Assembly (NCBI GenBank): GCA_001871165.1
Contig: MNUT01000002.1
Location: 1-52,102, forward strand
Length of the DNA stretch: 52,102 bases
Direction of reading: 5' to 3'
DNA from: Candidatus Falkowbacteria bacterium CG1_02_37_21
Lineage (GTDB): Bacteria; Patescibacteriota; Patescibacteriia; Patescibacteriales; UBA12465
A model generated the notes under the pieces. It had not been told where the DNA came from and did no database searches. It worked only from the letters and a program-made list of their open reading frames with translations. This document shows, one piece after another, positions 1 to 52,102 of this stretch. A program made the position numbers and the translations under genes. Each line of letters opens with the position of its first letter. Positions within the stretch are counted from its first letter, which is position 1.

Positions 1-1000
1 AAAAGCTATTTCGAGGAGAACCAGCTATTGCCGAGTTCGATTACAATTTCTGCGCTAACCACAAGTCATCCCATAGTGTTGCACGGCTAATGGGTTCGGC
101 CCTCCTTCCATCTTTCGATGGAGTTCAGCCTGCTCATGGTTAGATCACCCGGCTTCGGGTCTTGTCCACGCGACGAATGTATCACTCCCGGGGCACTAAT
201 AAATTAGTGCTCACGAAAGCGATACACAAACGGGCTATTAACCCTCGCTTTCACTATACATGCTCTCCAAAGGAGATTATGTTAGCCACGTAGAACAAAC
301 TCGTTGGCTCATTCTTCAATAGGCACGCCGTCACCCCTTGCGGGGCTCCGACTCTTTGTAAGTATATGGTTTCAGGTACTATTTCACCTCCCTCATCGGG
401 ATGCTTTTCACCTTTCCCTCATGGTACTAGTTCACTATCGATCATAAGAAGTATTTAGTCTTAGGCCATAGTCGGCCTGGCTTCAAACGGGATTTCACGA
501 GTCCCGCCCTACTTAAGAACACTAAAACGAAGTGACTTCTCTTTTCGCGTACCGGGCTATCACCGTCTCTGGCCGAGCTTTCCAACTCGTTCTGCTAAGA
601 GTAATCTTTTTTTACTTCGTCCTGTTGATCTGGCAACAGGTCTTAGGTCTTGCAACACCGAAAAAACATGTGGTTCCAGAACCTTCTGAAATAAATCCGG
701 CGAACCGGACTAATTTCTCAGTTATTTGGGTTTAGACTTCTCCCCTTTCGCTCGCCACTACTTGGGGAATAATTATTATTTTCTTTTCCTCCGGCTAATA
801 AGATGTTTCAGTTCACCGGGTCTTCCCGCCCTATCTTAAAGATTGGGCGTCCTCCGTCTTCAACGGAAGGGGTTTCCCCATTCGGAGATCCGCGGGTCAA
901 AGGTTGCTTGCCACCTCACCGCGGCTTATCGCAGGCTGCTACGTCCTTCATCGTCTTCTTATGTCAAGGCATTCACCATATACTCTTACTGAGATTTTCC
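1..1000 (-). rRNA. rrl: 23S ribosomal RNA, 5' portion (partial, runs off the left edge)
   Basis: The reverse complement carries hallmarks of the 5' third of 23S rRNA: the GGTGAATGCC start region near 969-978, the GATGAAGGACGT block near 940-955, the GGGGAAACCC-type block near 870, and near the left edge the conserved AGCTGGTTCTC segment (about E. coli 800-830). By alignment to E. coli from memory the mature 5' end should be near 1000. The length to this point is somewhat greater than in E. coli, as in many Gram-positive-like rRNAs, and I see no intron. No 16S or tRNA lies upstream: the next gene on this strand is pilT, so the gene is not in a classical 16S-23S operon. Confidence 0.95.
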
Positions 1001-1320
1001 CACGCTTTTATTTTTAATTAAAAACGTGTTTTTGATATCTTATTACAGCCCCTCTACCCCAGACGAAAAATTGAGATATTAGGATAAGACATCCAACTTA
1101 AATTATATTTTTATTTTCTTTACTCTAACATTGATTGTTAAGGGACTTTTTCTTAGGGCACAAAAAAACCGCTGCTGAGCGGTTCTAAGTAATCGCAAAA
1201 TGGCTGATTAACTAGAATCGCTTTTTAATATGGTTTCTTACTTCTTTTTTCATATTTTTGCGGCTTCTACAGCCCTAATAAAACTGATACTTATTATAGC
1301 TGTTTTAAAAATTATGTCAA
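1001..1320 (-). promoter_or_regulatory. 23S rRNA promoter and leader with mutually exclusive hairpins and a 13-codon ORF
   Basis: A consensus sigma-70 promoter reads toward the 23S gene: TTGACA at 1315-1320, 16-nt spacer, TATAAT at 1293-1298, so transcription should start near 1286. A 13-codon ORF (1253-1212, MKKEVRNHIKKRF) follows. Next comes an intrinsic terminator (AACCGCT/AGCGGTT stem at 1167-1184, then a T run to 1162). The end of the ORF (1213-1222) is complementary to 1178-1187, which forms half of the terminator stem, so the two helices exclude each other. A second possible -10 (TATAAT, 1102-1107) lies nearer the 23S 5' end. Between 1020 and 1160 I see no other feature. Confidence 0.55.
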
Positions 1321-1336
1321 GGGGGATAATATGTGC

Positions 1337-1362
1337 AAAAAATGGCCTATTTTAGGCCATTT
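1337..1362 (-). terminator. Terminator after pilT (symmetrical hairpin)
   Basis: AAAATGGCCTA pairs with TAGGCCATTTT and T runs lie on both sides. It sits about 45 nt after the pilT stop and just upstream of the 23S promoter, so it separates the rpmF-nusB-rnc-pilT run from rRNA transcription. Confidence 0.8.
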
Positions 1363-1407
1363 TTATTAAGGTTTTTGGGTATTTTAGCTCAAGGTAAGAT
1401 ATTACAA

Positions 1408-2448
1408 CTAAGCATCCAACATATTAGTATCAGTCATGTTATTAAGTGCTACTTCCCGATCAATCTCTCCGGTCTGATATAATTCTTTAATATGCTTATC
1501 CAAAGTAATCATCCCAACATTAGAGCCGGTCTCAATCGCCGTACTAATCTGAGCAATTTTTCCTTCTCTGATTAAGTTAGCGACCGCCGCATTATTAATT
1601 AAAACACCCCGAGCGGCAATGCGTCCGCCACTAAGACGCGGCAATAAGCGCTGAGAAATAATACCGGATAAAACATTGGACAATTGCGATTTAATTTGAC
1701 CCTGTTGATACGGCGGAAAAATATCTATAATACGATCAATAGTTTGCGCGGCACTATAAGTATGAAGAGTCGCCAACACAAGATGACCGGTTTCCGCTAA
1801 AGTGACGGCGGCGGCGATACTTTCTAAGTCACGCATTTCCCCTAACATAATCACATTAGGATCCTGACGTAAAATATGTTTAAGCCCGGCCGCGAAACTA
1901 ATCATGTCCGTGCCGAGTTGACGCTGAACAACCACACTTTTCTCCGGAGTAAAAACATATTCAATTGGATCTTCTAAGGTAACAATATTAGAACGACGGG
2001 TTTTATTAATATAATTTATCATGGCCGCCAAGGTAGTAGACTTACCGCAACCAGTCGGGCCAGTAATCAAAATAAAACCTTGAGGTAAATCCAGTAATTT
2101 CTGTATTACTGACGGCATACCTAGATCCTCTAAAGTCGGAGATAAATTACTGATCACACGGGCCACAATCACAATATTATTTTGAGCATAAGAAAAATTG
2201 ATACGATAACGATAATCCCCCACCTGATATCCAAGGTCAAAATCACGTTTATTTAAAAATGTCGCCGCTTGTTCTTTATTTAAAAGAACCTCCACAAAAG
2301 ATTGCAAATCAGGAGCAGTCAAAACGGGTAAGCCCTCCGCTTCCGACAATACTCCGTCTATTCTCAAAATAGGCTGCTGGCCAACTAAAAGATGGAGATC
2401 AGAAGCCTTCTTCTCGGCCGCTAATTGTAAAAGATTATTTATATCCAT
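1408..2448 (-). CDS. pilT: Type IV pilus retraction-type ATPase, PilT family
   Basis: A 346-aa secretion-superfamily ATPase of normal PilT length. It has the N-terminal SDLHLLVG segment (16-23), Walker A GPTGCGKS (130-137), the Asp-box region with VTLEDPIEYV, Walker B around IMLGEMRD, and the His-box HLVLATLHT that marks PilT/PilB ATPases. PilT hexamers depolymerise type IV pili at the inner membrane and power twitching and DNA uptake. The C-terminal retraction motif is recognisable only as NLIREGK in place of the usual AIRxGK. It is the last gene of a run rpmF-nusB-rnc-pilT, 42 nt after rnc, and is followed by a terminator. No other pilus gene is adjacent, so retraction itself is inferred from the family. 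Confidence 0.93.
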   Translation of the reverse strand: MDINNLLQLAAEKKASDLHLLVGQQPILRIDGVLSEAEGLPVLTAPDLQSFVEVLLNKEQAATFLNKRDFDLGYQVGDYRYRINFSYAQNNIVIVARVISNLSPTLEDLGMPSVIQKLLDLPQGFILITGPTGCGKSTTLAAMINYINKTRRSNIVTLEDPIEYVFTPEKSVVVQRQLGTDMISFAAGLKHILRQDPNVIMLGEMRDLESIAAAVTLAETGHLVLATLHTYSAAQTIDRIIDIFPPYQQGQIKSQLSNVLSGIISQRLLPRLSGGRIAARGVLINNAAVANLIREGKIAQISTAIETGSNVGMITLDKHIKELYQTGEIDREVALNNMTDTNMLDA

Positions 2449-2490
2449 AAATATTTTATTGAAATTTTAAAATATTCTGCTAACTAGCTT

Positions 2491-3189
2491 TTACCAACCC
2501 ATTTTCTTCAAACCTTTGGCGGCAGCATCAACCTGCGCCTCCTGTTTAGAAGAACCATCACCATCGGCTATTTTTTCTTCGCCAATATAAAGTCCGACTG
2601 TAAATAACTTGGCGTGATCAGGGCCTTTCTCATCTAAAATTTTATAATGTGGCGTTAAACCCTTTTTTTCCTGAGACTTTTCTTGAAACAAGGACTTCGG
2701 ATCTAAATAAGACTGATCCCGTAAAATATCATCTAAACGAGAAACAATATTTTTAAGGACAAACTTTTTAGCAACTGCCATTCCCTGGTCCAAATAAATG
2801 GCCCCGATAATTGCCTCCATGGCATTAGCCAAAATAAACTGACGAGACTTTTTATTTTTATCACGAGCTTCCCCGCGCGATAAATATAAAGAATCTTCCA
2901 CATCCAATTGGTCAGCTACCTCGTAAAGCAAATGAGCATTAACTAAAGAGGCGCGCCAATTAGTTAAATCCCCTTCCGGTGTACTGGTAAAATTAAGATA
3001 TAAAAATTCCGTCACGATAATTTCTAAAACTGCATCACCTAAGAATTCTAATCTCTCATTATGACCAATACGAAAATCGGGATGTTCATTTAAATATGAA
3101 CGGTGTACTAAAGCTTGGCGCAATAAATCTTCATTCTTAAAAGTTACACCCAAATTTTTTTGTAACTTCAGAAAAGTATTATTAGTCAT
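2491..3189 (-). CDS. rnc: Ribonuclease III
   Basis: 232 aa, the usual length. The catalytic signature NERLEFLGDAVLE lies near residues 43-55 and the second acidic cluster (NAMEAIIGAIYLD) near 120. A C-terminal double-stranded-RNA-binding domain ends with KQEAQVDAAAKGLKKMGW. RNase III cuts dsRNA, including the precursor stems of 16S and 23S rRNA. Here it is encoded next to the 23S gene and with nusB, an rRNA antitermination factor, so an rRNA maturation theme is plausible. It is separated from nusB by 33 nt and probably co-transcribed with rpmF and nusB. Confidence 0.95.
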   Translation of the reverse strand: MTNNTFLKLQKNLGVTFKNEDLLRQALVHRSYLNEHPDFRIGHNERLEFLGDAVLEIIVTEFLYLNFTSTPEGDLTNWRASLVNAHLLYEVADQLDVEDSLYLSRGEARDKNKKSRQFILANAMEAIIGAIYLDQGMAVAKKFVLKNIVSRLDDILRDQSYLDPKSLFQEKSQEKKGLTPHYKILDEKGPDHAKLFTVGLYIGEEKIADGDGSSKQEAQVDAAAKGLKKMGW

Positions 3190-3222
3190 AACTGATTATG
3201 TAAAATATAAAAAGACGGCGCT

Positions 3223-3759
3223 TTACTGAACACCGTCTCCAGTTTTATCTTTTATAATATCTTCATCTGCGGAGGCAACCGCAGCTCCTTCCGTTACCTT
3301 CGCTTGAGCGAGAGCCTCCGCTTCTTCTTTGTTATCTCTCTTCTGAATTTCCGGTTCGTCATTGTAGAGGGCACCTAATACACCATTCACAAATTTACCA
3401 GAAGCATCACCGCCAAAACTTTTGGCGACTTCAATGGCTTCATTAATAGCGACACGGGGCGGAATAGCCGTATGCAACAACTCATAAATACCTAGGCGCA
3501 AAATATTTCTATCAACGGCTGTAATTTGATCAAGAGGCCATTCCGTCGCATATTTAATAATATGCTTATTGATTACGTCTAAATTATTCTTAACACCAAT
3601 TACTAAAGCCCTGACAAAGCCCCCATCATCAAAATTTGGAGCAAAATTAGCAAAATTATCGGCAATTAAATTTTCAATATCACCATCCTTCCGACCGTTA
3701 AAATCCCAAGCAAATAAAGTCTGGAGAGCGATGGTTCGCGCTAAATGCCGATTAGACAT
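3223..3759 (-). CDS. nusB: Transcription antitermination factor NusB
   Basis: The first ~135 residues are a typical NusB fold: [17 protein letters not shown] at the N-terminus, [30 protein letters not shown] in the last helices. NusB with NusE (S10) binds boxA of rRNA leaders and supports processive antitermination. The protein is 178 aa, longer than typical NusB (~140), because of an acidic, Ala/Glu-rich C-terminal tail from about 138 that looks disordered. It lies 17 nt downstream of rpmF and 33 nt upstream of rnc. Confidence 0.93.
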
Positions 3760-3776
3760 AGTTTAAATTTTTAAAA

Positions 3777-3974
3777 TTATTTTTTCTTAGCGACGCGAGT
3801 CTTCATCTTAATGACTTCATGGCCATTATAATAACCACAAGCTGGGCATGCATTGTGCGGCTTAAGAGCTTTACCGCATTTTGGGCACTTATTTAAAACT
3901 ATCTTCTTCAAAGCTAAATGAGAACGACCGCGATGAGTAGCGGCATGAGTTTTCTGTTTCTTAGGATTAGCCAT
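3777..3974 (-). CDS. rpmF: 50S ribosomal protein L32
   Basis: 65 aa. The N-terminus MANPKKQKTHAATHRGRSHLAL and the four-cysteine zinc ribbon CPKCGKAL...CPACGYY (residues 31-34 and 43-46) are diagnostic of the zinc-binding form of bL32. It is the first gene of the rpmF-nusB-rnc-pilT run and has its own promoter upstream, inside the end of the ftsH region. Confidence 0.95.
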   Translation of the reverse strand: MANPKKQKTHAATHRGRSHLALKKIVLNKCPKCGKALKPHNACPACGYYNGHEVIKMKTRVAKKK

Positions 3975-4007
3975 ATTATTAATTTAAATCTTTTATTATT
4001 TAATTTT

Positions 4008-4035
4008 AGTATAACTTAATGCTGTTATTAGTCAA
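4008..4035 (-). promoter_or_regulatory. Promoter of the rpmF-nusB-rnc-pilT run
   Basis: TTGACT (4030-4035), 16-nt spacer, TATACT (4008-4013), about 35 nt before the rpmF start. It overlaps the region just after the ftsH stop codon; no terminator is visible between them. Confidence 0.6.
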
Positions 4036-4039
4036 TTGC

Positions 4040-5890
4040 TTAAACGGCGGATACCGGGTCGGGATTTGCCCCTGGTTTAGCGCCAACAATCTTCTCAAAC
4101 TCTTCACGCTCAATAGTTTCCTTGTCTAATAACACTGCTACAATTTTTTCTAGAGCATTTTTTTGTTCGTTAATGATTGCTACTGCCTTTACTTCTCCTT
4201 GCATAATAAAACCAGAAATTTCTTCATCAATTCTTTCCGCTACTTTTTCGCTGTAATTTCTTTGTTCATGAATTTCACGACCGAGGAAAATCATTTCTTC
4301 TTTTTCGCCGTAAGTACGGGAACCTAAATTATCACTCATACCATAATCAGTTACTAGGCGACGTGCTATTTCGGTCGCCCGACGTAAATCAGAAGTAGCT
4401 CCGGTCGTAACTTCACCATATATTTTTCTTTCTACTAAGTGACCAGCGAGCAGTACGGCAATTTCATCAATAAATTCTGACTTAGCATGCATGTGACGAT
4501 CTTCCGCGGGGACTTTCAAAGTATAGCCCCCGGCGCTACCGCGAGAAATAATGGAAATTTTGTGAACCGGATCAGCGTTAGGTAAATAATGCGCCACTAA
4601 AGCATGCCCCGCTTCATGATAGGCGGTAATTTGTTTTTCTTTATCAGTAATAACTCGGCTACGGCGTTCCGGACCAATCATAACTTTTTCAATCGCTTCA
4701 AACATATCTTCATTAACTATTTCTTTCTTACTATTTCGGGCTGCTAAAATAGCCGCCTCATTAAGCAGATTCGCTAAATCAGCACCAGAAAATCCCGCCG
4801 TCCGTTCCGCAATAGTGCGCAAATTAGCATCTTTAGCTAAAGGTTTTTTCTGAACATGAACTTTTAGAATTGCTTCTCTGTCATTTAAATCTGGTAAATC
4901 AATCGTTACTCGTCTATCAAAACGGCCGGGACGAAGCAAGGCTGGATCTAGAACATCCGGGCGATTAGTGGCAGCAATAACTATAATATTTTGCGTCGGT
5001 TCAAAGCCATCCATCTCCACCAAAATTTGATTTAAGGTCTGTTCACGTTCATCGTGACTACCACCTAAACCAGCGCCACGCTTACGACCAACCGCATCAA
5101 TTTCATCAATAAACAAAATACAAGGAGCATTATGTTTAGCCTTATCAAATAAAGAACGCACGCGACTAGCGCCCACACCGACAAACATTTCTACGAATTC
5201 CGAACCGGACATATGGAAAAATGGCACTTGCGCTTCTCCGGCCACAGAACGAGCCAGCAAAGTTTTACCGGTACCAGGCGCTCCTAACAATAAAACGCCA
5301 CGAGGAATTTTGGCACCTAGCTCATGAAATTTTTTAGGAAAACGTAAAAATTCCACAATCTCTTGCAATTCTTCTTTAGCTTCTTTAGAACCGGCGACAT
5401 CTTTAAAGGTTGTCCGATTTTTAGCGTCAGGACGAAAATCTTTAGCAGTAGACTGGCCAAAACTCATAGCGCGAGAATTAGCATTCTGTAAACCGCGCAT
5501 CATAAAAAATAAAAAAACACCGATTAAGACCACCGGCAAAACAAAAGGTACAATAGTGGTTAGCCAATAATCCCAGCCACTTTCATCCGCAACAGAAATC
5601 TTAACATCCGCTAACTTATCTGAAGCGACATTAAAATTAGCTAGTAAAGAAGATAATGACTCTCCCGTTTCCTTACGTACATTTTCCCTAGTATCATCTT
5701 TTAATGTTACCTCTAAAGTATCTCCTCGGACGACAATGCTTGAAACTTGCCCGTCGTTGAGAGTACTGATCATGTTTTCAATACCAACCGTCGCGATTTT
5801 TTCATCCGATCCGGAAAAAGAACTAAAAAGAGCCGCCAGTAGCAGAAAAACTACGAAAAATATAAAAAAATTTTTAATTAATTTCTTCAT
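4040..5890 (-). CDS. ftsH: ATP-dependent zinc metalloprotease FtsH
   Basis: 616 aa from the chosen start. It has an N-terminal transmembrane helix ([17 protein letters not shown]), a periplasmic/extracellular segment, a second helix ([19 protein letters not shown]), then AAA+ with Walker A GAPGTGKT, Walker [13 protein letters not shown], the SRH arginines (RPGRFDRR), and the zinc site HEAGH roughly 425 residues in. FtsH degrades unfolded and short-lived membrane and cytosolic proteins. The reading frame is open back to 5926, but that ATG lies inside the -35 box of a good promoter whose -10 sits 7 nt before the ATG at 5890. I therefore start here, which gives a leaderless mRNA. Confidence 0.95.
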
Positions 5891-5897
5891 AATCTTA

Positions 5898-5926
5898 ATT
5901 ATAGACACAAAAATCTCTTTTGGCAA
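5898..5926 (-). promoter_or_regulatory. ftsH promoter, leaderless arrangement
   Basis: TTGCCA (5921-5926), exactly 17 nt, TATAAT (5898-5903), then 7 nt to the ATG at 5890. Transcription would begin at or within a few bases of the start codon, and no ribosome binding site can fit. Confidence 0.65.
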
Positions 5927-5929
5927 TTA

Positions 5930-5957
5930 TAAAAATACCCAATTTTGGGTATTTTTA
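5930..5957 (-). terminator. Terminator after the S1-domain gene
   Basis: AAAATACCCAA pairs with TTGGGTATTTTT, closely following the stop codon at 5963. It isolates ftsH from the upstream gene and supports an independent ftsH promoter. Confidence 0.85.
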
Positions 5958-5962
5958 TTTTT

Positions 5963-7222
5963 TTATTTATCTTTCTTGGTAGCCTTCTCCGACTTATCAA
6001 CCTTGGTCTTCTTCTCAACCTTTACTTTCTCCTTATCTTCTTTATCAGACTCATCACTCTTTGTATTTTTTTCTTTAGAAGATTTAGCGGACTTAGAAAC
6101 TTTAGCTCCGTCTGAAGCTAACTTCAAACCCAAACGATGTTCACTCGGAGAAATGCTAACTACTTCAAAATTCTTAATTTCACCAGACTGATATAATTCA
6201 CTCAACTTATCTTTAGCACCCAAATTTAATTGACTAACATGCGCCAAACCATGAATTTCTTCATCCAGCTTAACAAAAAGTCCAAAAGGATTAATCTTTA
6301 AAATTTCTCCGGAAACAACCTGTCCAATCTGATATTTGGCACTCGCCTCTAACCAAGGATCCTTTAATAATCTCTTAGCACTCAAGAAAACTTTGGCGCC
6401 ATCAATGGAAATAATCTCTACAGAAATATCATCACCAACCTGATACATATCATTAGGAGAATCAATTCTCTGCCAAGCTAATTCCGAAATATGAATTAGA
6501 CCTTCAATATTTTCACCGAAGGAAACAAAAACTCCAAAATTGGTAATCGCCGTAATCTTGCCATCAACCGGCATACCGACGCGATATTTATCCAAAGCTG
6601 GTCGTTGTTTTTTATTCCAAACATCTTTTTCGCTGAAAATAATTTTATTTTCTTCTTCGTTCAGAGTAATAACAGCCACTTCAAATTCTTGACCAACAAA
6701 AGATTTTAATTTTTCTAAAATTCTACTCTTATCACCACCGGCAATACGGGGATAATTATCTGGCGCTAATTGTGAAACCGGCAAGAAACCGTCAATTTGT
6801 CCGTAACGGCTCAAAAGTCCACCCTTATTAGCATCAACAATCTTAACCTTAATAGTAGTTTTATCTTTAAGCGCTGCATGTAGTTTTTCCCAAGCTTTTT
6901 CCTGACCAACCAAACGAAAAGACAATTCTAATTCACCATTTTCATTTTCCGCATCAATAACTGCTGCCTCAATTTCATCACCTGACTTTAAATTGGCAAA
7001 TTCTTCTACTTCATTATAAAGTTCCGGGCCACGAATAATACCCATTAAAACACCATTGATATCCATCTTCACTTCTGACTTAGAAGCGGTCACAATTACA
7101 CCCTTAACAATCTCTCCGACCTGAGGGATTTTAATATCATCTTTGGCTAATAATTTTTCAAACTCATCGCTAGCAGCGACATCGTTTGTTTTGTTTTCTT
7201 CCTCTTTATTATTGTTTCCCAT
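5963..7222 (-). CDS. rpsA: S1 RNA-binding domain protein (30S ribosomal protein S1-like)
   Basis: 419 aa with about four S1/OB repeats: near 33-100 (GEIVKGVIVTASKSEVKMDINGVLMG), 115-195 (TTIKVKIVDANKGGLLSRYG..GFLPVSQL), 215-285 (GMPVDGKITAITNFGVFVSFGENIEGLIHISELAW) and 300-365 (GQVVSGEILKINPFGLFVKLDEEIHGLAHVSQL). A Lys/Glu/Ser-rich low-complexity tail follows from about 375. S1 proteins of this size recruit mRNA to the 30S subunit, which matters in a genome with few clear Shine-Dalgarno sequences. It stands alone with a strong promoter and a 170-nt leader. Confidence 0.85.
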   Translation of the reverse strand: MGNNNKEEENKTNDVAASDEFEKLLAKDDIKIPQVGEIVKGVIVTASKSEVKMDINGVLMGIIRGPELYNEVEEFANLKSGDEIEAAVIDAENENGELELSFRLVGQEKAWEKLHAALKDKTTIKVKIVDANKGGLLSRYGQIDGFLPVSQLAPDNYPRIAGGDKSRILEKLKSFVGQEFEVAVITLNEEENKIIFSEKDVWNKKQRPALDKYRVGMPVDGKITAITNFGVFVSFGENIEGLIHISELAWQRIDSPNDMYQVGDDISVEIISIDGAKVFLSAKRLLKDPWLEASAKYQIGQVVSGEILKINPFGLFVKLDEEIHGLAHVSQLNLGAKDKLSELYQSGEIKNFEVVSISPSEHRLGLKLASDGAKVSKSAKSSKEKNTKSDESDKEDKEKVKVEKKTKVDKSEKATKKDK

Positions 7223-7428
7223 ATTATATATATCTTTTTATACTACGCATCCAGCGACAGAAAAATCGCTCCGAGCAATAAAAAAAGCTATTTAAACCCG
7301 ATTTTATTGATTATCGAGCCCGACGGCCACCTCCTGCTTAACATTGAGCATTATAATCCGCCGGTATTCTTAGAGGTGTATATTAAATTGAATAATAGTA
7401 TTATAAGGAAAAATCTGGGATATGTCAA
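7223..7428 (-). promoter_or_regulatory. Strong promoter and ~170-nt structured leader of the S1 gene
   Basis: TTGACA (7423-7428), 17 nt, TATAAT (7400-7405): a perfect consensus pair, giving a start near 7393 and a 170-nt leader. The leader is GC-richer than its surroundings and can fold (ACCTC with GAGGT; CTCGAT with ATCGGG; AGCG with CGCT). It holds two overlapping short ORFs in different frames, MLNVKQEVAVGLDNQ and MLSRRWPSGSIINKIGFK. In other bacteria rpsA is autoregulated through its leader, so a similar role is possible but not shown. Confidence 0.5.
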
Positions 7429-7473
7429 CCCAACAAAAGATAAAAATAGCCCTATAACAAATACCATTATTAT

Positions 7474-7482
7474 GATATAATC
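7474..7482 (+). promoter_or_regulatory. Extended -10 promoter of the SIMPL gene
   Basis: TGATATAAT, an extended -10 element, lies about 37 nt before the ATG at 7519. No convincing -35 is seen. The untranslated stretch is A/T only, with no Shine-Dalgarno sequence. Confidence 0.45.
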
Positions 7483-7518
7483 TATTTACAATTTAATAAA
7501 ATTAAAAAAATATAATTT

Positions 7519-8322
7519 ATGACACAAACTATTAAAAATATCTTAGCTGGAGCGATTGCTGTAGCGGTACTGGCTATTGGCTATGCTTCGTTAAGTTATG
7601 TTAGTGCTTATAGTAAAGTAATAGAACCTTCTTCCTTCCGGAGTTTTTCCGTCACCGGTGAAGGAAAAATTACAACCGTACCTGATATCGCAACTTTTGA
7701 CTTCCAGGTAATTACTGAAGGAGACAGAGATGTGACTACCCTGCAAACTAAAAATACCAATGACACTAACAAGGTCATAGCTTTTATCAAAGACCAGGGA
7801 GTTGATGAAAAAGATATAAAAACTCAGTATTATAATGTTAATCCTCGTTATACAAGTTATCGTTGTGTGACACCTATGTTTAGTAATGATGGTGTTGCTA
7901 AAGCAGATGTCTGCCCGCCACCTTCAATCGTCGGTTACACTGTTAGTCAGTCAGTTAGCGTAAAAATAAGAGACTTTAGTAAAATCGGTGATATTATGGG
8001 AGGGGTAGTAACTAATGGCGCTAATCAAGTTGGTTCACTGTCATTTACTGTTGATGATTCCGATCAGGCTCATGACCAGGCTCGCGCTGAGGCTATTGCC
8101 AAGGCCACGACTAACGCTGAGTCTATTGCTAAAGAAGGTAAATTTAAAGTTGGACGACTACTAGGTATTCAGGAAGGCTCTAATTCTCCAATTTATTACA
8201 AAGCAATGGCTACAATGGAAATGGACTCTAACGGTGTAGGCGGTGGTGCCGCCGCTCCAAGTATTCAACCCGGTTCACAAGAAGTGACGGTAACAGTAAC
8301 AATGCAATACGAAATTCAATAA
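7519..8322 (+). CDS. SIMPL (DUF541) domain protein, membrane-anchored
   Basis: 267 aa. The N-terminal hydrophobic helix (ILAGAIAVAVLAIGYASLSYV, about 8-28) is a signal anchor. The rest matches the SIMPL/DUF541 pattern: FSVTGEGKITTVPDIATFDFQVITEGDRDV, paired Cys-containing region, IVGYTVSQSVSVKIRDFSKIGDIMGGVVTNGANQVGSLSF, ARAEAIAKATTNAESIAKEGKFKVGRLLGIQE, and a C-terminal VTVTVTMQYEI strand. The family is secreted or periplasmic and linked to oxidative stress or envelope functions; the molecular role is not known. The gene is monocistronic and is followed by a strong terminator. Confidence 0.85.
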   Translation: MTQTIKNILAGAIAVAVLAIGYASLSYVSAYSKVIEPSSFRSFSVTGEGKITTVPDIATFDFQVITEGDRDVTTLQTKNTNDTNKVIAFIKDQGVDEKDIKTQYYNVNPRYTSYRCVTPMFSNDGVAKADVCPPPSIVGYTVSQSVSVKIRDFSKIGDIMGGVVTNGANQVGSLSFTVDDSDQAHDQARAEAIAKATTNAESIAKEGKFKVGRLLGIQEGSNSPIYYKAMATMEMDSNGVGGGAAAPSIQPGSQEVTVTVTMQYEIQ

Positions 8323-8348
8323 AAGAGAAAACTACAAATAAAAATAAA

Positions 8349-8380
8349 GGAGACTAGATATAACTCTAGTCTCTTTTTTT
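8349..8380 (+). terminator. Terminator after the SIMPL gene
   Basis: AGACTAGA (8351-8358) pairs with TCTAGTCT (8365-8372), followed by a run of seven T. Confidence 0.9.
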
Positions 8381-8409
8381 GCGCCACATTGTAATGATGC
8401 CAAATATCT

Positions 8410-9069
8410 TTAGCTCCTAATTCTTTTAATAAGATACCCCGCTACTTCTTTAGCTCGAACTTTTAACATCTTATCCGGCTGACTTAATATGTAATCTTTC
8501 AACTGATCAATACGCAAAACCGGAAAATCTCCCACTGTGATATTCAATTCCAGAGGTTGCCCAGCAAAAACTACCAAAGCAAAAGCAAAATAATCATAGT
8601 GCCCTTCCCGAAGTAAATCGGCTACTTTAAAAGAATGAGTTTTAGACTGTTTAATGGGGTTATAGAATGTTTTAAAACGACTGTTTCTAGTCTTAGTCCA
8701 TTTCTTGTCCTCTCTATTACCATAAACGATTCCCTTATAGTTTTTCGTTTCAATAACAAAGATTCCTTTTGGCCCAATTAAGATATGATCTATCTGAGCT
8801 TTGTTAACTATACAGTCATTAATTAAGTACCAAGAATTATCCAATTCTTTCAACAACAATTTACTGACAGCATTTTCTCCTTTAGCCCCAGCGACTAATA
8901 TTTTATTTCTTTTAAAAAATGGCAGAGTTAAAAAACCTAACAAGCCGGCCCATAACATAAAACCGGTCGCCCAGAGGTACACCGCAATAGCCAAAATAAA
9001 GCCGGCAATAAGTCGGCGACGTCGCCAAATCCGGCGAAAACTACTTTGTGGCTTCAGAAGTTTGGACAT
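8410..9069 (-). CDS. NERD domain protein with N-terminal membrane helices
   Basis: 219 aa. A basic N-terminus is followed by one or two hydrophobic helices (20-52). A NERD (nuclease-related) domain follows, with GEN at 64-66, QIDHILIG at 92-99, ETKNYKG at 107-113 and the later FYNPIKQ segment. The D94 and E107-x-K109 set is the restriction-endonuclease-like metal site. NERD proteins are inferred nucleases or DNA-processing factors; the membrane anchor here could point to DNA uptake or surface DNA degradation, but that is guesswork. It is convergent with the SIMPL gene. Confidence 0.8.
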   Translation of the reverse strand: MSKLLKPQSSFRRIWRRRRLIAGFILAIAVYLWATGFMLWAGLLGFLTLPFFKRNKILVAGAKGENAVSKLLLKELDNSWYLINDCIVNKAQIDHILIGPKGIFVIETKNYKGIVYGNREDKKWTKTRNSRFKTFYNPIKQSKTHSFKVADLLREGHYDYFAFALVVFAGQPLELNITVGDFPVLRIDQLKDYILSQPDKMLKVRAKEVAGYLIKRIRS

Positions 9070-9272
9070 AATACTATTTTATCATTTTTATGAAAGGCTA
9101 CCAAGCTAAAAGTGAAACTGACAACAGACTAGCTCTTTTATAGAATAAAAACCTAACAAAGTAAAGCTATATCTCTTCAAACTCAACTTGACAAGAGCAA
9201 ATTTATGTGTAAAAATAATTTGAACTAACTAGTCGTTCATTCACAATTCATCAACCAAACAAGGAAAGATCT
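9070..9272. other. Intergenic stretch, no gene seen
   Basis: This stretch separates the divergent NERD gene and the 139-aa gene. I see no RNA gene or strong repeat. It must hold both promoters, but I cannot assign them convincingly. Confidence 0.5.
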
Positions 9273-9692
9273 ATGAAAAAAACTAGACCAAATCCAAATG
9301 AAGATTTTTCAAAAATTACTCTTGCTGTTGTGCCTCCTCCCAGGATTGTATGTCCATTATGCCATGGTTGCTTAGCAACTCATGACACAAGTGCTGTTTA
9401 CTACACAGCGAAAAAGGGGCATATTAATAAAACAATCGCTGCTCATTATTACTGCTTGCATGAGCTAAAAAAAACGCCAAACAGTTATTTTGGTGATGTA
9501 AAGTTGTCGGCGGCGATGCCGAAAAATTATAGTTTAGAAAGTTATTTGCGAGAGTTAAAAGAAGTTCTTTTGCCTAAACAAATAGGTAATCCTAGGGTGG
9601 AAAGAACACTACAAATTGTTCAAGCTCTATTTTTCGAAGGCTTTCATGAATCCTTCGTAAAAATGTTTTTCATCGCAAAAAAAATCATGTGA
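9273..9692 (+). CDS. Hypothetical protein with a CPLCHGC motif
   Basis: 139 aa, not recognised. A Shine-Dalgarno-like AAGGAAAG lies 4 nt before the ATG. A short N-terminal lead is followed by CPLCHGC (28-34) and, about 30 residues on, HYYCLHEL, so a C-x2-C...H/C metal site is possible. The C-terminal half is predicted helical (YSLESYLRELKEVLLPKQ; IVQALFFEGFHESFVKMFF). The gene ends just after an A8 run (9677-9684). An alternative frame there would add about 22 Lys-rich residues and end at a TAA near 9753. It is monocistronic with its own terminator. No function is proposed. Confidence 0.6.
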   Translation: MKKTRPNPNEDFSKITLAVVPPPRIVCPLCHGCLATHDTSAVYYTAKKGHINKTIAAHYYCLHELKKTPNSYFGDVKLSAAMPKNYSLESYLRELKEVLLPKQIGNPRVERTLQIVQALFFEGFHESFVKMFFIAKKIM

Positions 9693-9760
9693 ATATTAAA
9701 AAGAAGGTTGACGAAAAAATCGTCAAAGAAATAAAAACAATTTTTAAGCCATAACCCTGC

Positions 9761-9793
9761 ACCCGTTCATTAATTTTGAACGGGTCTTTTTTT
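9761..9793 (+). terminator. Terminator after the 139-aa gene
   Basis: ACCCGTTC pairs with GAACGGGT and is followed by CTTTTTTT. It may also serve the convergent gene ending at 9792. Confidence 0.9.
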
Positions 9794-10355
9794 AAATAAT
9801 ACTCAAGTTTATTTTCTTTAATTCCCTTCTCAATGCCAGATAGCCCGGTTTTTCTTTAGCCACTAACTGCCAAAATTTAGCAGAATGATTCATCTCACCC
9901 AGGTGACAAAGCTCATGCACAATTATATAATCACTTAACTCCGGTGGTAAAAAAATCAAACGATAATTAAAATTAAGATTTTTTAAACGAGAACAACTGC
10001 CCCAGCGAGTTGATTGATTTCTAATACTAAAACGCCGGAATTTAAAAGCATAATTTTTATTTAAAACTGCTATTCTATTTCTAACTAGTTCCTCGGCTTG
10101 AGCTTTATATTGTTTATATTCCGAACCATCATCTAAAACTGGAGCCGGCAAATTTTTAAAATAATCCTGTTTCTTCAAAATCCAATCGGCATGTTCATTA
10201 ATAAAATGCAGCACCATTTTCTGACTAATATATAGAGGAGCACTCACCCTAACTGTGGTGTCACGACGAATAGTCAAACGTAAACGCCTGAAACGTCTAT
10301 GTCTGTTAAAAATATATTTTATTGTTCTCCCTTGAATTTTTAATTCTGACTCCAT
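9792..10355 (-). CDS. YgjP-like (DUF45/WLM-type) zinc metallopeptidase
   Basis: About 187 aa from the ATG at 10355; the frame can be extended 6 codons to a TTG, but GGAG 12 nt before this ATG favours it. The family core is visible: YIFNRHRRFRRLRLTIRRD near the N-terminus, WGSCSRLKNLNFNYRLIFLP, then the zinc motif HELCHLGEMNHSAKFW (two His and Glu of HExxH plus a downstream His). Proteins of this group are called YgjP-like metallopeptidases and are often found near restriction systems or as solitary genes; substrates are unknown. Confidence 0.85.
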   Translation of the reverse strand: MESELKIQGRTIKYIFNRHRRFRRLRLTIRRDTTVRVSAPLYISQKMVLHFINEHADWILKKQDYFKNLPAPVLDDGSEYKQYKAQAEELVRNRIAVLNKNYAFKFRRFSIRNQSTRWGSCSRLKNLNFNYRLIFLPPELSDYIIVHELCHLGEMNHSAKFWQLVAKEKPGYLALRRELKKINLSII

Positions 10356-10389
10356 AAATATTAAGCACTCCAAGTTCTTAACAACATCT

Positions 10390-10631
10390 AAATCATAGCA
10401 TAAAAAAAACCACTAACTCATAGAATTTAAAAGTGCATTGTCTGCGAGGATTTATTTCAACCCACTTTTAGTGTTTTTTTCGCTTGTCGCTACTAAAAAC
10501 AAATCTATAAGTTAATGGCAACCTTAATTCACTTCCCTAACTAACACATTCACAACTCCAAGGGGTGACAGAATCGGTCAGCTTTCCATCACGAATAATT
10601 AGATATTATTGTAAGCACTATTATTTGTCAA
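10390..10631 (-). ncRNA. Candidate ~200-nt non-coding RNA with promoter and terminator
   Basis: Within a 570-bp gene-free stretch the minus strand has TTGACA (10626-10631), 17 nt, TAATAT (10603-10608). Downstream lies a GTGA...TCAC hairpin, then a long segment with no ORF, and a terminal fold (minus CACTAA/TTAGTG plus TAAAAGTG/CACTTTTA, 10411-10473) ending in TTTTTTT (about 10402-10408). Transcript about 10596 to 10400. It is not a tRNA, tmRNA, SRP RNA or RNase P RNA that I recognise. Confidence 0.35.
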
Positions 10632-10942
10632 TGACTCTATGGGTTGTCTCTATGGGTTGCGTGACTAGGTTTTAGTCGTATAAAAAAGCCCCATACAAGT
10701 CGGGGCTTAGACTTTAAGTGGCTTAATTAGTTTAGTAGCTTTTGGATTTTTCTGGTTGGAAAACTTGCCTAAGGCAAGCCGACGACAAAAAAGTTCGTTC
10801 AAGGCACTCAAAACATTGAGTGCTTTTATTTTTATAAAATAAGGCTCAACTGTGATAATATAAAATTACCATGGTTAAACGATATTGCTATTTAACCTGA
10901 TAAAGAGTTAAAGTATTAATAATATTCATAATTATAAGTGCT
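10632..10942. other. Gene-free stretch with two terminator hairpins and a short tandem repeat
   Basis: It holds a 13-nt-period duplication of TCTATGGGTTG (near 10635-10660), a minus-strand terminator hairpin AAGCCCC/GGGGCTT (10686-10708, then TTTTTT), a CTTGCC/GGCAAG palindrome near 10769-10783, and a plus-strand terminator GCACTCA/TGAGTGC (10804-10823, then TTTT). I see no ORF. The two terminators imply transcripts from outside or small RNAs. Confidence 0.45.
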
Positions 10943-11917
10943 ATGTTTTTCGTCTATATTCTGTTGCTCATTATTGCTTCCGGCTGGTTTTCCGGCATGG
11001 AGATTGCTCTGTTTTCCTTGACTCCAGGCAGCGTAAAATCTCTGGTTATAGCCAAGAAAGTTAATGCCAAGATCGTGCAGCAGGTTTTGAGCCACAAAAA
11101 GCGACTGCTAGTAATTCTCTTGCTCGGCAATAATGTCGTTAACGTTCTGATTGCTTCTATGACTAGCTTATGGGTGAATGAGAGATTTTCTAATGGCGCC
11201 TTAGGTATAGCGACCGGAGCAGTTACCATGTTGATTTTAATATTTGGCGAAATGTTTCCCAAAGCCTTCTGTCAGGCGCGAGCAGAAAAGATGGCTTTGT
11301 TGTTTGTGCCAATAATTAGATTTTTAGAAATAATTCTATACCCCATAGTTTTTCCTTTAGAAAAATTATTGATTTTAATGACGGGTAATAAAAAGCGAGC
11401 TCTAGTTTCCGAGCAGGAATTTCGCGCTTTAAGTAGAATCGCTGTGGAGCACGGCGTTCTGGATTTTAACGAACACGAGATGATTATGAATATTTTGGAA
11501 TTCGGTGATACTCCGGCTAAAACAATTATGACACCGCGCTATAAACTATCTATCGTTAACGGTGAAGCGGAGATAGATCAGATTGCCTATTTCATGGCTA
11601 AGGAGGGTTATAGTCGTTATCCGGTCTATAAAAACCAGGAAGACAACATTATTGGCTACATACATCTTATAGATGTCATGAAAGTACTTAATAGTGATAA
11701 CAGACAAGACGAATTAGCTAAATATATTAGCCCCATCATTAAAGTTGATGAGAATATAAAAATTTATAGTGTCTTTAAAAAGATGATAAAAAAGCGGACA
11801 CATGTGGCCGCTATCTATCGTGATAAGGACAAGCTCGTCGGCCTGATAACGCTAGAAGACATTTTAGAGGAGATAGTGGGAGAGATAGAAGATGAAAATG
11901 ATAATGAGAGAAGTTGA
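10943..11917 (+). CDS. CNNM/CorC-family membrane protein (DUF21 plus CBS pair)
   Basis: 324 aa. Residues 1-~150 form a DUF21/CNNM transmembrane domain (several helices, GWFSGMEIALFSL at the start). A linker with DFNEHEMIMNILEFGDTPAKTIMTPR follows, then two CBS motifs (about 190-305; MAKEGYSRYPVYKNQEDNIIGYIHLIDVM and RTHVAAIYRDKDKLVGLITLEDILEEIVGEI). Members transport or regulate Mg2+ or other divalent cations; older annotation calls them hemolysin C-like. The family's C-terminal CorC_HlyC domain is absent. It is monocistronic, with a terminator at 11998-12022. Confidence 0.88.
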   Translation: MFFVYILLLIIASGWFSGMEIALFSLTPGSVKSLVIAKKVNAKIVQQVLSHKKRLLVILLLGNNVVNVLIASMTSLWVNERFSNGALGIATGAVTMLILIFGEMFPKAFCQARAEKMALLFVPIIRFLEIILYPIVFPLEKLLILMTGNKKRALVSEQEFRALSRIAVEHGVLDFNEHEMIMNILEFGDTPAKTIMTPRYKLSIVNGEAEIDQIAYFMAKEGYSRYPVYKNQEDNIIGYIHLIDVMKVLNSDNRQDELAKYISPIIKVDENIKIYSVFKKMIKKRTHVAAIYRDKDKLVGLITLEDILEEIVGEIEDENDNERS

Positions 11918-11997
11918 GGGGGGAGGTAGGTGTGAGGGGCTGAGTTGCAAGGGGCGGATTTAGCTTTGGTTAAATATTAATAATTTTTTGATGTTAA

Positions 11998-12022
11998 AAA
12001 ACAGCCTGGGACGGCTGTTTTT
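11998..12022 (+). terminator. Terminator after the CNNM gene
   Basis: AACAGCC pairs with GGCTGTT, followed by TTT. Confidence 0.75.
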
Positions 12023-12055
12023 GGTTGGAGCTCCTTTTGCAGTTTGGCCATAAAT

Positions 12056-12121
12056 TTAAGATTTCTTTAAAACATTAACTATTCCTTTATCTGCATTAAC
12101 TTCTAAAAAATCACCAATTAT
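12056..12121 (-). pseudogene. Relic of a PEP-utilising enzyme C-terminus
   Basis: Just after the stop of the DUF6941-like gene, in another frame, about 20 codons read GDFLEVNADKGIVNVLKK and then stop. This matches the last strand pair of the mobile swivelling domain of PEP synthase/PPDK-type proteins (G-D-x-V-E-V-D-A-x-x-G-I-V). No start or upstream part exists, so it is a 3' stump left when the toxin-antitoxin segment was inserted or the rest was lost. Confidence 0.5.
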
Positions 12122-12573
12122 TTACTACTTTGATTATTATCTAATATTTTATAAGATAAATTAATATCCAGGGGCGTCTCTGAGGCAACTTCAAATTTAG
12201 CACCTTTTTTTTGCAATACTTTATAATAATATCTTCCTCCTTCAGTTATCTGTATACCTTGTATGTTCGTTATACTTCTTAGCCTCTTTTCGCCCTTTCC
12301 CGCTTTTAAAGTAACGAGAAATTCATTTAAAATTTTTCCTTTAGGATCAACAAGGTCTATTTTTATTTCAGTTAAATTATCTTTTGAACTATCCTTTATA
12401 ATCCAGAAACTAATGATTTGGAGGTTAAAGGGAATAACTAATTTGTCACTTTTAGGCATTTTGTCTTTATCAATCGTTAATTGTATTTCTTCAACACAAT
12501 TAAACAAGCTGAGGAGATTCGTTTGAGCATCTATCGATGATTTTTCACAAATTATTGACCAAATGTTTTTCAT
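12118..12573 (-). CDS. Conserved hypothetical, DUF6941-like
   Basis: 151 aa with no membrane segment. The N-terminus MKNIWSIICEKSSIDAQTNLLSLFNCVEEI and the predicted beta-rich middle (IPFNLQIISFWI, EIKIDLVDPKGKILNEF) resemble DUF6941, small proteins often found near phage or toxin-antitoxin genes; the assignment is from memory and uncertain. It begins 12 nt after the antitoxin stop and is clearly in the same operon. Its function is unknown. An accessory to the toxin-antitoxin pair is a reasonable guess only. Confidence 0.55.
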   Translation of the reverse strand: MKNIWSIICEKSSIDAQTNLLSLFNCVEEIQLTIDKDKMPKSDKLVIPFNLQIISFWIIKDSSKDNLTEIKIDLVDPKGKILNEFLVTLKAGKGEKRLRSITNIQGIQITEGGRYYYKVLQKKGAKFEVASETPLDINLSYKILDNNQSSK

Positions 12574-12584
12574 ATTTTTATTAT

Positions 12585-12995
12585 TTATTTAGTGGATATA
12601 TTATAAGCTTCATGTAATAAAACATTATCCTTCACCCTATCAACAGTGTTACTTGTCGTCTCGCTGCCTACAAATACAATGTTATATGGGATATTAAAAT
12701 CTAAAATACTACTCCAATTTTTATAACTAAAATTTAAAACACTCGCTATTCGATTAAGCAATGCGAAGCCAATATTAACATCTCCATTTTCAACTTTTGA
12801 AATAACCTTTTGGGTAGTTTGGGCTTCTTTAGCTAATTTTTGCTGGCTCATGCTTAAAATTTCTCTAGCGTTATAAATTTCAACTCCTAATTTAATCCTT
12901 TCTTTGGCCTCTTTTGAGTATTGCTCAAAATATTTGCCTTTTCTGGCCTCAGCGATTGGGTCAATTTGCACTTTTTTGTTATTAATATTTTTCAT
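12585..12995 (-). CDS. XRE-type helix-turn-helix antitoxin (HigA-like)
   Basis: 136 aa. A central Cro/CI-type HTH (LGVEIYNAREILSMSQQKLAKEAQTTQKVISKVENGDVNIGFALLNRIASVLN, about 34-87) is preceded by a linker and followed by a C-terminal arm (NIVFVGSETTSNTVDRVKDNVLLHEAYN). It overlaps the upstream toxin gene by 14 nt, the usual toxin-first order of higBA. It should bind the toxin and repress the operon from its own promoter. Confidence 0.8.
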   Translation of the reverse strand: MKNINNKKVQIDPIAEARKGKYFEQYSKEAKERIKLGVEIYNAREILSMSQQKLAKEAQTTQKVISKVENGDVNIGFALLNRIASVLNFSYKNWSSILDFNIPYNIVFVGSETTSNTVDRVKDNVLLHEAYNISTK

Positions 12996-13284
12996 AGTTT
13001 TGCGGATTTAATTTAAAAATATTTAAATATTTTTCGCCAATCTTATTTTGTTTCTCTACCATTTTCTTTTCTCTATCCGTGGTGTAACTAGCAGGCTTTT
13101 CAAAAGCATGAAGAAGAACTATTTTTTGCTGATGTCGAAAATAAAGAATTCTAATTACTGTGTTTGCATCTTTCGGATTTAATATTTCAAAACAACTGTA
13201 ACCATGTAGTGGTTTTGAAATCGGGGGAGTCGGTCTGCCTTCATTACATGTAACGTGCTGTATCTTAGCATCTATATCGGCCAA
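12982..13284 (-). CDS. HigB/Gp49-family (RelE-fold) toxin
   Basis: 100 aa. The family core is visible: KPLHGYSCFEI, then VIRILYFRHQQKIVLLHAFEKPASYTTDREKKMVEKQNK, as in phage-derived Gp49/HigB toxins. These are ribosome-dependent mRNA interferases. The start is not fixed by a ribosome binding site. It is the first gene of toxin-antitoxin-DUF6941-like, 140 nt behind a consensus promoter. Confidence 0.8.
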   Translation of the reverse strand: MADIDAKIQHVTCNEGRPTPPISKPLHGYSCFEILNPKDANTVIRILYFRHQQKIVLLHAFEKPASYTTDREKKMVEKQNKIGEKYLNIFKLNPQNYEKY

Positions 13285-13433
13285 TATTTTCTATTTTCTC
13301 TTAGTAACAGTCTATTTATCTTCTTGGTTTGTTAAATATTGTTTTAAATATTTTTTTACTGGACAGATTTTTGAAACTATATCATAAAAATAAACTATTT
13401 CCATATACACATGATTAGATTGATCACTATCTC

Positions 13434-13461
13434 ATTATACCCTATTGGATATAATTGTCAA
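13434..13461 (-). promoter_or_regulatory. Promoter of the toxin-antitoxin operon
   Basis: TTGACA (13456-13461), 16 nt, TATAAT (13434-13439). The leader of about 140 nt to the toxin gene is very AT-rich and holds no clear ORF. Just upstream a minus-strand terminator-like hairpin (13472-13500, AGCCTTTCC with GGGAGGGCT) insulates it. Confidence 0.6.
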
Positions 13462-13540
13462 TATCAAATACAAAAGCCCTCCCAAAATGGAAAGGCTCTT
13501 GTAAACACTGGGAGTTATAAATTTATAAATACCCTATACG

Positions 13541-13757
13541 GAGCGGGTAACGGGAATTTCGCCCTCGCCGGCCGCCGGAATTGCGGCCGGCTCACTTGTC
13601 CTGGGTCAGCGCTAAGCATCCCCCGGATGCTTAGCGACGCTCGCCCGCTCGTTCCGGCTTCCGCCGTTCCCTCGCGTCTCGCTTCTGACCTGTTCGATTC
13701 CCGTAAACTAACACAGCAAAAATAAAAACACAGGATAAAATCCTGTGTTTTTATTTG
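13541..13757 (-). mobile_element. Structured mini-element A (217 bp), repeat-flanked at the tRNA-Gly site
   Basis: The unit is bounded by copies of the tRNA-Gly 3' end: GGAGCGGGTAACGGGAAT at 13540-13557 and again from 13757. Inside, on the plus strand, are an outer helix ACGGGAAT/ATTCCCGT, hairpin 1 (GGCCG/CGGCC type, near 13567-13590), a helix GGTCAG/CTGACC enclosing hairpin 2 (CGCTAAGCATCC/GGATGCTTAGCG, 12 bp) and hairpin 3 (CGGC-TTCC-GCCG), and finally a terminator hairpin (13724-13752). It is strikingly GC-rich against its AT-rich surroundings and codes for nothing convincing. A second copy of the same architecture lies at 45459-45680. Confidence 0.6.
13724..13752 (-). terminator. Terminator hairpin of mini-element A
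   Basis: AAAACACAGGAT pairs with ATCCTGTGTTTT, with A/T runs on both sides. Before the 7.1-kb element arrived it would have lain directly downstream of tRNA-Gly on the minus strand. Confidence 0.7.
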
Positions 13758-13778
13758 GAGCGGGTAACGGGAATCGAA
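13758..13778. repeat. Left attachment-site repeat (21 bp)
   Basis: Identical to 20870-20890. The first 17-18 bp also occur at 13540-13557, so three copies of the tRNA-Gly end bracket two units in tandem. Confidence 0.85.
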
Positions 13779-13899
13779 AGGATAGGAACTATTTTTATAA
13801 TTTATTAAATAGTAGATAAATTTCTTTAATGTTAGAAATTTTTTCACATTTTCTAAGTTATCAGTTTTTATCTGAAATAATGGCTATTTACCACCTTTA

Positions 13900-13936
13900 C
13901 GTCACAATAGCGTCACACTTTATTTGTGAGGCGACA
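13900..13936. promoter_or_regulatory. Candidate integrase arm-type sites, left end
   Basis: CGTCACAA (13900), CGTCACAC (13911) and an inverted TTGTGAGGCGACA (13924-13936) share the core of the TGTCACAA repeats near the other end of the element (20746-20774). This is the layout expected for arm sites of a lambda-type recombinase. Confidence 0.45.
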
Positions 13937-13976
13937 ATATAGGAAGGGTGGTAGTAGTCATTCCTAAACTCATAGT

Positions 13977-14894
13977 TTAAATAATATAATTTAATATTCC
14001 CTTTTCAATCATTTCTAAACTAAAAATATAATCATTATGATTAAAGGCCTCTCTTAACGGCCTCGACGTTGATTTCCATCCGTTACCATCAGTAATCCAA
14101 ACAAATTTATATTGGCCATTTAAAACATTAAATAAATCCCTGTATTCACCGGCCGTTGATTTTAACTTTGAACCGCCACCACCATAAAAATTTGTTTCAA
14201 AAATTACTATATCTTTACCGGTGTTTATAACATAATCATAACGTCTAGAAGATTTATCAACCGGCACATCAAAACCCCATTCACTTTTTATTTTTTCCGA
14301 AGTTGCTTCTTTCAAATATTTAAAACCTTTAGTTTTACAAATATCGGCTATAAAAAAGCCGACAATATCTTCCATGGAATGGCCACCTCTATTTTTACGG
14401 CCGTTGCTATCAAGACCGGCCTCTACGCCAATCATATAATCAACCAGATTTTTAATTTTTTGGGAAATGATTAAATCTTTAAGGCCAGTTTCTTTTACAA
14501 ATAATAAATACTTATCAATATCTTTATCGGTTACCGCCTCTTTAGAAAAATCATAATCCTCATAAACTAGCTTTTTCTTTTTATAATCAACTAGAATTTT
14601 AAATTGATTTGTATTACCACCATCACGAACGACTAAAGCCGGAATAACTTTGATAATTTCTGGATTTTGTTTAACTAAAAACTTAAATTCTTTATCAAAA
14701 TCATCTTTGCCAATTAAATAATTAAGATTATTTAAAGCAATTTCTATTTTTCTGGTGTTTGTAAAAACTTTTTCCCAATTTACGAAATAAGACCAAAGCA
14801 TATTGCTTGGCTTGAGATTATTTAAAAAATAATCGAATACCTCGTCCTCGTTTTTACATCCCAAAACTTCATTATAAAATTTAAGAAATTTCAT
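13977..14894 (-). CDS. DpnII/MboI-family type II restriction endonuclease
   Basis: 305 aa. The N-terminal half matches DpnII: WSYFVNWEKVFTNTRKIEIALNNLNYLIGKDDFDKEFKFLVKQNPEIIKVIPALVVRDG, and a later conserved block contains DYVINTGKDIVIFETNFYGGGGSKLKSTAGEYRDL. Within that, D..E-T-N is the likely catalytic region. DpnII enzymes cut unmethylated GATC, so GATC is inferred as the target. It lies 4 nt downstream of the methyltransferase gene and is co-transcribed with it. As cargo of a mobile element it would favour retention and exclude unmodified DNA. Confidence 0.88.
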   Translation of the reverse strand: MKFLKFYNEVLGCKNEDEVFDYFLNNLKPSNMLWSYFVNWEKVFTNTRKIEIALNNLNYLIGKDDFDKEFKFLVKQNPEIIKVIPALVVRDGGNTNQFKILVDYKKKKLVYEDYDFSKEAVTDKDIDKYLLFVKETGLKDLIISQKIKNLVDYMIGVEAGLDSNGRKNRGGHSMEDIVGFFIADICKTKGFKYLKEATSEKIKSEWGFDVPVDKSSRRYDYVINTGKDIVIFETNFYGGGGSKLKSTAGEYRDLFNVLNGQYKFVWITDGNGWKSTSRPLREAFNHNDYIFSLEMIEKGILNYII

Positions 14895-14898
14895 AAAT

Positions 14899-15759
14899 TT
14901 ACTTAATTAAATCCTTATATCTCTTAACTGACAATTCTAAATAATTTTTTTCTAAATCAATACCAATAAATTTTCTATCGTTAAGAGCGCAGGCTAAACC
15001 AGTCGTTGAAGAACCCGTAAATGGGTCGATGACTAAATCACCTTTGTTGGTACTAGCCATAACAATACGAACCAATAGATCTATTGGCTTTTGTGTCGGG
15101 TGCTTACCAAACTTCTTTTCGGTAGGTTTCGGCGTCCCCATAGACCAAACACTGCGCATTTGCAGATTTGGCTTTTTTAAAAAGTCTTCTGGCCAATTAC
15201 CATTTTTCATTAAGTCATAATTAAACTTATGTTTAGTGGTTATTGGTTTTCCGGTTTTAGGATGGACTAATTCTTTTCTCGCCCAGATCAAAGTTTCATG
15301 ACTGGCCGTAAAAAAGCGACAGCTTAAATTTGGTGAAGCATTGGGTTTAAACCAGGCAATATCGTTTAAGATGTGAAACTTGCTAACTTGGAGAGCGAAA
15401 CCGCATTGATAGATAGAGTGATAGGTGCCGGAAATCCAAATTGTGCCTCCTGGCTTTAATACTCTATGGCAAGCCTTAATCCAGGCTAATTGAAACTCAA
15501 AGTCTTTCTTTAGACCATTACTGACGTCCCATTCGCCTTTATTAACGCTAACCATCCGCCCAGCGTGAACGGAAAAACCACCATTAGATAATAAATAAGG
15601 TGGATCAGCGAATATCATATCAACCGAGTTCTCTGGCAAAGTAGCTAAAAATTCCAAGCTATTGGCCTGGTACAATTTAAAGTCTTTATCTTTAAAAAAT
15701 GGATCTAACATTTTTTTGCTTTTTTTCTTAGTTTTTATAGCCTTTTTTGAGGTAGTCAT
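14899..15759 (-). CDS. Site-specific DNA methyltransferase (DpnA-like, beta class)
   Basis: 286 aa. The order of motifs is DPPY (about 51-54, FADPPYLLSNGG) before the AdoMet-binding FxGxx segment (about 245-255, DPFTGSSTTGLAC), i.e. beta class. WSMGTPKPTEKKFGKHPTQKP is a typical target-recognition neighbour. Such enzymes methylate adenine N6 or cytosine N4; with a DpnII partner, GATC adenine methylation is inferred. The classical DpnII locus has two methylases (DpnM and DpnA); only the DpnA-like one is present. The N-terminus is Lys-rich. It is 4 nt upstream of the endonuclease. Confidence 0.88.
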   Translation of the reverse strand: MTTSKKAIKTKKKSKKMLDPFFKDKDFKLYQANSLEFLATLPENSVDMIFADPPYLLSNGGFSVHAGRMVSVNKGEWDVSNGLKKDFEFQLAWIKACHRVLKPGGTIWISGTYHSIYQCGFALQVSKFHILNDIAWFKPNASPNLSCRFFTASHETLIWARKELVHPKTGKPITTKHKFNYDLMKNGNWPEDFLKKPNLQMRSVWSMGTPKPTEKKFGKHPTQKPIDLLVRIVMASTNKGDLVIDPFTGSSTTGLACALNDRKFIGIDLEKNYLELSVKRYKDLIK

Positions 15760-15894
15760 ATTATAGCAAATTGGATATGAAGAAAAGATAAAGTCCTATT
15801 CTCTGGCCTAATTTTACGATTTTTTTAGCCAAAAGTCAAAATAATAAAGGGGGCTATTAAACCCCCTTTAGTACCGAACTGTCAAAAACCAACC

Positions 15895-16200
15895 CTATTT
15901 AGTTATGGGCAAATTTAGGGGGCATTGATTTAGTGAAAGTAAGTTATTATTCCAGTCACCATCACTATACGTTCTAAGAAATGGATATCTTCCATCGTTT
16001 GGACGCACAACGCCGACATCAGACCTTTTATTATTTATTGGGTCTAATACATAAAAAGTGTTAGTTTTTTCGTCAATGCTTTTTATTACGGCTTCACGAG
16101 TCCACATCCAATTATTACTGGGATTCCCCACGTGAGTAATATGTTCGTGTGGACTGTTTCTATCAGGTTTTCTAATACAAGTAATTTGGCAATCTGCCAT
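15895..16200 (-). CDS. DUF3892 domain protein
   Basis: 101 aa. The family pattern is clear from start to end: MADCQITCIRKPDRNSPHEHITHVG, then W.WTREAVIKSIDEKTNTFYV, and LRTYSDGDWNNNLLSLNQCP. DUF3892 proteins are small cytosolic proteins of unknown function, common on mobile elements and beside restriction systems. It lies 135 nt upstream of the methyltransferase on the same strand. Confidence 0.8.
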   Translation of the reverse strand: MADCQITCIRKPDRNSPHEHITHVGNPSNNWMWTREAVIKSIDEKTNTFYVLDPINNKRSDVGVVRPNDGRYPFLRTYSDGDWNNNLLSLNQCPLNLPITK

Positions 16201-16224
16201 ATATTTTTAAATTAATTTATTAAA

Positions 16225-16317
16225 TTTGCTAAGATCTGAAAAACCTGTTATACTTTTTTTGCAATGAAGTAAATTAGGAAAAACACGTCATCTTAACTGG
16301 TGCTACGTGTTTTTTTG
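16225..16317 (+). ncRNA. Candidate small RNA 1 of the integrative element
   Basis: TTGCTA (near 16227), 17 nt, TATACT (near 16250), then about 60 nt with no usable ORF ending in the terminator AAAACACGT/ACGTGTTTTTTT (16281-16317). It contains the box AAATTAGGA that recurs in the next candidate. Confidence 0.35.
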
Positions 16318-16348
16318 ATCATAGAATTTTAGTATCATATTGATATGT

Positions 16349-16482
16349 TGACTTAATTAATTAAAACTATTAATATTGAATTAACAAAAAGCCATATAAA
16401 AAATTAGGATTTTCCTGATTTCTTGGCTTTCTGGCGAAAAGTAGACCTTATTGCTTTCCACGGCGCAAGGTCTATTTTTTTA
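16349..16482 (+). ncRNA. Candidate small RNA 2 of the integrative element
   Basis: TTGACT (near 16349), 17 nt, TAATAT (near 16372). The ~105-nt product would fold as AGCCA...TGGCT enclosing AATTAGGA/TCCTGATT, then a terminator TAGACCTT/AAGGTCTA with a T7 run (16446-16482). No ORF. It faces the 3' end of the gene ending at 16480, so a convergent terminator with a fortuitous promoter is the alternative. Confidence 0.4.
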
Positions 16483-16857
16483 TTTAGTTACCTCTTTTAG
16501 ATCAATAACGTACATTTTTTCTCCATTATTATCAATTTCTTTAGGTGTATACCGTCCTACGTAATTCAAAAAATCAAAATTGTATTTTCCCCAAAATGAG
16601 TTAGACTTAAAATAACCACCCACACCCGAATTTCTTAGTTTTGCAGTTGCTGGTTCTGACGTTTTAAAAAATTTAAAACCAATCGCCAAATGTTCTCTAT
16701 CAAAAAATATCTTAAGAAAATGATAATCCGATAGATTATATTTATTCATAAACCCCGAACTAAATCCGAAGCCACCGTTTTGCCCAATACTAATTCGTGG
16801 GGCAAACTTGCCCTTATAATCAGTAAATTCATCAAAATTGTAATTATTTTCTTCCAT
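16480..16857 (-). CDS. Conserved hypothetical protein (125 aa)
   Basis: 125 aa with no membrane helix, rich in aromatic residues and glycine. It reads as FTDYKGKFAPRISIGQNGGFGFSSGFMNKYNLSDYHFLKIFFDREHLAIGFKF..., then GYFKSNSFWGKYNFDF, then YVIDLKEV. I have the impression of a widespread small family with this alternating pattern but cannot name it. It is alone on its strand inside the mobile element. No function is proposed. Confidence 0.6.
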   Translation of the reverse strand: MEENNYNFDEFTDYKGKFAPRISIGQNGGFGFSSGFMNKYNLSDYHFLKIFFDREHLAIGFKFFKTSEPATAKLRNSGVGGYFKSNSFWGKYNFDFLNYVGRYTPKEIDNNGEKMYVIDLKEVTK

Positions 16858-17138
16858 ATAGTTTGACTTAATAATATAAATAATTGAATTATAGACATCC
16901 AGTAAGGTACTGAGATAAGTTTAGCAAATTGAAATTGTTTTGTCAAGATAGTAATAGTAAATGGTTAAGTAAAATGAACTGTCGCTAACATTAAACAAAA
17001 ATAAGCATTAATTTAAATAATAGTTGATAACTTGTTAATAACTAAATTGAACAGATAAGAATATTATAATACAATAAAGTAAACAACTAGCTATTATTAA
17101 TGTTGAGATTTTGATAACTAAAGTGATAAAATGCTAAC
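16858..17138. other. AT-rich intergenic stretch between divergent cargo genes
   Basis: No gene seen. It must contain the promoters of the divergent genes at 16857 (minus) and 17139 (plus); TATAAT-like boxes are numerous in the AT-rich sequence and I cannot choose among them. Confidence 0.4.
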
Positions 17139-18197
17139 ATGACTGAAAAAGCCAAACAACTCAAAAAGAACCTGGATGTCATAATTGATGAATTTACTGA
17201 CGAATACTATAAGGTTTTATTTTCCCCAAAAAAGATGAAAGTAGGAAATAAGCTATCTATATCCTATGAGCTTCCTCGGCTTTTTGTAATTATTAAAAAA
17301 TACATAAGAGAAATTGAATCTAGCAGAATTTTGGACGGCTTTATGAAAGTCCTAAGACAAGAAGTAAAAGCAAATGATCATGACGGCTCACTATTCGGTG
17401 AAAATTTAAATAAAATAAAAAATAACAAAACAAAATCTTATAACTGGGCTTACTATTCTCTTTTTAAAGCAATGCTAGGAGAAGCAAGTGTTCTTGCGTC
17501 ATCTATGCAAAAAATATTAAAAACGGCTGATGTTAATTCTGCCAAGAAAATGCTAGAAAATACGCAAAAACAAATAGAAGAAATAAAGAACATGGAAGAA
17601 GAAATAATAAAACTGAACCTAGATACTATATTAAGGCCAAAAATATATAAAAAATTTCTTAAAGATTTTCATAAAAGCATTATTTCCTGGGTGAATGCCT
17701 ATATTATGACTTCTGAATTTATAGATGATGAAGAAACAATAACCAAAGAACCTTTAACTGATAAATGGGAAGATGTGGGAATAATATTTAATGATGATAT
17801 AAATATAAAATTAGTAATAGACAACAAAGAGGAAAATTCTGATTACGAAAAATTAGGATTTGCTGACACTAGACGTAATTTATTTAAAAAAGCTGTATAT
17901 GTTAAAAGTTGGAATATTCTAATGCTATTTTCTATTAGAAATGGAGTAATAAAAATGAGTGATTTCGCGGGAAACAAAAACAAAAAAGAACTATTTAAAA
18001 AAGACCGGCAAGACTTATCAAAAAGGCTTAAGCGTTATTTCGGGCTAGCAGACGATCCAATAGTCTATGAACCGGATGGCGAAAGATATCGAATCAGAAT
18101 AAAATTAACCCCATCGCCAGATTTTAGAGATTCCTACCTTGATCAAAAAAAGAAGATATCTGAATATAACAAAAAGGATTTTCTAGGAGATTACTAA
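17139..18197 (+). CDS. Unknown protein with helical body and winged-helix-like C-terminus
   Basis: 352 aa, not recognised. Residues 1-200 are predicted largely helical, with a charged coiled-coil-like stretch near 130-165 (KMLENTQKQIEEIKNMEEEIIKL). The end (about 255-335: WNILMLFSIRNGVIKMSDFAG..., DLSKRLKRYFGLADDPIVYEPDGERYRIRIKL) looks like the recognition helix and wing of an OmpR-like winged helix. A DNA-binding regulator or a defence protein of the element is possible. The N-terminal MTEKAKQLKKN is preceded by a purine-poor region with no clear ribosome binding site. A terminator follows. Confidence 0.6.
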   Translation: MTEKAKQLKKNLDVIIDEFTDEYYKVLFSPKKMKVGNKLSISYELPRLFVIIKKYIREIESSRILDGFMKVLRQEVKANDHDGSLFGENLNKIKNNKTKSYNWAYYSLFKAMLGEASVLASSMQKILKTADVNSAKKMLENTQKQIEEIKNMEEEIIKLNLDTILRPKIYKKFLKDFHKSIISWVNAYIMTSEFIDDEETITKEPLTDKWEDVGIIFNDDINIKLVIDNKEENSDYEKLGFADTRRNLFKKAVYVKSWNILMLFSIRNGVIKMSDFAGNKNKKELFKKDRQDLSKRLKRYFGLADDPIVYEPDGERYRIRIKLTPSPDFRDSYLDQKKKISEYNKKDFLGDY

Positions 18198-18228
18198 AGA
18201 AATTTCGTCGCTATTTCCCTGGCAATTT

Positions 18229-18262
18229 AATCCTCTAACTTACCTAAAGTTAGGGGATTTTT
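18229..18262 (+). terminator. Terminator after the 352-aa gene
   Basis: CCTCTAACT pairs with AGTTAGGGG and is followed by ATTTTTTTA. Confidence 0.85.
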
Positions 18263-18408
18263 TTATTGCCTAAGAAATTTCGTCCATATAGGTTAGGAGA
18301 CAATCAAAAAGGTCGAGCTCCTCACTAATTCTTAATTCTACTCATATGCTTTTTCGTCAAAAATTATTCCCAATAAACAAACGGTCTAGCGACTACTTAA
18401 TTCTTTGC

Positions 18409-18478
18409 CCGCCTTTCTGTTTTTTTCTTTTTCGGCGGCTACCCCGTGGGGGAGCCGAAAAAGAAAAACAGAGGCGGC
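18409..18478. repeat. Long GC-clamped hairpin upstream of rep, candidate replication origin
   Basis: Left arm 18410-18436 (CCGCC, T/C-rich tract, TTTTTCGGC) pairs with right arm 18454-18477 (GCCGAAAAAG...GGCGG): about 24 bp with two small T bulges. The loop itself can pair as GGCTACCCC/GGGGGAGCC. Placed 250 nt before an HUH Rep gene, it fits a double- or single-strand origin of rolling-circle replication. A strong transcription block is the alternative. Confidence 0.5.
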
Positions 18479-18541
18479 AAGATATGCAACGCTTCATACC
18501 TGCTTATTAACTTGATTATATGCACACTTAAGAACACATCT

Positions 18542-18760
18542 ATGTTTTACACTCCAAAACAAATATTCAAAGACCATGATTATCATTCCTGGCTTAAGGA
18601 ACGAATCCAAAATCTAGAGACGGCTATTAGCGAAAATATGCCCTGTGATAGCACCGATGACATGGAACTTTTGAAAAGAAAATTAGCCTCATACCGACAA
18701 GTCGAGGCTGATTTAGCCAAACAATATGGAATACAAAACGAAATGGATAGTAACCGGTGA
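18542..18760 (+). CDS. Small helical protein preceding rep
   Basis: About 72 aa from the ATG at 18542 (MFYTPKQIFKDHDYHSWLKERIQNLETAI...). The frame is open 32 codons further upstream, but that extension runs into the hairpin at 18409-18478 and looks non-coding. The product is highly charged and helical (LKERIQNLETAIS, LLKRKLASYRQVEADLAKQYG), with no recognised domain. It overlaps the rep gene by 35 nt, so it is translationally coupled and may regulate or assist replication; this is inference. Confidence 0.5.
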   Translation: MFYTPKQIFKDHDYHSWLKERIQNLETAISENMPCDSTDDMELLKRKLASYRQVEADLAKQYGIQNEMDSNR

Positions 18761-19418
18761 CCAGGTTGAAGTTTATAAAAATTCAGTCGGGATTAGGATT
18801 GGCAAACGCAAACATAAAAAGAAAAAGACGATTAAAAAAATAGTTAAAACTATCTCTAAAAAATTAAACGAATTTTCCGTTTACCGCACACGCCGAGCCA
18901 TTAAATGGCGCATTAATTCTAATCCCGATATGAATAAATTTTTAACCCTAACTTTTGCCGAAAATCTGACGGATCTCAAAAGTTGTAATGAAAAATTTAA
19001 AGCCTTTATTAGAAAATTAAAAACGATTAAAGAGAATTTGAAATATTTAGTCGTCCCGGAATTTCAGAAACGTGGTGCCGTTCATTATCACGCCTTGCTC
19101 AATCTTGACTACATCGACCAAAAACAATTAGCGGATTTATGGGGTCATGGATTTATTAAGATTAAAAATATTAAAGACGGAATTAATATGGGTTTATATG
19201 TTTCAAAATATATCGGCAAGGATTTAGAGGATGAACGATACTTCAATAACAAAAAATACTTCTGTTCTCGCAACTTAGACAAACCTATGATTTTTTATTC
19301 ACGAGATGAAATTGATAATTTTTTACAGCTTAATTCTTTGACCCCGACTTACGAAAAAACGTTTCAAAGCTATTATGGCTTGATAAATTATCAACTTTTC
19401 AAATTAGACAAAAAATAA
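18726..19418 (+). CDS. HUH-endonuclease replication initiator (rolling-circle Rep)
   Basis: 230 aa. The three motifs of rolling-circle Rep proteins are in order: FLTLTFAENL (about 77-86), the metal-binding H120-Y-H122 in AVHYHALLNL, and the catalytic-tyrosine segment GLYVSKYIGKDL with Y158 and Y162. Two tyrosines spaced by three residues recall superfamily-1 Reps (phiX174 gpA, ssDNA phages and their plasmid relatives). A Lys-rich N-terminus precedes motif 1. No helicase domain is attached. With the adjacent hairpin it suggests that the excised element replicates through a single-stranded intermediate. Confidence 0.85.
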   Translation: MEYKTKWIVTGDQVEVYKNSVGIRIGKRKHKKKKTIKKIVKTISKKLNEFSVYRTRRAIKWRINSNPDMNKFLTLTFAENLTDLKSCNEKFKAFIRKLKTIKENLKYLVVPEFQKRGAVHYHALLNLDYIDQKQLADLWGHGFIKIKNIKDGINMGLYVSKYIGKDLEDERYFNNKKYFCSRNLDKPMIFYSRDEIDNFLQLNSLTPTYEKTFQSYYGLINYQLFKLDKK

Positions 19419-19429
19419 AATTGGTAATA

Positions 19430-19482
19430 GAGTAATACTGTGACTGGCGTAATCCCGTTTTACGTTCCTGTATTGCTCTTTA
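19430..19482 (+). promoter_or_regulatory. Inverted repeat between rep and excisionase
   Basis: GAGTAATAC pairs with GTATTGCTC (one G-U pair), enclosing GCGTAA/TTACGT, and is followed by TTTAATAA. It could be a weak terminator/attenuator or a binding site for the excisionase encoded 10 nt later. Confidence 0.4.
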
Positions 19483-19492
19483 ATAACTTAAT

Positions 19493-19690
19493 ATGTCAAT
19501 TGACCTAACTACAATTGAATTTCTAACTACTGAGCAATTAGCAGGTCTATTAAATATTTCTAAAACTTCTATATATCGTCTAATTGGAAATCGTTTAATT
19601 CCTTTCTACAAACTCGGCCACAATATACGCTTCAAAAAAGCTGATGTTTTGGATTACTTAGAAAAAAATTGTCTTAGGCCGATTTCATGA
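19493..19690 (+). CDS. Excisionase-type helix-turn-helix protein
   Basis: 65 aa. The MerR-like/AlpA-like single HTH domain is the whole protein: LTTEQLAGLLNISKTSIYRLIGNRLIPFYKLGHNIRFKKADVLDYLEKN. Such proteins act as recombination directionality factors or small regulators. The gene lies 11 nt before the integrase gene and is surely co-transcribed with it, which favours the excisionase role. Confidence 0.82.
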   Translation: MSIDLTTIEFLTTEQLAGLLNISKTSIYRLIGNRLIPFYKLGHNIRFKKADVLDYLEKNCLRPIS

Positions 19691-19701
19691 TTATATGATT
19701 T

Positions 19702-20871
19702 ATGAGTATCTATAAACGAAAAAATAAATGGTGGGTAGACTTTAGCTTTCAAAATAAACGCTATCGTTTCTGTAGTCCGGAAAATTCCGCTAGTGGTGCT
19801 AGAGCTTATGAGGGATTATTAAGACAAGGCCTATTAAAAGGAGAAAATATTTCTACCAAAATAGAGCCCTGTCCAGTTTTTTCAGCTTTCGCCGAAAAAT
19901 GGTTTATCAATTATGTTAAATCAAATAATAAGTTCTCTGAGTACTGCAATAAACAAAGCGTTTATAAAGTCCACCTTGAACCATTTTTTGGTAAATTAAG
20001 TCTTGATCAAATTACAGCTTATAAGATAGAAGAATTTAAGGCATTAAAGACCCAGTCTACTCTTGCCCCTAAAACTATCAATAAGATGCTCTCAACCCTC
20101 AGGAAAGCCTTAAATACGGCAGAGGAGTGGGGTTTACTAGTTTCTGTGCCCAAAATTAAGCTTCTAAAAGTACCACCTCAAAAATTTGATTATCTTTTAC
20201 CAGAAGAAGAAGACTTTCTACTAGAAAACACCGAAGGCATATGGCACAATATGATTCTATTAGCTCTTAAGACCGGATTAAGATTTGGCGAGATAATTGC
20301 TTTAAACTGGGAAGACATTGATTTCTCAAATAAACTCCTAACCGTTCGCCATTCCATTGTTCGAGGAATAATGGGAAGTCCAAAAAGTAACAAGATTAGA
20401 TATATTCCAATGACTGATTCTTTATTGGAAATGCTTTGGAATAAATCAAAAAATGAAGATTATATTTTTACTCTAGGAAACAATAAACCAATGAAGCAAA
20501 TTTATTGTTTAAAAAATATGACTCGCATTTGTAAGAAATTAAATATACGCAAAATAGGTTGGCACGTTTTACGCCATACTTTTGCTTCACGCCTAGCAAA
20601 CAACGGAGTTTCTATGAAAGTTATTCAAGAACTTTTAGGCCACTCCGATATTACCACGACAATGCGCTATGCTCATTTGTCGCCGATCACTCTTCGAGAA
20701 TCTATACGCACTTTAGATAATCGAAAAGCCATTGAATTAGAGATATGTCACAAAAATGTCACAAATGTCACAATCACTAATTTAAAAGAGACGGATTTAG
20801 CTCCGGTTAAATCTCAAATTTTCCCCGAAGATAAACAAAAACAGACATCTCTGTCTGTTAATGTTTTGTGA
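19702..20871 (+). CDS. int: Tyrosine recombinase / integrase
   Basis: 389 aa. A short arm-binding-like N-terminus (YKRKNKWWVDFSFQNKRYRF), a SAM-like core-binding domain (about 60-150) and a catalytic domain with R194 (TGLRFGE), H288 and R291 (HVLRHTFASRLA), H314 (LGHSDITTTMRYAH) and nucleophile Y323. The set is complete, so the enzyme should be active. The last residues (CHKNVTNVTI) are encoded by three TGTCACAA repeats, and the TGA stop overlaps the attachment repeat. The position at the tRNA-proximal end is classical for tRNA-targeting integrases. Confidence 0.93.
   Translation: MSIYKRKNKWWVDFSFQNKRYRFCSPENSASGARAYEGLLRQGLLKGENISTKIEPCPVFSAFAEKWFINYVKSNNKFSEYCNKQSVYKVHLEPFFGKLSLDQITAYKIEEFKALKTQSTLAPKTINKMLSTLRKALNTAEEWGLLVSVPKIKLLKVPPQKFDYLLPEEEDFLLENTEGIWHNMILLALKTGLRFGEIIALNWEDIDFSNKLLTVRHSIVRGIMGSPKSNKIRYIPMTDSLLEMLWNKSKNEDYIFTLGNNKPMKQIYCLKNMTRICKKLNIRKIGWHVLRHTFASRLANNGVSMKVIQELLGHSDITTTMRYAHLSPITLRESIRTLDNRKAIELEICHKNVTNVTITNLKETDLAPVKSQIFPEDKQKQTSLSVNVL
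20746..20774 (+). repeat. Three TGTCACAA repeats (candidate integrase arm sites, right end)
   Basis: Copies start at 20746, 20757 and 20766 inside the 3' end of int; related CGTCACAA copies lie near the left end of the element (13900-13936). Confidence 0.5.
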
Positions 20872-20890
20872 GCGGGTAACGGGAATCGAA
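20870..20890. repeat. Right attachment-site repeat (21 bp) within tRNA-Gly
   Basis: Identical to 13758-13778. It covers the T-arm and acceptor 3' side of tRNA-Gly, so integration restores a complete tRNA gene. Confidence 0.88.
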
Positions 20891-20942
20891 CCCGTCTCTT
20901 GAACTTGGCAAGCTCACATAATAACCACTATACGATACCCGC
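20871..20942 (-). tRNA. tRNA-Gly (GCC)
   Basis: The acceptor GCGGGTA/TACCCGC, T-loop GGTTCGATTCC, and anticodon stem TGAGC/GTTCA with loop TTGCCAA give anticodon GCC. U73 is the usual discriminator for bacterial tRNA-Gly. CCA is not encoded. It is the attachment site of the integrative element. Confidence 0.95.
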
Positions 20943-20966
20943 AATTCTTCTGCTTTAAATCTAGCC

Positions 20967-21051
20967 TGGTGGTCCAGGTGGGAATCGAACCCACATGCCT
21001 GTTGGCACAACATTTTAAGTGTTGCGTGTATACCAGTTCCACCACTGGACC
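20967..21051 (-). tRNA. tRNA-Leu (TAA)
   Basis: Acceptor GGTCCAG/CTGGACC with A73 and encoded CCA (20967-20969). The anticodon stem CAACA/TGTTG with loop CTTAAAA gives TAA, and the long variable arm (class II) fits leucine. It lies just downstream of ssrA. Confidence 0.95.
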
Positions 21052-21071
21052 GTTTATCTTAGTATACTTTG

Positions 21072-21449
21072 TGGAGATGATGGGAATTGAACCCATGTCC
21101 AACCGGTTTCTGTAAATAAGTGTACAAAAGTAGTCCGTTTTGTTGTTTGACTAGTACCATAGGAAAACGAACGAAAAGCGATACTAGCGATCTTCCTATT
21201 GTTTCGAGATTAACCGGAAAGCGCGATTAAAGTCTAGTCTCATGATTATGACACCGAACGCCGCTTATGAAACCTGGGCGTCGTCGATGGTTGTGGCTAT
21301 ATTAAGCGACAACAGGAGCGTAGCTCGGAGTTAACCAAGTGAACGCTGTAGCCGATTTGGCATTTATGTTTTTTAGCCAGTTTTACGTGTTAGCTAAGCG
21401 CGTTTTGCTTATTTAGAGAAAGGTCCGGCTGTCGACGCCTGACATCCCC
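21072..21449 (-). ncRNA. ssrA: Transfer-messenger RNA (tmRNA)
   Basis: The 5' GGGGATG (21449-21443) pairs with 3' CATCTCC (21079-21073), followed by A73; a T-arm GGGTTCAATTCCC precedes. The pseudoknot-1 helix TTAGC/GCTAA lies before the tag. The tag reading frame starts at GCC (21361) after ACATAAAT and ends at TAA (21302-21304): AKSATAFTWLTPSYAPVVA, a long tag with the usual small hydrophobic end. CCA is not encoded. Its partner gene smpB is immediately upstream. It rescues stalled ribosomes and tags the nascent peptide for degradation. Confidence 0.93.
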
Positions 21450-21454
21450 TATCT

Positions 21455-21919
21455 TTATCTCATCTGTCTCTTTGTCAAAGACCTTAGACTTCTATCTAAC
21501 TCTCTTTTCTTAATGCTCTCCCTTTTATCATACTTCTTTTTGCCGCGAGCAATGGCAAATTCCAGCTTCAGAAAACTATGCTTAGTATATATTTTGAGAG
21601 GTATCAGTGTCAAGCCTTCTCCCAGCTTCTTCCCTATTAATCGGTTAATCTCCTGACGGTGTAATAACAGTTTACGTTCTCGTGTCGGCTCCCAATCGCT
21701 AGGCGAGGCAGCACTTTTATAAGGTGAAATATAGGCGCTAAGGAGATATAACTCTACCTTGCCTTTATTGTTACGGGGACTAATAAAGCTACCTTTGAGA
21801 CTAATCTGACCGGCTTTAACCGCTTTAGTCTCATTTCCGGACAACACTAAACCCGCCTCATATCTGTCTAAGAGCTCATACTCAAAATTAGCTTTTCTGT
21901 TGTGCGCCAGTTGGGGCAT
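21455..21919 (-). CDS. smpB: SsrA-binding protein SmpB
   Basis: 154 aa, standard length. Conserved features are NRKANFEYELLDRYEAGLVLSGNETKAVKAGQISLKGSFI, the LLLHRQEINRLIGK segment, and a basic tail GKKKYDKRESIKKRELDRSLRSL that inserts into the empty mRNA channel. SmpB binds the tRNA-like end of tmRNA and is required for trans-translation. Its start overlaps the end of tig by 32 nt, and tmRNA begins 5 nt after its stop. Confidence 0.95.
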   Translation of the reverse strand: MPQLAHNRKANFEYELLDRYEAGLVLSGNETKAVKAGQISLKGSFISPRNNKGKVELYLLSAYISPYKSAASPSDWEPTRERKLLLHRQEINRLIGKKLGEGLTLIPLKIYTKHSFLKLEFAIARGKKKYDKRESIKKRELDRSLRSLTKRQMR

Positions 21920-23198
21920 AATTCCATTCTTTTAATTTGGCTATCACCTGCTCATTGGTTAAAATATTGGCCAAGTAGCTGAAATAGCCGGGCTCATCAA
22001 ACATTTTTAAAATTTCTTCCCTACCGACATACTGTTTCTTTAATTCCTCAACTTTTTGTTTTACTTCATCATCACTAGGATTTATTTTTTCCAAAACCGC
22101 AATCTCTCTAATAACTAAAGCGGACTTCACACGCTTAATAGCATTAGGGGTAAGTTCCAACATTAACTGATCCTTAGTCTTTTTCAAATGTTGTAAATAA
22201 TCTTCAAACTTCCCTCCCTGACGGGTCACGTTCTGTTCCAGTTCCGCTAAAACATTTTTGGTTTCGCTGGTAATTAAATTCTCCGGCAAGTCACCAAATT
22301 TAGTATCTTCCACTATCTTACCAATCATTTCTGATTCATTCTTCAAGTTAAGAGAACGACTTTTTTCATTCAACATGCTCTCCTGCAAATTCTTTTTTAA
22401 ATCCGCCAAATCTTTCATCTGAAAGAAAGCTGCTAAAGTATCATCAAGTTTTGGGATAGTACGGCTATATACTTCTTTAACCTCTACTTTAAAATCAACC
22501 ATCTTGCCGGCCAAATTTTTTTGATGATGATCATCGGGATATGGTAAAGAAAATTCTCTCGTTTCGCCTTTCTTGGCACCCATTAACTTATCATCAAAAC
22601 CGGGTACAAAATAATCTTTACCGGTTAAGACAGCTAAGTCATGATGATGGCCATCTTCCACTTGGACCTTGTCTAAAAACAAGTGAACGTCAACGGTAAC
22701 CTTATCACCTTTTTCTATCGCTCTATCAACGACCGCTTCCGTAGCGCGCATCTCTCTTAATTCATCAACAGCTTTATCCAATTCTTTATCATCAATCTGA
22801 GCCTCTTCAGTCTTCAATTTTAAATCTTTATATTTTCCTAAAGCAATTTCCGGGACTAAAGAAACAATAACTTTGTATTCCAAAGGATTGTTCGGAGCTA
22901 ACTTGGTAATGTTAACTTGAGGCTGACCAATGGCCTGACGACCCATGGTATTTTTTTCAATCACTTCATCAATAGTTTTTCTAATCGCAATATTCGCGGC
23001 CGCCTCCAGAATACTCATCTCTCCCACTTTCTGTTTTAAAACGTCAAACGGCGCTTTACCTGGGCGAAAACCTTCAATTTTTACGGTTTTAGCTACTTCT
23101 TCCGCACCCTTAGTAATATAAGGGGCTAATTCTTCCGCAGTCAATTCCACGCTTAATTCTATCTGCGATTTTGGCAAATCTTTTTTATCTACTTTCAT
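21888..23198 (-). CDS. tig: Trigger factor
   Basis: 436 aa, full length. It has the N-terminal ribosome-binding domain with the signature-like EGFRPGKAPFDVLKQKVG (about 41-58), a PPIase FKBP-type middle (about 165-245, VTVDVHLFLDKVQVEDGHHHDLAVLTGKDYFVPGFDDKLMGAKKGE) and the long helical C-terminal arms. It is a ribosome-associated chaperone and prolyl isomerase. A HHH cluster sits in the PPIase domain. It begins 10 nt after hppA and overlaps smpB, forming a protein-quality-control unit. Confidence 0.95.
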   Translation of the reverse strand: MKVDKKDLPKSQIELSVELTAEELAPYITKGAEEVAKTVKIEGFRPGKAPFDVLKQKVGEMSILEAAANIAIRKTIDEVIEKNTMGRQAIGQPQVNITKLAPNNPLEYKVIVSLVPEIALGKYKDLKLKTEEAQIDDKELDKAVDELREMRATEAVVDRAIEKGDKVTVDVHLFLDKVQVEDGHHHDLAVLTGKDYFVPGFDDKLMGAKKGETREFSLPYPDDHHQKNLAGKMVDFKVEVKEVYSRTIPKLDDTLAAFFQMKDLADLKKNLQESMLNEKSRSLNLKNESEMIGKIVEDTKFGDLPENLITSETKNVLAELEQNVTRQGGKFEDYLQHLKKTKDQLMLELTPNAIKRVKSALVIREIAVLEKINPSDDEVKQKVEELKKQYVGREEILKMFDEPGYFSYLANILTNEQVIAKLKEWNYAPTGAQQKS

Positions 23199-23207
23199 AA
23201 ATTTTTA

Positions 23208-25217
23208 TTACATTAACAAGCCGACAATTAAAAGGGCGACGATATTCAGAACTTTAATCATAGGATTAATCGCCGGGCCGGCTGTGTCTTTATAAGGATC
23301 ACCAACAGTATCTCCGGTTACAGCCGCCTTATGAGCGTCTGAACCCTTACCGCCGTGATTACCGGCTTCAATGTGCTTCTTGGCATTGTCCCAAGCCCCA
23401 CCGCCGGAAGTCATAGAAATAGCGACAAAAATTCCTGTCACAATAGAACCAACCAATAATCCGCCGAGCGCTTCTAAACCGTGACCAGCGCCAAACAAAT
23501 TAAAACCGAAACCGACAATAATCGGAGCAACAACTGGAATTAAAGCCGGGATAATCATTTCTTTAATAGCCGCTTTAGTGACGATATCAACGGTACGACC
23601 ATAGTCCGGTTTTTCTGTGTTATTCATAATGCCCGGTTTTTCTTTAAACTGAGCACGCACATCTTCCACTACCGAACCGGCAGTACGTCCTACCGCTTTC
23701 ATAGCCATGGCTCCAAATAGATAAGGAAGTAAACCACCTAAGAAAAGACCGACTAAGACATAAGGATTATCAATTAAGAACTGAACCTGTCCGCCACCGT
23801 CTTTAATCTTAAAAGTAAAATCAGCGAAAAGTACTAAAGCCGCTAAAGCCGCCGAACCAATTGCGTAACCTTTAGTAACCGCTTTAGTAGTATTACCAAC
23901 CGCGTCTAAAGGATCAGTGACATTACGAACATCTTCTCCTAGTTCCGCCATCTCAGCGATACCACCGGCATTATCAGTAATCGGACCATAAGCATCAATA
24001 GTAACAATAATACCCGCCATAGATAACATGGCCATGGCTGCCACAGCAATACCATATAATCCGGCTAAAGAGAAAGCTCCTAAAATAGCTAAACAAATCA
24101 CAACCACCGGCCAAGCTGTAGATTTCATAGAAACCGCCAAACCAGCAATAACATTAGTACCGTGTCCGGTCGTTGAAGCTTCGGCAATTTCTTGGACCGG
24201 CTTATAAGCGGTAGAAGTGTAGTACTCAGTAATAATTACCAGGAGTCCGGTAACCGCTAAACCGATTAAGCTCGCCAAATAAATTTTCAAACTAATGTCG
24301 GCGCTAATCATATACTTCGTAATCGGATAAAAAGCGATAGCAGACAAAAGGCCGGCCGCAATTAAACCTTTATAAAGCGCGGCCATAATATTCTGACTTT
24401 TACCCAAACGAATAAAGAAGATACCAATTATAGAAGCGATGATAGAAGCCGCTCCCAGAACCAAAGGATATAAAACAATGTTTTCATTACCGACAAAAAC
24501 TAAACTACCAAGAACCATGGCGGCAATAGAAGTGACGGCATAAGTTTCAAATAAATCAGCCGCCATACCAGCACAGTCACCAACGTTATCGCCGACGTTA
24601 TCGGCAATCACCGCCGGGTTACGAGGATCATCTTCCGGAATATCAGCTTCAACCTTACCAACTAAATCCGCACCGACATCGGCCGCTTTGGTATAAATAC
24701 CACCACCTAAACGAGCAAAGATAGAAATAAGAGAACCACCAAAAGCAAAACCGATTAAAGCATGTAAGTCGTGAGTAATATAATAAAAAGAGGCAGTGCC
24801 CAGTAAAGCTAAACCGACTACCAATAAACCGGTCACACTTCCACCTTTAACCGCAACATTCAAAGCCTTACTTAAACCGCCTCGAGCCGCTTCCGTCGTT
24901 CTGACGTTAGCACGGACACTGACAAACATACCGATATAACCGGTTAAAGCCGAGAGAAGCGCGCCGCTTAAAAAGGCGAAGGCAGTTAACCAGCCGAGAG
25001 ATGGAATAAAAGCAATTATTAAAAACAAAACAACGGCCACAATAGCGACTGATTTATATTGTCTGTTTAAAAAAGCTTTCGCTCCCGCCTGAATCGCAGC
25101 AGCAATTTCCTTCATCTTGTCGTTCCCTTCCGGTAAACGCAAAATAGAAGTGATAACTATTACTCCATAAACTAGAGCTGCTAGCGCGCTAGCAAAAATA
25201 AATAAATTAGTATACAT
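23208..25217 (-). CDS. hppA: Membrane-bound H+-translocating pyrophosphatase, K+-independent type
   Basis: 669 aa, about 15-16 transmembrane helices. The pyrophosphate/Mg site is in [45 protein letters not shown]. The K/T pair in [18 protein letters not shown] marks the potassium-independent subfamily (Ala/Gly occupy these positions in K+-dependent pumps). The C-terminal [12 protein letters not shown] and [20 protein letters not shown] are complete. It couples PPi hydrolysis to proton export and can sustain an ion gradient in fermentative cells. It sits between nusA and tig with 21-nt and 9-nt gaps. Confidence 0.95.
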
Positions 25218-25238
25218 ATTTTTAATTTATTTTAATTA

Positions 25239-26639
25239 TTATTTTTTAGATTTTTTAGCTTTTTTTGACTTCTCTTCTTTTTCTGGAGCTTCTTCCGAGG
25301 CTTCTTCCAAAGCAACCCCTTCTTCTACTATTACATTTTCTGCTGGCTCTATATCAGCTGAGACCACGACTTCTTCGCCGTCAGTCGCTACCCCCTCAAC
25401 TTCTCCCGCCTCATCACTACCGATAACCTTTTTTTCTCCTTCCGGGGTCGCCTCAATAATATCTATTTTCCAGCCAGTTAAGCGGGCGGCCAGACGAACG
25501 TTCTGTCCCGCCTTACCAATCGCTAGAGATAATTTATCTGAACTAACTTTAACAATCGCCTTATGCTCTACATTATCTAATTCAATGTCCATAACTTTAG
25601 CCGGAGCTAAAGCATTAGCGATAAACTTTTCTTGATTTTCACTATATTCAATAATATCAATTTTTTCTCCGCCTAGTTCAGTAATAATAGTCTGAACACG
25701 GCTACCGCGCTGACCGACGCAAGAACCGACCGGATCAACATTCTCAGCATCAGACCAAATAGCAACCTTAGCCCGAGAGCCAGCTTCCCGCGCGACTGCT
25801 TTAATTTCCACTAAACCATTAGCGATTTCCGGAATTTCCAGATAAAAAATCTTACGGAGAATTTCTTCGCTACGACGAGATAAGATAATCTCCGGACCTT
25901 TATGTCCTTCTCTAACTTCTTTGATAAATACTTTAATACGATCATTCGGATTATAGCGTTCGCTATAAATTTGTTCTTCCGAAGGCAAAAGGCCAATAGC
26001 TTTGCCTAAATCTACAAAGACTAAACGTCCTTCCCGTCTCTGAACAATACCGGAAACAACTTCCTTTTCCTTACCCTTAAATTCACTGAAGATCATATCA
26101 CGCTCCATCTCTCTGATTTTCTGAATAATAACTTGCTTGGCAGTTTGAGCGGCCATACGTCCATAACTTTCCGGAATAGGTAAATCGGTAACAATTTCTT
26201 CGCCCACCTGGGCATCATGTTTTAAAATCATAGCCTCCTTTAATTGCAAATCAGTTTTAGGGTTGAACTTTTTCTTCTCTTCCGTATCATTACCCTCTGT
26301 TCCACTCTTCGTGGCTTCCGCTACCGCCATCGCCGCCGCCATCCGAGCATTAACCTCACCTCGATCTTCTCGAGATAATTCTTTTTTATCGGGATTATAA
26401 AGATTATGTAACATTTCCGCTTCTTCCTCTTCCGGTAGATTATCTACCACCGTTTTCATATCAAAAATCTGCGACAAACCAGTTTCTGGATCAAATTTGA
26501 CCATGATATTCTGGTTTCGTTCACCATAATCTTTACGATAGGCCGCCGCTAAGGCGAGTTCTACCGCCGCAATTACCGGCTCATAACTTAAGTTTTTTTC
26601 TTCGCATAACTGCTTGATAGCAGAGCTTATTTCTGACAT
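25239..26639 (-). CDS. nusA: Transcription elongation/termination factor NusA
   Basis: 466 aa. An N-terminal RNAP-binding domain carries an insertion rich in Glu/Lys near 90-135. An S1 domain follows (VVSGIVQRREGRLVFVDLGKAIGLLPSEEQ) and two KH domains with VDPVGSCVGQRGSRVQTI and LAIGKAGQNVRLAARLTGWKIDI. The acidic/Lys-rich tail (about 405-466) replaces the C-terminal repeats of proteobacterial NusA. It is the first gene of the nusA-hppA-tig-smpB-ssrA run and has a hairpin between its promoter and its start codon. Confidence 0.95.
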   Translation of the reverse strand: MSEISSAIKQLCEEKNLSYEPVIAAVELALAAAYRKDYGERNQNIMVKFDPETGLSQIFDMKTVVDNLPEEEEAEMLHNLYNPDKKELSREDRGEVNARMAAAMAVAEATKSGTEGNDTEEKKKFNPKTDLQLKEAMILKHDAQVGEEIVTDLPIPESYGRMAAQTAKQVIIQKIREMERDMIFSEFKGKEKEVVSGIVQRREGRLVFVDLGKAIGLLPSEEQIYSERYNPNDRIKVFIKEVREGHKGPEIILSRRSEEILRKIFYLEIPEIANGLVEIKAVAREAGSRAKVAIWSDAENVDPVGSCVGQRGSRVQTIITELGGEKIDIIEYSENQEKFIANALAPAKVMDIELDNVEHKAIVKVSSDKLSLAIGKAGQNVRLAARLTGWKIDIIEATPEGEKKVIGSDEAGEVEGVATDGEEVVVSADIEPAENVIVEEGVALEEASEEAPEKEEKSKKAKKSKK

Positions 26640-26669
26640 ATTTTTACTATTTTTAGCTATTTAAGACAA

Positions 26670-26735
26670 AAAGCTAATTGTGATTAACAACTAGCTTTCT
26701 ATATACTATGATAGCACTCCGGGTATTTCTGTCAA
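26670..26735 (-). promoter_or_regulatory. nusA promoter followed by an attenuator-like hairpin
   Basis: TTGACA (26730-26735), 16 nt, TATCAT (26708-26713) gives a start near 26701. Immediately after it AAAGCTAGTTGT (26698-26687) pairs with ACAATTAGCTTT (26681-26670), 12 bp with one G-U pair, then TTGTC. A terminator placed in the leader of nusA could provide feedback, since NusA stimulates intrinsic termination. Confidence 0.5.
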
Positions 26736-26769
26736 ATTGACTGACAGCCAGACCATAGAGATAAAAGAT

Positions 26770-27207
26770 TTAATAACTAGGATAAAATTGATAACCAGGC
26801 ATTCCGTTAACTGTTTGACTCATCACAATAACGGAATAACGTGTCAGAATCCAGGCCACTAACACGATTACCAAACCAATAATAGCATTACGTAACATAG
26901 ACATAGCTTCTTTAGTTTTTTCTTCATTTCCTCTAGAAGTCATATACTGGAAACCGGCTACTACTGCGATAATTAAAAATATAATACCCAAGAAGCCCAA
27001 AGCGACATTAATAACTCTCGCCATAGTAAAACGAATGTCATCGGGGGTATCACTACTGCCAAAAGCAATCTGGCCTATTTCAGCCCAACCGGCTTGAGAA
27101 TCAACTAAATCTGGATTAGCCTGAGCTGGCAGAGAAAAACTTATCGTCGCGAGAGAAAAAATAGCCAATAAAACAAAGGAGAAGAGACGCTTTTTAGTAA
27201 TGCTCAT
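26770..27207 (-). CDS. VirB2/TrbC-like pilin-family membrane protein
   Basis: About 145 aa from MSITKKRLF; an upstream in-frame ATG (27270) lies before the promoter and is rejected. It has a signal peptide (KKRLFSFVLLAIFSLATISFSLPAQA), a short exported region, and two hydrophobic helices (INVALGFLGIIFLIIAVVAGFQYM; AIIGLVIVLVAWILTRYSVIVM) joined by a charged loop TSRGNEEKTKEAMSML. This two-helix pattern is that of TrbC/VirB2 conjugative pilins, found widely in CPR genomes, often without other type IV secretion genes nearby, as here. Its role, perhaps a surface filament, is inferred. Confidence 0.7.
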   Translation of the reverse strand: MSITKKRLFSFVLLAIFSLATISFSLPAQANPDLVDSQAGWAEIGQIAFGSSDTPDDIRFTMARVINVALGFLGIIFLIIAVVAGFQYMTSRGNEEKTKEAMSMLRNAIIGLVIVLVAWILTRYSVIVMSQTVNGMPGYQFYPSY

Positions 27208-27213
27208 ATTAAT

Positions 27214-27242
27214 ATTGTATGATATAATAATCTTAGCTTCAA
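27214..27242 (-). promoter_or_regulatory. Pilin gene promoter, leaderless arrangement
   Basis: TTGAAG (27237-27242), 17 nt, TACAAT (27214-27219), then 6 nt to the ATG at 27207. Confidence 0.5.
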
Positions 27243-27273
27243 TTATATAAAAATCCCCATAAAAACACAAGAA

Positions 27274-28746
27274 ATGAGTCTAGCAAAAAAGGTGGCGCGT
27301 AATATAATTGTTCAAGTAGGCGGTAAAATTATCTCCGTCATTTTGGGTTTATGGTCTTTAGTACTTATAACCCGTCTGCTCGGTCCAGATGGATTTGGTG
27401 AATACACTACTATAATGACCTACCTTTCTTTTTTTGCAGTCATCGCTGACCTGGGTCTAACTTTAGTGACAGTACAAATGGTTTCCGGTCGCGATAATGA
27501 TGAAAATAAAATCCTTAATAATTTATTCGGACTACGTTTAGTTTCTATTATTTTACTTCTAGCCTGGGCGCCAATAATAATAATTTGGCTCCCTTATAGT
27601 CAGGCCATAAAAATTGGAGTGGCTATTTCTCTCGCGGCTTTTTTCTTCCCCGCTTTGAATCAAATCATTGTTGGTTTTTTTCAAAAAAGGTTAAGCATGG
27701 ATCGCGATGCTATTGCTGAAGTTATTAGCCGGATAGTATTAGTCATCGGCATCGTGTGGGCTAACAATAAAAACGCCGGTTTAAACGGCGTCTTAATTGC
27801 CACAGTCTTGTCAGCGGCGGCAAATTTTATCGCCCATTATCTTTTTGCCTGTCAATTTACTATTATCAAACCGGAATTTGACTGGAGTATTTGGAGAAAA
27901 ATAATCACTCGCTCCTGGCCTCTCACTATCACTATTATCTTAAATTTAATTTATCTACGCGCTGATACTTTAATTCTCTCTTTACTGCGGAGCTCAGCTG
28001 AAGTTGGTCTTTATGGTGCTACTTATAAAATAGTGGATGTTCTCACCACTTTTCCCTTTATGTTCGCCGGCTTAATCCTGCCGATTTTAACGGCCGCTTG
28101 GTTAGAAAAAAAACCGGACTACTTTAATCATGTCCTACAAAAATCTCTTGATTTTATGATCATGATAGCTATCCCTCTGGCTGTTGGCACTCAATTTCTG
28201 GGCCAACCGGTAATGCTATTTATCGCCGGACGCGATTTTGCTCCCGCCGGACAAATTTTACAGGTTTTAATTTTTTCTGTTGTGGCAATTTTTTTCGGAA
28301 CTATGTTTTCTCATGCCGTTATTGCTTTAGACCAACAAAAGAAAATGATTATCCCTTATATCTTTACAGGCTTAAGCGCCCTCGCCGCTTATTTAATTTT
28401 TATTCCTCAATTTTCTTATTTCGGCGCGGCCGGAGTAACTATTTACAGCGAAATTGCCATAGCAATTTTTTCTACGCTATGCGTATTTAAATATAGTAAG
28501 TTTCGACCAAACTTTAAAATGTTCTTCCGTTCTATCGCCGCTAGCTTAATTATGGGGATTTTCCTGTACTTTTCTGCCAATACCTGGCAAACTACTTATC
28601 TATACTTAATTTTGCTTATCATTATATCTTCATTAATATACTTTATCGCCCTATACTTTCTGGGCGGAATCAAGAAATCTGACTTATCAATAATATTTAA
28701 ATCAAAAACTGGTGGTGGTCAGGCCTACGGTGGTACTAACTTATAA
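27274..28746 (+). CDS. Flippase of the polysaccharide/MOP superfamily (Wzx-like)
   Basis: 490 aa with about 12-14 transmembrane helices. The N-terminus LAKKVARNIIVQVGGKIISVILGLWSLVLITRLLGPDGFGEYTTIMTYLSFFAVIADLGL is characteristic of oligosaccharide flippases. It likely moves lipid-linked sugars across the membrane for a surface polysaccharide or glycoprotein. No glycosyltransferases are adjacent. It is divergent from the pilin gene, and the pseudouridine synthase gene starts 2 nt after its stop. Confidence 0.9.
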   Translation: MSLAKKVARNIIVQVGGKIISVILGLWSLVLITRLLGPDGFGEYTTIMTYLSFFAVIADLGLTLVTVQMVSGRDNDENKILNNLFGLRLVSIILLLAWAPIIIIWLPYSQAIKIGVAISLAAFFFPALNQIIVGFFQKRLSMDRDAIAEVISRIVLVIGIVWANNKNAGLNGVLIATVLSAAANFIAHYLFACQFTIIKPEFDWSIWRKIITRSWPLTITIILNLIYLRADTLILSLLRSSAEVGLYGATYKIVDVLTTFPFMFAGLILPILTAAWLEKKPDYFNHVLQKSLDFMIMIAIPLAVGTQFLGQPVMLFIAGRDFAPAGQILQVLIFSVVAIFFGTMFSHAVIALDQQKKMIIPYIFTGLSALAAYLIFIPQFSYFGAAGVTIYSEIAIAIFSTLCVFKYSKFRPNFKMFFRSIAASLIMGIFLYFSANTWQTTYLYLILLIIISSLIYFIALYFLGGIKKSDLSIIFKSKTGGGQAYGGTNL

Positions 28747-28748
28747 CT

Positions 28749-29543
28749 ATGTTAAAAAAAATTAAAAAAAACACTAGTCCCTTAAACGTTGAGCCAATAA
28801 TAATCAGCGAGACAGACGATTATTTGGTTATTAATAAACCAGCCGGTTTAGCCGTCCATGGCGGCGGTAATTTAAAAGAAGCGACTCTGGCCGACTGGTT
28901 AGTTTTCTCTTACCCAAAAATTAAAACTGTCGGAGACGACCAAACTCGTCCCGGTTTAGTGCATCGTTTAGATAAGGATGTCAGCGGACTAATGGTTGTC
29001 GCTAAAACGACGGCCAGCTTTGATGCTCTTAAAAGTCAATTTAAAGATCGTGAAGTTAATAAAGAATATACCGCCCTGGTACACGGTCAAATAGTTAAAG
29101 ACGAGGATATTATTGACTTTCCCATTGTCCGTTCACAAGCCGGTTATAAAATGGCGGCCGTACCGGCTGGAGCAGAAGATTTATTAACTAAATCAAAGCC
29201 ACAAGGACGTGACCAAGGGAATATATCTAGCTGGTTTAAGTCACGCACCGCTTTAACTGAGTTTGATGTCATTCAACGTTTCGTAAATTACACGCTCCTA
29301 CACATCAAAATAAAAACCGGACGAACTCATCAAATCCGTGTTCATTTTTTTGCATATGGACATCCCCTAGTCGGTGATGATTTATACCAAAATAAAAAAT
29401 CCAAAATTAAAAATAAGAAATTACAACTGGGACGAGTCTTCTTGGTAGCAGACCATTTAAATTTTCGAGATTTACAAGGAAAAATTCAAAAATTTAAAAT
29501 AGACTTGCCGGCTGAGTTACAGAGCTTCCTCCCTCGTCACTAA
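28749..29543 (+). CDS. RluA-family pseudouridine synthase
   Basis: 264 aa. The catalytic motif GLVHRLDKDVSGLMVVAKT (Asp in HRLD, about residue 74) and the later TGRTHQIRVHFFAYGHPLVGDDLY are diagnostic. The usual N-terminal S4 domain is missing: the protein begins directly with the catalytic fold (IISETDDYLVINKPAGLAVHGG). The target uridine in rRNA or tRNA cannot be told. A short insertion near residues 135-165 (PAGAEDLLTKSKPQGRDQGNISSWFKS) is unusual. It is co-transcribed with the flippase. Confidence 0.9.
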   Translation: MLKKIKKNTSPLNVEPIIISETDDYLVINKPAGLAVHGGGNLKEATLADWLVFSYPKIKTVGDDQTRPGLVHRLDKDVSGLMVVAKTTASFDALKSQFKDREVNKEYTALVHGQIVKDEDIIDFPIVRSQAGYKMAAVPAGAEDLLTKSKPQGRDQGNISSWFKSRTALTEFDVIQRFVNYTLLHIKIKTGRTHQIRVHFFAYGHPLVGDDLYQNKKSKIKNKKLQLGRVFLVADHLNFRDLQGKIQKFKIDLPAELQSFLPRH

Positions 29544-29567
29544 AAAATGAAAAGTTGAGAAACCCCT

Positions 29568-29640
29568 TTGACACTACTTAAGATTTTTACTATAATAAAG
29601 AAATATTTAATAATCATGGTGCCATAGCACCACTTAAAAA
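29568..29640 (+). promoter_or_regulatory. Consensus promoter and leader hairpin of the DsbA-like gene
   Basis: TTGACA (29568-29573), 17 nt, TATAAT (29591-29596): a perfect consensus. The ~55-nt leader contains a 6-bp hairpin TGGTGC/GCACCA (about 29619-29634). Confidence 0.75.
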
Positions 29641-29655
29641 ATAATTTTAAAAACT

Positions 29656-30660
29656 ATGAAAAAAATCGTACATTCCGTTTTCGGCCGCGACAATTTCGTG
29701 CGCATTACTTTGCCGATTTTATTGGTCGTCGTGTTAGCGATTATTGGCTGGTCTTCTTTTCGTCCAGCTAATACAAATTTGAGTGAAGATCAAGCTAAAA
29801 CTAAAGCCGAGACTTTCATAAACAATAATTTAATGCAAGCCGGCAGTAAAGCAACCATTAAAGATATTACAGAAGCTTACGGTTTATACAAATTGAACAT
29901 AGATATTACCACCAGCGTTGTGGAGTCTTATATGTCTAAAGACGGGAAATTATTCTTTCCTCAAGCTTTAGATATTGATCAGTTGAGCGGTGAACAAGGT
30001 AGCGCCGCTGGCAGTGCTACTGCCCCGGCCGCTACAGTTAGCACTAAGAACGACAAACCAGTCGTTGAACTTTTTGTGATGTCTTATTGCCCATATGGAA
30101 CCCAGATTGAAAAAGGTATTTTACCGGTTATTAAGGCTTTAGGCGATAAAATAGATTTTCAACTTAAATTCGTTAACTATGCTATGCATGGTGAAAAAGA
30201 ATTACAAGAAAATCTTGCCCAGTACTGTATTCAGAAAGAACAAAATTCTAAATTCCAAGATTACTTAAATTGTTTCTTGGCCTCAGAAGATTCTGCTTCT
30301 TGTCTCAGTTCTACTGGTGTTAACAAGAGTAAACTGGACTCTTGCGTTTCAATCACTGATAAACAATACAAAATCACCGAAAACTTTAAAAATAATGTAG
30401 AGTTCCAGGGTACTTACCCGAGCTTTAACGTAGAAAAAGCCGATAACGTTAAATATAGTGTAGCTGGTTCTCCCACCTTAATCATTAATGGTGAAGAAAT
30501 TTCCAGTAATCGTGATGCTGCTTCCCTATTAACAACAATCTGCAGTGGCTTTAATAATAGCCCAGCAGAATGTAGTACAACTTTATCATCCGCTTCTCCT
30601 GCCCCTGGTTTTGGGACAGGAACTACGGCTTCCGGAACTGGAACCGCTGAGTGTCAATAA
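29656..30660 (+). CDS. Membrane-anchored DsbA/thioredoxin-like oxidoreductase
   Basis: 334 aa. A single N-terminal helix (ITLPILLVVVLAIIGWSSF) anchors it outside. A small N-terminal domain (about 40-110, similar to an SPEPS-like or YpeB-type module) and a Ser/Ala/Thr-rich linker follow, then the thioredoxin fold with C145-P-Y-G (ELFVMSYCPYGTQIEKGILPVIK), several further Cys pairs and a cis-Pro segment VAGSPTLIINGEE. CPYG without the second active-site Cys is a variant of DsbA's CPxC, so it may use a mono-thiol or a downstream Cys. The C-terminal tail is low-complexity Ser/Thr/Gly. It likely acts on extracytoplasmic disulfides. Confidence 0.82.
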   Translation: MKKIVHSVFGRDNFVRITLPILLVVVLAIIGWSSFRPANTNLSEDQAKTKAETFINNNLMQAGSKATIKDITEAYGLYKLNIDITTSVVESYMSKDGKLFFPQALDIDQLSGEQGSAAGSATAPAATVSTKNDKPVVELFVMSYCPYGTQIEKGILPVIKALGDKIDFQLKFVNYAMHGEKELQENLAQYCIQKEQNSKFQDYLNCFLASEDSASCLSSTGVNKSKLDSCVSITDKQYKITENFKNNVEFQGTYPSFNVEKADNVKYSVAGSPTLIINGEEISSNRDAASLLTTICSGFNNSPAECSTTLSSASPAPGFGTGTTASGTGTAECQ

Positions 30661-30676
30661 AAATAAAGTAAAGCTA

Positions 30677-30707
30677 AAAGACGGACCGATTGGTCCGTCT
30701 TTTTTTA
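30677..30707 (+). terminator. Terminator after the DsbA-like gene
   Basis: AGACGGACC pairs with GGTCCGTCT, followed by seven T. Confidence 0.92.
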
Positions 30708-30739
30708 TTCCGAGAAACTAAATTCGTATAGCAATATTT

Positions 30740-31975
30740 TTACTTAGCAGCCACTCGTCCGCGATATTTTTCCGCTTTTAAAATACGCTGAACTGCAATA
30801 CTGTAAGCGGCCTGACGTAAAGTTATAGAACCTGACCGCTCCTTATACTTATCATAGACTCGCCCCCAATTAACAATCATCTTTTTATGTAAAAGATTTT
30901 TTAGATAATCTTCAGCTAAAATTTGTCCGGTTCTATTCTGAGCCCATTCAAAATAACTAACGATAACTCCACCGGAGTTCGCCAAGATATCAGGAACGAC
31001 CACTATTTTTTTATTGAATAAAATCTTATCAGCTTCATAAACAATAGGACCATTAGCCAATTCTACAATCACTTTAGCTTTAATATTGTCAGCATTCTCA
31101 ACTGTAATCTGGTTTTCCAGGGCCGCTAAAACTAGAATATCAGTCTCTAATTCTAGTAATTCAGCGTTAGTAATGGCCCGACCGGCGGAGTATTCATTAA
31201 CAGCCTTACCACTATTTTTAAAGGTAACCAAAGCAGCCACATCCAGGCCAGCTTCATTATAAATTCCGCCACGACTATCAGAAACAGCAATAACTTTATA
31301 ACCGTCAGCGGCTAATTTTTCTGTCATAAACAAACCGGCATTCCCGAAACCTTGCACAACAATCTTAACCTCTTTTTTATCCTGCAAAATTTCTTTAATA
31401 GCTTCCTTAGTGACTAAATATCCACCAGCCGCCGTGGCATCACTGCGTAAAGCAATTCCTCCTAACTCTAAAGGCTTGCCAGTAATCATGCCGGGCTCAT
31501 GATGTCCTACCTTCTTCTCAAACTCATCCAGTATCCAAGACATAATCCGACCATTAGTATAAACGTCGGGAGCTGGTACATCTTTATCTTGACCAAGTTC
31601 TTGATAAAAAGCATCAGCATAGGCACGACTTACCGCTTCTAGTTCTTTATCATCAGCCTCTTTAGGATTAAATTTAACGCCACCCTTAGCGCCACCATAG
31701 GGAATATCAGCTAGAGAATTTTTCAACACCATCCAGAAGGCTAAAGACTGTACCTCGTCTTCACTCACATCGGGATGAAAACGAATACCACCCTTACCCG
31801 GCCCGAGGGCACGATTATATAGAATTCTCCAAGCGGGATATTTTTTATCGCCAATAGCTAATTCAGAATAATTAACTTTTACCGGCTCTCGCAGGAGAGC
31901 TATTTCCTCCTCTTTAATATTATCTAATTTAGCCACATCCTCTAAACGCTTAAGATTGTCTGCGAAGATATTCAT
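30740..31975 (-). CDS. gdhA: Glu/Leu/Phe/Val dehydrogenase (glutamate dehydrogenase)
   Basis: About 411 aa from MNIFADNLKRL (an upstream in-frame ATG at 31996 adds 7 unlikely residues). The substrate region GGIRFHPDVSEDEVQSLAFWMVLKNSLADIPYGGAKGGVKFNP contains the catalytic Lys, followed by DVPAPDVYTN and the Rossmann segment VVQGFGNAGLFMTEKL. It is complete. It interconverts glutamate and 2-oxoglutarate and may feed amino-acid fermentation. It is monocistronic on the minus strand, converging with the DsbA-like gene. Confidence 0.92.
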   Translation of the reverse strand: MNIFADNLKRLEDVAKLDNIKEEEIALLREPVKVNYSELAIGDKKYPAWRILYNRALGPGKGGIRFHPDVSEDEVQSLAFWMVLKNSLADIPYGGAKGGVKFNPKEADDKELEAVSRAYADAFYQELGQDKDVPAPDVYTNGRIMSWILDEFEKKVGHHEPGMITGKPLELGGIALRSDATAAGGYLVTKEAIKEILQDKKEVKIVVQGFGNAGLFMTEKLAADGYKVIAVSDSRGGIYNEAGLDVAALVTFKNSGKAVNEYSAGRAITNAELLELETDILVLAALENQITVENADNIKAKVIVELANGPIVYEADKILFNKKIVVVPDILANSGGVIVSYFEWAQNRTGQILAEDYLKNLLHKKMIVNWGRVYDKYKERSGSITLRQAAYSIAVQRILKAEKYRGRVAAK

Positions 31976-32032
31976 ATATATTAATATAATAAGCAAAAAA
32001 CTAACACCTTTAGCATTGGTTTAAATTGCTTT

Positions 32033-32368
32033 TTATTTATTGAGATAAGACATTATTTCTCTCTGTAAGGTTGCTTTATCACGTAAACCAATAAATTCTC
32101 CGATTACCTGACCATCCTTAAATAATTTCATATTTGGGATGCTCATAATCTGATACTCTACAGCTAAATCACGATTAGCTCCGTCTTCCGTATTTAATTT
32201 AGTGATTTTAACTTGACTGGCCATCTCTTCCGCCAGCTCATCAAGCACCGGAGCCATTATACGGCAAGGACCACACCAAGGAGCCCAAAAATCTACCAAC
32301 ACCGGTTCTTTGCTTTGTAAGACTTCAGCCGCGAAATTGTCTTTGTTGACATCTAAAGCTTTAGACAT
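32033..32368 (-). CDS. trxA: Thioredoxin
   Basis: 111 aa. The active site W31-C-G-P-C35 lies in LVDFWAPWCGPCRIMAPVLDELA, and the cis-Pro segment is YQIMSIPNMKLFKDG. It is the general cytosolic disulfide reductase. It lies 26 nt after the CsoR-type repressor gene, so it is very probably under that repressor's control, and it may serve a thiol or persulfide stress response. Confidence 0.95.
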   Translation of the reverse strand: MSKALDVNKDNFAAEVLQSKEPVLVDFWAPWCGPCRIMAPVLDELAEEMASQVKITKLNTEDGANRDLAVEYQIMSIPNMKLFKDGQVIGEFIGLRDKATLQREIMSYLNK

Positions 32369-32394
32369 AAATTTTTTATTAATTATTAAACTGC

Positions 32395-32640
32395 TTATTT
32401 AACTTTTATAATTTCTTTAAATATTTTTTCCATTTTATTCTTATCCTTCCCGTCAGTATTCATCAAACAATTATCCAGTTCCGCTCCTACCAATTTCTCC
32501 ATTAAAGAAGACAGGGCGGATCGCGCCGCTTTTAACTGGGTTAACAGGGCAAAACAGTCTCGCTGCTCACTCGTCAACATTTTTTTAGCTCCCGTTAATT
32601 GACCAATAACATTATTGATACGTTGTTCTAAAGTTTTCAT
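32395..32640 (-). CDS. CsoR/FrmR-family (DUF156) repressor lacking the copper histidine
   Basis: 81 aa from MKTLEQRINNVIGQLTGAKKML; an in-frame upstream start (32676) lies across the promoter and is rejected. Compared with CsoR (C-H-C ligands), the two cysteines are kept 29 residues apart (C29, C58), but the histidine position is E54. That loss argues against Cu(I) sensing; persulfide (CstR-like) or other thiol sensing is an inference supported by the downstream trxA. A perfect GC-rich palindrome lies in its own promoter, indicating autoregulation. The mRNA appears leaderless. Confidence 0.85.
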   Translation of the reverse strand: MKTLEQRINNVIGQLTGAKKMLTSEQRDCFALLTQLKAARSALSSLMEKLVGAELDNCLMNTDGKDKNKMEKIFKEIIKVK

Positions 32641-32646
32641 ATTTCT

Positions 32647-32676
32647 ATTATACAGTACACCCCTATGGGGTGTCAA
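32647..32676 (-). promoter_or_regulatory. csoR-trxA promoter with overlapping palindromic operator
   Basis: TTGACA (32671-32676), 18-nt spacer, TATAAT (32647-32652), then 6 nt to the ATG. The spacer holds the palindrome ACACCCC-TAT-GGGGTGT (32657-32673), a G/C-tract operator as known for CsoR-family repressors, placed to block polymerase. Confidence 0.8.
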
Positions 32677-32689
32677 GGGCTAACAAATT

Positions 32690-34471
32690 TTATGACAAAT
32701 ACTCTTTAACCGGAGCCTTTTTGCTAGACGCGGTTAATGACCCCTTCCCCTGTAAGCAGCTATCACATTTACCACAAGGAGCGGCTGAGTGATCGCCAAA
32801 ATAACGTAAAATGTATTGCTGTCGACAGCCGGTATGGTAAACGTAATTCTCCATCTCATCCAATTTTTCATAAGCGCGCGCCGCCTTATTTTTAAGTTCT
32901 TCAAAATTTAAATTTAGATCCTCTGCTTTAACCTGTTTCAAAATTTTAATTTCCGTACCGCGGAAAGGCGGATGATAATCTACTAAATCTTGTTCTGCTA
33001 ATTTTTTTACGGCCCGCAGCAAGGCCTCTTTTTTAAAATGTAATACTACTGCCACTTCTTCCGGACTAAAATCCCAACCGGCAATTAATTCTGAAGCATA
33101 TTTTATGCCCAAAGCTGTCGCGATTTCCCGCTGACTTTTAGCGCGAGGACTAATAGCTGCCAAAACTTCAGTCCAAGGCTTTTTAGCTTTTAAATAAGAG
33201 TTAGAAGTTTTTTCATTAGGCCGTGAAATATAACCCTCTCTTTCTAAAATTTTTAAAGCCGTTCCAATCGCCATTTCCGGGACAGAGTCCGATAAACTTT
33301 GTCCAATCTCAGCATAAGTTATAATAACAGAGGCCTTAGGGTCTACTTCCGCTTCTACCCGATTCTGTAAAAAATCATAAATTTCAATAATTATTTTGGG
33401 ATCAGGATTATCTCCTTTAATAAAAAATTCTCGTAAATAACGATCCTGTTGATGATAAAATAATAAACAAAAACTATCCTGTCCGTCACGGCCAGCTCGT
33501 CCCGCTTCCTGATAGTAAGCTTCTATTGTGCCCGGTAAATCATGATGAATAACAAAACGAATATCCCTTTTATTAATTCCCAGGCCAAAAGCATTAGTCG
33601 CCACTACTACTTGAGCGGCGCCACTCATGAATTGTCCCTGAACCCAGTCACGGCTGGAAGCATCTAGGCCGGCGTGGTAAGCTACCGCCTTCACTCCGTT
33701 GTCCATCAAAGCTTCTAGAATTTCATCAGCTTTAGACCTAGTTCCTACATAAATAATACCATTTCCCAAATCCTTATTCTCAGTCAATAAATTCACAATC
33801 GTCGAAACCTTCTGACCATTACCGGTTGGGGTCACTGCAAAATGTAAATTAGGACGAGAAAAACCAGTTATCACTAATTCCGAATCTTGCAAACCTAATT
33901 GTTTTACAATATCATCACGCACTTCCGGTGTCGCCGTGGCCGTCAAAGCCACGACCGTAGGCGAACCGCTAAACTTTATAGCACTTTTTAAGCGAACATA
34001 GCTAGGGCGAAAATCATGTCCCCACTGACTGATACAATGCGCTTCATCAATCGCGAATAAAGAAACTTTAATTTTTTTTAACTCAGTCAAAAAAATGTGA
34101 TTATAAAAACGTTCCGGAGCGATATAAACTATTTTATAAGCGCCGTTTCGTAGAGCCTCTAAACGCCGATCAGTCTCCTGTAAAGAAATAGAAGAATTAA
34201 TAAAAGTTGCCGGAATACCAACCCTCTCTAAAGAATCAACTTGATCTTTCATTAAAGCAATTAAAGGAGAAATAACAATAGTAATGCCCTCTAAAATTAA
34301 GGCTGGCAACTGAAAAATTAAAGACTTACCACCTCCGGTCGGTAAGACTACCACCGTGTCACGACCGCTCAAAATACTATCAATAGCCGCCTCTTGTCCG
34401 GGCAAAAAAGATTCATAAGCAAAATGAATCTTTAGCAGTTCTTTTAATTGTTGTTTTTGTTTGGCTATCAT
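32690..34471 (-). CDS. recQ: ATP-dependent DNA helicase RecQ
   Basis: 593 aa. Superfamily-2 motifs are Walker [20 protein letters not shown] ([20 protein letters not shown], including the aromatic-rich loop), TATATP, and [22 protein letters not shown]. The RecQ zinc site follows at the C-terminal side as [24 protein letters not shown]. The order is unusual: the RQC winged helix appears before the zinc Cys cluster, and there is no HRDC domain. It lies 45 nt after folD and may be part of the same run. Confidence 0.9.
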
Positions 34472-34516
34472 GGAGTCGTAAAGTCTACGATAATTTATTA
34501 AAACTATTAATTACAC

Positions 34517-35305
34517 TTACTGACGTCGTTTAAAAATTTCCCAAGTGTTCTGGAATAAAAAGGCGATAGTCATTGGGCCAATACCACCCGGCACCGGCGT
34601 GAGAAAAGAGGCAATATCTTTAGCTTCCTTAGTATCAACATCACCTAAAATTTTATCGCCGACTTTAGTAATACCAATATCAATAATTACCACATCCTTT
34701 TTTAACATTTCTTTTTTTATCTTACCCGGTTCGCCTAAAGCACTCACTATTAAATCTGCTTGCTCCGGATTCTTTTGCAAACTGACAATCATTTCTTCTT
34801 GTTCCAGAAATTTTTTAACACTCTGGCCAAAAACCTCGGAATTATACAGGACGCAAACACTTTTACCGGCCGGCATAAAATTAATATCATCCAAACACGC
34901 TTTAATGGCTGCCAAAACCGGTGATACAATATAATCGGGATGATGAGGATGAAAACCATCCACATCTTTATCCGGTTGAATAGCTTGAATTATTTTATCG
35001 GTATTGAATTGTTTCGGCAGAGGCAGTTGAACTAAAATGCCATCGATCAATTCATCTTTATTTAAAAAATCAATGACAGACAACAATTCTGCCTCTGGAG
35101 TGTCAGCTGCCATTTTATATAAATGAGTATCAATACCCACCTTCTTGCCTTCCTGTTCTTTTTTACTGACATAAAGCTGAGAATCCGAACGATCGCCAAC
35201 TAAAATAATAGCCAAGTTGGGTCTTGGTCCTTTTGACTTTTCAATTTCCGCCGCAATTTTTTTCTTAATTTTTTCGGCAATAGCTTGTCCGTCTATTTTT
35301 TGCAT
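34517..35305 (-). CDS. folD: Methylenetetrahydrofolate dehydrogenase/cyclohydrolase FolD
   Basis: About 262 aa from MQKIDGQAIAEKIKK; the frame extends into glyA but the start after the glyA stop fits the family. It has the signatures YVSKKEQEGKKVGI (catalytic Lys), GILVQLPLP, PDKDVDGFHP and TPVPGGIGPMTIAFL. The usual Rossmann stretch GRSxxVGxP is altered here: CVLYNSEVFGQSVKKFLEQ replaces it, so cofactor binding may differ. It converts methylene-THF to formyl-THF. It starts 5 nt after glyA. Confidence 0.92.
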   Translation of the reverse strand: MQKIDGQAIAEKIKKKIAAEIEKSKGPRPNLAIILVGDRSDSQLYVSKKEQEGKKVGIDTHLYKMAADTPEAELLSVIDFLNKDELIDGILVQLPLPKQFNTDKIIQAIQPDKDVDGFHPHHPDYIVSPVLAAIKACLDDINFMPAGKSVCVLYNSEVFGQSVKKFLEQEEMIVSLQKNPEQADLIVSALGEPGKIKKEMLKKDVVIIDIGITKVGDKILGDVDTKEAKDIASFLTPVPGGIGPMTIAFLFQNTWEIFKRRQ

Positions 35306-35309
35306 CATA

Positions 35310-36551
35310 TTATTTAGTAGGTATCGGGAAACGTTCACAAAGTTCCTTAACTTTTATTTTTAATTCCAATAATTTTTCTTCATCGCCGGCATTCATTAGA
35401 GCTATGTCCATATAATCGGCGATTAATTTCATTTCCGTCTCTTTCATGCCGCGAGTAGTAACAGCCGGGGTTCCTAAACGCAAACCAGAAGGATTCATCG
35501 GCGGATTAGGGTCATTAGGAATAGTAGAGCGTGAAGTAGAAATACCAATTTTTTCTAAAATCTTTTCCGCTTCTTTACCGACTAAATTTTTAGAAGCTAA
35601 ATTTACAACCATCATATGATTATCAGTTCCCCCGGAAACAATCTGATAACCGCGTGTCATAAATTCCTGAGCTAAGGTACGAGCGTTGCTAATAATTTGT
35701 CTGGCATAATCTTTAAATTCCGGACGAAGAGCTTCGCCAAAGGCCACGGCCTTAGCGGCGGTAATATGATCATGCGGACCACCTTGCATACCGGGAAAAA
35801 CAGCGCGATCAACCTGCTTAGCAAACTTTTCCTTACACATTATTATTGCGCCACGCGGTCCCCGTAAAGTTTTATGAGTGGTGGTAGAAACTACATCAAA
35901 AATTGGTACAGGATTTTTTATTTCTCCGGCAGCAATCAAGCCAGCAATATGTGCAATGTCAGCAAAAGTATAAGCCCCTATCTCGTCAGCAATGGCTTGA
36001 AATTTTTCCCAATCAATCTCACGAGAATAGGCACTAAAGCCGGCGACGATCATTTTTGGTTTCTCGGCTAAAGCAATACGACGCACTTCTTCCATATCTA
36101 TCAAACCACTTTTTTCATTCACGCCATACTGCACAAAATTATAAAGACGACCGGAGAAATTAACGCTATGCCCGTGTGAAAGATGACCGCCATGGTCAAG
36201 TTTTAAACCCAAAACTTTATCGCCTGGTTCCAAAAAAGCCATATAAACAGCGGCGTTGGCCGGTGATCCGGATAAAGGTTGCACATTTACATGTTCCGCC
36301 TGAAATAATTGTTTAGCTCGCTCTATTGCCAAAGTTTCTATATCATCAATATTACAATTACCGCCATAATAACGCTTACCGGCGTAACCTTCGCTATATT
36401 TATTGGTTAAAACCGTGGCCATCGCCTCTAAAACAGCCGGCGAAACATAGTTCTCTGAAGCAATAAGTTCTATTTCCTCATTTTGCCGTTTTTCTTCCTT
36501 CTGAACTATTTCCCAAACAGCCGTATCATTTTGTAAATTATTATATTTCAT
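35310..36551 (-). CDS. glyA: Serine hydroxymethyltransferase
   Basis: About 413 aa from MKYNNLQND. It has an ELIASENYVSPAVLEAM start region, GGHLSHGHSVNFSG, and the PLP lysine in VSTTTHKTLRGPRGAIIM. It makes glycine and methylene-THF from serine. It is directly followed by folD, and 57 nt upstream lies the CofE-like ligase gene, so folate one-carbon genes are grouped. Confidence 0.95.
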   Translation of the reverse strand: MKYNNLQNDTAVWEIVQKEEKRQNEEIELIASENYVSPAVLEAMATVLTNKYSEGYAGKRYYGGNCNIDDIETLAIERAKQLFQAEHVNVQPLSGSPANAAVYMAFLEPGDKVLGLKLDHGGHLSHGHSVNFSGRLYNFVQYGVNEKSGLIDMEEVRRIALAEKPKMIVAGFSAYSREIDWEKFQAIADEIGAYTFADIAHIAGLIAAGEIKNPVPIFDVVSTTTHKTLRGPRGAIIMCKEKFAKQVDRAVFPGMQGGPHDHITAAKAVAFGEALRPEFKDYARQIISNARTLAQEFMTRGYQIVSGGTDNHMMVVNLASKNLVGKEAEKILEKIGISTSRSTIPNDPNPPMNPSGLRLGTPAVTTRGMKETEMKLIADYMDIALMNAGDEEKLLELKIKVKELCERFPIPTK

Positions 36552-36607
36552 ATCGTTAATCTTAAGTGAGTGATAATCTTTTGTCAAAAATAATTTTAAA
36601 TAAAATT

Positions 36608-37306
36608 TTATTTAAATTTTCTAAATAAAGGTCCGTACATATCATCTCTTATATCAATTCTTAACTCGTTTTTATTAACCTTATTACAATAACTAACTGG
36701 CGCGCCGCTAATAACGGCGACTGGCTGTCGTTCTGCTCCTTCACCCATTAATAATACCGCTGCTGTGGCTAAACTATCAGCCATATCCACGCTGGAAAAA
36801 TGAAAAGGTCTTCCAAAAATATCTTCTTCCTGACGATAATCTTTTAGACCATGAAAACCGGCATAACCAAGAGCCACGCCGGTAATCCCAGAGCGTAAAG
36901 GTATTACTCGACTATCAGTGATAATCACTCCTAAATTTTTAAGAGAAAATTTGCGACGAAAATGATTACGAATCTTAGCCGCCGATAAAAAGCTGTCTTT
37001 TGGCAAAAGGATTAAATCGCCATTAGCATTACTCTCATCAACCCCAGCGTTAGCCATCACTATTCCCTCTTTAATAGTTAAGTAAACATATTTTGTTTCC
37101 ATTTGAAATTCACTCTCGCTATTAATGATTTCTCTTTTCTGTTTATCACTAACATTCTTCACTACCCTGTTTTCCGCTAAAGCTACAATTTTAGAAGTCA
37201 CCACTAAAATATCACCTTCGGCCAGGCACAAAAAATATTTTTCCAAAAAAAATAATAAATTTTCTCCCGGTTTAAATATCCTGGTTTTGCTGGCTTTTAT
37301 TTTCAT
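36608..37306 (-). CDS. CofE-like gamma-glutamyl ligase
   Basis: 232 aa. It matches the F420-0:gamma-glutamyl ligase (CofE) fold: PGENLLFFLEKYFLCLAEGDILVVTSKIVALAENRVV, then GIVMANAGVDESNANGDLILLP, VIITDSRVIPLRSGITGVALGYAGFHGLKDYR and DMADSLATAAVLLMGEGAE. CofE adds glutamates to coenzyme F420, but no F420 genes are seen. In a context with glyA and folD, folate polyglutamylation is an attractive alternative (CofE relatives glutamylate pterins in archaea). It overlaps the transporter gene by 35 nt. Confidence 0.85.
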   Translation of the reverse strand: MKIKASKTRIFKPGENLLFFLEKYFLCLAEGDILVVTSKIVALAENRVVKNVSDKQKREIINSESEFQMETKYVYLTIKEGIVMANAGVDESNANGDLILLPKDSFLSAAKIRNHFRRKFSLKNLGVIITDSRVIPLRSGITGVALGYAGFHGLKDYRQEEDIFGRPFHFSSVDMADSLATAAVLLMGEGAERQPVAVISGAPVSYCNKVNKNELRIDIRDDMYGPLFRKFK

Positions 37307-37940
37307 AAGATAAAAGATGAATCCCTAAATAAGATAAAGGGGTATAGACAAAGCCCATCCCCACTTTATATAACCACCAAGGCAAACCCATTAAAATTAT
37401 AGTTTTTAAGGGATACACTCCAATAAAAGCGACCAACATAAATATTCCCGTATCTAAAAATTGCGACCACAGGTTAGATAAGTTTGATTGTAGCCAAAAA
37501 GCTTTATCATTTAATTTCTTCTTAAACCAAAAGAAAGCCAATACGTCCTGATATTCACCAATAACATAAGCTAAAAGAGAGGCTAAGGACATCCGCAGAG
37601 AAACGCTAAAGATTGTATTGTATGAATCTTTAAAAGCTAAACCACCCTGAGACCAGGGGGCGCTCAAAGAAATAAGAGAATATAACATAAATACCGCGAC
37701 ACTGATAAATCCAGCCATCACAAAATTCTTAGCCATACGACGGCCATAAACTTGACCAATAACATCCGTAGTTAAGAAGACAAAAGGGAAAAAAATAATT
37801 GATACCGATAAATGTGTACCAAAAATAAAAGGCATGATTTTTAAGCCTAAGGTGTTAGCCGCAAATAAGGACGCTAAGTAGAGCGTAAGGGCGATAATAA
37901 TCCTGAAATTTATTTTTTCTGTTGATATTGAACTTGGCAT
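37272..37940 (-). CDS. VUT/YhhQ-family transporter (COG1738)
   Basis: About 222 aa from MPSSISTEKINF with six predicted helices. It has the family features ASLFAANTLGLKIMPF, VFLTTDVIGQVYGRRMAKNFV, RMSLASLLAYVIGEYQDVLAFFWFKKKL and NLWSQFLDTGIFMLVAFIGVYP. YhhQ imports queuosine precursors; the wider group is labelled vitamin uptake transporter. The in-frame ATG at 37988 falls inside a terminator hairpin and is rejected. A riboswitch-like leader precedes the gene. Confidence 0.9.
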   Translation of the reverse strand: MPSSISTEKINFRIIIALTLYLASLFAANTLGLKIMPFIFGTHLSVSIIFFPFVFLTTDVIGQVYGRRMAKNFVMAGFISVAVFMLYSLISLSAPWSQGGLAFKDSYNTIFSVSLRMSLASLLAYVIGEYQDVLAFFWFKKKLNDKAFWLQSNLSNLWSQFLDTGIFMLVAFIGVYPLKTIILMGLPWWLYKVGMGFVYTPLSYLGIHLLSYENKSQQNQDI

Positions 37941-37973
37941 TGAAATGAAAACTAAATAATTAAAATTAAACAA

Positions 37974-38124
37974 ACAAAAAACGCCCAAGAGGCGTTCCTA
38001 AACAACAAAAAATCGCCTCCAGCTTATGACATACTGTTGGTGGTCGGATTACAACCGGACCAAGTTTTAATATTTTTATTGATTAGCATGGTAATATTAT
38101 ACACTAAATCCCAGCAAAATACAA
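37974..38124 (-). promoter_or_regulatory. Candidate riboswitch with antiterminator/terminator before the VUT transporter
   Basis: Promoter: TTGTAT (38119-38124), 17 nt, TATAAT (38096-38101). The leader then forms GGT(c)CGG/CCGACC (38042-38061) within TTGGT...ACCAA, a short CAG/CTG stem (about 38021-38036), and either GAGGCG/CGCCTC (38014-38019 with 37989-37994) or the terminator AACGCC/GGCGTT (37980-37996) with a T run. The last two share bases, so they exclude each other, as in a transcriptional riboswitch. I cannot match the aptamer to a known preQ1 or THF class. Confidence 0.6.
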
Positions 38125-38211
38125 ATTTTTATTGATTGCTCCGTCAAGCAATTTAAGTTATAATCACTATATAAGTTTAATAAATAATAAATAAATTAAT
38201 TTAAAGAACAT

Positions 38212-39351
38212 ATGAAAAATAAAGGCCTAAAATTCCTCATATTAGCCGTTCTGATTTTGCTGCCCATATCCGCTCTTCGGGCCGCCGGTAATCATGCCGG
38301 GGCTAATATCTATGTGCCTGAGAGTGAGATTATCAGCGGTAATTTTTATGCCACCGGACAAGACATCACAGTTGACGGCAACATCGGCGGAGACTTAATA
38401 GTCGCCGGACAAAATATTAAAGTTAACGGAGATGTAGAGGGGGACATAATCGCTGTCGGACAAAGTATAACTATTGACGGTTTCATAGGCGGCAATGTTC
38501 GTGTCGTCGGAAACTCTTTAACTATTAATGGTTCTGTGGCGCGCAATGTTAATGCTTTTGGCACCAATGTTATATTAGGGCCAAACTCTAATATAGGCTG
38601 GGACGTTTATAGCGTCGGTTCTCTCGTAGAAGCTAGAGGAATAATTAACGGTAATTTAAACGGTTACGCCGCCCAGGCCTTAATAACCGGTACAGTTGAA
38701 AAAGATATTAATCTTAATCTGGGTGAAAGTGATGATGTTTCTTCTTTAACGATTAGCTCTACGGCCGTTATCAATGGAAATCTAAACTACACATCTAATA
38801 ATACAGCCAATATTGCCACCGACGCCAAAATAAACGGTACTACCGAACAAAAATTTCCGAAAATACAAGAGAATAGTTGGCTAATGGCTTGGGCCTGGAA
38901 AACTCTATTTACGATGTTCTCTGCCTTCTTCATCGGTTTAGTATTAGTCTTTGGCTTAAAAAATATTACTGACGGTATCTTAAACGGAATGGAAAAAACT
39001 CCCGCCAAAAAAATTCTACCGGGATTGATCATTATGCTAATTACCCCACCGCTCGCTATTATTTTAATGTTGACTCTAATCGGTATTCCTCTGGCCGTAA
39101 TACTCTTGGCGCTATGGATGATACTTTTATATGTAGCCAGAATTATTACCGCCCTCTGGATTGGAAAATTAATTGTCTCTAAAATAGATAAAAAAAGTTC
39201 ATCTCTCATGTGGCCTCTAGTCATCGGCGTCTTAGTTCTTTTCTTATTAACATCTATTCCTATCTTGGGCGCATTCATTTGTTTAATCGCTGTCTGGCTC
39301 GGGCTAGGCGCTATCTACTCTTATGCTTACAATCAATACAAAAATATTTAA
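38212..39351 (+). CDS. Bactofilin-like beta-helix protein with C-terminal membrane domain
   Basis: 379 aa. A signal peptide (FLILAVLILLPISALRA) is followed by a repetitive beta-helix of about 17-residue turns (DITVDGNIGGDLIVAGQNIKVNGDVEGDIIAVGQSITIDGFIGGNVRVVG...) as in polymer-forming cytoskeletal proteins, then four or so transmembrane helices (about 225-375). The exported beta-helix plus membrane domain is a known CPR and Gram-positive arrangement. It may scaffold the envelope. It overlaps the next gene by 29 nt. Confidence 0.82.
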   Translation: MKNKGLKFLILAVLILLPISALRAAGNHAGANIYVPESEIISGNFYATGQDITVDGNIGGDLIVAGQNIKVNGDVEGDIIAVGQSITIDGFIGGNVRVVGNSLTINGSVARNVNAFGTNVILGPNSNIGWDVYSVGSLVEARGIINGNLNGYAAQALITGTVEKDINLNLGESDDVSSLTISSTAVINGNLNYTSNNTANIATDAKINGTTEQKFPKIQENSWLMAWAWKTLFTMFSAFFIGLVLVFGLKNITDGILNGMEKTPAKKILPGLIIMLITPPLAIILMLTLIGIPLAVILLALWMILLYVARIITALWIGKLIVSKIDKKSSSLMWPLVIGVLVLFLLTSIPILGAFICLIAVWLGLGAIYSYAYNQYKNI

Positions 39352-40696
39352 AGCCTACGACATCAGAGGTATTTATAACCAAGACTTTGATGATGAAATG
39401 GCTTATCTCTTAGGCCTCGCTTTTGTGGAACTGAGAAAAAACGATGCTGATTATCAGCCAGGGCAAGTTCTTCAAATCGCTGTGGGCTCTGATATGCGTT
39501 TATCCTCCCCTTCTCTTAAAGAGAACTTATTACGCGGTCTAACGGCAGCCGGGGCCGAGGCGGTTGATATTGGTTTAGTTGCTACCCCTACTTTCTACTT
39601 TGCTGTGAGTCGTTATAACTATCAAGGTGGTATTATGATTTCCGCCTCACATAATCCGAAAGAGTGGAACGGTTTCAAATTAGTACGTTCTAAGTCCGTA
39701 CCGGTTAGCGGCGATAGTGGTATAGAGTTTCTCAAAGAAAAAATAATATCCGGGGAACTTAAAGTTGCTGAAAAAAGTGGCCAAGTTATAAAAAAAGAAG
39801 GAGTGCTGGAAGATGAAATAAATTATGCTTTAACCGCTACTAATACTTCCCAAACTAAAGCATTAAAAATAGTTGTTGATACCGCTAACAGCATGGGCAT
39901 CGTCTACTTTCAAGCTCTCGCTAAAAAATTACCTCATACTTTTATTACTATTAATTCTGAGCTAGACGGCACTTTTCCGGTCCATGAAGCTGATCCCTTA
40001 AAAGAAGAAAACCTGGCACAACTGAGAGAGGAAATAATTAAACAAAAAGCTGATTTAGGCATCTCCACCGATGGCGATAGTGATCGTATTTTCTTTGTGG
40101 ATAACAAAGGGATAACAATAGAACCGGCTTTACTACGTGGTTTACTCGCTCAAATCTTTCTTAAAGACAAACCGGGAGCTAAAATCGGTTATGATGTTCG
40201 ACCAGGGAAAATTACTGTAGATATGATTGAAGCTGGCGGCGGTCTTCCCATTCTTACTCGCGTCGGACATTCTTTAATTAAAGAACAAATGTTAAAAGAA
40301 GACATTTATTTTGCCGGCGAATCTTCCGGACATTTCTTCTTTAATGATCCTCAAGGCTGTTTTGAGTATCCACCCTTAATGATCTTAAAATTACTCAGTG
40401 TCTTTTCGGCAAATGAACTAGACCTCAACAGTTATACTAATCCCTATAAAAAATATTTTCATTCCGGAGAAATTAATCGTTCCGTTGTCAGTAAGGAGGC
40501 GGTGTTTGCCCAAGTTTTAGAAAAATATAAGGACGGCCAAATTAGCACCTTAGATGGCGTCTCGGTAAAATTTGCTGATTTCTGGTTCAATGTCCGTGGC
40601 TCCAATACCGAACCTTTAGTGCGCCTAAATCTGGAAGCCATCAGCCAAGAAGTTATGGAAAAACGGCGTGATGATGTTTTAGAACTACTAAAATAG
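39323..40696 (+). CDS. Phosphomannomutase/phosphoglucomutase
   Basis: 457 aa. The phosphoserine loop is GGIMISASHNPKEWNGFK (Ser at about 110), the metal loop STDGDSDRIFF, the sugar loop ESSGHFFF and the phosphate loop RGSNTEPLVRLNLEA. It converts hexose 6-phosphates to 1-phosphates for sugar-nucleotide synthesis, and could supply polysaccharide synthesis or accept glucose-1-phosphate from the phosphorylase encoded nearby. A bidirectional terminator follows. Confidence 0.93.
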   Translation: MLTINTKIFKAYDIRGIYNQDFDDEMAYLLGLAFVELRKNDADYQPGQVLQIAVGSDMRLSSPSLKENLLRGLTAAGAEAVDIGLVATPTFYFAVSRYNYQGGIMISASHNPKEWNGFKLVRSKSVPVSGDSGIEFLKEKIISGELKVAEKSGQVIKKEGVLEDEINYALTATNTSQTKALKIVVDTANSMGIVYFQALAKKLPHTFITINSELDGTFPVHEADPLKEENLAQLREEIIKQKADLGISTDGDSDRIFFVDNKGITIEPALLRGLLAQIFLKDKPGAKIGYDVRPGKITVDMIEAGGGLPILTRVGHSLIKEQMLKEDIYFAGESSGHFFFNDPQGCFEYPPLMILKLLSVFSANELDLNSYTNPYKKYFHSGEINRSVVSKEAVFAQVLEKYKDGQISTLDGVSVKFADFWFNVRGSNTEPLVRLNLEAISQEVMEKRRDDVLELLK

Positions 40697-40713
40697 GTTC
40701 AATTATTTCTACA

Positions 40714-40746
40714 AAAAAAGACCTCTATAAAGTTAGGGGTCTTTTT
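40714..40746. terminator. Bidirectional terminator between convergent genes
   Basis: AAAAAGACCTCT pairs with AGGGGTCTTTTT (one G-T pair), with A and T runs on both sides. Confidence 0.85.
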
Positions 40747-40768
40747 AAATTGATAATCTATTAAAACT

Positions 40769-41062
40769 TTATTTTCTGTCTACTTCAATCGTTCCCTGAT
40801 TGACTAAAGCGGCTAAGGCGCCAACAGCGGCTAAAATAGGGGCAACCACTACGCCAATGACCGCTACCGTTACCGGAATTTCCATGAGAGTTTTTCCTTT
40901 TTCGTTCTTGATAATAATCCGACGAACATTACCTTCCTTAATAAGCTCTTTAACCTTCTTCAAAATCTCATGACTGGCAACTTTAAATTGTTCTTTGTTA
41001 GACGTTCCTTTTGATTTTGAACTAGACTTAGTTTTAGTCTTAGTACTTTTTACTTTAACCAT
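40769..41062 (-). CDS. DUF4342 domain protein
   Basis: 97 aa. A Lys/Ser/Thr-rich start is followed by the DUF4342 pattern HEILKKVKELIKEGNVRRIIIKNEKGKTLMEIPVTVAVIGVVVAPILAAVGALAALVNQGTIEV. A single hydrophobic stretch (about 66-88) would be membrane-embedded. Function unknown. It is solitary. Confidence 0.82.
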   Translation of the reverse strand: MVKVKSTKTKTKSSSKSKGTSNKEQFKVASHEILKKVKELIKEGNVRRIIIKNEKGKTLMEIPVTVAVIGVVVAPILAAVGALAALVNQGTIEVDRK

Positions 41063-41131
41063 ATATTTATAATTAAATTATAGTTTATATTATAGCATAC
41101 TCAAACCTAAAAAATACTTCAGACATCAATT

Positions 41132-42814
41132 TTACTTAGGCCATTTCATTTTATAAGCCTCCTTATTATATTGACGTAAAACTCGCTCGGTATTAAAAAC
41201 TGGAGCATTAATAGCGATCGTAGAACGCATTAAATTTCGCCATTTCTGGGGACGCTGATAATAGAGTGGTAAAATTTCTTTCTCCAATAAATCATAAATA
41301 TTATTTTTTCTAGTTGTCTTATTTTCTCGAATTATCCAACCTGTTTTTCCTTTAACATGTCCCTCCGGCCACCAACCATCAAAAGTACTTAACTGAGGAA
41401 TACCGTTATGAGCCGCTTTCATACCACTAGTGCCGGAAGCTTCCAGGGGTGGGGTAGGGGTATTGAGCCAAAGATCAGCCCCACCGCTTAATAATTGAGC
41501 TTGATTTAAATCATAACCGGATAAAAAGATAACTTTTATCTTACCTCTCAATTTCTTCTTTATATCCCAGATAAATTTAATAAGTTTTCTCCCTTCCTCA
41601 TCTTCCGGATGAGCCTTCCCTGCTAAAACAATTTGAATTTTTCCGGCTCGTCGTTGAACCTCTAACAATTTATAAAGATTGGCAAATAAAAGTTGTGGAC
41701 GTTTATAAGAAGTGAAGCGACGCGCAAAAACAATGGTGAAAGTATTTATATCAAGGTTTTCACCTGTTTTTTTTCGCACCCATTCCGCTAATCTTTTTTT
41801 AGCCACTTGATGAGCCTGCCAAATTTCAGAGGAATTAATTGTCTCCACTTTAACCAAGTTCTGACAGTTACGACGCCAGGTCGGAATATATTTATCATAC
41901 CGTTTTTGTAGTTCCGGGGTTGTCCAGAAAAAAGAATTTACTCCGTTAGTTATCGCCTTAATTTTATAGTCAGAAAACATTTTTTGCGTCACGCTCTGGT
42001 GCAAACAAGCAACGGCGTTAACATAAGCACTATTATATAAACCAAGTTGGGTAAAATTTATATTATTATCTTGATCGGGAAAGCCGGGTAAAGAAGGCCA
42101 ATCCGGCTGATATTTTAATAAAAAATCTTCAGAAAAAACATCTTGTGTAGAGCGCAAAGGAGAGTGAACAGTAAAAACACAAAGAGAGCGGACTTCTTTC
42201 AGCTTAGCTGTCATAGTTTTTTTAGAAGACTCTAACAGCAATTCTATGGTTGCCAAACTACCATGCCCTTCGTTAAGGTGATATTTTTTAATTTTCTTAT
42301 ATCCTAAAGCAGCTAACATTTTTACACCACCTCGACCTAAAACTATTTCTTGCTTAAGTCGATATTCTCGATTAGAGGCGTATAAATAATCCGTAAGCCG
42401 ACGATTAGCCCGGCTATTACCGGGAAGATTAGTATCTAAAAAATAAACCGGTCTGACGAACTGATTGCCGACCGCTCCTTTGACAAGAAAACGCCAAGCA
42501 CCAACTGTAACTTTTTCTCGACCAATCATTACCGTCACCTCTTGCTTCATTTTTTCTAGAAGCGCTAAAGGAAAACTTTTCTCTGCCCGTGCAATCTGAT
42601 CACCCTCGGAACTAATTGTCTGTTTAAAATAACCGCGACGATTAAGTAAGGTCATGCCAACTAAAGGAAAATTATTGTCAGCGGCCGAACGCATAATATC
42701 ACCCGCTAAAACACCCAAACCGCCGGCATAAGTCGGTAGATTGTTAGATACAGCTATCTCTAGACTGAAATAAGCAACAATTTCATTATTTTCTTTAATT
42801 TGAGTTTGAGACAT
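41132..42814 (-). CDS. Alpha-glucan (glycogen) phosphorylase, short GT35 form
   Basis: 560 aa. It has an N-terminal region with EIAVSNNLPTYAGGLGVLAGDIMRSAADNNFPLVGMTLLNRRGYFKQ, the active-site HLNEGHGSLA, and the PLP-binding ASGTSGMKAAHNGIPQLSTFDGWW. It is shorter than the ~800-aa plant/animal type, matching the archaeal/thermophile group. It releases glucose-1-phosphate from glucans. Between it and plsY there is only a terminator. Confidence 0.9.
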   Translation of the reverse strand: MSQTQIKENNEIVAYFSLEIAVSNNLPTYAGGLGVLAGDIMRSAADNNFPLVGMTLLNRRGYFKQTISSEGDQIARAEKSFPLALLEKMKQEVTVMIGREKVTVGAWRFLVKGAVGNQFVRPVYFLDTNLPGNSRANRRLTDYLYASNREYRLKQEIVLGRGGVKMLAALGYKKIKKYHLNEGHGSLATIELLLESSKKTMTAKLKEVRSLCVFTVHSPLRSTQDVFSEDFLLKYQPDWPSLPGFPDQDNNINFTQLGLYNSAYVNAVACLHQSVTQKMFSDYKIKAITNGVNSFFWTTPELQKRYDKYIPTWRRNCQNLVKVETINSSEIWQAHQVAKKRLAEWVRKKTGENLDINTFTIVFARRFTSYKRPQLLFANLYKLLEVQRRAGKIQIVLAGKAHPEDEEGRKLIKFIWDIKKKLRGKIKVIFLSGYDLNQAQLLSGGADLWLNTPTPPLEASGTSGMKAAHNGIPQLSTFDGWWPEGHVKGKTGWIIRENKTTRKNNIYDLLEKEILPLYYQRPQKWRNLMRSTIAINAPVFNTERVLRQYNKEAYKMKWPK

Positions 42815-42859
42815 AATCTTAAAAATTAACTTAAATTATTATAGCACATCAAGTATAAT

Positions 42860-42891
42860 ATAATAAAAAGAGGTTAATTTAATTAACCTCT
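42860..42891 (-). terminator. Terminator overlapping the end of plsY
   Basis: AGAGGTTAATT pairs perfectly with AATTAACCTCT (42869-42891), followed on the minus strand by TTTTTATTATATT. The last codons of plsY lie in the stem. Confidence 0.85.
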
Positions 42892-43508
42892 GTTGACCTC
42901 GTTTTTAAATAGGTTTTGTTTTCTGTATTGTGCCACAATTTTACTATATTACTACGATGTAAATACAGAACTAAGACTAATACCAACACCGAAAAAATAG
43001 TAATATATAAATTATCTCCCCAAGCACAAGATCTCCCCTTAAGTCCTTGGGAAACTAGTATTGCTGTTGCAGCATACAGAGAACCAAGCGACACATACTT
43101 AGTAAAGTAATAAATAATAACAAATACTAATATGGCTATTACGGCAGCAAGAGGGTTAAGAACTAAAAATATTCCCCCACCGGTAGCAATAGCTTTCCCG
43201 CCTTTAAACCCCAAAAATACTGAATAGGCGTGTCCGATAATAACAGCTAAACTAATTATAGCCACCTGCCACAATGGTAAAGATAAAATATTCCAACTAA
43301 CTATTACAAGAATAGCACCTTTAAAAGCATCCAGCAGTAAAGTCAATAAACCCAACTTCCAGCCCAAAGCTCTTAAGGTGTTGGTAGCACCAAAATTGCC
43401 GCTACCAACATTTTTCAAATCAATATCATGAGCTTTAGCTATGATATTGCTTGAAGAAACAGAGCCTAATAAATAGGCCGATAACAATAAACAAATAAAT
43501 AGAAACAT
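42879..43508 (-). CDS. plsY: Glycerol-3-phosphate acyltransferase PlsY
   Basis: 209 aa with five or so helices. The three PlsY motifs are present: LLGSVSSSNIIAK, the SGNFGATNTLRALGWKLGLLTLLLDAFKG stretch, and HAYSVFLGFKGGKAIATGGG. It acylates G3P with acyl-phosphate, the first step of phospholipid synthesis, notable because many CPR genomes lack the fatty-acid pathway. GGAGA precedes the ATG. It is 17 nt from the small membrane gene. Confidence 0.93.
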   Translation of the reverse strand: MFLFICLLLSAYLLGSVSSSNIIAKAHDIDLKNVGSGNFGATNTLRALGWKLGLLTLLLDAFKGAILVIVSWNILSLPLWQVAIISLAVIIGHAYSVFLGFKGGKAIATGGGIFLVLNPLAAVIAILVFVIIYYFTKYVSLGSLYAATAILVSQGLKGRSCAWGDNLYITIFSVLVLVLVLYLHRSNIVKLWHNTENKTYLKTRSTEVN

Positions 43509-43524
43509 GATTTTTTCTCCCGAT

Positions 43525-43665
43525 TTAATTTACTTTTTTTGAATTTTTATGAGCGCGATAGTGAACATAAACTATCGTCCCAAATATTATTGTTAGCCAA
43601 AAATAATCCCAGAACCCCCAATTTAACCAAGATTGGTATTGTGCTATAACATTTTTAATGAACAA
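43525..43665 (-). CDS. Small membrane protein, TTG start
   Basis: 46 aa from a TTG at 43665 preceded by GGAG at 6 nt. The sequence FIKNVIAQYQSWLNWGFWDYFWLTIIFGTIVYVHYRAHKN contains one hydrophobic helix and a basic end. The frame is open further upstream (43779), but that part overlaps the preceding zinc-finger gene in another frame. No family is recognised. Confidence 0.4.
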   Translation of the reverse strand: MFIKNVIAQYQSWLNWGFWDYFWLTIIFGTIVYVHYRAHKNSKKVN

Positions 43666-43678
43666 CGTGGACTCCGTT

Positions 43679-43837
43679 TTAAATACCCCGAACGTAATCT
43701 TCGCACCCGTCAATATAAATGGCTTTGCATTTGCATTCAATAAGTTTTTTATTGGTATTCCAAAAAATCTCATCACCACAATGAGTGCATTTGTAGTAAG
43801 TTTCTTCTTTGGTTTTGTTGGCGATTTCCTTTGACAT
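43679..43837 (-). CDS. Small four-cysteine protein (DUF7695-like)
   Basis: 52 aa from MSKEIANKTKEE, 4 nt after the ATPase stop. It carries YYKCTHCGDEIFWNTNKKLIECKCKAIYIDGCEDYVRGI: CxxC...CxC, a likely zinc ribbon. The pattern is that of a small conserved family I recall as DUF7695, of unknown function. It is apparently coupled to the ATPase gene. Confidence 0.6.
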   Translation of the reverse strand: MSKEIANKTKEETYYKCTHCGDEIFWNTNKKLIECKCKAIYIDGCEDYVRGI

Positions 43838-43841
43838 ATAA

Positions 43842-45128
43842 TTAAGCAGTTTTTTTATCCTCAAGGAGCCATTCCCATAATGGTCTAAAGTATATGGTCA
43901 TGCCATCTTTTTCTACTGCACGTTTTTCATCCCATGTCAGAACCGTAAGTTTTTTCACTTTCAATTCACCGCCTGCCTCTATTAAGGCCTTTACCTCTCT
44001 TTGTTCGACGTCAGAATTTATTGACTCATAGCAGACTTGTATAAGTTCAGTGACATCTATCCCATTTTTGACAACAAAATCAATCTCACGATCGTTGCGA
44101 GTCTTGTAATAGAATAAATCCCTGTTCGGTTTGACTCCACGCTTCACCAATTCGGTAAAAACAAGGTTCTCCATGAGCTTTCCTTTGTCGGGAGAATGCT
44201 GAATTGCTTTTGCAGTTATAAAACCATTGTCGACTGCATACACTTTTCGGGGAGACTTAATCCGTTGTATGGATTTTGGCGAATATCGAAGTAGAGAAAA
44301 TATAAGATATGCTTCTTCCAGATATTTTATATATTTCTCTATAGTAGACGCACTCTTTAAATTTAGAATTTCAAGAATTTTCCGTATCGTATACAAATTT
44401 GCAAAGTTGTTTATTAAATGTCCTCCTAAGTTTGCTACTTGAGTTGAAAATTTAACCCTGTGCCTTTTAACCACGTCTTTGAAAACCAGAGAGTCAAATA
44501 ACACATCAAGATAGTCCTTGGGATCAACGTTATGGACCGCAACCTCAGGAAATCCACCATTAATAAGATAGTTTTCCATGAGGTTTAAAAGCTCGCCACG
44601 CTGTTGCGGTAGTGCACTATATTCCTCGCTTATTTGAAATTTCTTTGCGCGGAGAAATTCACTAAAATCAAACGGCAGTATTTCTATGGGCATATGTCTG
44701 CCGGTCAAATGCGTAGCAAGTTCTTTTGAAAGCAGATGGGCATTCGATCCTGTAAGCACAAGATTGTATCCCTCCCGGTGCAGACGATTAACAAACAACT
44801 CCCATCCGGGGAGGTTTTGTATTTCATCAAACAAAACAGTCTTAACTTGGCCATATGCGGCGTGCAGTTCTTTCATCAGTTCATCAGTGGCTATTCCGCC
44901 CGCACTCGATAATACTTCATCATCAAAATTGAAGTACATGAACGGCCGATCCTTCAAGAGCATAAAAGAAAAGACGGATTTCCCAGCACGTCGGGGCCCA
45001 AGAATTACTTTTATCAAATTCGAATCCAGCCATTTTTTAGCAAATGGCTCCTTGGCTCGGCCTATGTACGAAAGAGTAAGAAGTTGCTCTTTCTGCAGTT
45101 TTTGGTTAGAAACTATGTCTTTAAGCAT
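43842..45128 (-). CDS. AAA+ ATPase with DUF4143 domain
   Basis: 428 aa. Walker A is GPRRAGKSVFSF (about 44-55), Walker B VLFDEIQNLPGWE, sensor-like LTGSNAHLL, and the C-terminal DUF4143 part has FYYKTRNDREIDFVVKNG (an endonuclease-like D-x(n)-ExD pattern). Such proteins are frequent in mobile or variable loci and are poorly characterised. Its codons are richer in G/C than neighbouring genes, suggesting transfer. A repeated TGTCCA box lies in the promoter. Confidence 0.85.
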   Translation of the reverse strand: MLKDIVSNQKLQKEQLLTLSYIGRAKEPFAKKWLDSNLIKVILGPRRAGKSVFSFMLLKDRPFMYFNFDDEVLSSAGGIATDELMKELHAAYGQVKTVLFDEIQNLPGWELFVNRLHREGYNLVLTGSNAHLLSKELATHLTGRHMPIEILPFDFSEFLRAKKFQISEEYSALPQQRGELLNLMENYLINGGFPEVAVHNVDPKDYLDVLFDSLVFKDVVKRHRVKFSTQVANLGGHLINNFANLYTIRKILEILNLKSASTIEKYIKYLEEAYLIFSLLRYSPKSIQRIKSPRKVYAVDNGFITAKAIQHSPDKGKLMENLVFTELVKRGVKPNRDLFYYKTRNDREIDFVVKNGIDVTELIQVCYESINSDVEQREVKALIEAGGELKVKKLTVLTWDEKRAVEKDGMTIYFRPLWEWLLEDKKTA

Positions 45129-45144
45129 ATTATTTTACTTGTAT

Positions 45145-45207
45145 TGGACAGAATAAGTTGTTTTTGTCCACTACAAGTAGTATAATGGACAGGAACGGGA
45201 AAGTCAA
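45145..45207 (-). promoter_or_regulatory. ATPase promoter with repeated TGTCCA operator
   Basis: TTGACT (45202-45207), 17 nt, TATACT (45179-45184). TGTCCA/TGGACA boxes at 45186-45191 and 45165-45170 form an inverted repeat around the -10, with a third box at 45145-45150. Confidence 0.5.
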
Positions 45208-45264
45208 CAATAATTAGCACTTATGGACGATTAAGAAACCCTAATAGAATACAAGGATAAATAT

Positions 45265-45455
45265 CAGCTCAAATGGAGGAAATTTTTATGGACAAATTAG
45301 CCTATCCAAACCATCATTCCTTCACCGATCATCAGAGGCTTAATGCAGGCCGAGGACATGGTCTTTACCAAGAAATACAAAAATCCCAACAAATTAATTA
45401 AGCTTTGGATTAGAATTGAAGTCAATCAACCGAACTTGGTTATATTAGATACCGT
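45265..45455 (+). pseudogene. Possible frameshifted relic resembling the LpxK C-terminal region
   Basis: After a good GGAGG an ATG at 45289 opens 37 codons including YPNHHSFTDHQRL, which resembles the FPDHHPFT motif of LpxK. A +1 frame from 45343 continues with ...KLIKLWIRIEV. LPS genes are not expected in CPR. A degraded fragment or a short unrelated ORF are both possible; I cannot decide. Confidence 0.25.
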
Positions 45456-45458
45456 TTG

Positions 45459-45680
45459 GGGTGCCTATCGGGAATTAGCGCGCTCAACCGCCGCCAGAAT
45501 TGCGGCGGTCTCGCTTGTCCAGGGTTGGCGTCCGATATGCCACCCGGCATATCGTCCGACGCTCTCCTTTTCGCTATTTCTTCCGAAATAGCTCAAGACT
45601 CGCTGCCAACCTGTCCGATTCCCCGCGACTACGTCGCTATAATAAAAATAATCCAGAAAATTCTGGATTATTTTTATTAT
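45459..45680 (-). mobile_element. Structured mini-element B (222 bp), repeat-flanked at tRNA-His
   Basis: GGGTGCCTATCGGGAAT occurs at 45459-45475 and again at 45681-45697, where it is the 3' end of tRNA-His. Inside, on the plus strand: outer helix CGGGAAT/ATTCCCCG, hairpin 1 ACCGCCGC/GCGGCGGT (45487-45509), a helix GGTTGG/CCAACC enclosing hairpin 2 CGATATGCC/GGCATATCG (45533-45554) and hairpin 3 CTATTTC-TTCC-GAAATAG, then an 18-bp terminator hairpin (45641-45678). The order and linkers match mini-element A; helix sequences differ with compensation. Confidence 0.6.
45641..45678 (-). terminator. Terminator hairpin of mini-element B, downstream of tRNA-His
   Basis: AATAAAAATAATCCAGAA (45641-45658) pairs perfectly with 45661-45678. 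It lies 3 nt after the tRNA-His 3' end and would end the tRNA-Arg/His transcript. Confidence 0.8.
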
Positions 45681-45681
45681 G

Positions 45682-45753
45682 GGTGCCTATCGGGAATCGG
45701 ACCCGAAATAACAGGACCACAACCTGCTGTGTTACCACTACACCATAGGCACC
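45682..45753 (-). tRNA. tRNA-His (GTG)
   Basis: Acceptor GTGCCTA/TAGGCAC with the extra G-1 (45753) opposite C73, the histidine identity element. The anticodon loop TTGTGGT gives GTG; the T-arm is GGGTCCGATTCCC. CCA is not encoded. Confidence 0.95.
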
Positions 45754-45772
45754 ATTTGTTTCTTTTGAAACG

Positions 45773-45844
45773 TACGCCCGGAAGGAATCGAACCTTCGTC
45801 TAGAGCTTAGAAGGCTCTCGTTCTATCCGTTGAACTACGGGCGC
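45773..45844 (-). tRNA. tRNA-Arg (TCT)
   Basis: Acceptor GCGCCCG/CGGGCGT, anticodon stem AGAGC/GCTCT with loop CTTCTAA giving TCT, T-arm AAGGTTCGATTCCTT. It lies 19 nt upstream of tRNA-His and is probably co-transcribed with it. Confidence 0.95.
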
Positions 45845-45915
45845 AAAAAAATTAGAGAACCAGCCCTAATCACCGTTTTATATTAAAATAAATATTAACT
45901 CCTGTCAACATAAAA

Positions 45916-46701
45916 TTAAAGCTCTCTTTGTCTTAATGCTTCAAAGGCAATAACGGCTGCCGCCACTGAAACATTTAAAGAATCTAAACCAGATATCATC
46001 GGTATTTTTATTAACTTATCAGCAGATTTTAACCAATCATCACTTAAACCATCAGCCTCTGAACCTAAAACTATAGCCGCCCCTAAACACCAGTTTACCG
46101 CCGTATAATTTTGTTTAGCGCTAGTAGCGGCGGCAAAACTTTTAATCTTATTCTTTTTTAACCAAGCAGCAGTATCCTTAAGTGAAGAACTAACAACCAA
46201 CTCAGAAAAAACATAGCCCTCGCTAGCGCGAATAACATTAGGATTATAAATATCAGTTTGATTATCATTAATTATAACAGCTGTCGCCCCTACAGCATAA
46301 GCTGTTCGCAAAATAGCTCCTAGATTGCCAGGTTTTTCTACTTTTTCTAAAACAATAATCAAAGGATTCTTGTCCAACTTAATATCATCTAGATTTAAAC
46401 TAGGCCGTAATGCTAAAGCTAAGAAACCGTCCGGATTTTCTTTATAAGAAATTTTGCTAAAAATAGCTTCTGTCACTTCTATTATATTTTCTTCCGGCAC
46501 GCTAAAAACTCGCTTAGGATCAGCGTCATTCAAAGACGGACAATAAAATAAAGTAGTGACAGTAGTTCCAGATTTAAGAGCTAAGGCTATCTCTCTAATT
46601 CCGTCTATCACAATTAAACCTTGTCTTTTTCTTTCCCCAGCTTTTTTTAGACGAACCGTATTGTTAATAATAGGGTTAGCCGTACTATTTATTTTCTTCA
46701 T
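45916..46701 (-). CDS. TrmH/SpoU-family RNA 2'-O-methyltransferase
   Basis: About 261 aa from MKKINSTANPIINNTVRLKKAGERKRQG; the extension up to 46809 overlaps the divergent PBP promoter and is rejected. It has an N-terminal substrate-binding domain (to about 90) and the SPOUT knot motifs NPLIIVLEKVEKPGNLGAILRTAYAVGATAVII, IVLGSEADGLSDDWLKSADKLIKIPM and LDSLNVSVAAAVIAFEALRQRE. It uses AdoMet to methylate a ribose of rRNA or tRNA; the target nucleotide is unknown. Confidence 0.9.
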   Translation of the reverse strand: MKKINSTANPIINNTVRLKKAGERKRQGLIVIDGIREIALALKSGTTVTTLFYCPSLNDADPKRVFSVPEENIIEVTEAIFSKISYKENPDGFLALALRPSLNLDDIKLDKNPLIIVLEKVEKPGNLGAILRTAYAVGATAVIINDNQTDIYNPNVIRASEGYVFSELVVSSSLKDTAAWLKKNKIKSFAAATSAKQNYTAVNWCLGAAIVLGSEADGLSDDWLKSADKLIKIPMISGLDSLNVSVAAAVIAFEALRQREL

Positions 46702-46758
46702 ACTCTTAACAATGTGTTTAGGTTGGACAAAAACTGTAATGAAATTATAATATAAAAG

Positions 46759-46788
46759 CTGACAAAAGGCTAATGATAATGATATAAT
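46759..46788 (+). promoter_or_regulatory. PBP promoter, leaderless arrangement
   Basis: CTGACA (46759-46764), 18 nt, extended -10 TGATATAAT ending at 46788, then 6 nt to the ATG at 46795. Confidence 0.65.
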
Positions 46789-46794
46789 AAAAAC

Positions 46795-49647
46795 ATGCCT
46801 ATCCCCCAACTAAAACGTCGTTCTTCCGACTCTTGGCGTAACTACCGAGTATCTCGTGGTATAAAAACGACTAAAAACAAAAATAGCAAATTTCCGGTAA
46901 AAAAATTAATTTTTCTATTATTAGGTATTGGTGTGGCGGGAATAGTAATATTGTCTGTTTATGCGACCTGGATTTCTCGTGATTTACCTAACCCAAACCA
47001 ATTACTTAATAGAGAAATAGCACAAAGCACTAAAATTTATGACCGCACCGGCGAACATGTTCTCTATGAAATAAGTGGCGATGAAAAAAGAACTTTAGTG
47101 GAGCTTAAAGATATTCCTGATTGGGTAAAAAAAGCAACTATCGCCATTGAAGATAAAAATTTTTATAATCATGGCGCCTTCAGTGTCTGGTCAATGTTTC
47201 GCACCGCCATTACTAACGTCATTTTTAATCGCAGTGCCGGCGGTTCTACTTTAACTCAGCAATTTATAAAAAATGCTGTTTTAACTCCAGAAAAAACTAT
47301 TCCCCGAAAAATTAAAGAACTGGTATTGTCCTATCGTTTAGAGCAAAAGTTTTCTAAAGATGAAATTTTACAGATGTACTTAAACGAAATCCCTTATGGT
47401 TCTAATGCTTATGGAATAGAAGCGGCTAGTCAAAAATATTTTGGCAAGAGTGTTAAAGACGTCTCCTTGGCGGAAGCGGCAGTTTTGGGTGCCATTGTTC
47501 AAACTCCTACCCGTTACTCTCCCTACGGACCAAATAAAGACCTTCTCCTTGGTCGTAAGGACTATGTCTTAGACCTAATGGAAGCTCAAGGTTATATTTC
47601 AGAGCAAGAGCGCGATGATGCTAAGAAAGAAGAGATAGAATTTAACGGTCCAGAGACAAATATCACTGCCCCTCATTTTGTCATGTATATAAAAAGTATT
47701 CTAACGGAAAAATACGGAGAAAAGATGGTGGAGCAGGAGGGTTTAAAAATTTACACAACTCTAGATCTATATAAACAGGAGGCGGCCGAAGAAGCTATCA
47801 CTAAGATTACTGAAAATTATCCAGAAAAATATAACGCCAATAATGCCGCTCTGGTCGCTATTGATCCTAAAACTGGACAGATTTTATCTATGGTTGGATC
47901 GCGTGATTATTTTGACGATTCTATTGACGGTCAAGTTAATGTCGCCACACGATCACGTCAACCGGGCTCCTCTATGAAGCCGTTAGTTTATACTGCCCTC
48001 TTTGAAAAAGGTTATACTCCCGACACTCTTCTCTACGACGTTAATACCAATTTCTCTACCAATCCTAACGAGCCTTATTCTCCAAAAAATTATGATCTAA
48101 AAGAAAGGGGTCCGGTTAGTATTCGCCAAGCTCTAGCCGGCTCGCTTAACATTCCGGCCGTCAAAGCTATTTATCTGGCTAATATTAATAACGTTATTGA
48201 TTTAGCAGAAAATCTTGGTTATTCCACTTTATATCCACGGAGTAATTTCGGTCTGTCTTTTGTCTTGGGCGGAGCGGAGGTAAAACTATTAGAACATGTT
48301 AATGCTTATAGTGCCTTTGCTCGTGACGGAGAAATTAATTCAATTGTTGGAATTCTAAAAATTGAAGATAAAAACGGAAAAGTAATTGAAGAATATAAAG
48401 CCTCCTCAAAAAAAGCTTTAGATTCTCAGGCTGTCAGAATGGTTAACAGTATTCTAATAGATAACAACGCTCGCGCTTATGTCTTTGGAACTAACAATTA
48501 TTTAAATTTAGGTGATCGTCAGGTCGGAGCTAAAACAGGAACCACTAATGACTACCACGATGCCTGGACTATCGGTTATACTCCATCTCTAGTGGCTGGC
48601 GTCTGGGTCGGTAACAGTAATAACGACGCTATGAAGGGTCATCCGGATGGCAGTGTGGTAGCGGCTCCGATTTGGCATGAATTCATGAGCAAGGTGTTGG
48701 GCGATACACCAAAAGAAACTTTTAAAGCTCCCGACGACTACACAAGGGGAAAGGCTATTTTAGACGGACAAATTCCTACTCAATCAATCAAAATAGATGT
48801 CAGTACAGGAGAACCGGCCAACGACAATACTCCGCCAGAATTAATAAACGAAGTAAATATACCGGAATATCATAATATTTTATATTATGTAAATAAAGAT
48901 AATCCAACCGGAGATGTTCCTAAAAATCCTGGCGACGATTCACAATTTGATTTATGGGAAAGTGCTATTCAAAACTGGGCAAAAGAAAATGCGAGCTCTT
49001 CCCCTTTTTATCAGTCTTCTGATAATTCAAATAACAACTCCGGGGATAATGGACCAAAAATAAAAATAATTAGTCCAACTGCCAATCAAACTATTACTAG
49101 TCCAGAGTTGTTAGTAAAAACTGAGGCTATTGATAATCGTAAAATCAGCCGAAGTGAATATTATATTAATAATAATCTCTGGGAAACAAAATACGGTACT
49201 CTGGATGCCTTTAACAAAAGTATAAATTTCCTTAATAATGGTTATCATAGTTTAAAAGTATGGACTTGCGACGAAGAGGAAAATTGCGGTAGTACACTAG
49301 TGAATTTCAATCTCCTAATAAACAATAATCCCATCTCCACTCTTAAAAATTCCATAGTAATAAACAGTCCTAATAACGGGGTAAGTGCCAGTAAAATTGA
49401 TTTCCCCTTGCGAGTGGAAATGTGGGTTGGCCGGCCAGAAAGAGTGGCAAAAATTAATCTTTTAGCTCTTAGTGATAAAACTGGCACAGTCCTTACTTTA
49501 AAAAATAAAGACACACAAATAAATAACAACTTAAACTTATTCTGGGAGGTCGCTCCACCACCAGGTTCATATTCTCTTTATGCTATCTTATCAGACTGGA
49601 ATGGGGATATTATAAAAAGCGCTGAAATAAAAGTTAATGTAAAATAA
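46795..49647 (+). CDS. Class A penicillin-binding protein (bifunctional)
   Basis: 950 aa. A cytosolic basic N-terminus and one anchor helix (KKLIFLLLGIGVAGIVILSVYATWI) precede the GT51 transglycosylase with catalytic E119 in AIEDKNFYNHGAF and the GGSTLTQQFIKN motif. The transpeptidase has S392-x-x-K (PGSSMKPL), SLN and KTGTTNDYHDAWTIGYTPSLVAGVWVG. After the catalytic part comes a long C-terminal extension (about 720-950) with a low-complexity Ser/Asn/Asp linker and two predicted beta-sandwich (Ig-like) segments, including NGYHSLKVWTCDEEENCG. It builds peptidoglycan; the extension may bind a surface polymer. A terminator follows. Confidence 0.93.
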   Translation: MPIPQLKRRSSDSWRNYRVSRGIKTTKNKNSKFPVKKLIFLLLGIGVAGIVILSVYATWISRDLPNPNQLLNREIAQSTKIYDRTGEHVLYEISGDEKRTLVELKDIPDWVKKATIAIEDKNFYNHGAFSVWSMFRTAITNVIFNRSAGGSTLTQQFIKNAVLTPEKTIPRKIKELVLSYRLEQKFSKDEILQMYLNEIPYGSNAYGIEAASQKYFGKSVKDVSLAEAAVLGAIVQTPTRYSPYGPNKDLLLGRKDYVLDLMEAQGYISEQERDDAKKEEIEFNGPETNITAPHFVMYIKSILTEKYGEKMVEQEGLKIYTTLDLYKQEAAEEAITKITENYPEKYNANNAALVAIDPKTGQILSMVGSRDYFDDSIDGQVNVATRSRQPGSSMKPLVYTALFEKGYTPDTLLYDVNTNFSTNPNEPYSPKNYDLKERGPVSIRQALAGSLNIPAVKAIYLANINNVIDLAENLGYSTLYPRSNFGLSFVLGGAEVKLLEHVNAYSAFARDGEINSIVGILKIEDKNGKVIEEYKASSKKALDSQAVRMVNSILIDNNARAYVFGTNNYLNLGDRQVGAKTGTTNDYHDAWTIGYTPSLVAGVWVGNSNNDAMKGHPDGSVVAAPIWHEFMSKVLGDTPKETFKAPDDYTRGKAILDGQIPTQSIKIDVSTGEPANDNTPPELINEVNIPEYHNILYYVNKDNPTGDVPKNPGDDSQFDLWESAIQNWAKENASSSPFYQSSDNSNNNSGDNGPKIKIISPTANQTITSPELLVKTEAIDNRKISRSEYYINNNLWETKYGTLDAFNKSINFLNNGYHSLKVWTCDEEENCGSTLVNFNLLINNNPISTLKNSIVINSPNNGVSASKIDFPLRVEMWVGRPERVAKINLLALSDKTGTVLTLKNKDTQINNNLNLFWEVAPPPGSYSLYAILSDWNGDIIKSAEIKVNVK

Positions 49648-49677
49648 AAAAACCGTCTTTAATTTGACGGTTTTTTT
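49647..49677 (+). terminator. Terminator after the PBP gene
   Basis: AAAACCGTC pairs with GACGGTTTT, followed by T's; likely also serves the convergent dnaN. Confidence 0.88.
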
Positions 49678-49696
49678 AATGGTTTATATTTTAATT

Positions 49697-50818
49697 CTAC
49701 TGTCTAATAGGCATTACTATATACAGGTAATCTTCACTGTTTTCCGGTTTTAAAAGACAGGGGGTGTCACTATTTAAAACAGAAATTTTCACGCGTGGTC
49801 CTTCAACGTTATTTAAACCTTCAACCAGATAACGATAGTTAACTGTTATTTCATTTTCACTACCATTAATTTCTGCCGTCAGCTCCGTCCTACTCTCTCC
49901 ACTTGAACCGGAGAAGGCGGTAACAGAAATTTTGTTTTTCAAAAAATGCAAAGTAACGTCGTTAATTCCGGTTTTAGAAAAAAGGGCGGCCGCTTTTACT
50001 GCTCTAATTAATTCGGAGCGTTCCGCTAAAATTTCTGTTTTACTTTGCGTGGGGATTATTTGCTTATAATCGGGATAATGACCGTTAATTAAACGCGATA
50101 TTAAATCAACCGAATCAACTGTAAATAAAATTTGATTTTCACTTAAATAAATTTTTACTTCATCTGACTCATCGTCCTCAACACTAAAATTATTTAAAAT
50201 ACGTAAAAGTTCTTGTGCGGTTTTAGCGGGAACAATAACCTTCAATTCTTCTGCTTCATTTTTTTTACTAAAATTTAATTTTTTTTCTGCTAAACGATAA
50301 CTATCGGTAGCCGCCAAATTTAATTGATCTTTATAAAAAGAAAATAAAACACCACTTAACTCTGCTCTATTCTCACTAGTTGATACCGCAAAAATTACAT
50401 TTTCTAAAGATTTTTTTAAGTCACTAGATTTACAGACGTAAGGATTATCTTTAGAAATAACGGGGATAAGGGGAAACTCTTTTGCTGATTCACCTTTTAT
50501 TTTTGTCTTATAGTTTCCAGACTCAACTAATAAATTATCCTTCTCTTCTATTAAATCTACTTTCTCGCCACCACTTAAAAGGTTAACGTATTCTGTTATT
50601 AATTTAGAATCAACAGTAAACTGCCCACCACTCTCTATTTTTCCCCTAAGTTTGTAACTTATCCCTATTTCTAAGTTAGTGCTTACAAGTTCAATATTAC
50701 CATCCTCAGCCTTTATTAAAATATTATTAAGAATTGGCAGATTAATATTTTTGGATGTAGCATGTCCAACAATGTTTAATCCTTTTTTTAAATTTTCTTG
50801 TAAACTGATTAGATGCAT
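49697..50818 (-). CDS. dnaN: DNA polymerase III beta subunit (sliding clamp)
   Basis: 373 aa, normal length, three clamp domains. The start MHLISLQENLKKGLNIVGHATSKNINLPILNNILIKAEDGNIELVSTNLEIGI and the C-terminal YRYLVEGLNN...CLLKPENSEDYLYIVMPIRQ are typical. It tethers the replicative polymerase. TATAAT lies at 50826-50831, 7 nt before the ATG, so the mRNA may be leaderless, although no good -35 is seen. It lies next to dnaA across a probable origin. Confidence 0.95.
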   Translation of the reverse strand: MHLISLQENLKKGLNIVGHATSKNINLPILNNILIKAEDGNIELVSTNLEIGISYKLRGKIESGGQFTVDSKLITEYVNLLSGGEKVDLIEEKDNLLVESGNYKTKIKGESAKEFPLIPVISKDNPYVCKSSDLKKSLENVIFAVSTSENRAELSGVLFSFYKDQLNLAATDSYRLAEKKLNFSKKNEAEELKVIVPAKTAQELLRILNNFSVEDDESDEVKIYLSENQILFTVDSVDLISRLINGHYPDYKQIIPTQSKTEILAERSELIRAVKAAALFSKTGINDVTLHFLKNKISVTAFSGSSGESRTELTAEINGSENEITVNYRYLVEGLNNVEGPRVKISVLNSDTPCLLKPENSEDYLYIVMPIRQ

Positions 50819-51069
50819 ACTAATTATTATATTAATTAATGTATTTGATTAATAATAGTAATAAGGGGGTGGATAAACTGTCGTATCTCTTATTTTTAAG
50901 CTTTTTGTTGGGATTTTTGTTGATTTATCGGTTGATAAATCACAGACTATTATGTTAACTTTTTGTGTGTTTGTGTTAATAAGTTTTTAGTCTTAGCACT
51001 TGTTCACAAAGTAACTTTATTTTTGAACAAGGAGTTAACAATTAAGTCACAGACTTATCAACAGAAATT
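50819..51069. other. oriC: Probable chromosomal replication origin (oriC) between dnaA and dnaN
   Basis: This 250-bp AT-rich spacer contains DnaA-box-like 9-mers with at most one mismatch to TTATCCACA: TTATCCACC (50868-50876, minus), TTATCAACC (50930-50938, minus) and TTATCAACA (51055-51063, plus). Weaker ones are near 50970 (TGTGTTAAT) and 51001 (TGTTCACAA). The dnaA-dnaN gap is a common origin site. Confidence 0.6.
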
Positions 51070-52102
51070 TTAATAAACGGAACTGAAAAGCTGACGAATT
51101 GACCCTAGTTCTTGTTTTACTTTTTCATTACCCTGCTCTTTTATTTGGTGTTCTATTTTATTATAAGAGTGCATGGCGGTGGTATGGTCTCGTCCACCAA
51201 GTTCAGCCCCGATAGAGGGGTAAGATGATCCGATATCTTCTCTTATTAAGAAAATGGCTACTTGTCTCGGCCAAACCAACTCCTTTTTACGACTTTTTCC
51301 AATTAAATCTTTATAAGTTATATTATAGAATTTTGCGGTAGCCTCTATAATTTCCTTGGGGGTGAGAGATCGGGTTTGAATATTAGATACGTAATCACTT
51401 AGAATTTCTTTAACACTTTTTAAGGTAGGAGTTAAACCTTTAAATTGGTGAAAAACAATCACCTTATTGAGAGCCCCCTCTAATTCACGAATATTATTTT
51501 GAACATGTTCAGCTATATAGAGGAGTAACTCTTTGTCTAGGGGATAATTTTTTTCAACGGACTTTTTTTCTAAAATCGCGACCTTAGTTTCAATGTCCGG
51601 TTTTCCCACGTCAGCTACCATGCCTGATTCAAAACGAGAAATAAGACGATGCTCAATGGCGGGAATAGATTTTGGTGGACGATCAGAGGTTAGAACTATT
51701 TGTTTGTCGTTTTGTTGTAGTTCGTTAAAGGTGTGAAAAAACTCTTCTTGGGTTCCGTCCTTACCACCCATAAACTGAACATCATCAACCAAAAGGAGAT
51801 CAACATTGCGATATAAATTTTTAAATTCTTTAGCTTTACCACTTTTTACGGCTTGGATGTAATTATTGGTGAATTTTTCACTAGTGGTATAGAGTATTTT
51901 ATTGGTTTTTTTAGTTACCGCATTACCAATAGCTTGTAACAAATGAGTTTTACCCAGCCCGACGCCACCGTAGATAAAAAGAGGGTTGTAAGCCTTACCC
52001 AGATTGTCTACTACAGCCTGACAAGCAGCACTAGCTAGCTCGTTGCCACGACCAATAATAAAATTTTCAAAAACATAGCGTGGATTCAATCCATATTTAT
52101 TA
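51070..52102 (-). CDS. dnaA: Chromosomal replication initiator DnaA (partial, N-terminus outside the window)
   Basis: At least 344 aa are visible; the frame runs through the right edge (NKYGLNPRYVFENFIIG...), so domain I is missing and the TTG at 52089 is not a real start. It has an AAA+ domain with Walker A GGVGLGKTHLLQAIGNA, Walker B LLLVDDVQFM, ISRFESGMVADV, and a C-terminal DNA-binding domain IV with GGRDHTTAMHSYNKIEHQI. It is adjacent to a probable origin and dnaN. Confidence 0.96.
   Translation of the reverse strand, partial: NKYGLNPRYVFENFIIGRGNELASAACQAVVDNLGKAYNPLFIYGGVGLGKTHLLQAIGNAVTKKTNKILYTTSEKFTNNYIQAVKSGKAKEFKNLYRNVDLLLVDDVQFMGGKDGTQEEFFHTFNELQQNDKQIVLTSDRPPKSIPAIEHRLISRFESGMVADVGKPDIETKVAILEKKSVEKNYPLDKELLLYIAEHVQNNIRELEGALNKVIVFHQFKGLTPTLKSVKEILSDYVSNIQTRSLTPKEIIEATAKFYNITYKDLIGKSRKKELVWPRQVAIFLIREDIGSSYPSIGAELGGRDHTTAMHSYNKIEHQIKEQGNEKVKQELGSIRQLFSSVY

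What the first reader, a model, noticed from the sequence alone, without database searches (positions are those of the whole stretch)
37974..38101. Unclassified transcriptional riboswitch candidate before a VUT transporter
A promoter, a compact fold around GGTcCGG/CCGACC, then an antiterminator and a terminator that share the same bases. Known preQ1-I, preQ1-II and THF consensus sequences, as I remember them, do not fit. The false upstream ATG inside the terminator shows why gene callers would hide it.
Basis: partly seen in the sequence, partly recalled or inferred. Interest (0 to 1): 0.78.

Follow-up and report, generated by a model that had tools for sequence, protein, structure and literature searches.

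The report
Leader peptide controlling CPR folate genes
The element before this vitamin-type transporter is not a riboswitch but the start of a tiny conserved peptide (ML…TWSGF) that sits before folate-related genes across the Candidate Phyla Radiation, where a ribosome stalling on it most likely switches those genes on, making it a candidate folate-linked ribosome-stalling sensor that appears not to have been described.

Summary
The riboswitch reading is wrong. The 'aptamer' is codons 10-16 of a 21-codon ORF (38089-38024, minus; MLINKNIKTWSGCNPTTNSMS). Its hairpin is not conserved; Rfam gives nothing.

The ORF is conserved as a peptide. 79 distinct CPR leaders encode M-L-x6-T-W-S-(G/S)-F, with third codon positions free, a complete ORF of 14-25 codons, and usually a near-leaderless start. 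They precede Vut_1+CofE-like ligase (folate gamma-glutamyl ligase relative), GlyA, FolB, FolK, FolC, DHFR-like and putative salvage genes. All 24 leader-bearing genomes tested lack dihydropteroate synthase.

Geometry supports one mechanism. In leaders of 17 or more codons a terminator follows, and the antiterminator arm begins at nt 58-70 from the ATG in 52 of 53. Leaders of 16 or fewer codons lack a clear terminator (15 of 16); in at least six an arm at nt 43-56 pairs with the next gene's ribosome-binding site. A ribosome stalled near codon 13 would turn both designs on.

Stalling and its trigger are inferred, not shown. I found no published folate-linked leader peptide or arrest peptide in the literature searched.

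The parts
38096..38101 (-). -10 promoter box TATAAT; the likely transcription start falls at or 1-2 nt from the leader ATG (near-leaderless mRNA)
   Evidence: sequence; across 79 leaders a >=5/6 -10 box lies 5-10 nt before the ATG in 26, against 2-10 in other equal-sized windows; SD-like motif in 4 of 79
38119..38124 (-). weak -35-like TTGTAT, 17 nt from the -10
   Evidence: sequence; below the scan's threshold
38024..38089 (-). leader ORF, 21 codons + TAA: MLINKNIKTWSGCNPTTNSMS*
   Evidence: homologous leaders in 78 other distinct CPR loci
38051..38065 (-). TWSG(F/C) motif, codons 9-13: ACT TGG TCC GGT TGT; proposed ribosome arrest site
   Evidence: unbiased homologue survey
38014..38020 (-). 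antiterminator 5' arm GGAGGCG (nt 70-76 from the ATG), just after the stop codon
37988..37994 (-). antiterminator 3' arm CGCCTCT, overlapping the terminator 5' arm and loop
37977..37999 (-). intrinsic terminator AGGAACGCC TCT TGGGCGTTTTT
37272..37940 (-). Vut_1 (PF02592, 124 bits; TIGR00697) transporter, first regulated gene
36608..37306 (-). CofE-like (COG1478/PF01996) ligase; best hit TIGR04132 'putative folate metabolism gamma-glutamate ligase' (203 bits, below its cut-off 350)
35310..36587 (-). glyA, serine hydroxymethyltransferase (604 bits)
34517..35338 (-). folD, methylene-THF dehydrogenase/cyclohydrolase
   Evidence: 218 bits to FolD models, below their equivalog cut-offs

Best explanation
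This is a leader-peptide attenuator of a folate/one-carbon regulon. A near-leaderless transcript begins with a short ORF. A ribosome translating it normally runs to the stop codon, covers the antiterminator arm at or just after the stop, and the terminator forms (OFF). When the ribosome is arrested by the nascent peptide ML...TWS(G/S)F at about codon 13, the arm stays free, pairs with the terminator's 5' side, and the Vut_1-CofE-GlyA-FolD operon is transcribed (ON). In relatives with a shorter ORF the same stalled ribosome would instead cover an arm that masks the next gene's ribosome-binding site or starts a terminator, again giving ON. Shown computationally: the conserved peptide, its fixed distance from the start codon, the folate regulon, the competing helices, and their position relative to the motif. 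Inferred: the arrest itself, that folate or one-carbon shortage triggers it, and the nature of the trigger.
For: (1) In six Vut_1 homologues from the family, found by protein similarity only, all six leaders encode ML...TWSG with synonymous changes. In the class, nine window-type homologues carry TWSGF/C and three more carry TWSSF at the same position. (2) Of 104 stretches matching the leader pattern in 84,980 genomes, 65 are complete 13-26-codon ORFs, and those with a usable name are CPR (Falkow-, Magasanik-, Uhr-, Kerfeld-, Saccharibacteria, Taylor-, Nomura-, Peregrinibacteria and others). The one exception by name (L129, 'Planctomycetota') is the contig of G021, which lies in the window's own family. 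Nearly all the rest are non-CPR chance hits. Controls with the pattern reversed gave 0 and 1 hits and 0 for TWSSF. (3) Third positions are free: T, S and G codons use all four bases. (4) A search without the ATG constraint found nine leader ORFs, all with ATG exactly 8 codons before T. (5) Downstream genes: Vut_1>CofE (24), CofE first (12), GlyA, FolB, FolK, FolC, DHFR-like. FolP is absent from 24/24 leader genomes, present in 13/14 controls. (6) Terminator in 53/63 long and 1/16 short leaders, Fisher p = 8e-9; in 5/395 shuffles. (7) Antiterminator core begins at nt 58-70 in 52/53 (shuffles 26%) and is tighter relative to the ATG than to the stop (SD 3.3 v 5.3, p = 0.006). Arms pairing with the RBS of short leaders lie at nt 43-56.
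Against: No experiment shows translation, stalling or regulation. Some members (NlpC/P60, FGase-like, oxygenase-like) are only putatively folate-related. TGT is present in 19/21 leader genomes, so Vut_1 could still move queuosine precursors. Several window-type Vut_1 genes have no such leader. The leaders are phylogenetically related, so p-values are optimistic. The motif's first and second codon positions were fixed by the search pattern in most of the set. RBS-masking arms were found by best-helix search without a shuffled control, and the three-part RBS switches of L074, L119, L135 and L140 were read by eye.
Confidence: 0.86

Rival explanations
1. A new riboswitch class: an RNA aptamer around GGTcCGG/CCGACC binds preQ1, THF or a related compound and sets antiterminator against terminator.
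For: Competing helices and a foldable leader; no ribosome need be invoked for the window alone.
Against: The hairpin is not conserved; conservation follows codon structure with free third positions and GGN/AGY exchange; ATG, frame and a stop after 14-25 codons are kept; no Rfam match.
Confidence: 0.04
2. Classical amino-acid attenuation: the ribosome waits at Trp, Ser or Gly codons when the charged tRNA is scarce (GlyA links Ser/Gly to folate).
For: Trp and Ser are invariant and the anatomy is trp-leader-like.
Against: One Trp codon and no other Trp in 79 leaders, no runs of Gly; codon 12 is Gly or Ser. A wait at codon 10-12 would put the ribosome edge near nt 40-47, which fits neither the nt 43-56 nor the nt 58-70 arms well (footprint from established knowledge). 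The regulon is folate, not one amino acid.
Confidence: 0.06
3. Initiation-rate control: folate shortage lowers Met-tRNA formylation, the leaderless ORF is initiated less, the stop-codon region stays free and the antiterminator forms; the peptide itself matters little.
For: Near-leaderless starts; fmt above cut-off in 22/24 leader genomes; formylation may matter more for 70S initiation (PMC7949028).
Against: Does not explain invariant TWS(G/S)F, and in short leaders without terminators less translation should give OFF, the opposite direction.
Confidence: 0.05
4. The ORF encodes a functional small protein and the terminator is incidental.
For: Peptide-level conservation.
Against: Only codons 1-2 and 9-13 are strongly kept; the C-terminal part varies in length and sequence, and the stop region is shared with regulatory helices.
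Confidence: 0.02

Closest known systems
tnaC leader peptide (tryptophanase operon)
   Same: Short leader ORF; conserved residues including Trp in the nascent chain; stalled ribosome prevents transcription termination of downstream genes.
   Different: Different peptide, different phylum, folate regulon; intrinsic rather than Rho terminator; ligand unknown; motif only 8 codons from a near-leaderless start. No sequence relation tested.
ErmC-type translational attenuators (ErmCL)
   Same: Very short leader (arrest within ~10-13 codons), stalled ribosome unmasks the next gene's RBS, as in the 14-16-codon leaders here.
   Different: Antibiotic-induced and resistance-linked; here metabolic genes and a different motif.
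trp/his-type amino-acid attenuators
   Same: Antiterminator arm at the leader stop, covered by a terminating ribosome.
   Different: No runs of codons for a cognate amino acid; conserved peptide motif with free synonymous positions.
THF, THF-II and preQ1-I/II/III riboswitches
   Same: Regulate folate or preQ1 transport and synthesis genes, including transporters, through a leader RNA.
   Different: No aptamer match; the sensor here is a translated peptide.
FolC2 (COG1478) folate genes of chlamydiae (PMC1971073)
   Same: CofE-like ligase in a folate gene cluster of organisms that lack F420.
   Different: No leader peptide described there.

Membership tests
preQ1-I/II/III, THF, THF-II and other Rfam riboswitches | Match to the family covariance model | tested here: not met
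   No match at gathering; at E<=10 only unrelated sub-threshold hits, none to preQ1 or THF families
Riboswitch (any class) | Aptamer sequence and structure conserved independently of coding | tested here: not met
   Hairpin not conserved; codon-wise conservation
Ribosome-mediated transcription attenuator | Short ORF between promoter and terminator | tested here: met
   Window; complete 14-25-codon ORFs in the whole set
Ribosome-mediated transcription attenuator | Mutually exclusive antiterminator and terminator, with the arm placed so that the ribosome position decides | tested here: met
Classical amino-acid attenuator (trp, his) | Several codons for the regulated amino acid in the leader | tested here: not met
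   no second Trp, few Gly, no runs
Nascent-chain arrest peptide (TnaC, ErmCL type) | Conserved residues at fixed distance from the arrest point or start | tested here: met
   ATG exactly 8 codons before TWSGF in 9/9 unconstrained hits; T, W, S, (G/S), F
Nascent-chain arrest peptide (TnaC, ErmCL type) | Ribosome arrest demonstrated, ligand or condition known | not testable with these tools
   Needs toeprinting or ribosome profiling
Folate regulon | Downstream genes belong to folate/one-carbon metabolism | tested here: met
   FolB, FolK, FolC, GlyA, DHFR/RibD-like, CofE-like by Pfam/NCBIfam; FolP absent in 24/24
Queuosine precursor transporter YhhQ (TIGR00697) | Sequence match | tested here: met
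   119 bits, above cut-off
Queuosine precursor transporter YhhQ (TIGR00697) | Transports preQ0/preQ1 or queuine rather than folate | tested here: inconclusive
   TGT present in 19/21 leader genomes, absent in G584, which still has leader + Vut_1 + CofE

The most novel reading that the evidence does not exclude
The ribosome with the nascent ML...TWS(G/S)F chain is itself the folate/one-carbon sensor. One form: arrest depends on the formyl group of its own initiator methionine, which sits a fixed 12 residues from F13, so that loss of 10-formyl-THF is read directly as an unformylated nascent chain. Another form: a folate binds the ribosome-nascent-chain complex. Either would be a new kind of metabolite sensing, used across the Candidate Phyla Radiation in place of THF riboswitches.
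Probability: 0.4. Interest if true: 0.95.

Novelty: new variant of a known kind. Interest (0 to 1): 0.86.

Why it matters
It would be, to my knowledge, the first leader-peptide attenuator for folate metabolism and a widespread regulatory nascent peptide in a group of bacteria whose gene regulation is almost unknown. It also marks a regulon: genes following the peptide (Vut_1, CofE-like ligase, an unassigned membrane protein, NlpC/P60 and N-formylglutamate-amidohydrolase-like proteins) become candidates for folate uptake, retention and salvage in bacteria that cannot make folate. The short/long leader geometry predicts the arrest position to within a few codons, so the idea can be tested directly in vitro.

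Tried and rejected
Riboswitch: rejected. First pattern searches had 18 instead of 19 spacer bases and found only one chance hit in 490 genome searches; they served as an accidental control for spacing. Q-tRNA codon idea (Asn/Asp/His/Tyr codons sensing queuosine): dropped because the conserved motif has none of these and the regulon is folate. Gly-codon starvation: rejected by the TWSSF variant. Trp starvation: disfavoured by geometry and single codon. TGT absence as proof that Vut_1 is not a queuosine transporter: failed, TGT is mostly present. Literature searches for a folate leader peptide, a CPR leader peptide or riboswitch, and CPR arrest peptides returned nothing on point; the library holds only open-licence papers.

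Full report
WHAT WAS CLAIMED.

OBSERVATION. On the minus strand the pieces exist: TATAAT at 38101-38096, the hairpin, the terminator at 37999-37977, and an antiterminator GGAGGCG (38020-38014) x CGCCTCT (37994-37988) that overlaps the terminator's 5' side. The leader folds with z = -2.3. Rfam has no match at gathering in this region and only unrelated sub-threshold matches at E<=10.

WHAT WAS MISSED. Six nucleotides after the -10 box an ATG (38089) opens a 21-codon ORF, MLINKNIKTWSGCNPTTNSMS*, ending at 38024. The supposed aptamer lies inside it. In five other Vut_1 homologues of the family, collected by protein similarity alone, the leader also begins with such an ORF: MLITKNITTWSGF..., MLITKTTRTWSGF..., MLINKNIKTWSGF..., MLNNHRLTTWSGF... 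(two) (peptides).

SPREAD. The pattern ATG-YT-N19-AC.TGG.(A/T)(C/G).GG.T(G/T)(C/T) hits 10 of 111 genomes of the order with no control hits and 19 of 380 of the class with one control hit (one of its hits, L037, lies in a long gene and is chance). A tighter form in 84,980 genomes gave 104 stretches: 65 are complete ORFs of 13-26 codons, and those with an informative record title are CPR apart from L129, labelled Planctomycetota but the same contig as G021 of the window's own family. The other 39 are almost all from other phyla and show no such ORF, i.e. chance. A search for TWSGF codons without any ATG requirement found nine leader ORFs in the order, each with the ATG exactly eight codons upstream; the other ten hits lie in long genes or have no matching start. 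A variant with Ser (AGY) for Gly at codon 12 was first seen upstream of three further Vut_1 homologues and then in 11 genomes of the class with no control hit. The set used below has 79 distinct leaders (68 + 11).

PEPTIDE, NOT RNA. Thr, Ser and Gly codons of the motif use all four third bases. Position 12 exchanges GGN and AGY. The window's hairpin is complete in no other leader, and its mean pairing equals that of slid controls. First and second codon positions of the motif were fixed by the search pattern, so their invariance is evidence only in the homologue surveys.

START. A -10 box (5/6 or better) lies 5-10 nt before the ATG in 26 of 79 leaders, against 2-10 for other equal-sized windows; SD-like motifs are rare (4 of 79). 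Many of these mRNAs are therefore probably leaderless or nearly so (inference).

REGULON. Directly downstream: Vut_1 (usually followed by a CofE-like ligase: 24 cases), CofE-like first (12), GlyA, FolB, FolB next to FolK, FolC, a DHFR/RibD-like protein, NlpC/P60 proteins, N-formylglutamate-amidohydrolase-like proteins, an unassigned membrane protein, oxygenase-like proteins. The window operon continues with GlyA and FolD. COG1478 ligases were predicted as the missing folate polyglutamylation enzyme in chlamydiae from their clustering with folate genes (PMC1971073). All 24 leader-bearing genomes tested lack dihydropteroate synthase (FolP), which 13 of 14 controls have, so they probably need external folate or late intermediates. 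fmt is above its cut-off in 22 of 24. TGT is present in 19 of 21, so a queuosine role of Vut_1 is not excluded.

MECHANISM FROM GEOMETRY. Leaders fall into two designs. Of 63 leaders with 17-25 codons, 53 are followed by a terminator; of 16 leaders with 14-16 codons, one is (p = 8e-9; 5 of 395 shuffles). In the long design the antiterminator core starts at nt 58-70 from the ATG in 52 of 53 (26% in shuffles), and its position is tighter relative to the ATG than to the stop codon. In the short design, six of the best arms that pair with the next gene's ribosome-binding site lie at nt 43-56 (for example L067 AATTAATTCC x GGAATTAATT, L082 TTCCTCTT x AAGAGGAG, L034 TGATTAGG x TCTAATCA); other short leaders have weaker or no such arm, or appear by eye to use a three-part switch (L074, L140) or a terminator whose own 5' arm lies at about nt 48-55 (L196). 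A ribosome with codon 13 in the P site would reach about nt 52-53 (footprint from established knowledge). It would leave the long design's antiterminator free and would cover the short design's masking arm. Both give ON when the ribosome stalls at TWS(G/S)F. A ribosome waiting at codon 10 or 12 would sit 6-12 nt further upstream and fits less well. The two designs occur side by side in front of the same gene families (Vut_1: L196 short, L198 long; FGase-like: L197 short, L191 long), so the contrast is not only phylogeny.

TRIGGER. Because uptake, synthesis and retention genes are controlled, arrest under folate or one-carbon shortage is the simplest reading, but induction by folate (as in tnaC, where the inducer is the substrate) is not excluded. 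The fixed distance from the initiator Met and the near-leaderless start make sensing of Met formylation an attractive, untested idea; formylation is thought to matter more for 70S initiation (PMC7949028).

COMPARISON. It works like a ribosome-mediated attenuator of the tnaC/ErmC kind; it is not a riboswitch and not a codon-starvation attenuator. No described folate leader peptide was found in the open-licence literature searched.

LIMITS. Everything is computational; sequences are related; thresholds for terminators and helices are simple; the pairing with ribosome-binding sites was not compared with shuffles; some leaders are from MAG contig ends with no readable downstream gene.

Noticed in passing
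L013, L022, L025, L036, L099, L107, L111, L126, L141, L190 (downstream of the leader): A recurrent NlpC/P60-family protein (PF00877, 57 bits in L022) follows the folate leader peptide; since P60 enzymes cleave gamma-glutamyl bonds, it may be a folate poly-gamma-glutamate hydrolase.
   Followed up: partly
L030, L123, L131, L191, L197: N-formylglutamate-amidohydrolase-like proteins (PF05013, 41 bits in L123) follow the leader; a possible link to breakdown products of folate or histidine.
   Followed up: partly
L083, L087; also L086, L119, L135: FolB domain fused to an unassigned C-terminal domain that links by BLAST to stand-alone proteins L086 and L135 (weak 2OG-Fe(II) oxygenase match in L135, below cut-off), all behind the leader peptide.
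   Followed up: partly
L012, L034, L066: A membrane protein without a significant Pfam or NCBIfam match follows the leader, in L012 next to the CofE-like gene; a candidate folate transporter.
   Followed up: no
window 38125-38137 and 38072-38084 (minus strand): The 13-mer AATCAATAAAAAT occurs twice, once upstream of the promoter and once inside the leader ORF; possibly a partial duplication.
   Followed up: no
L129 / JALOQQ010000073.1: A contig labelled Planctomycetota carries this CPR operon and equals G021:C41, in the window's family; the record's organism label is probably wrong.
   Followed up: no
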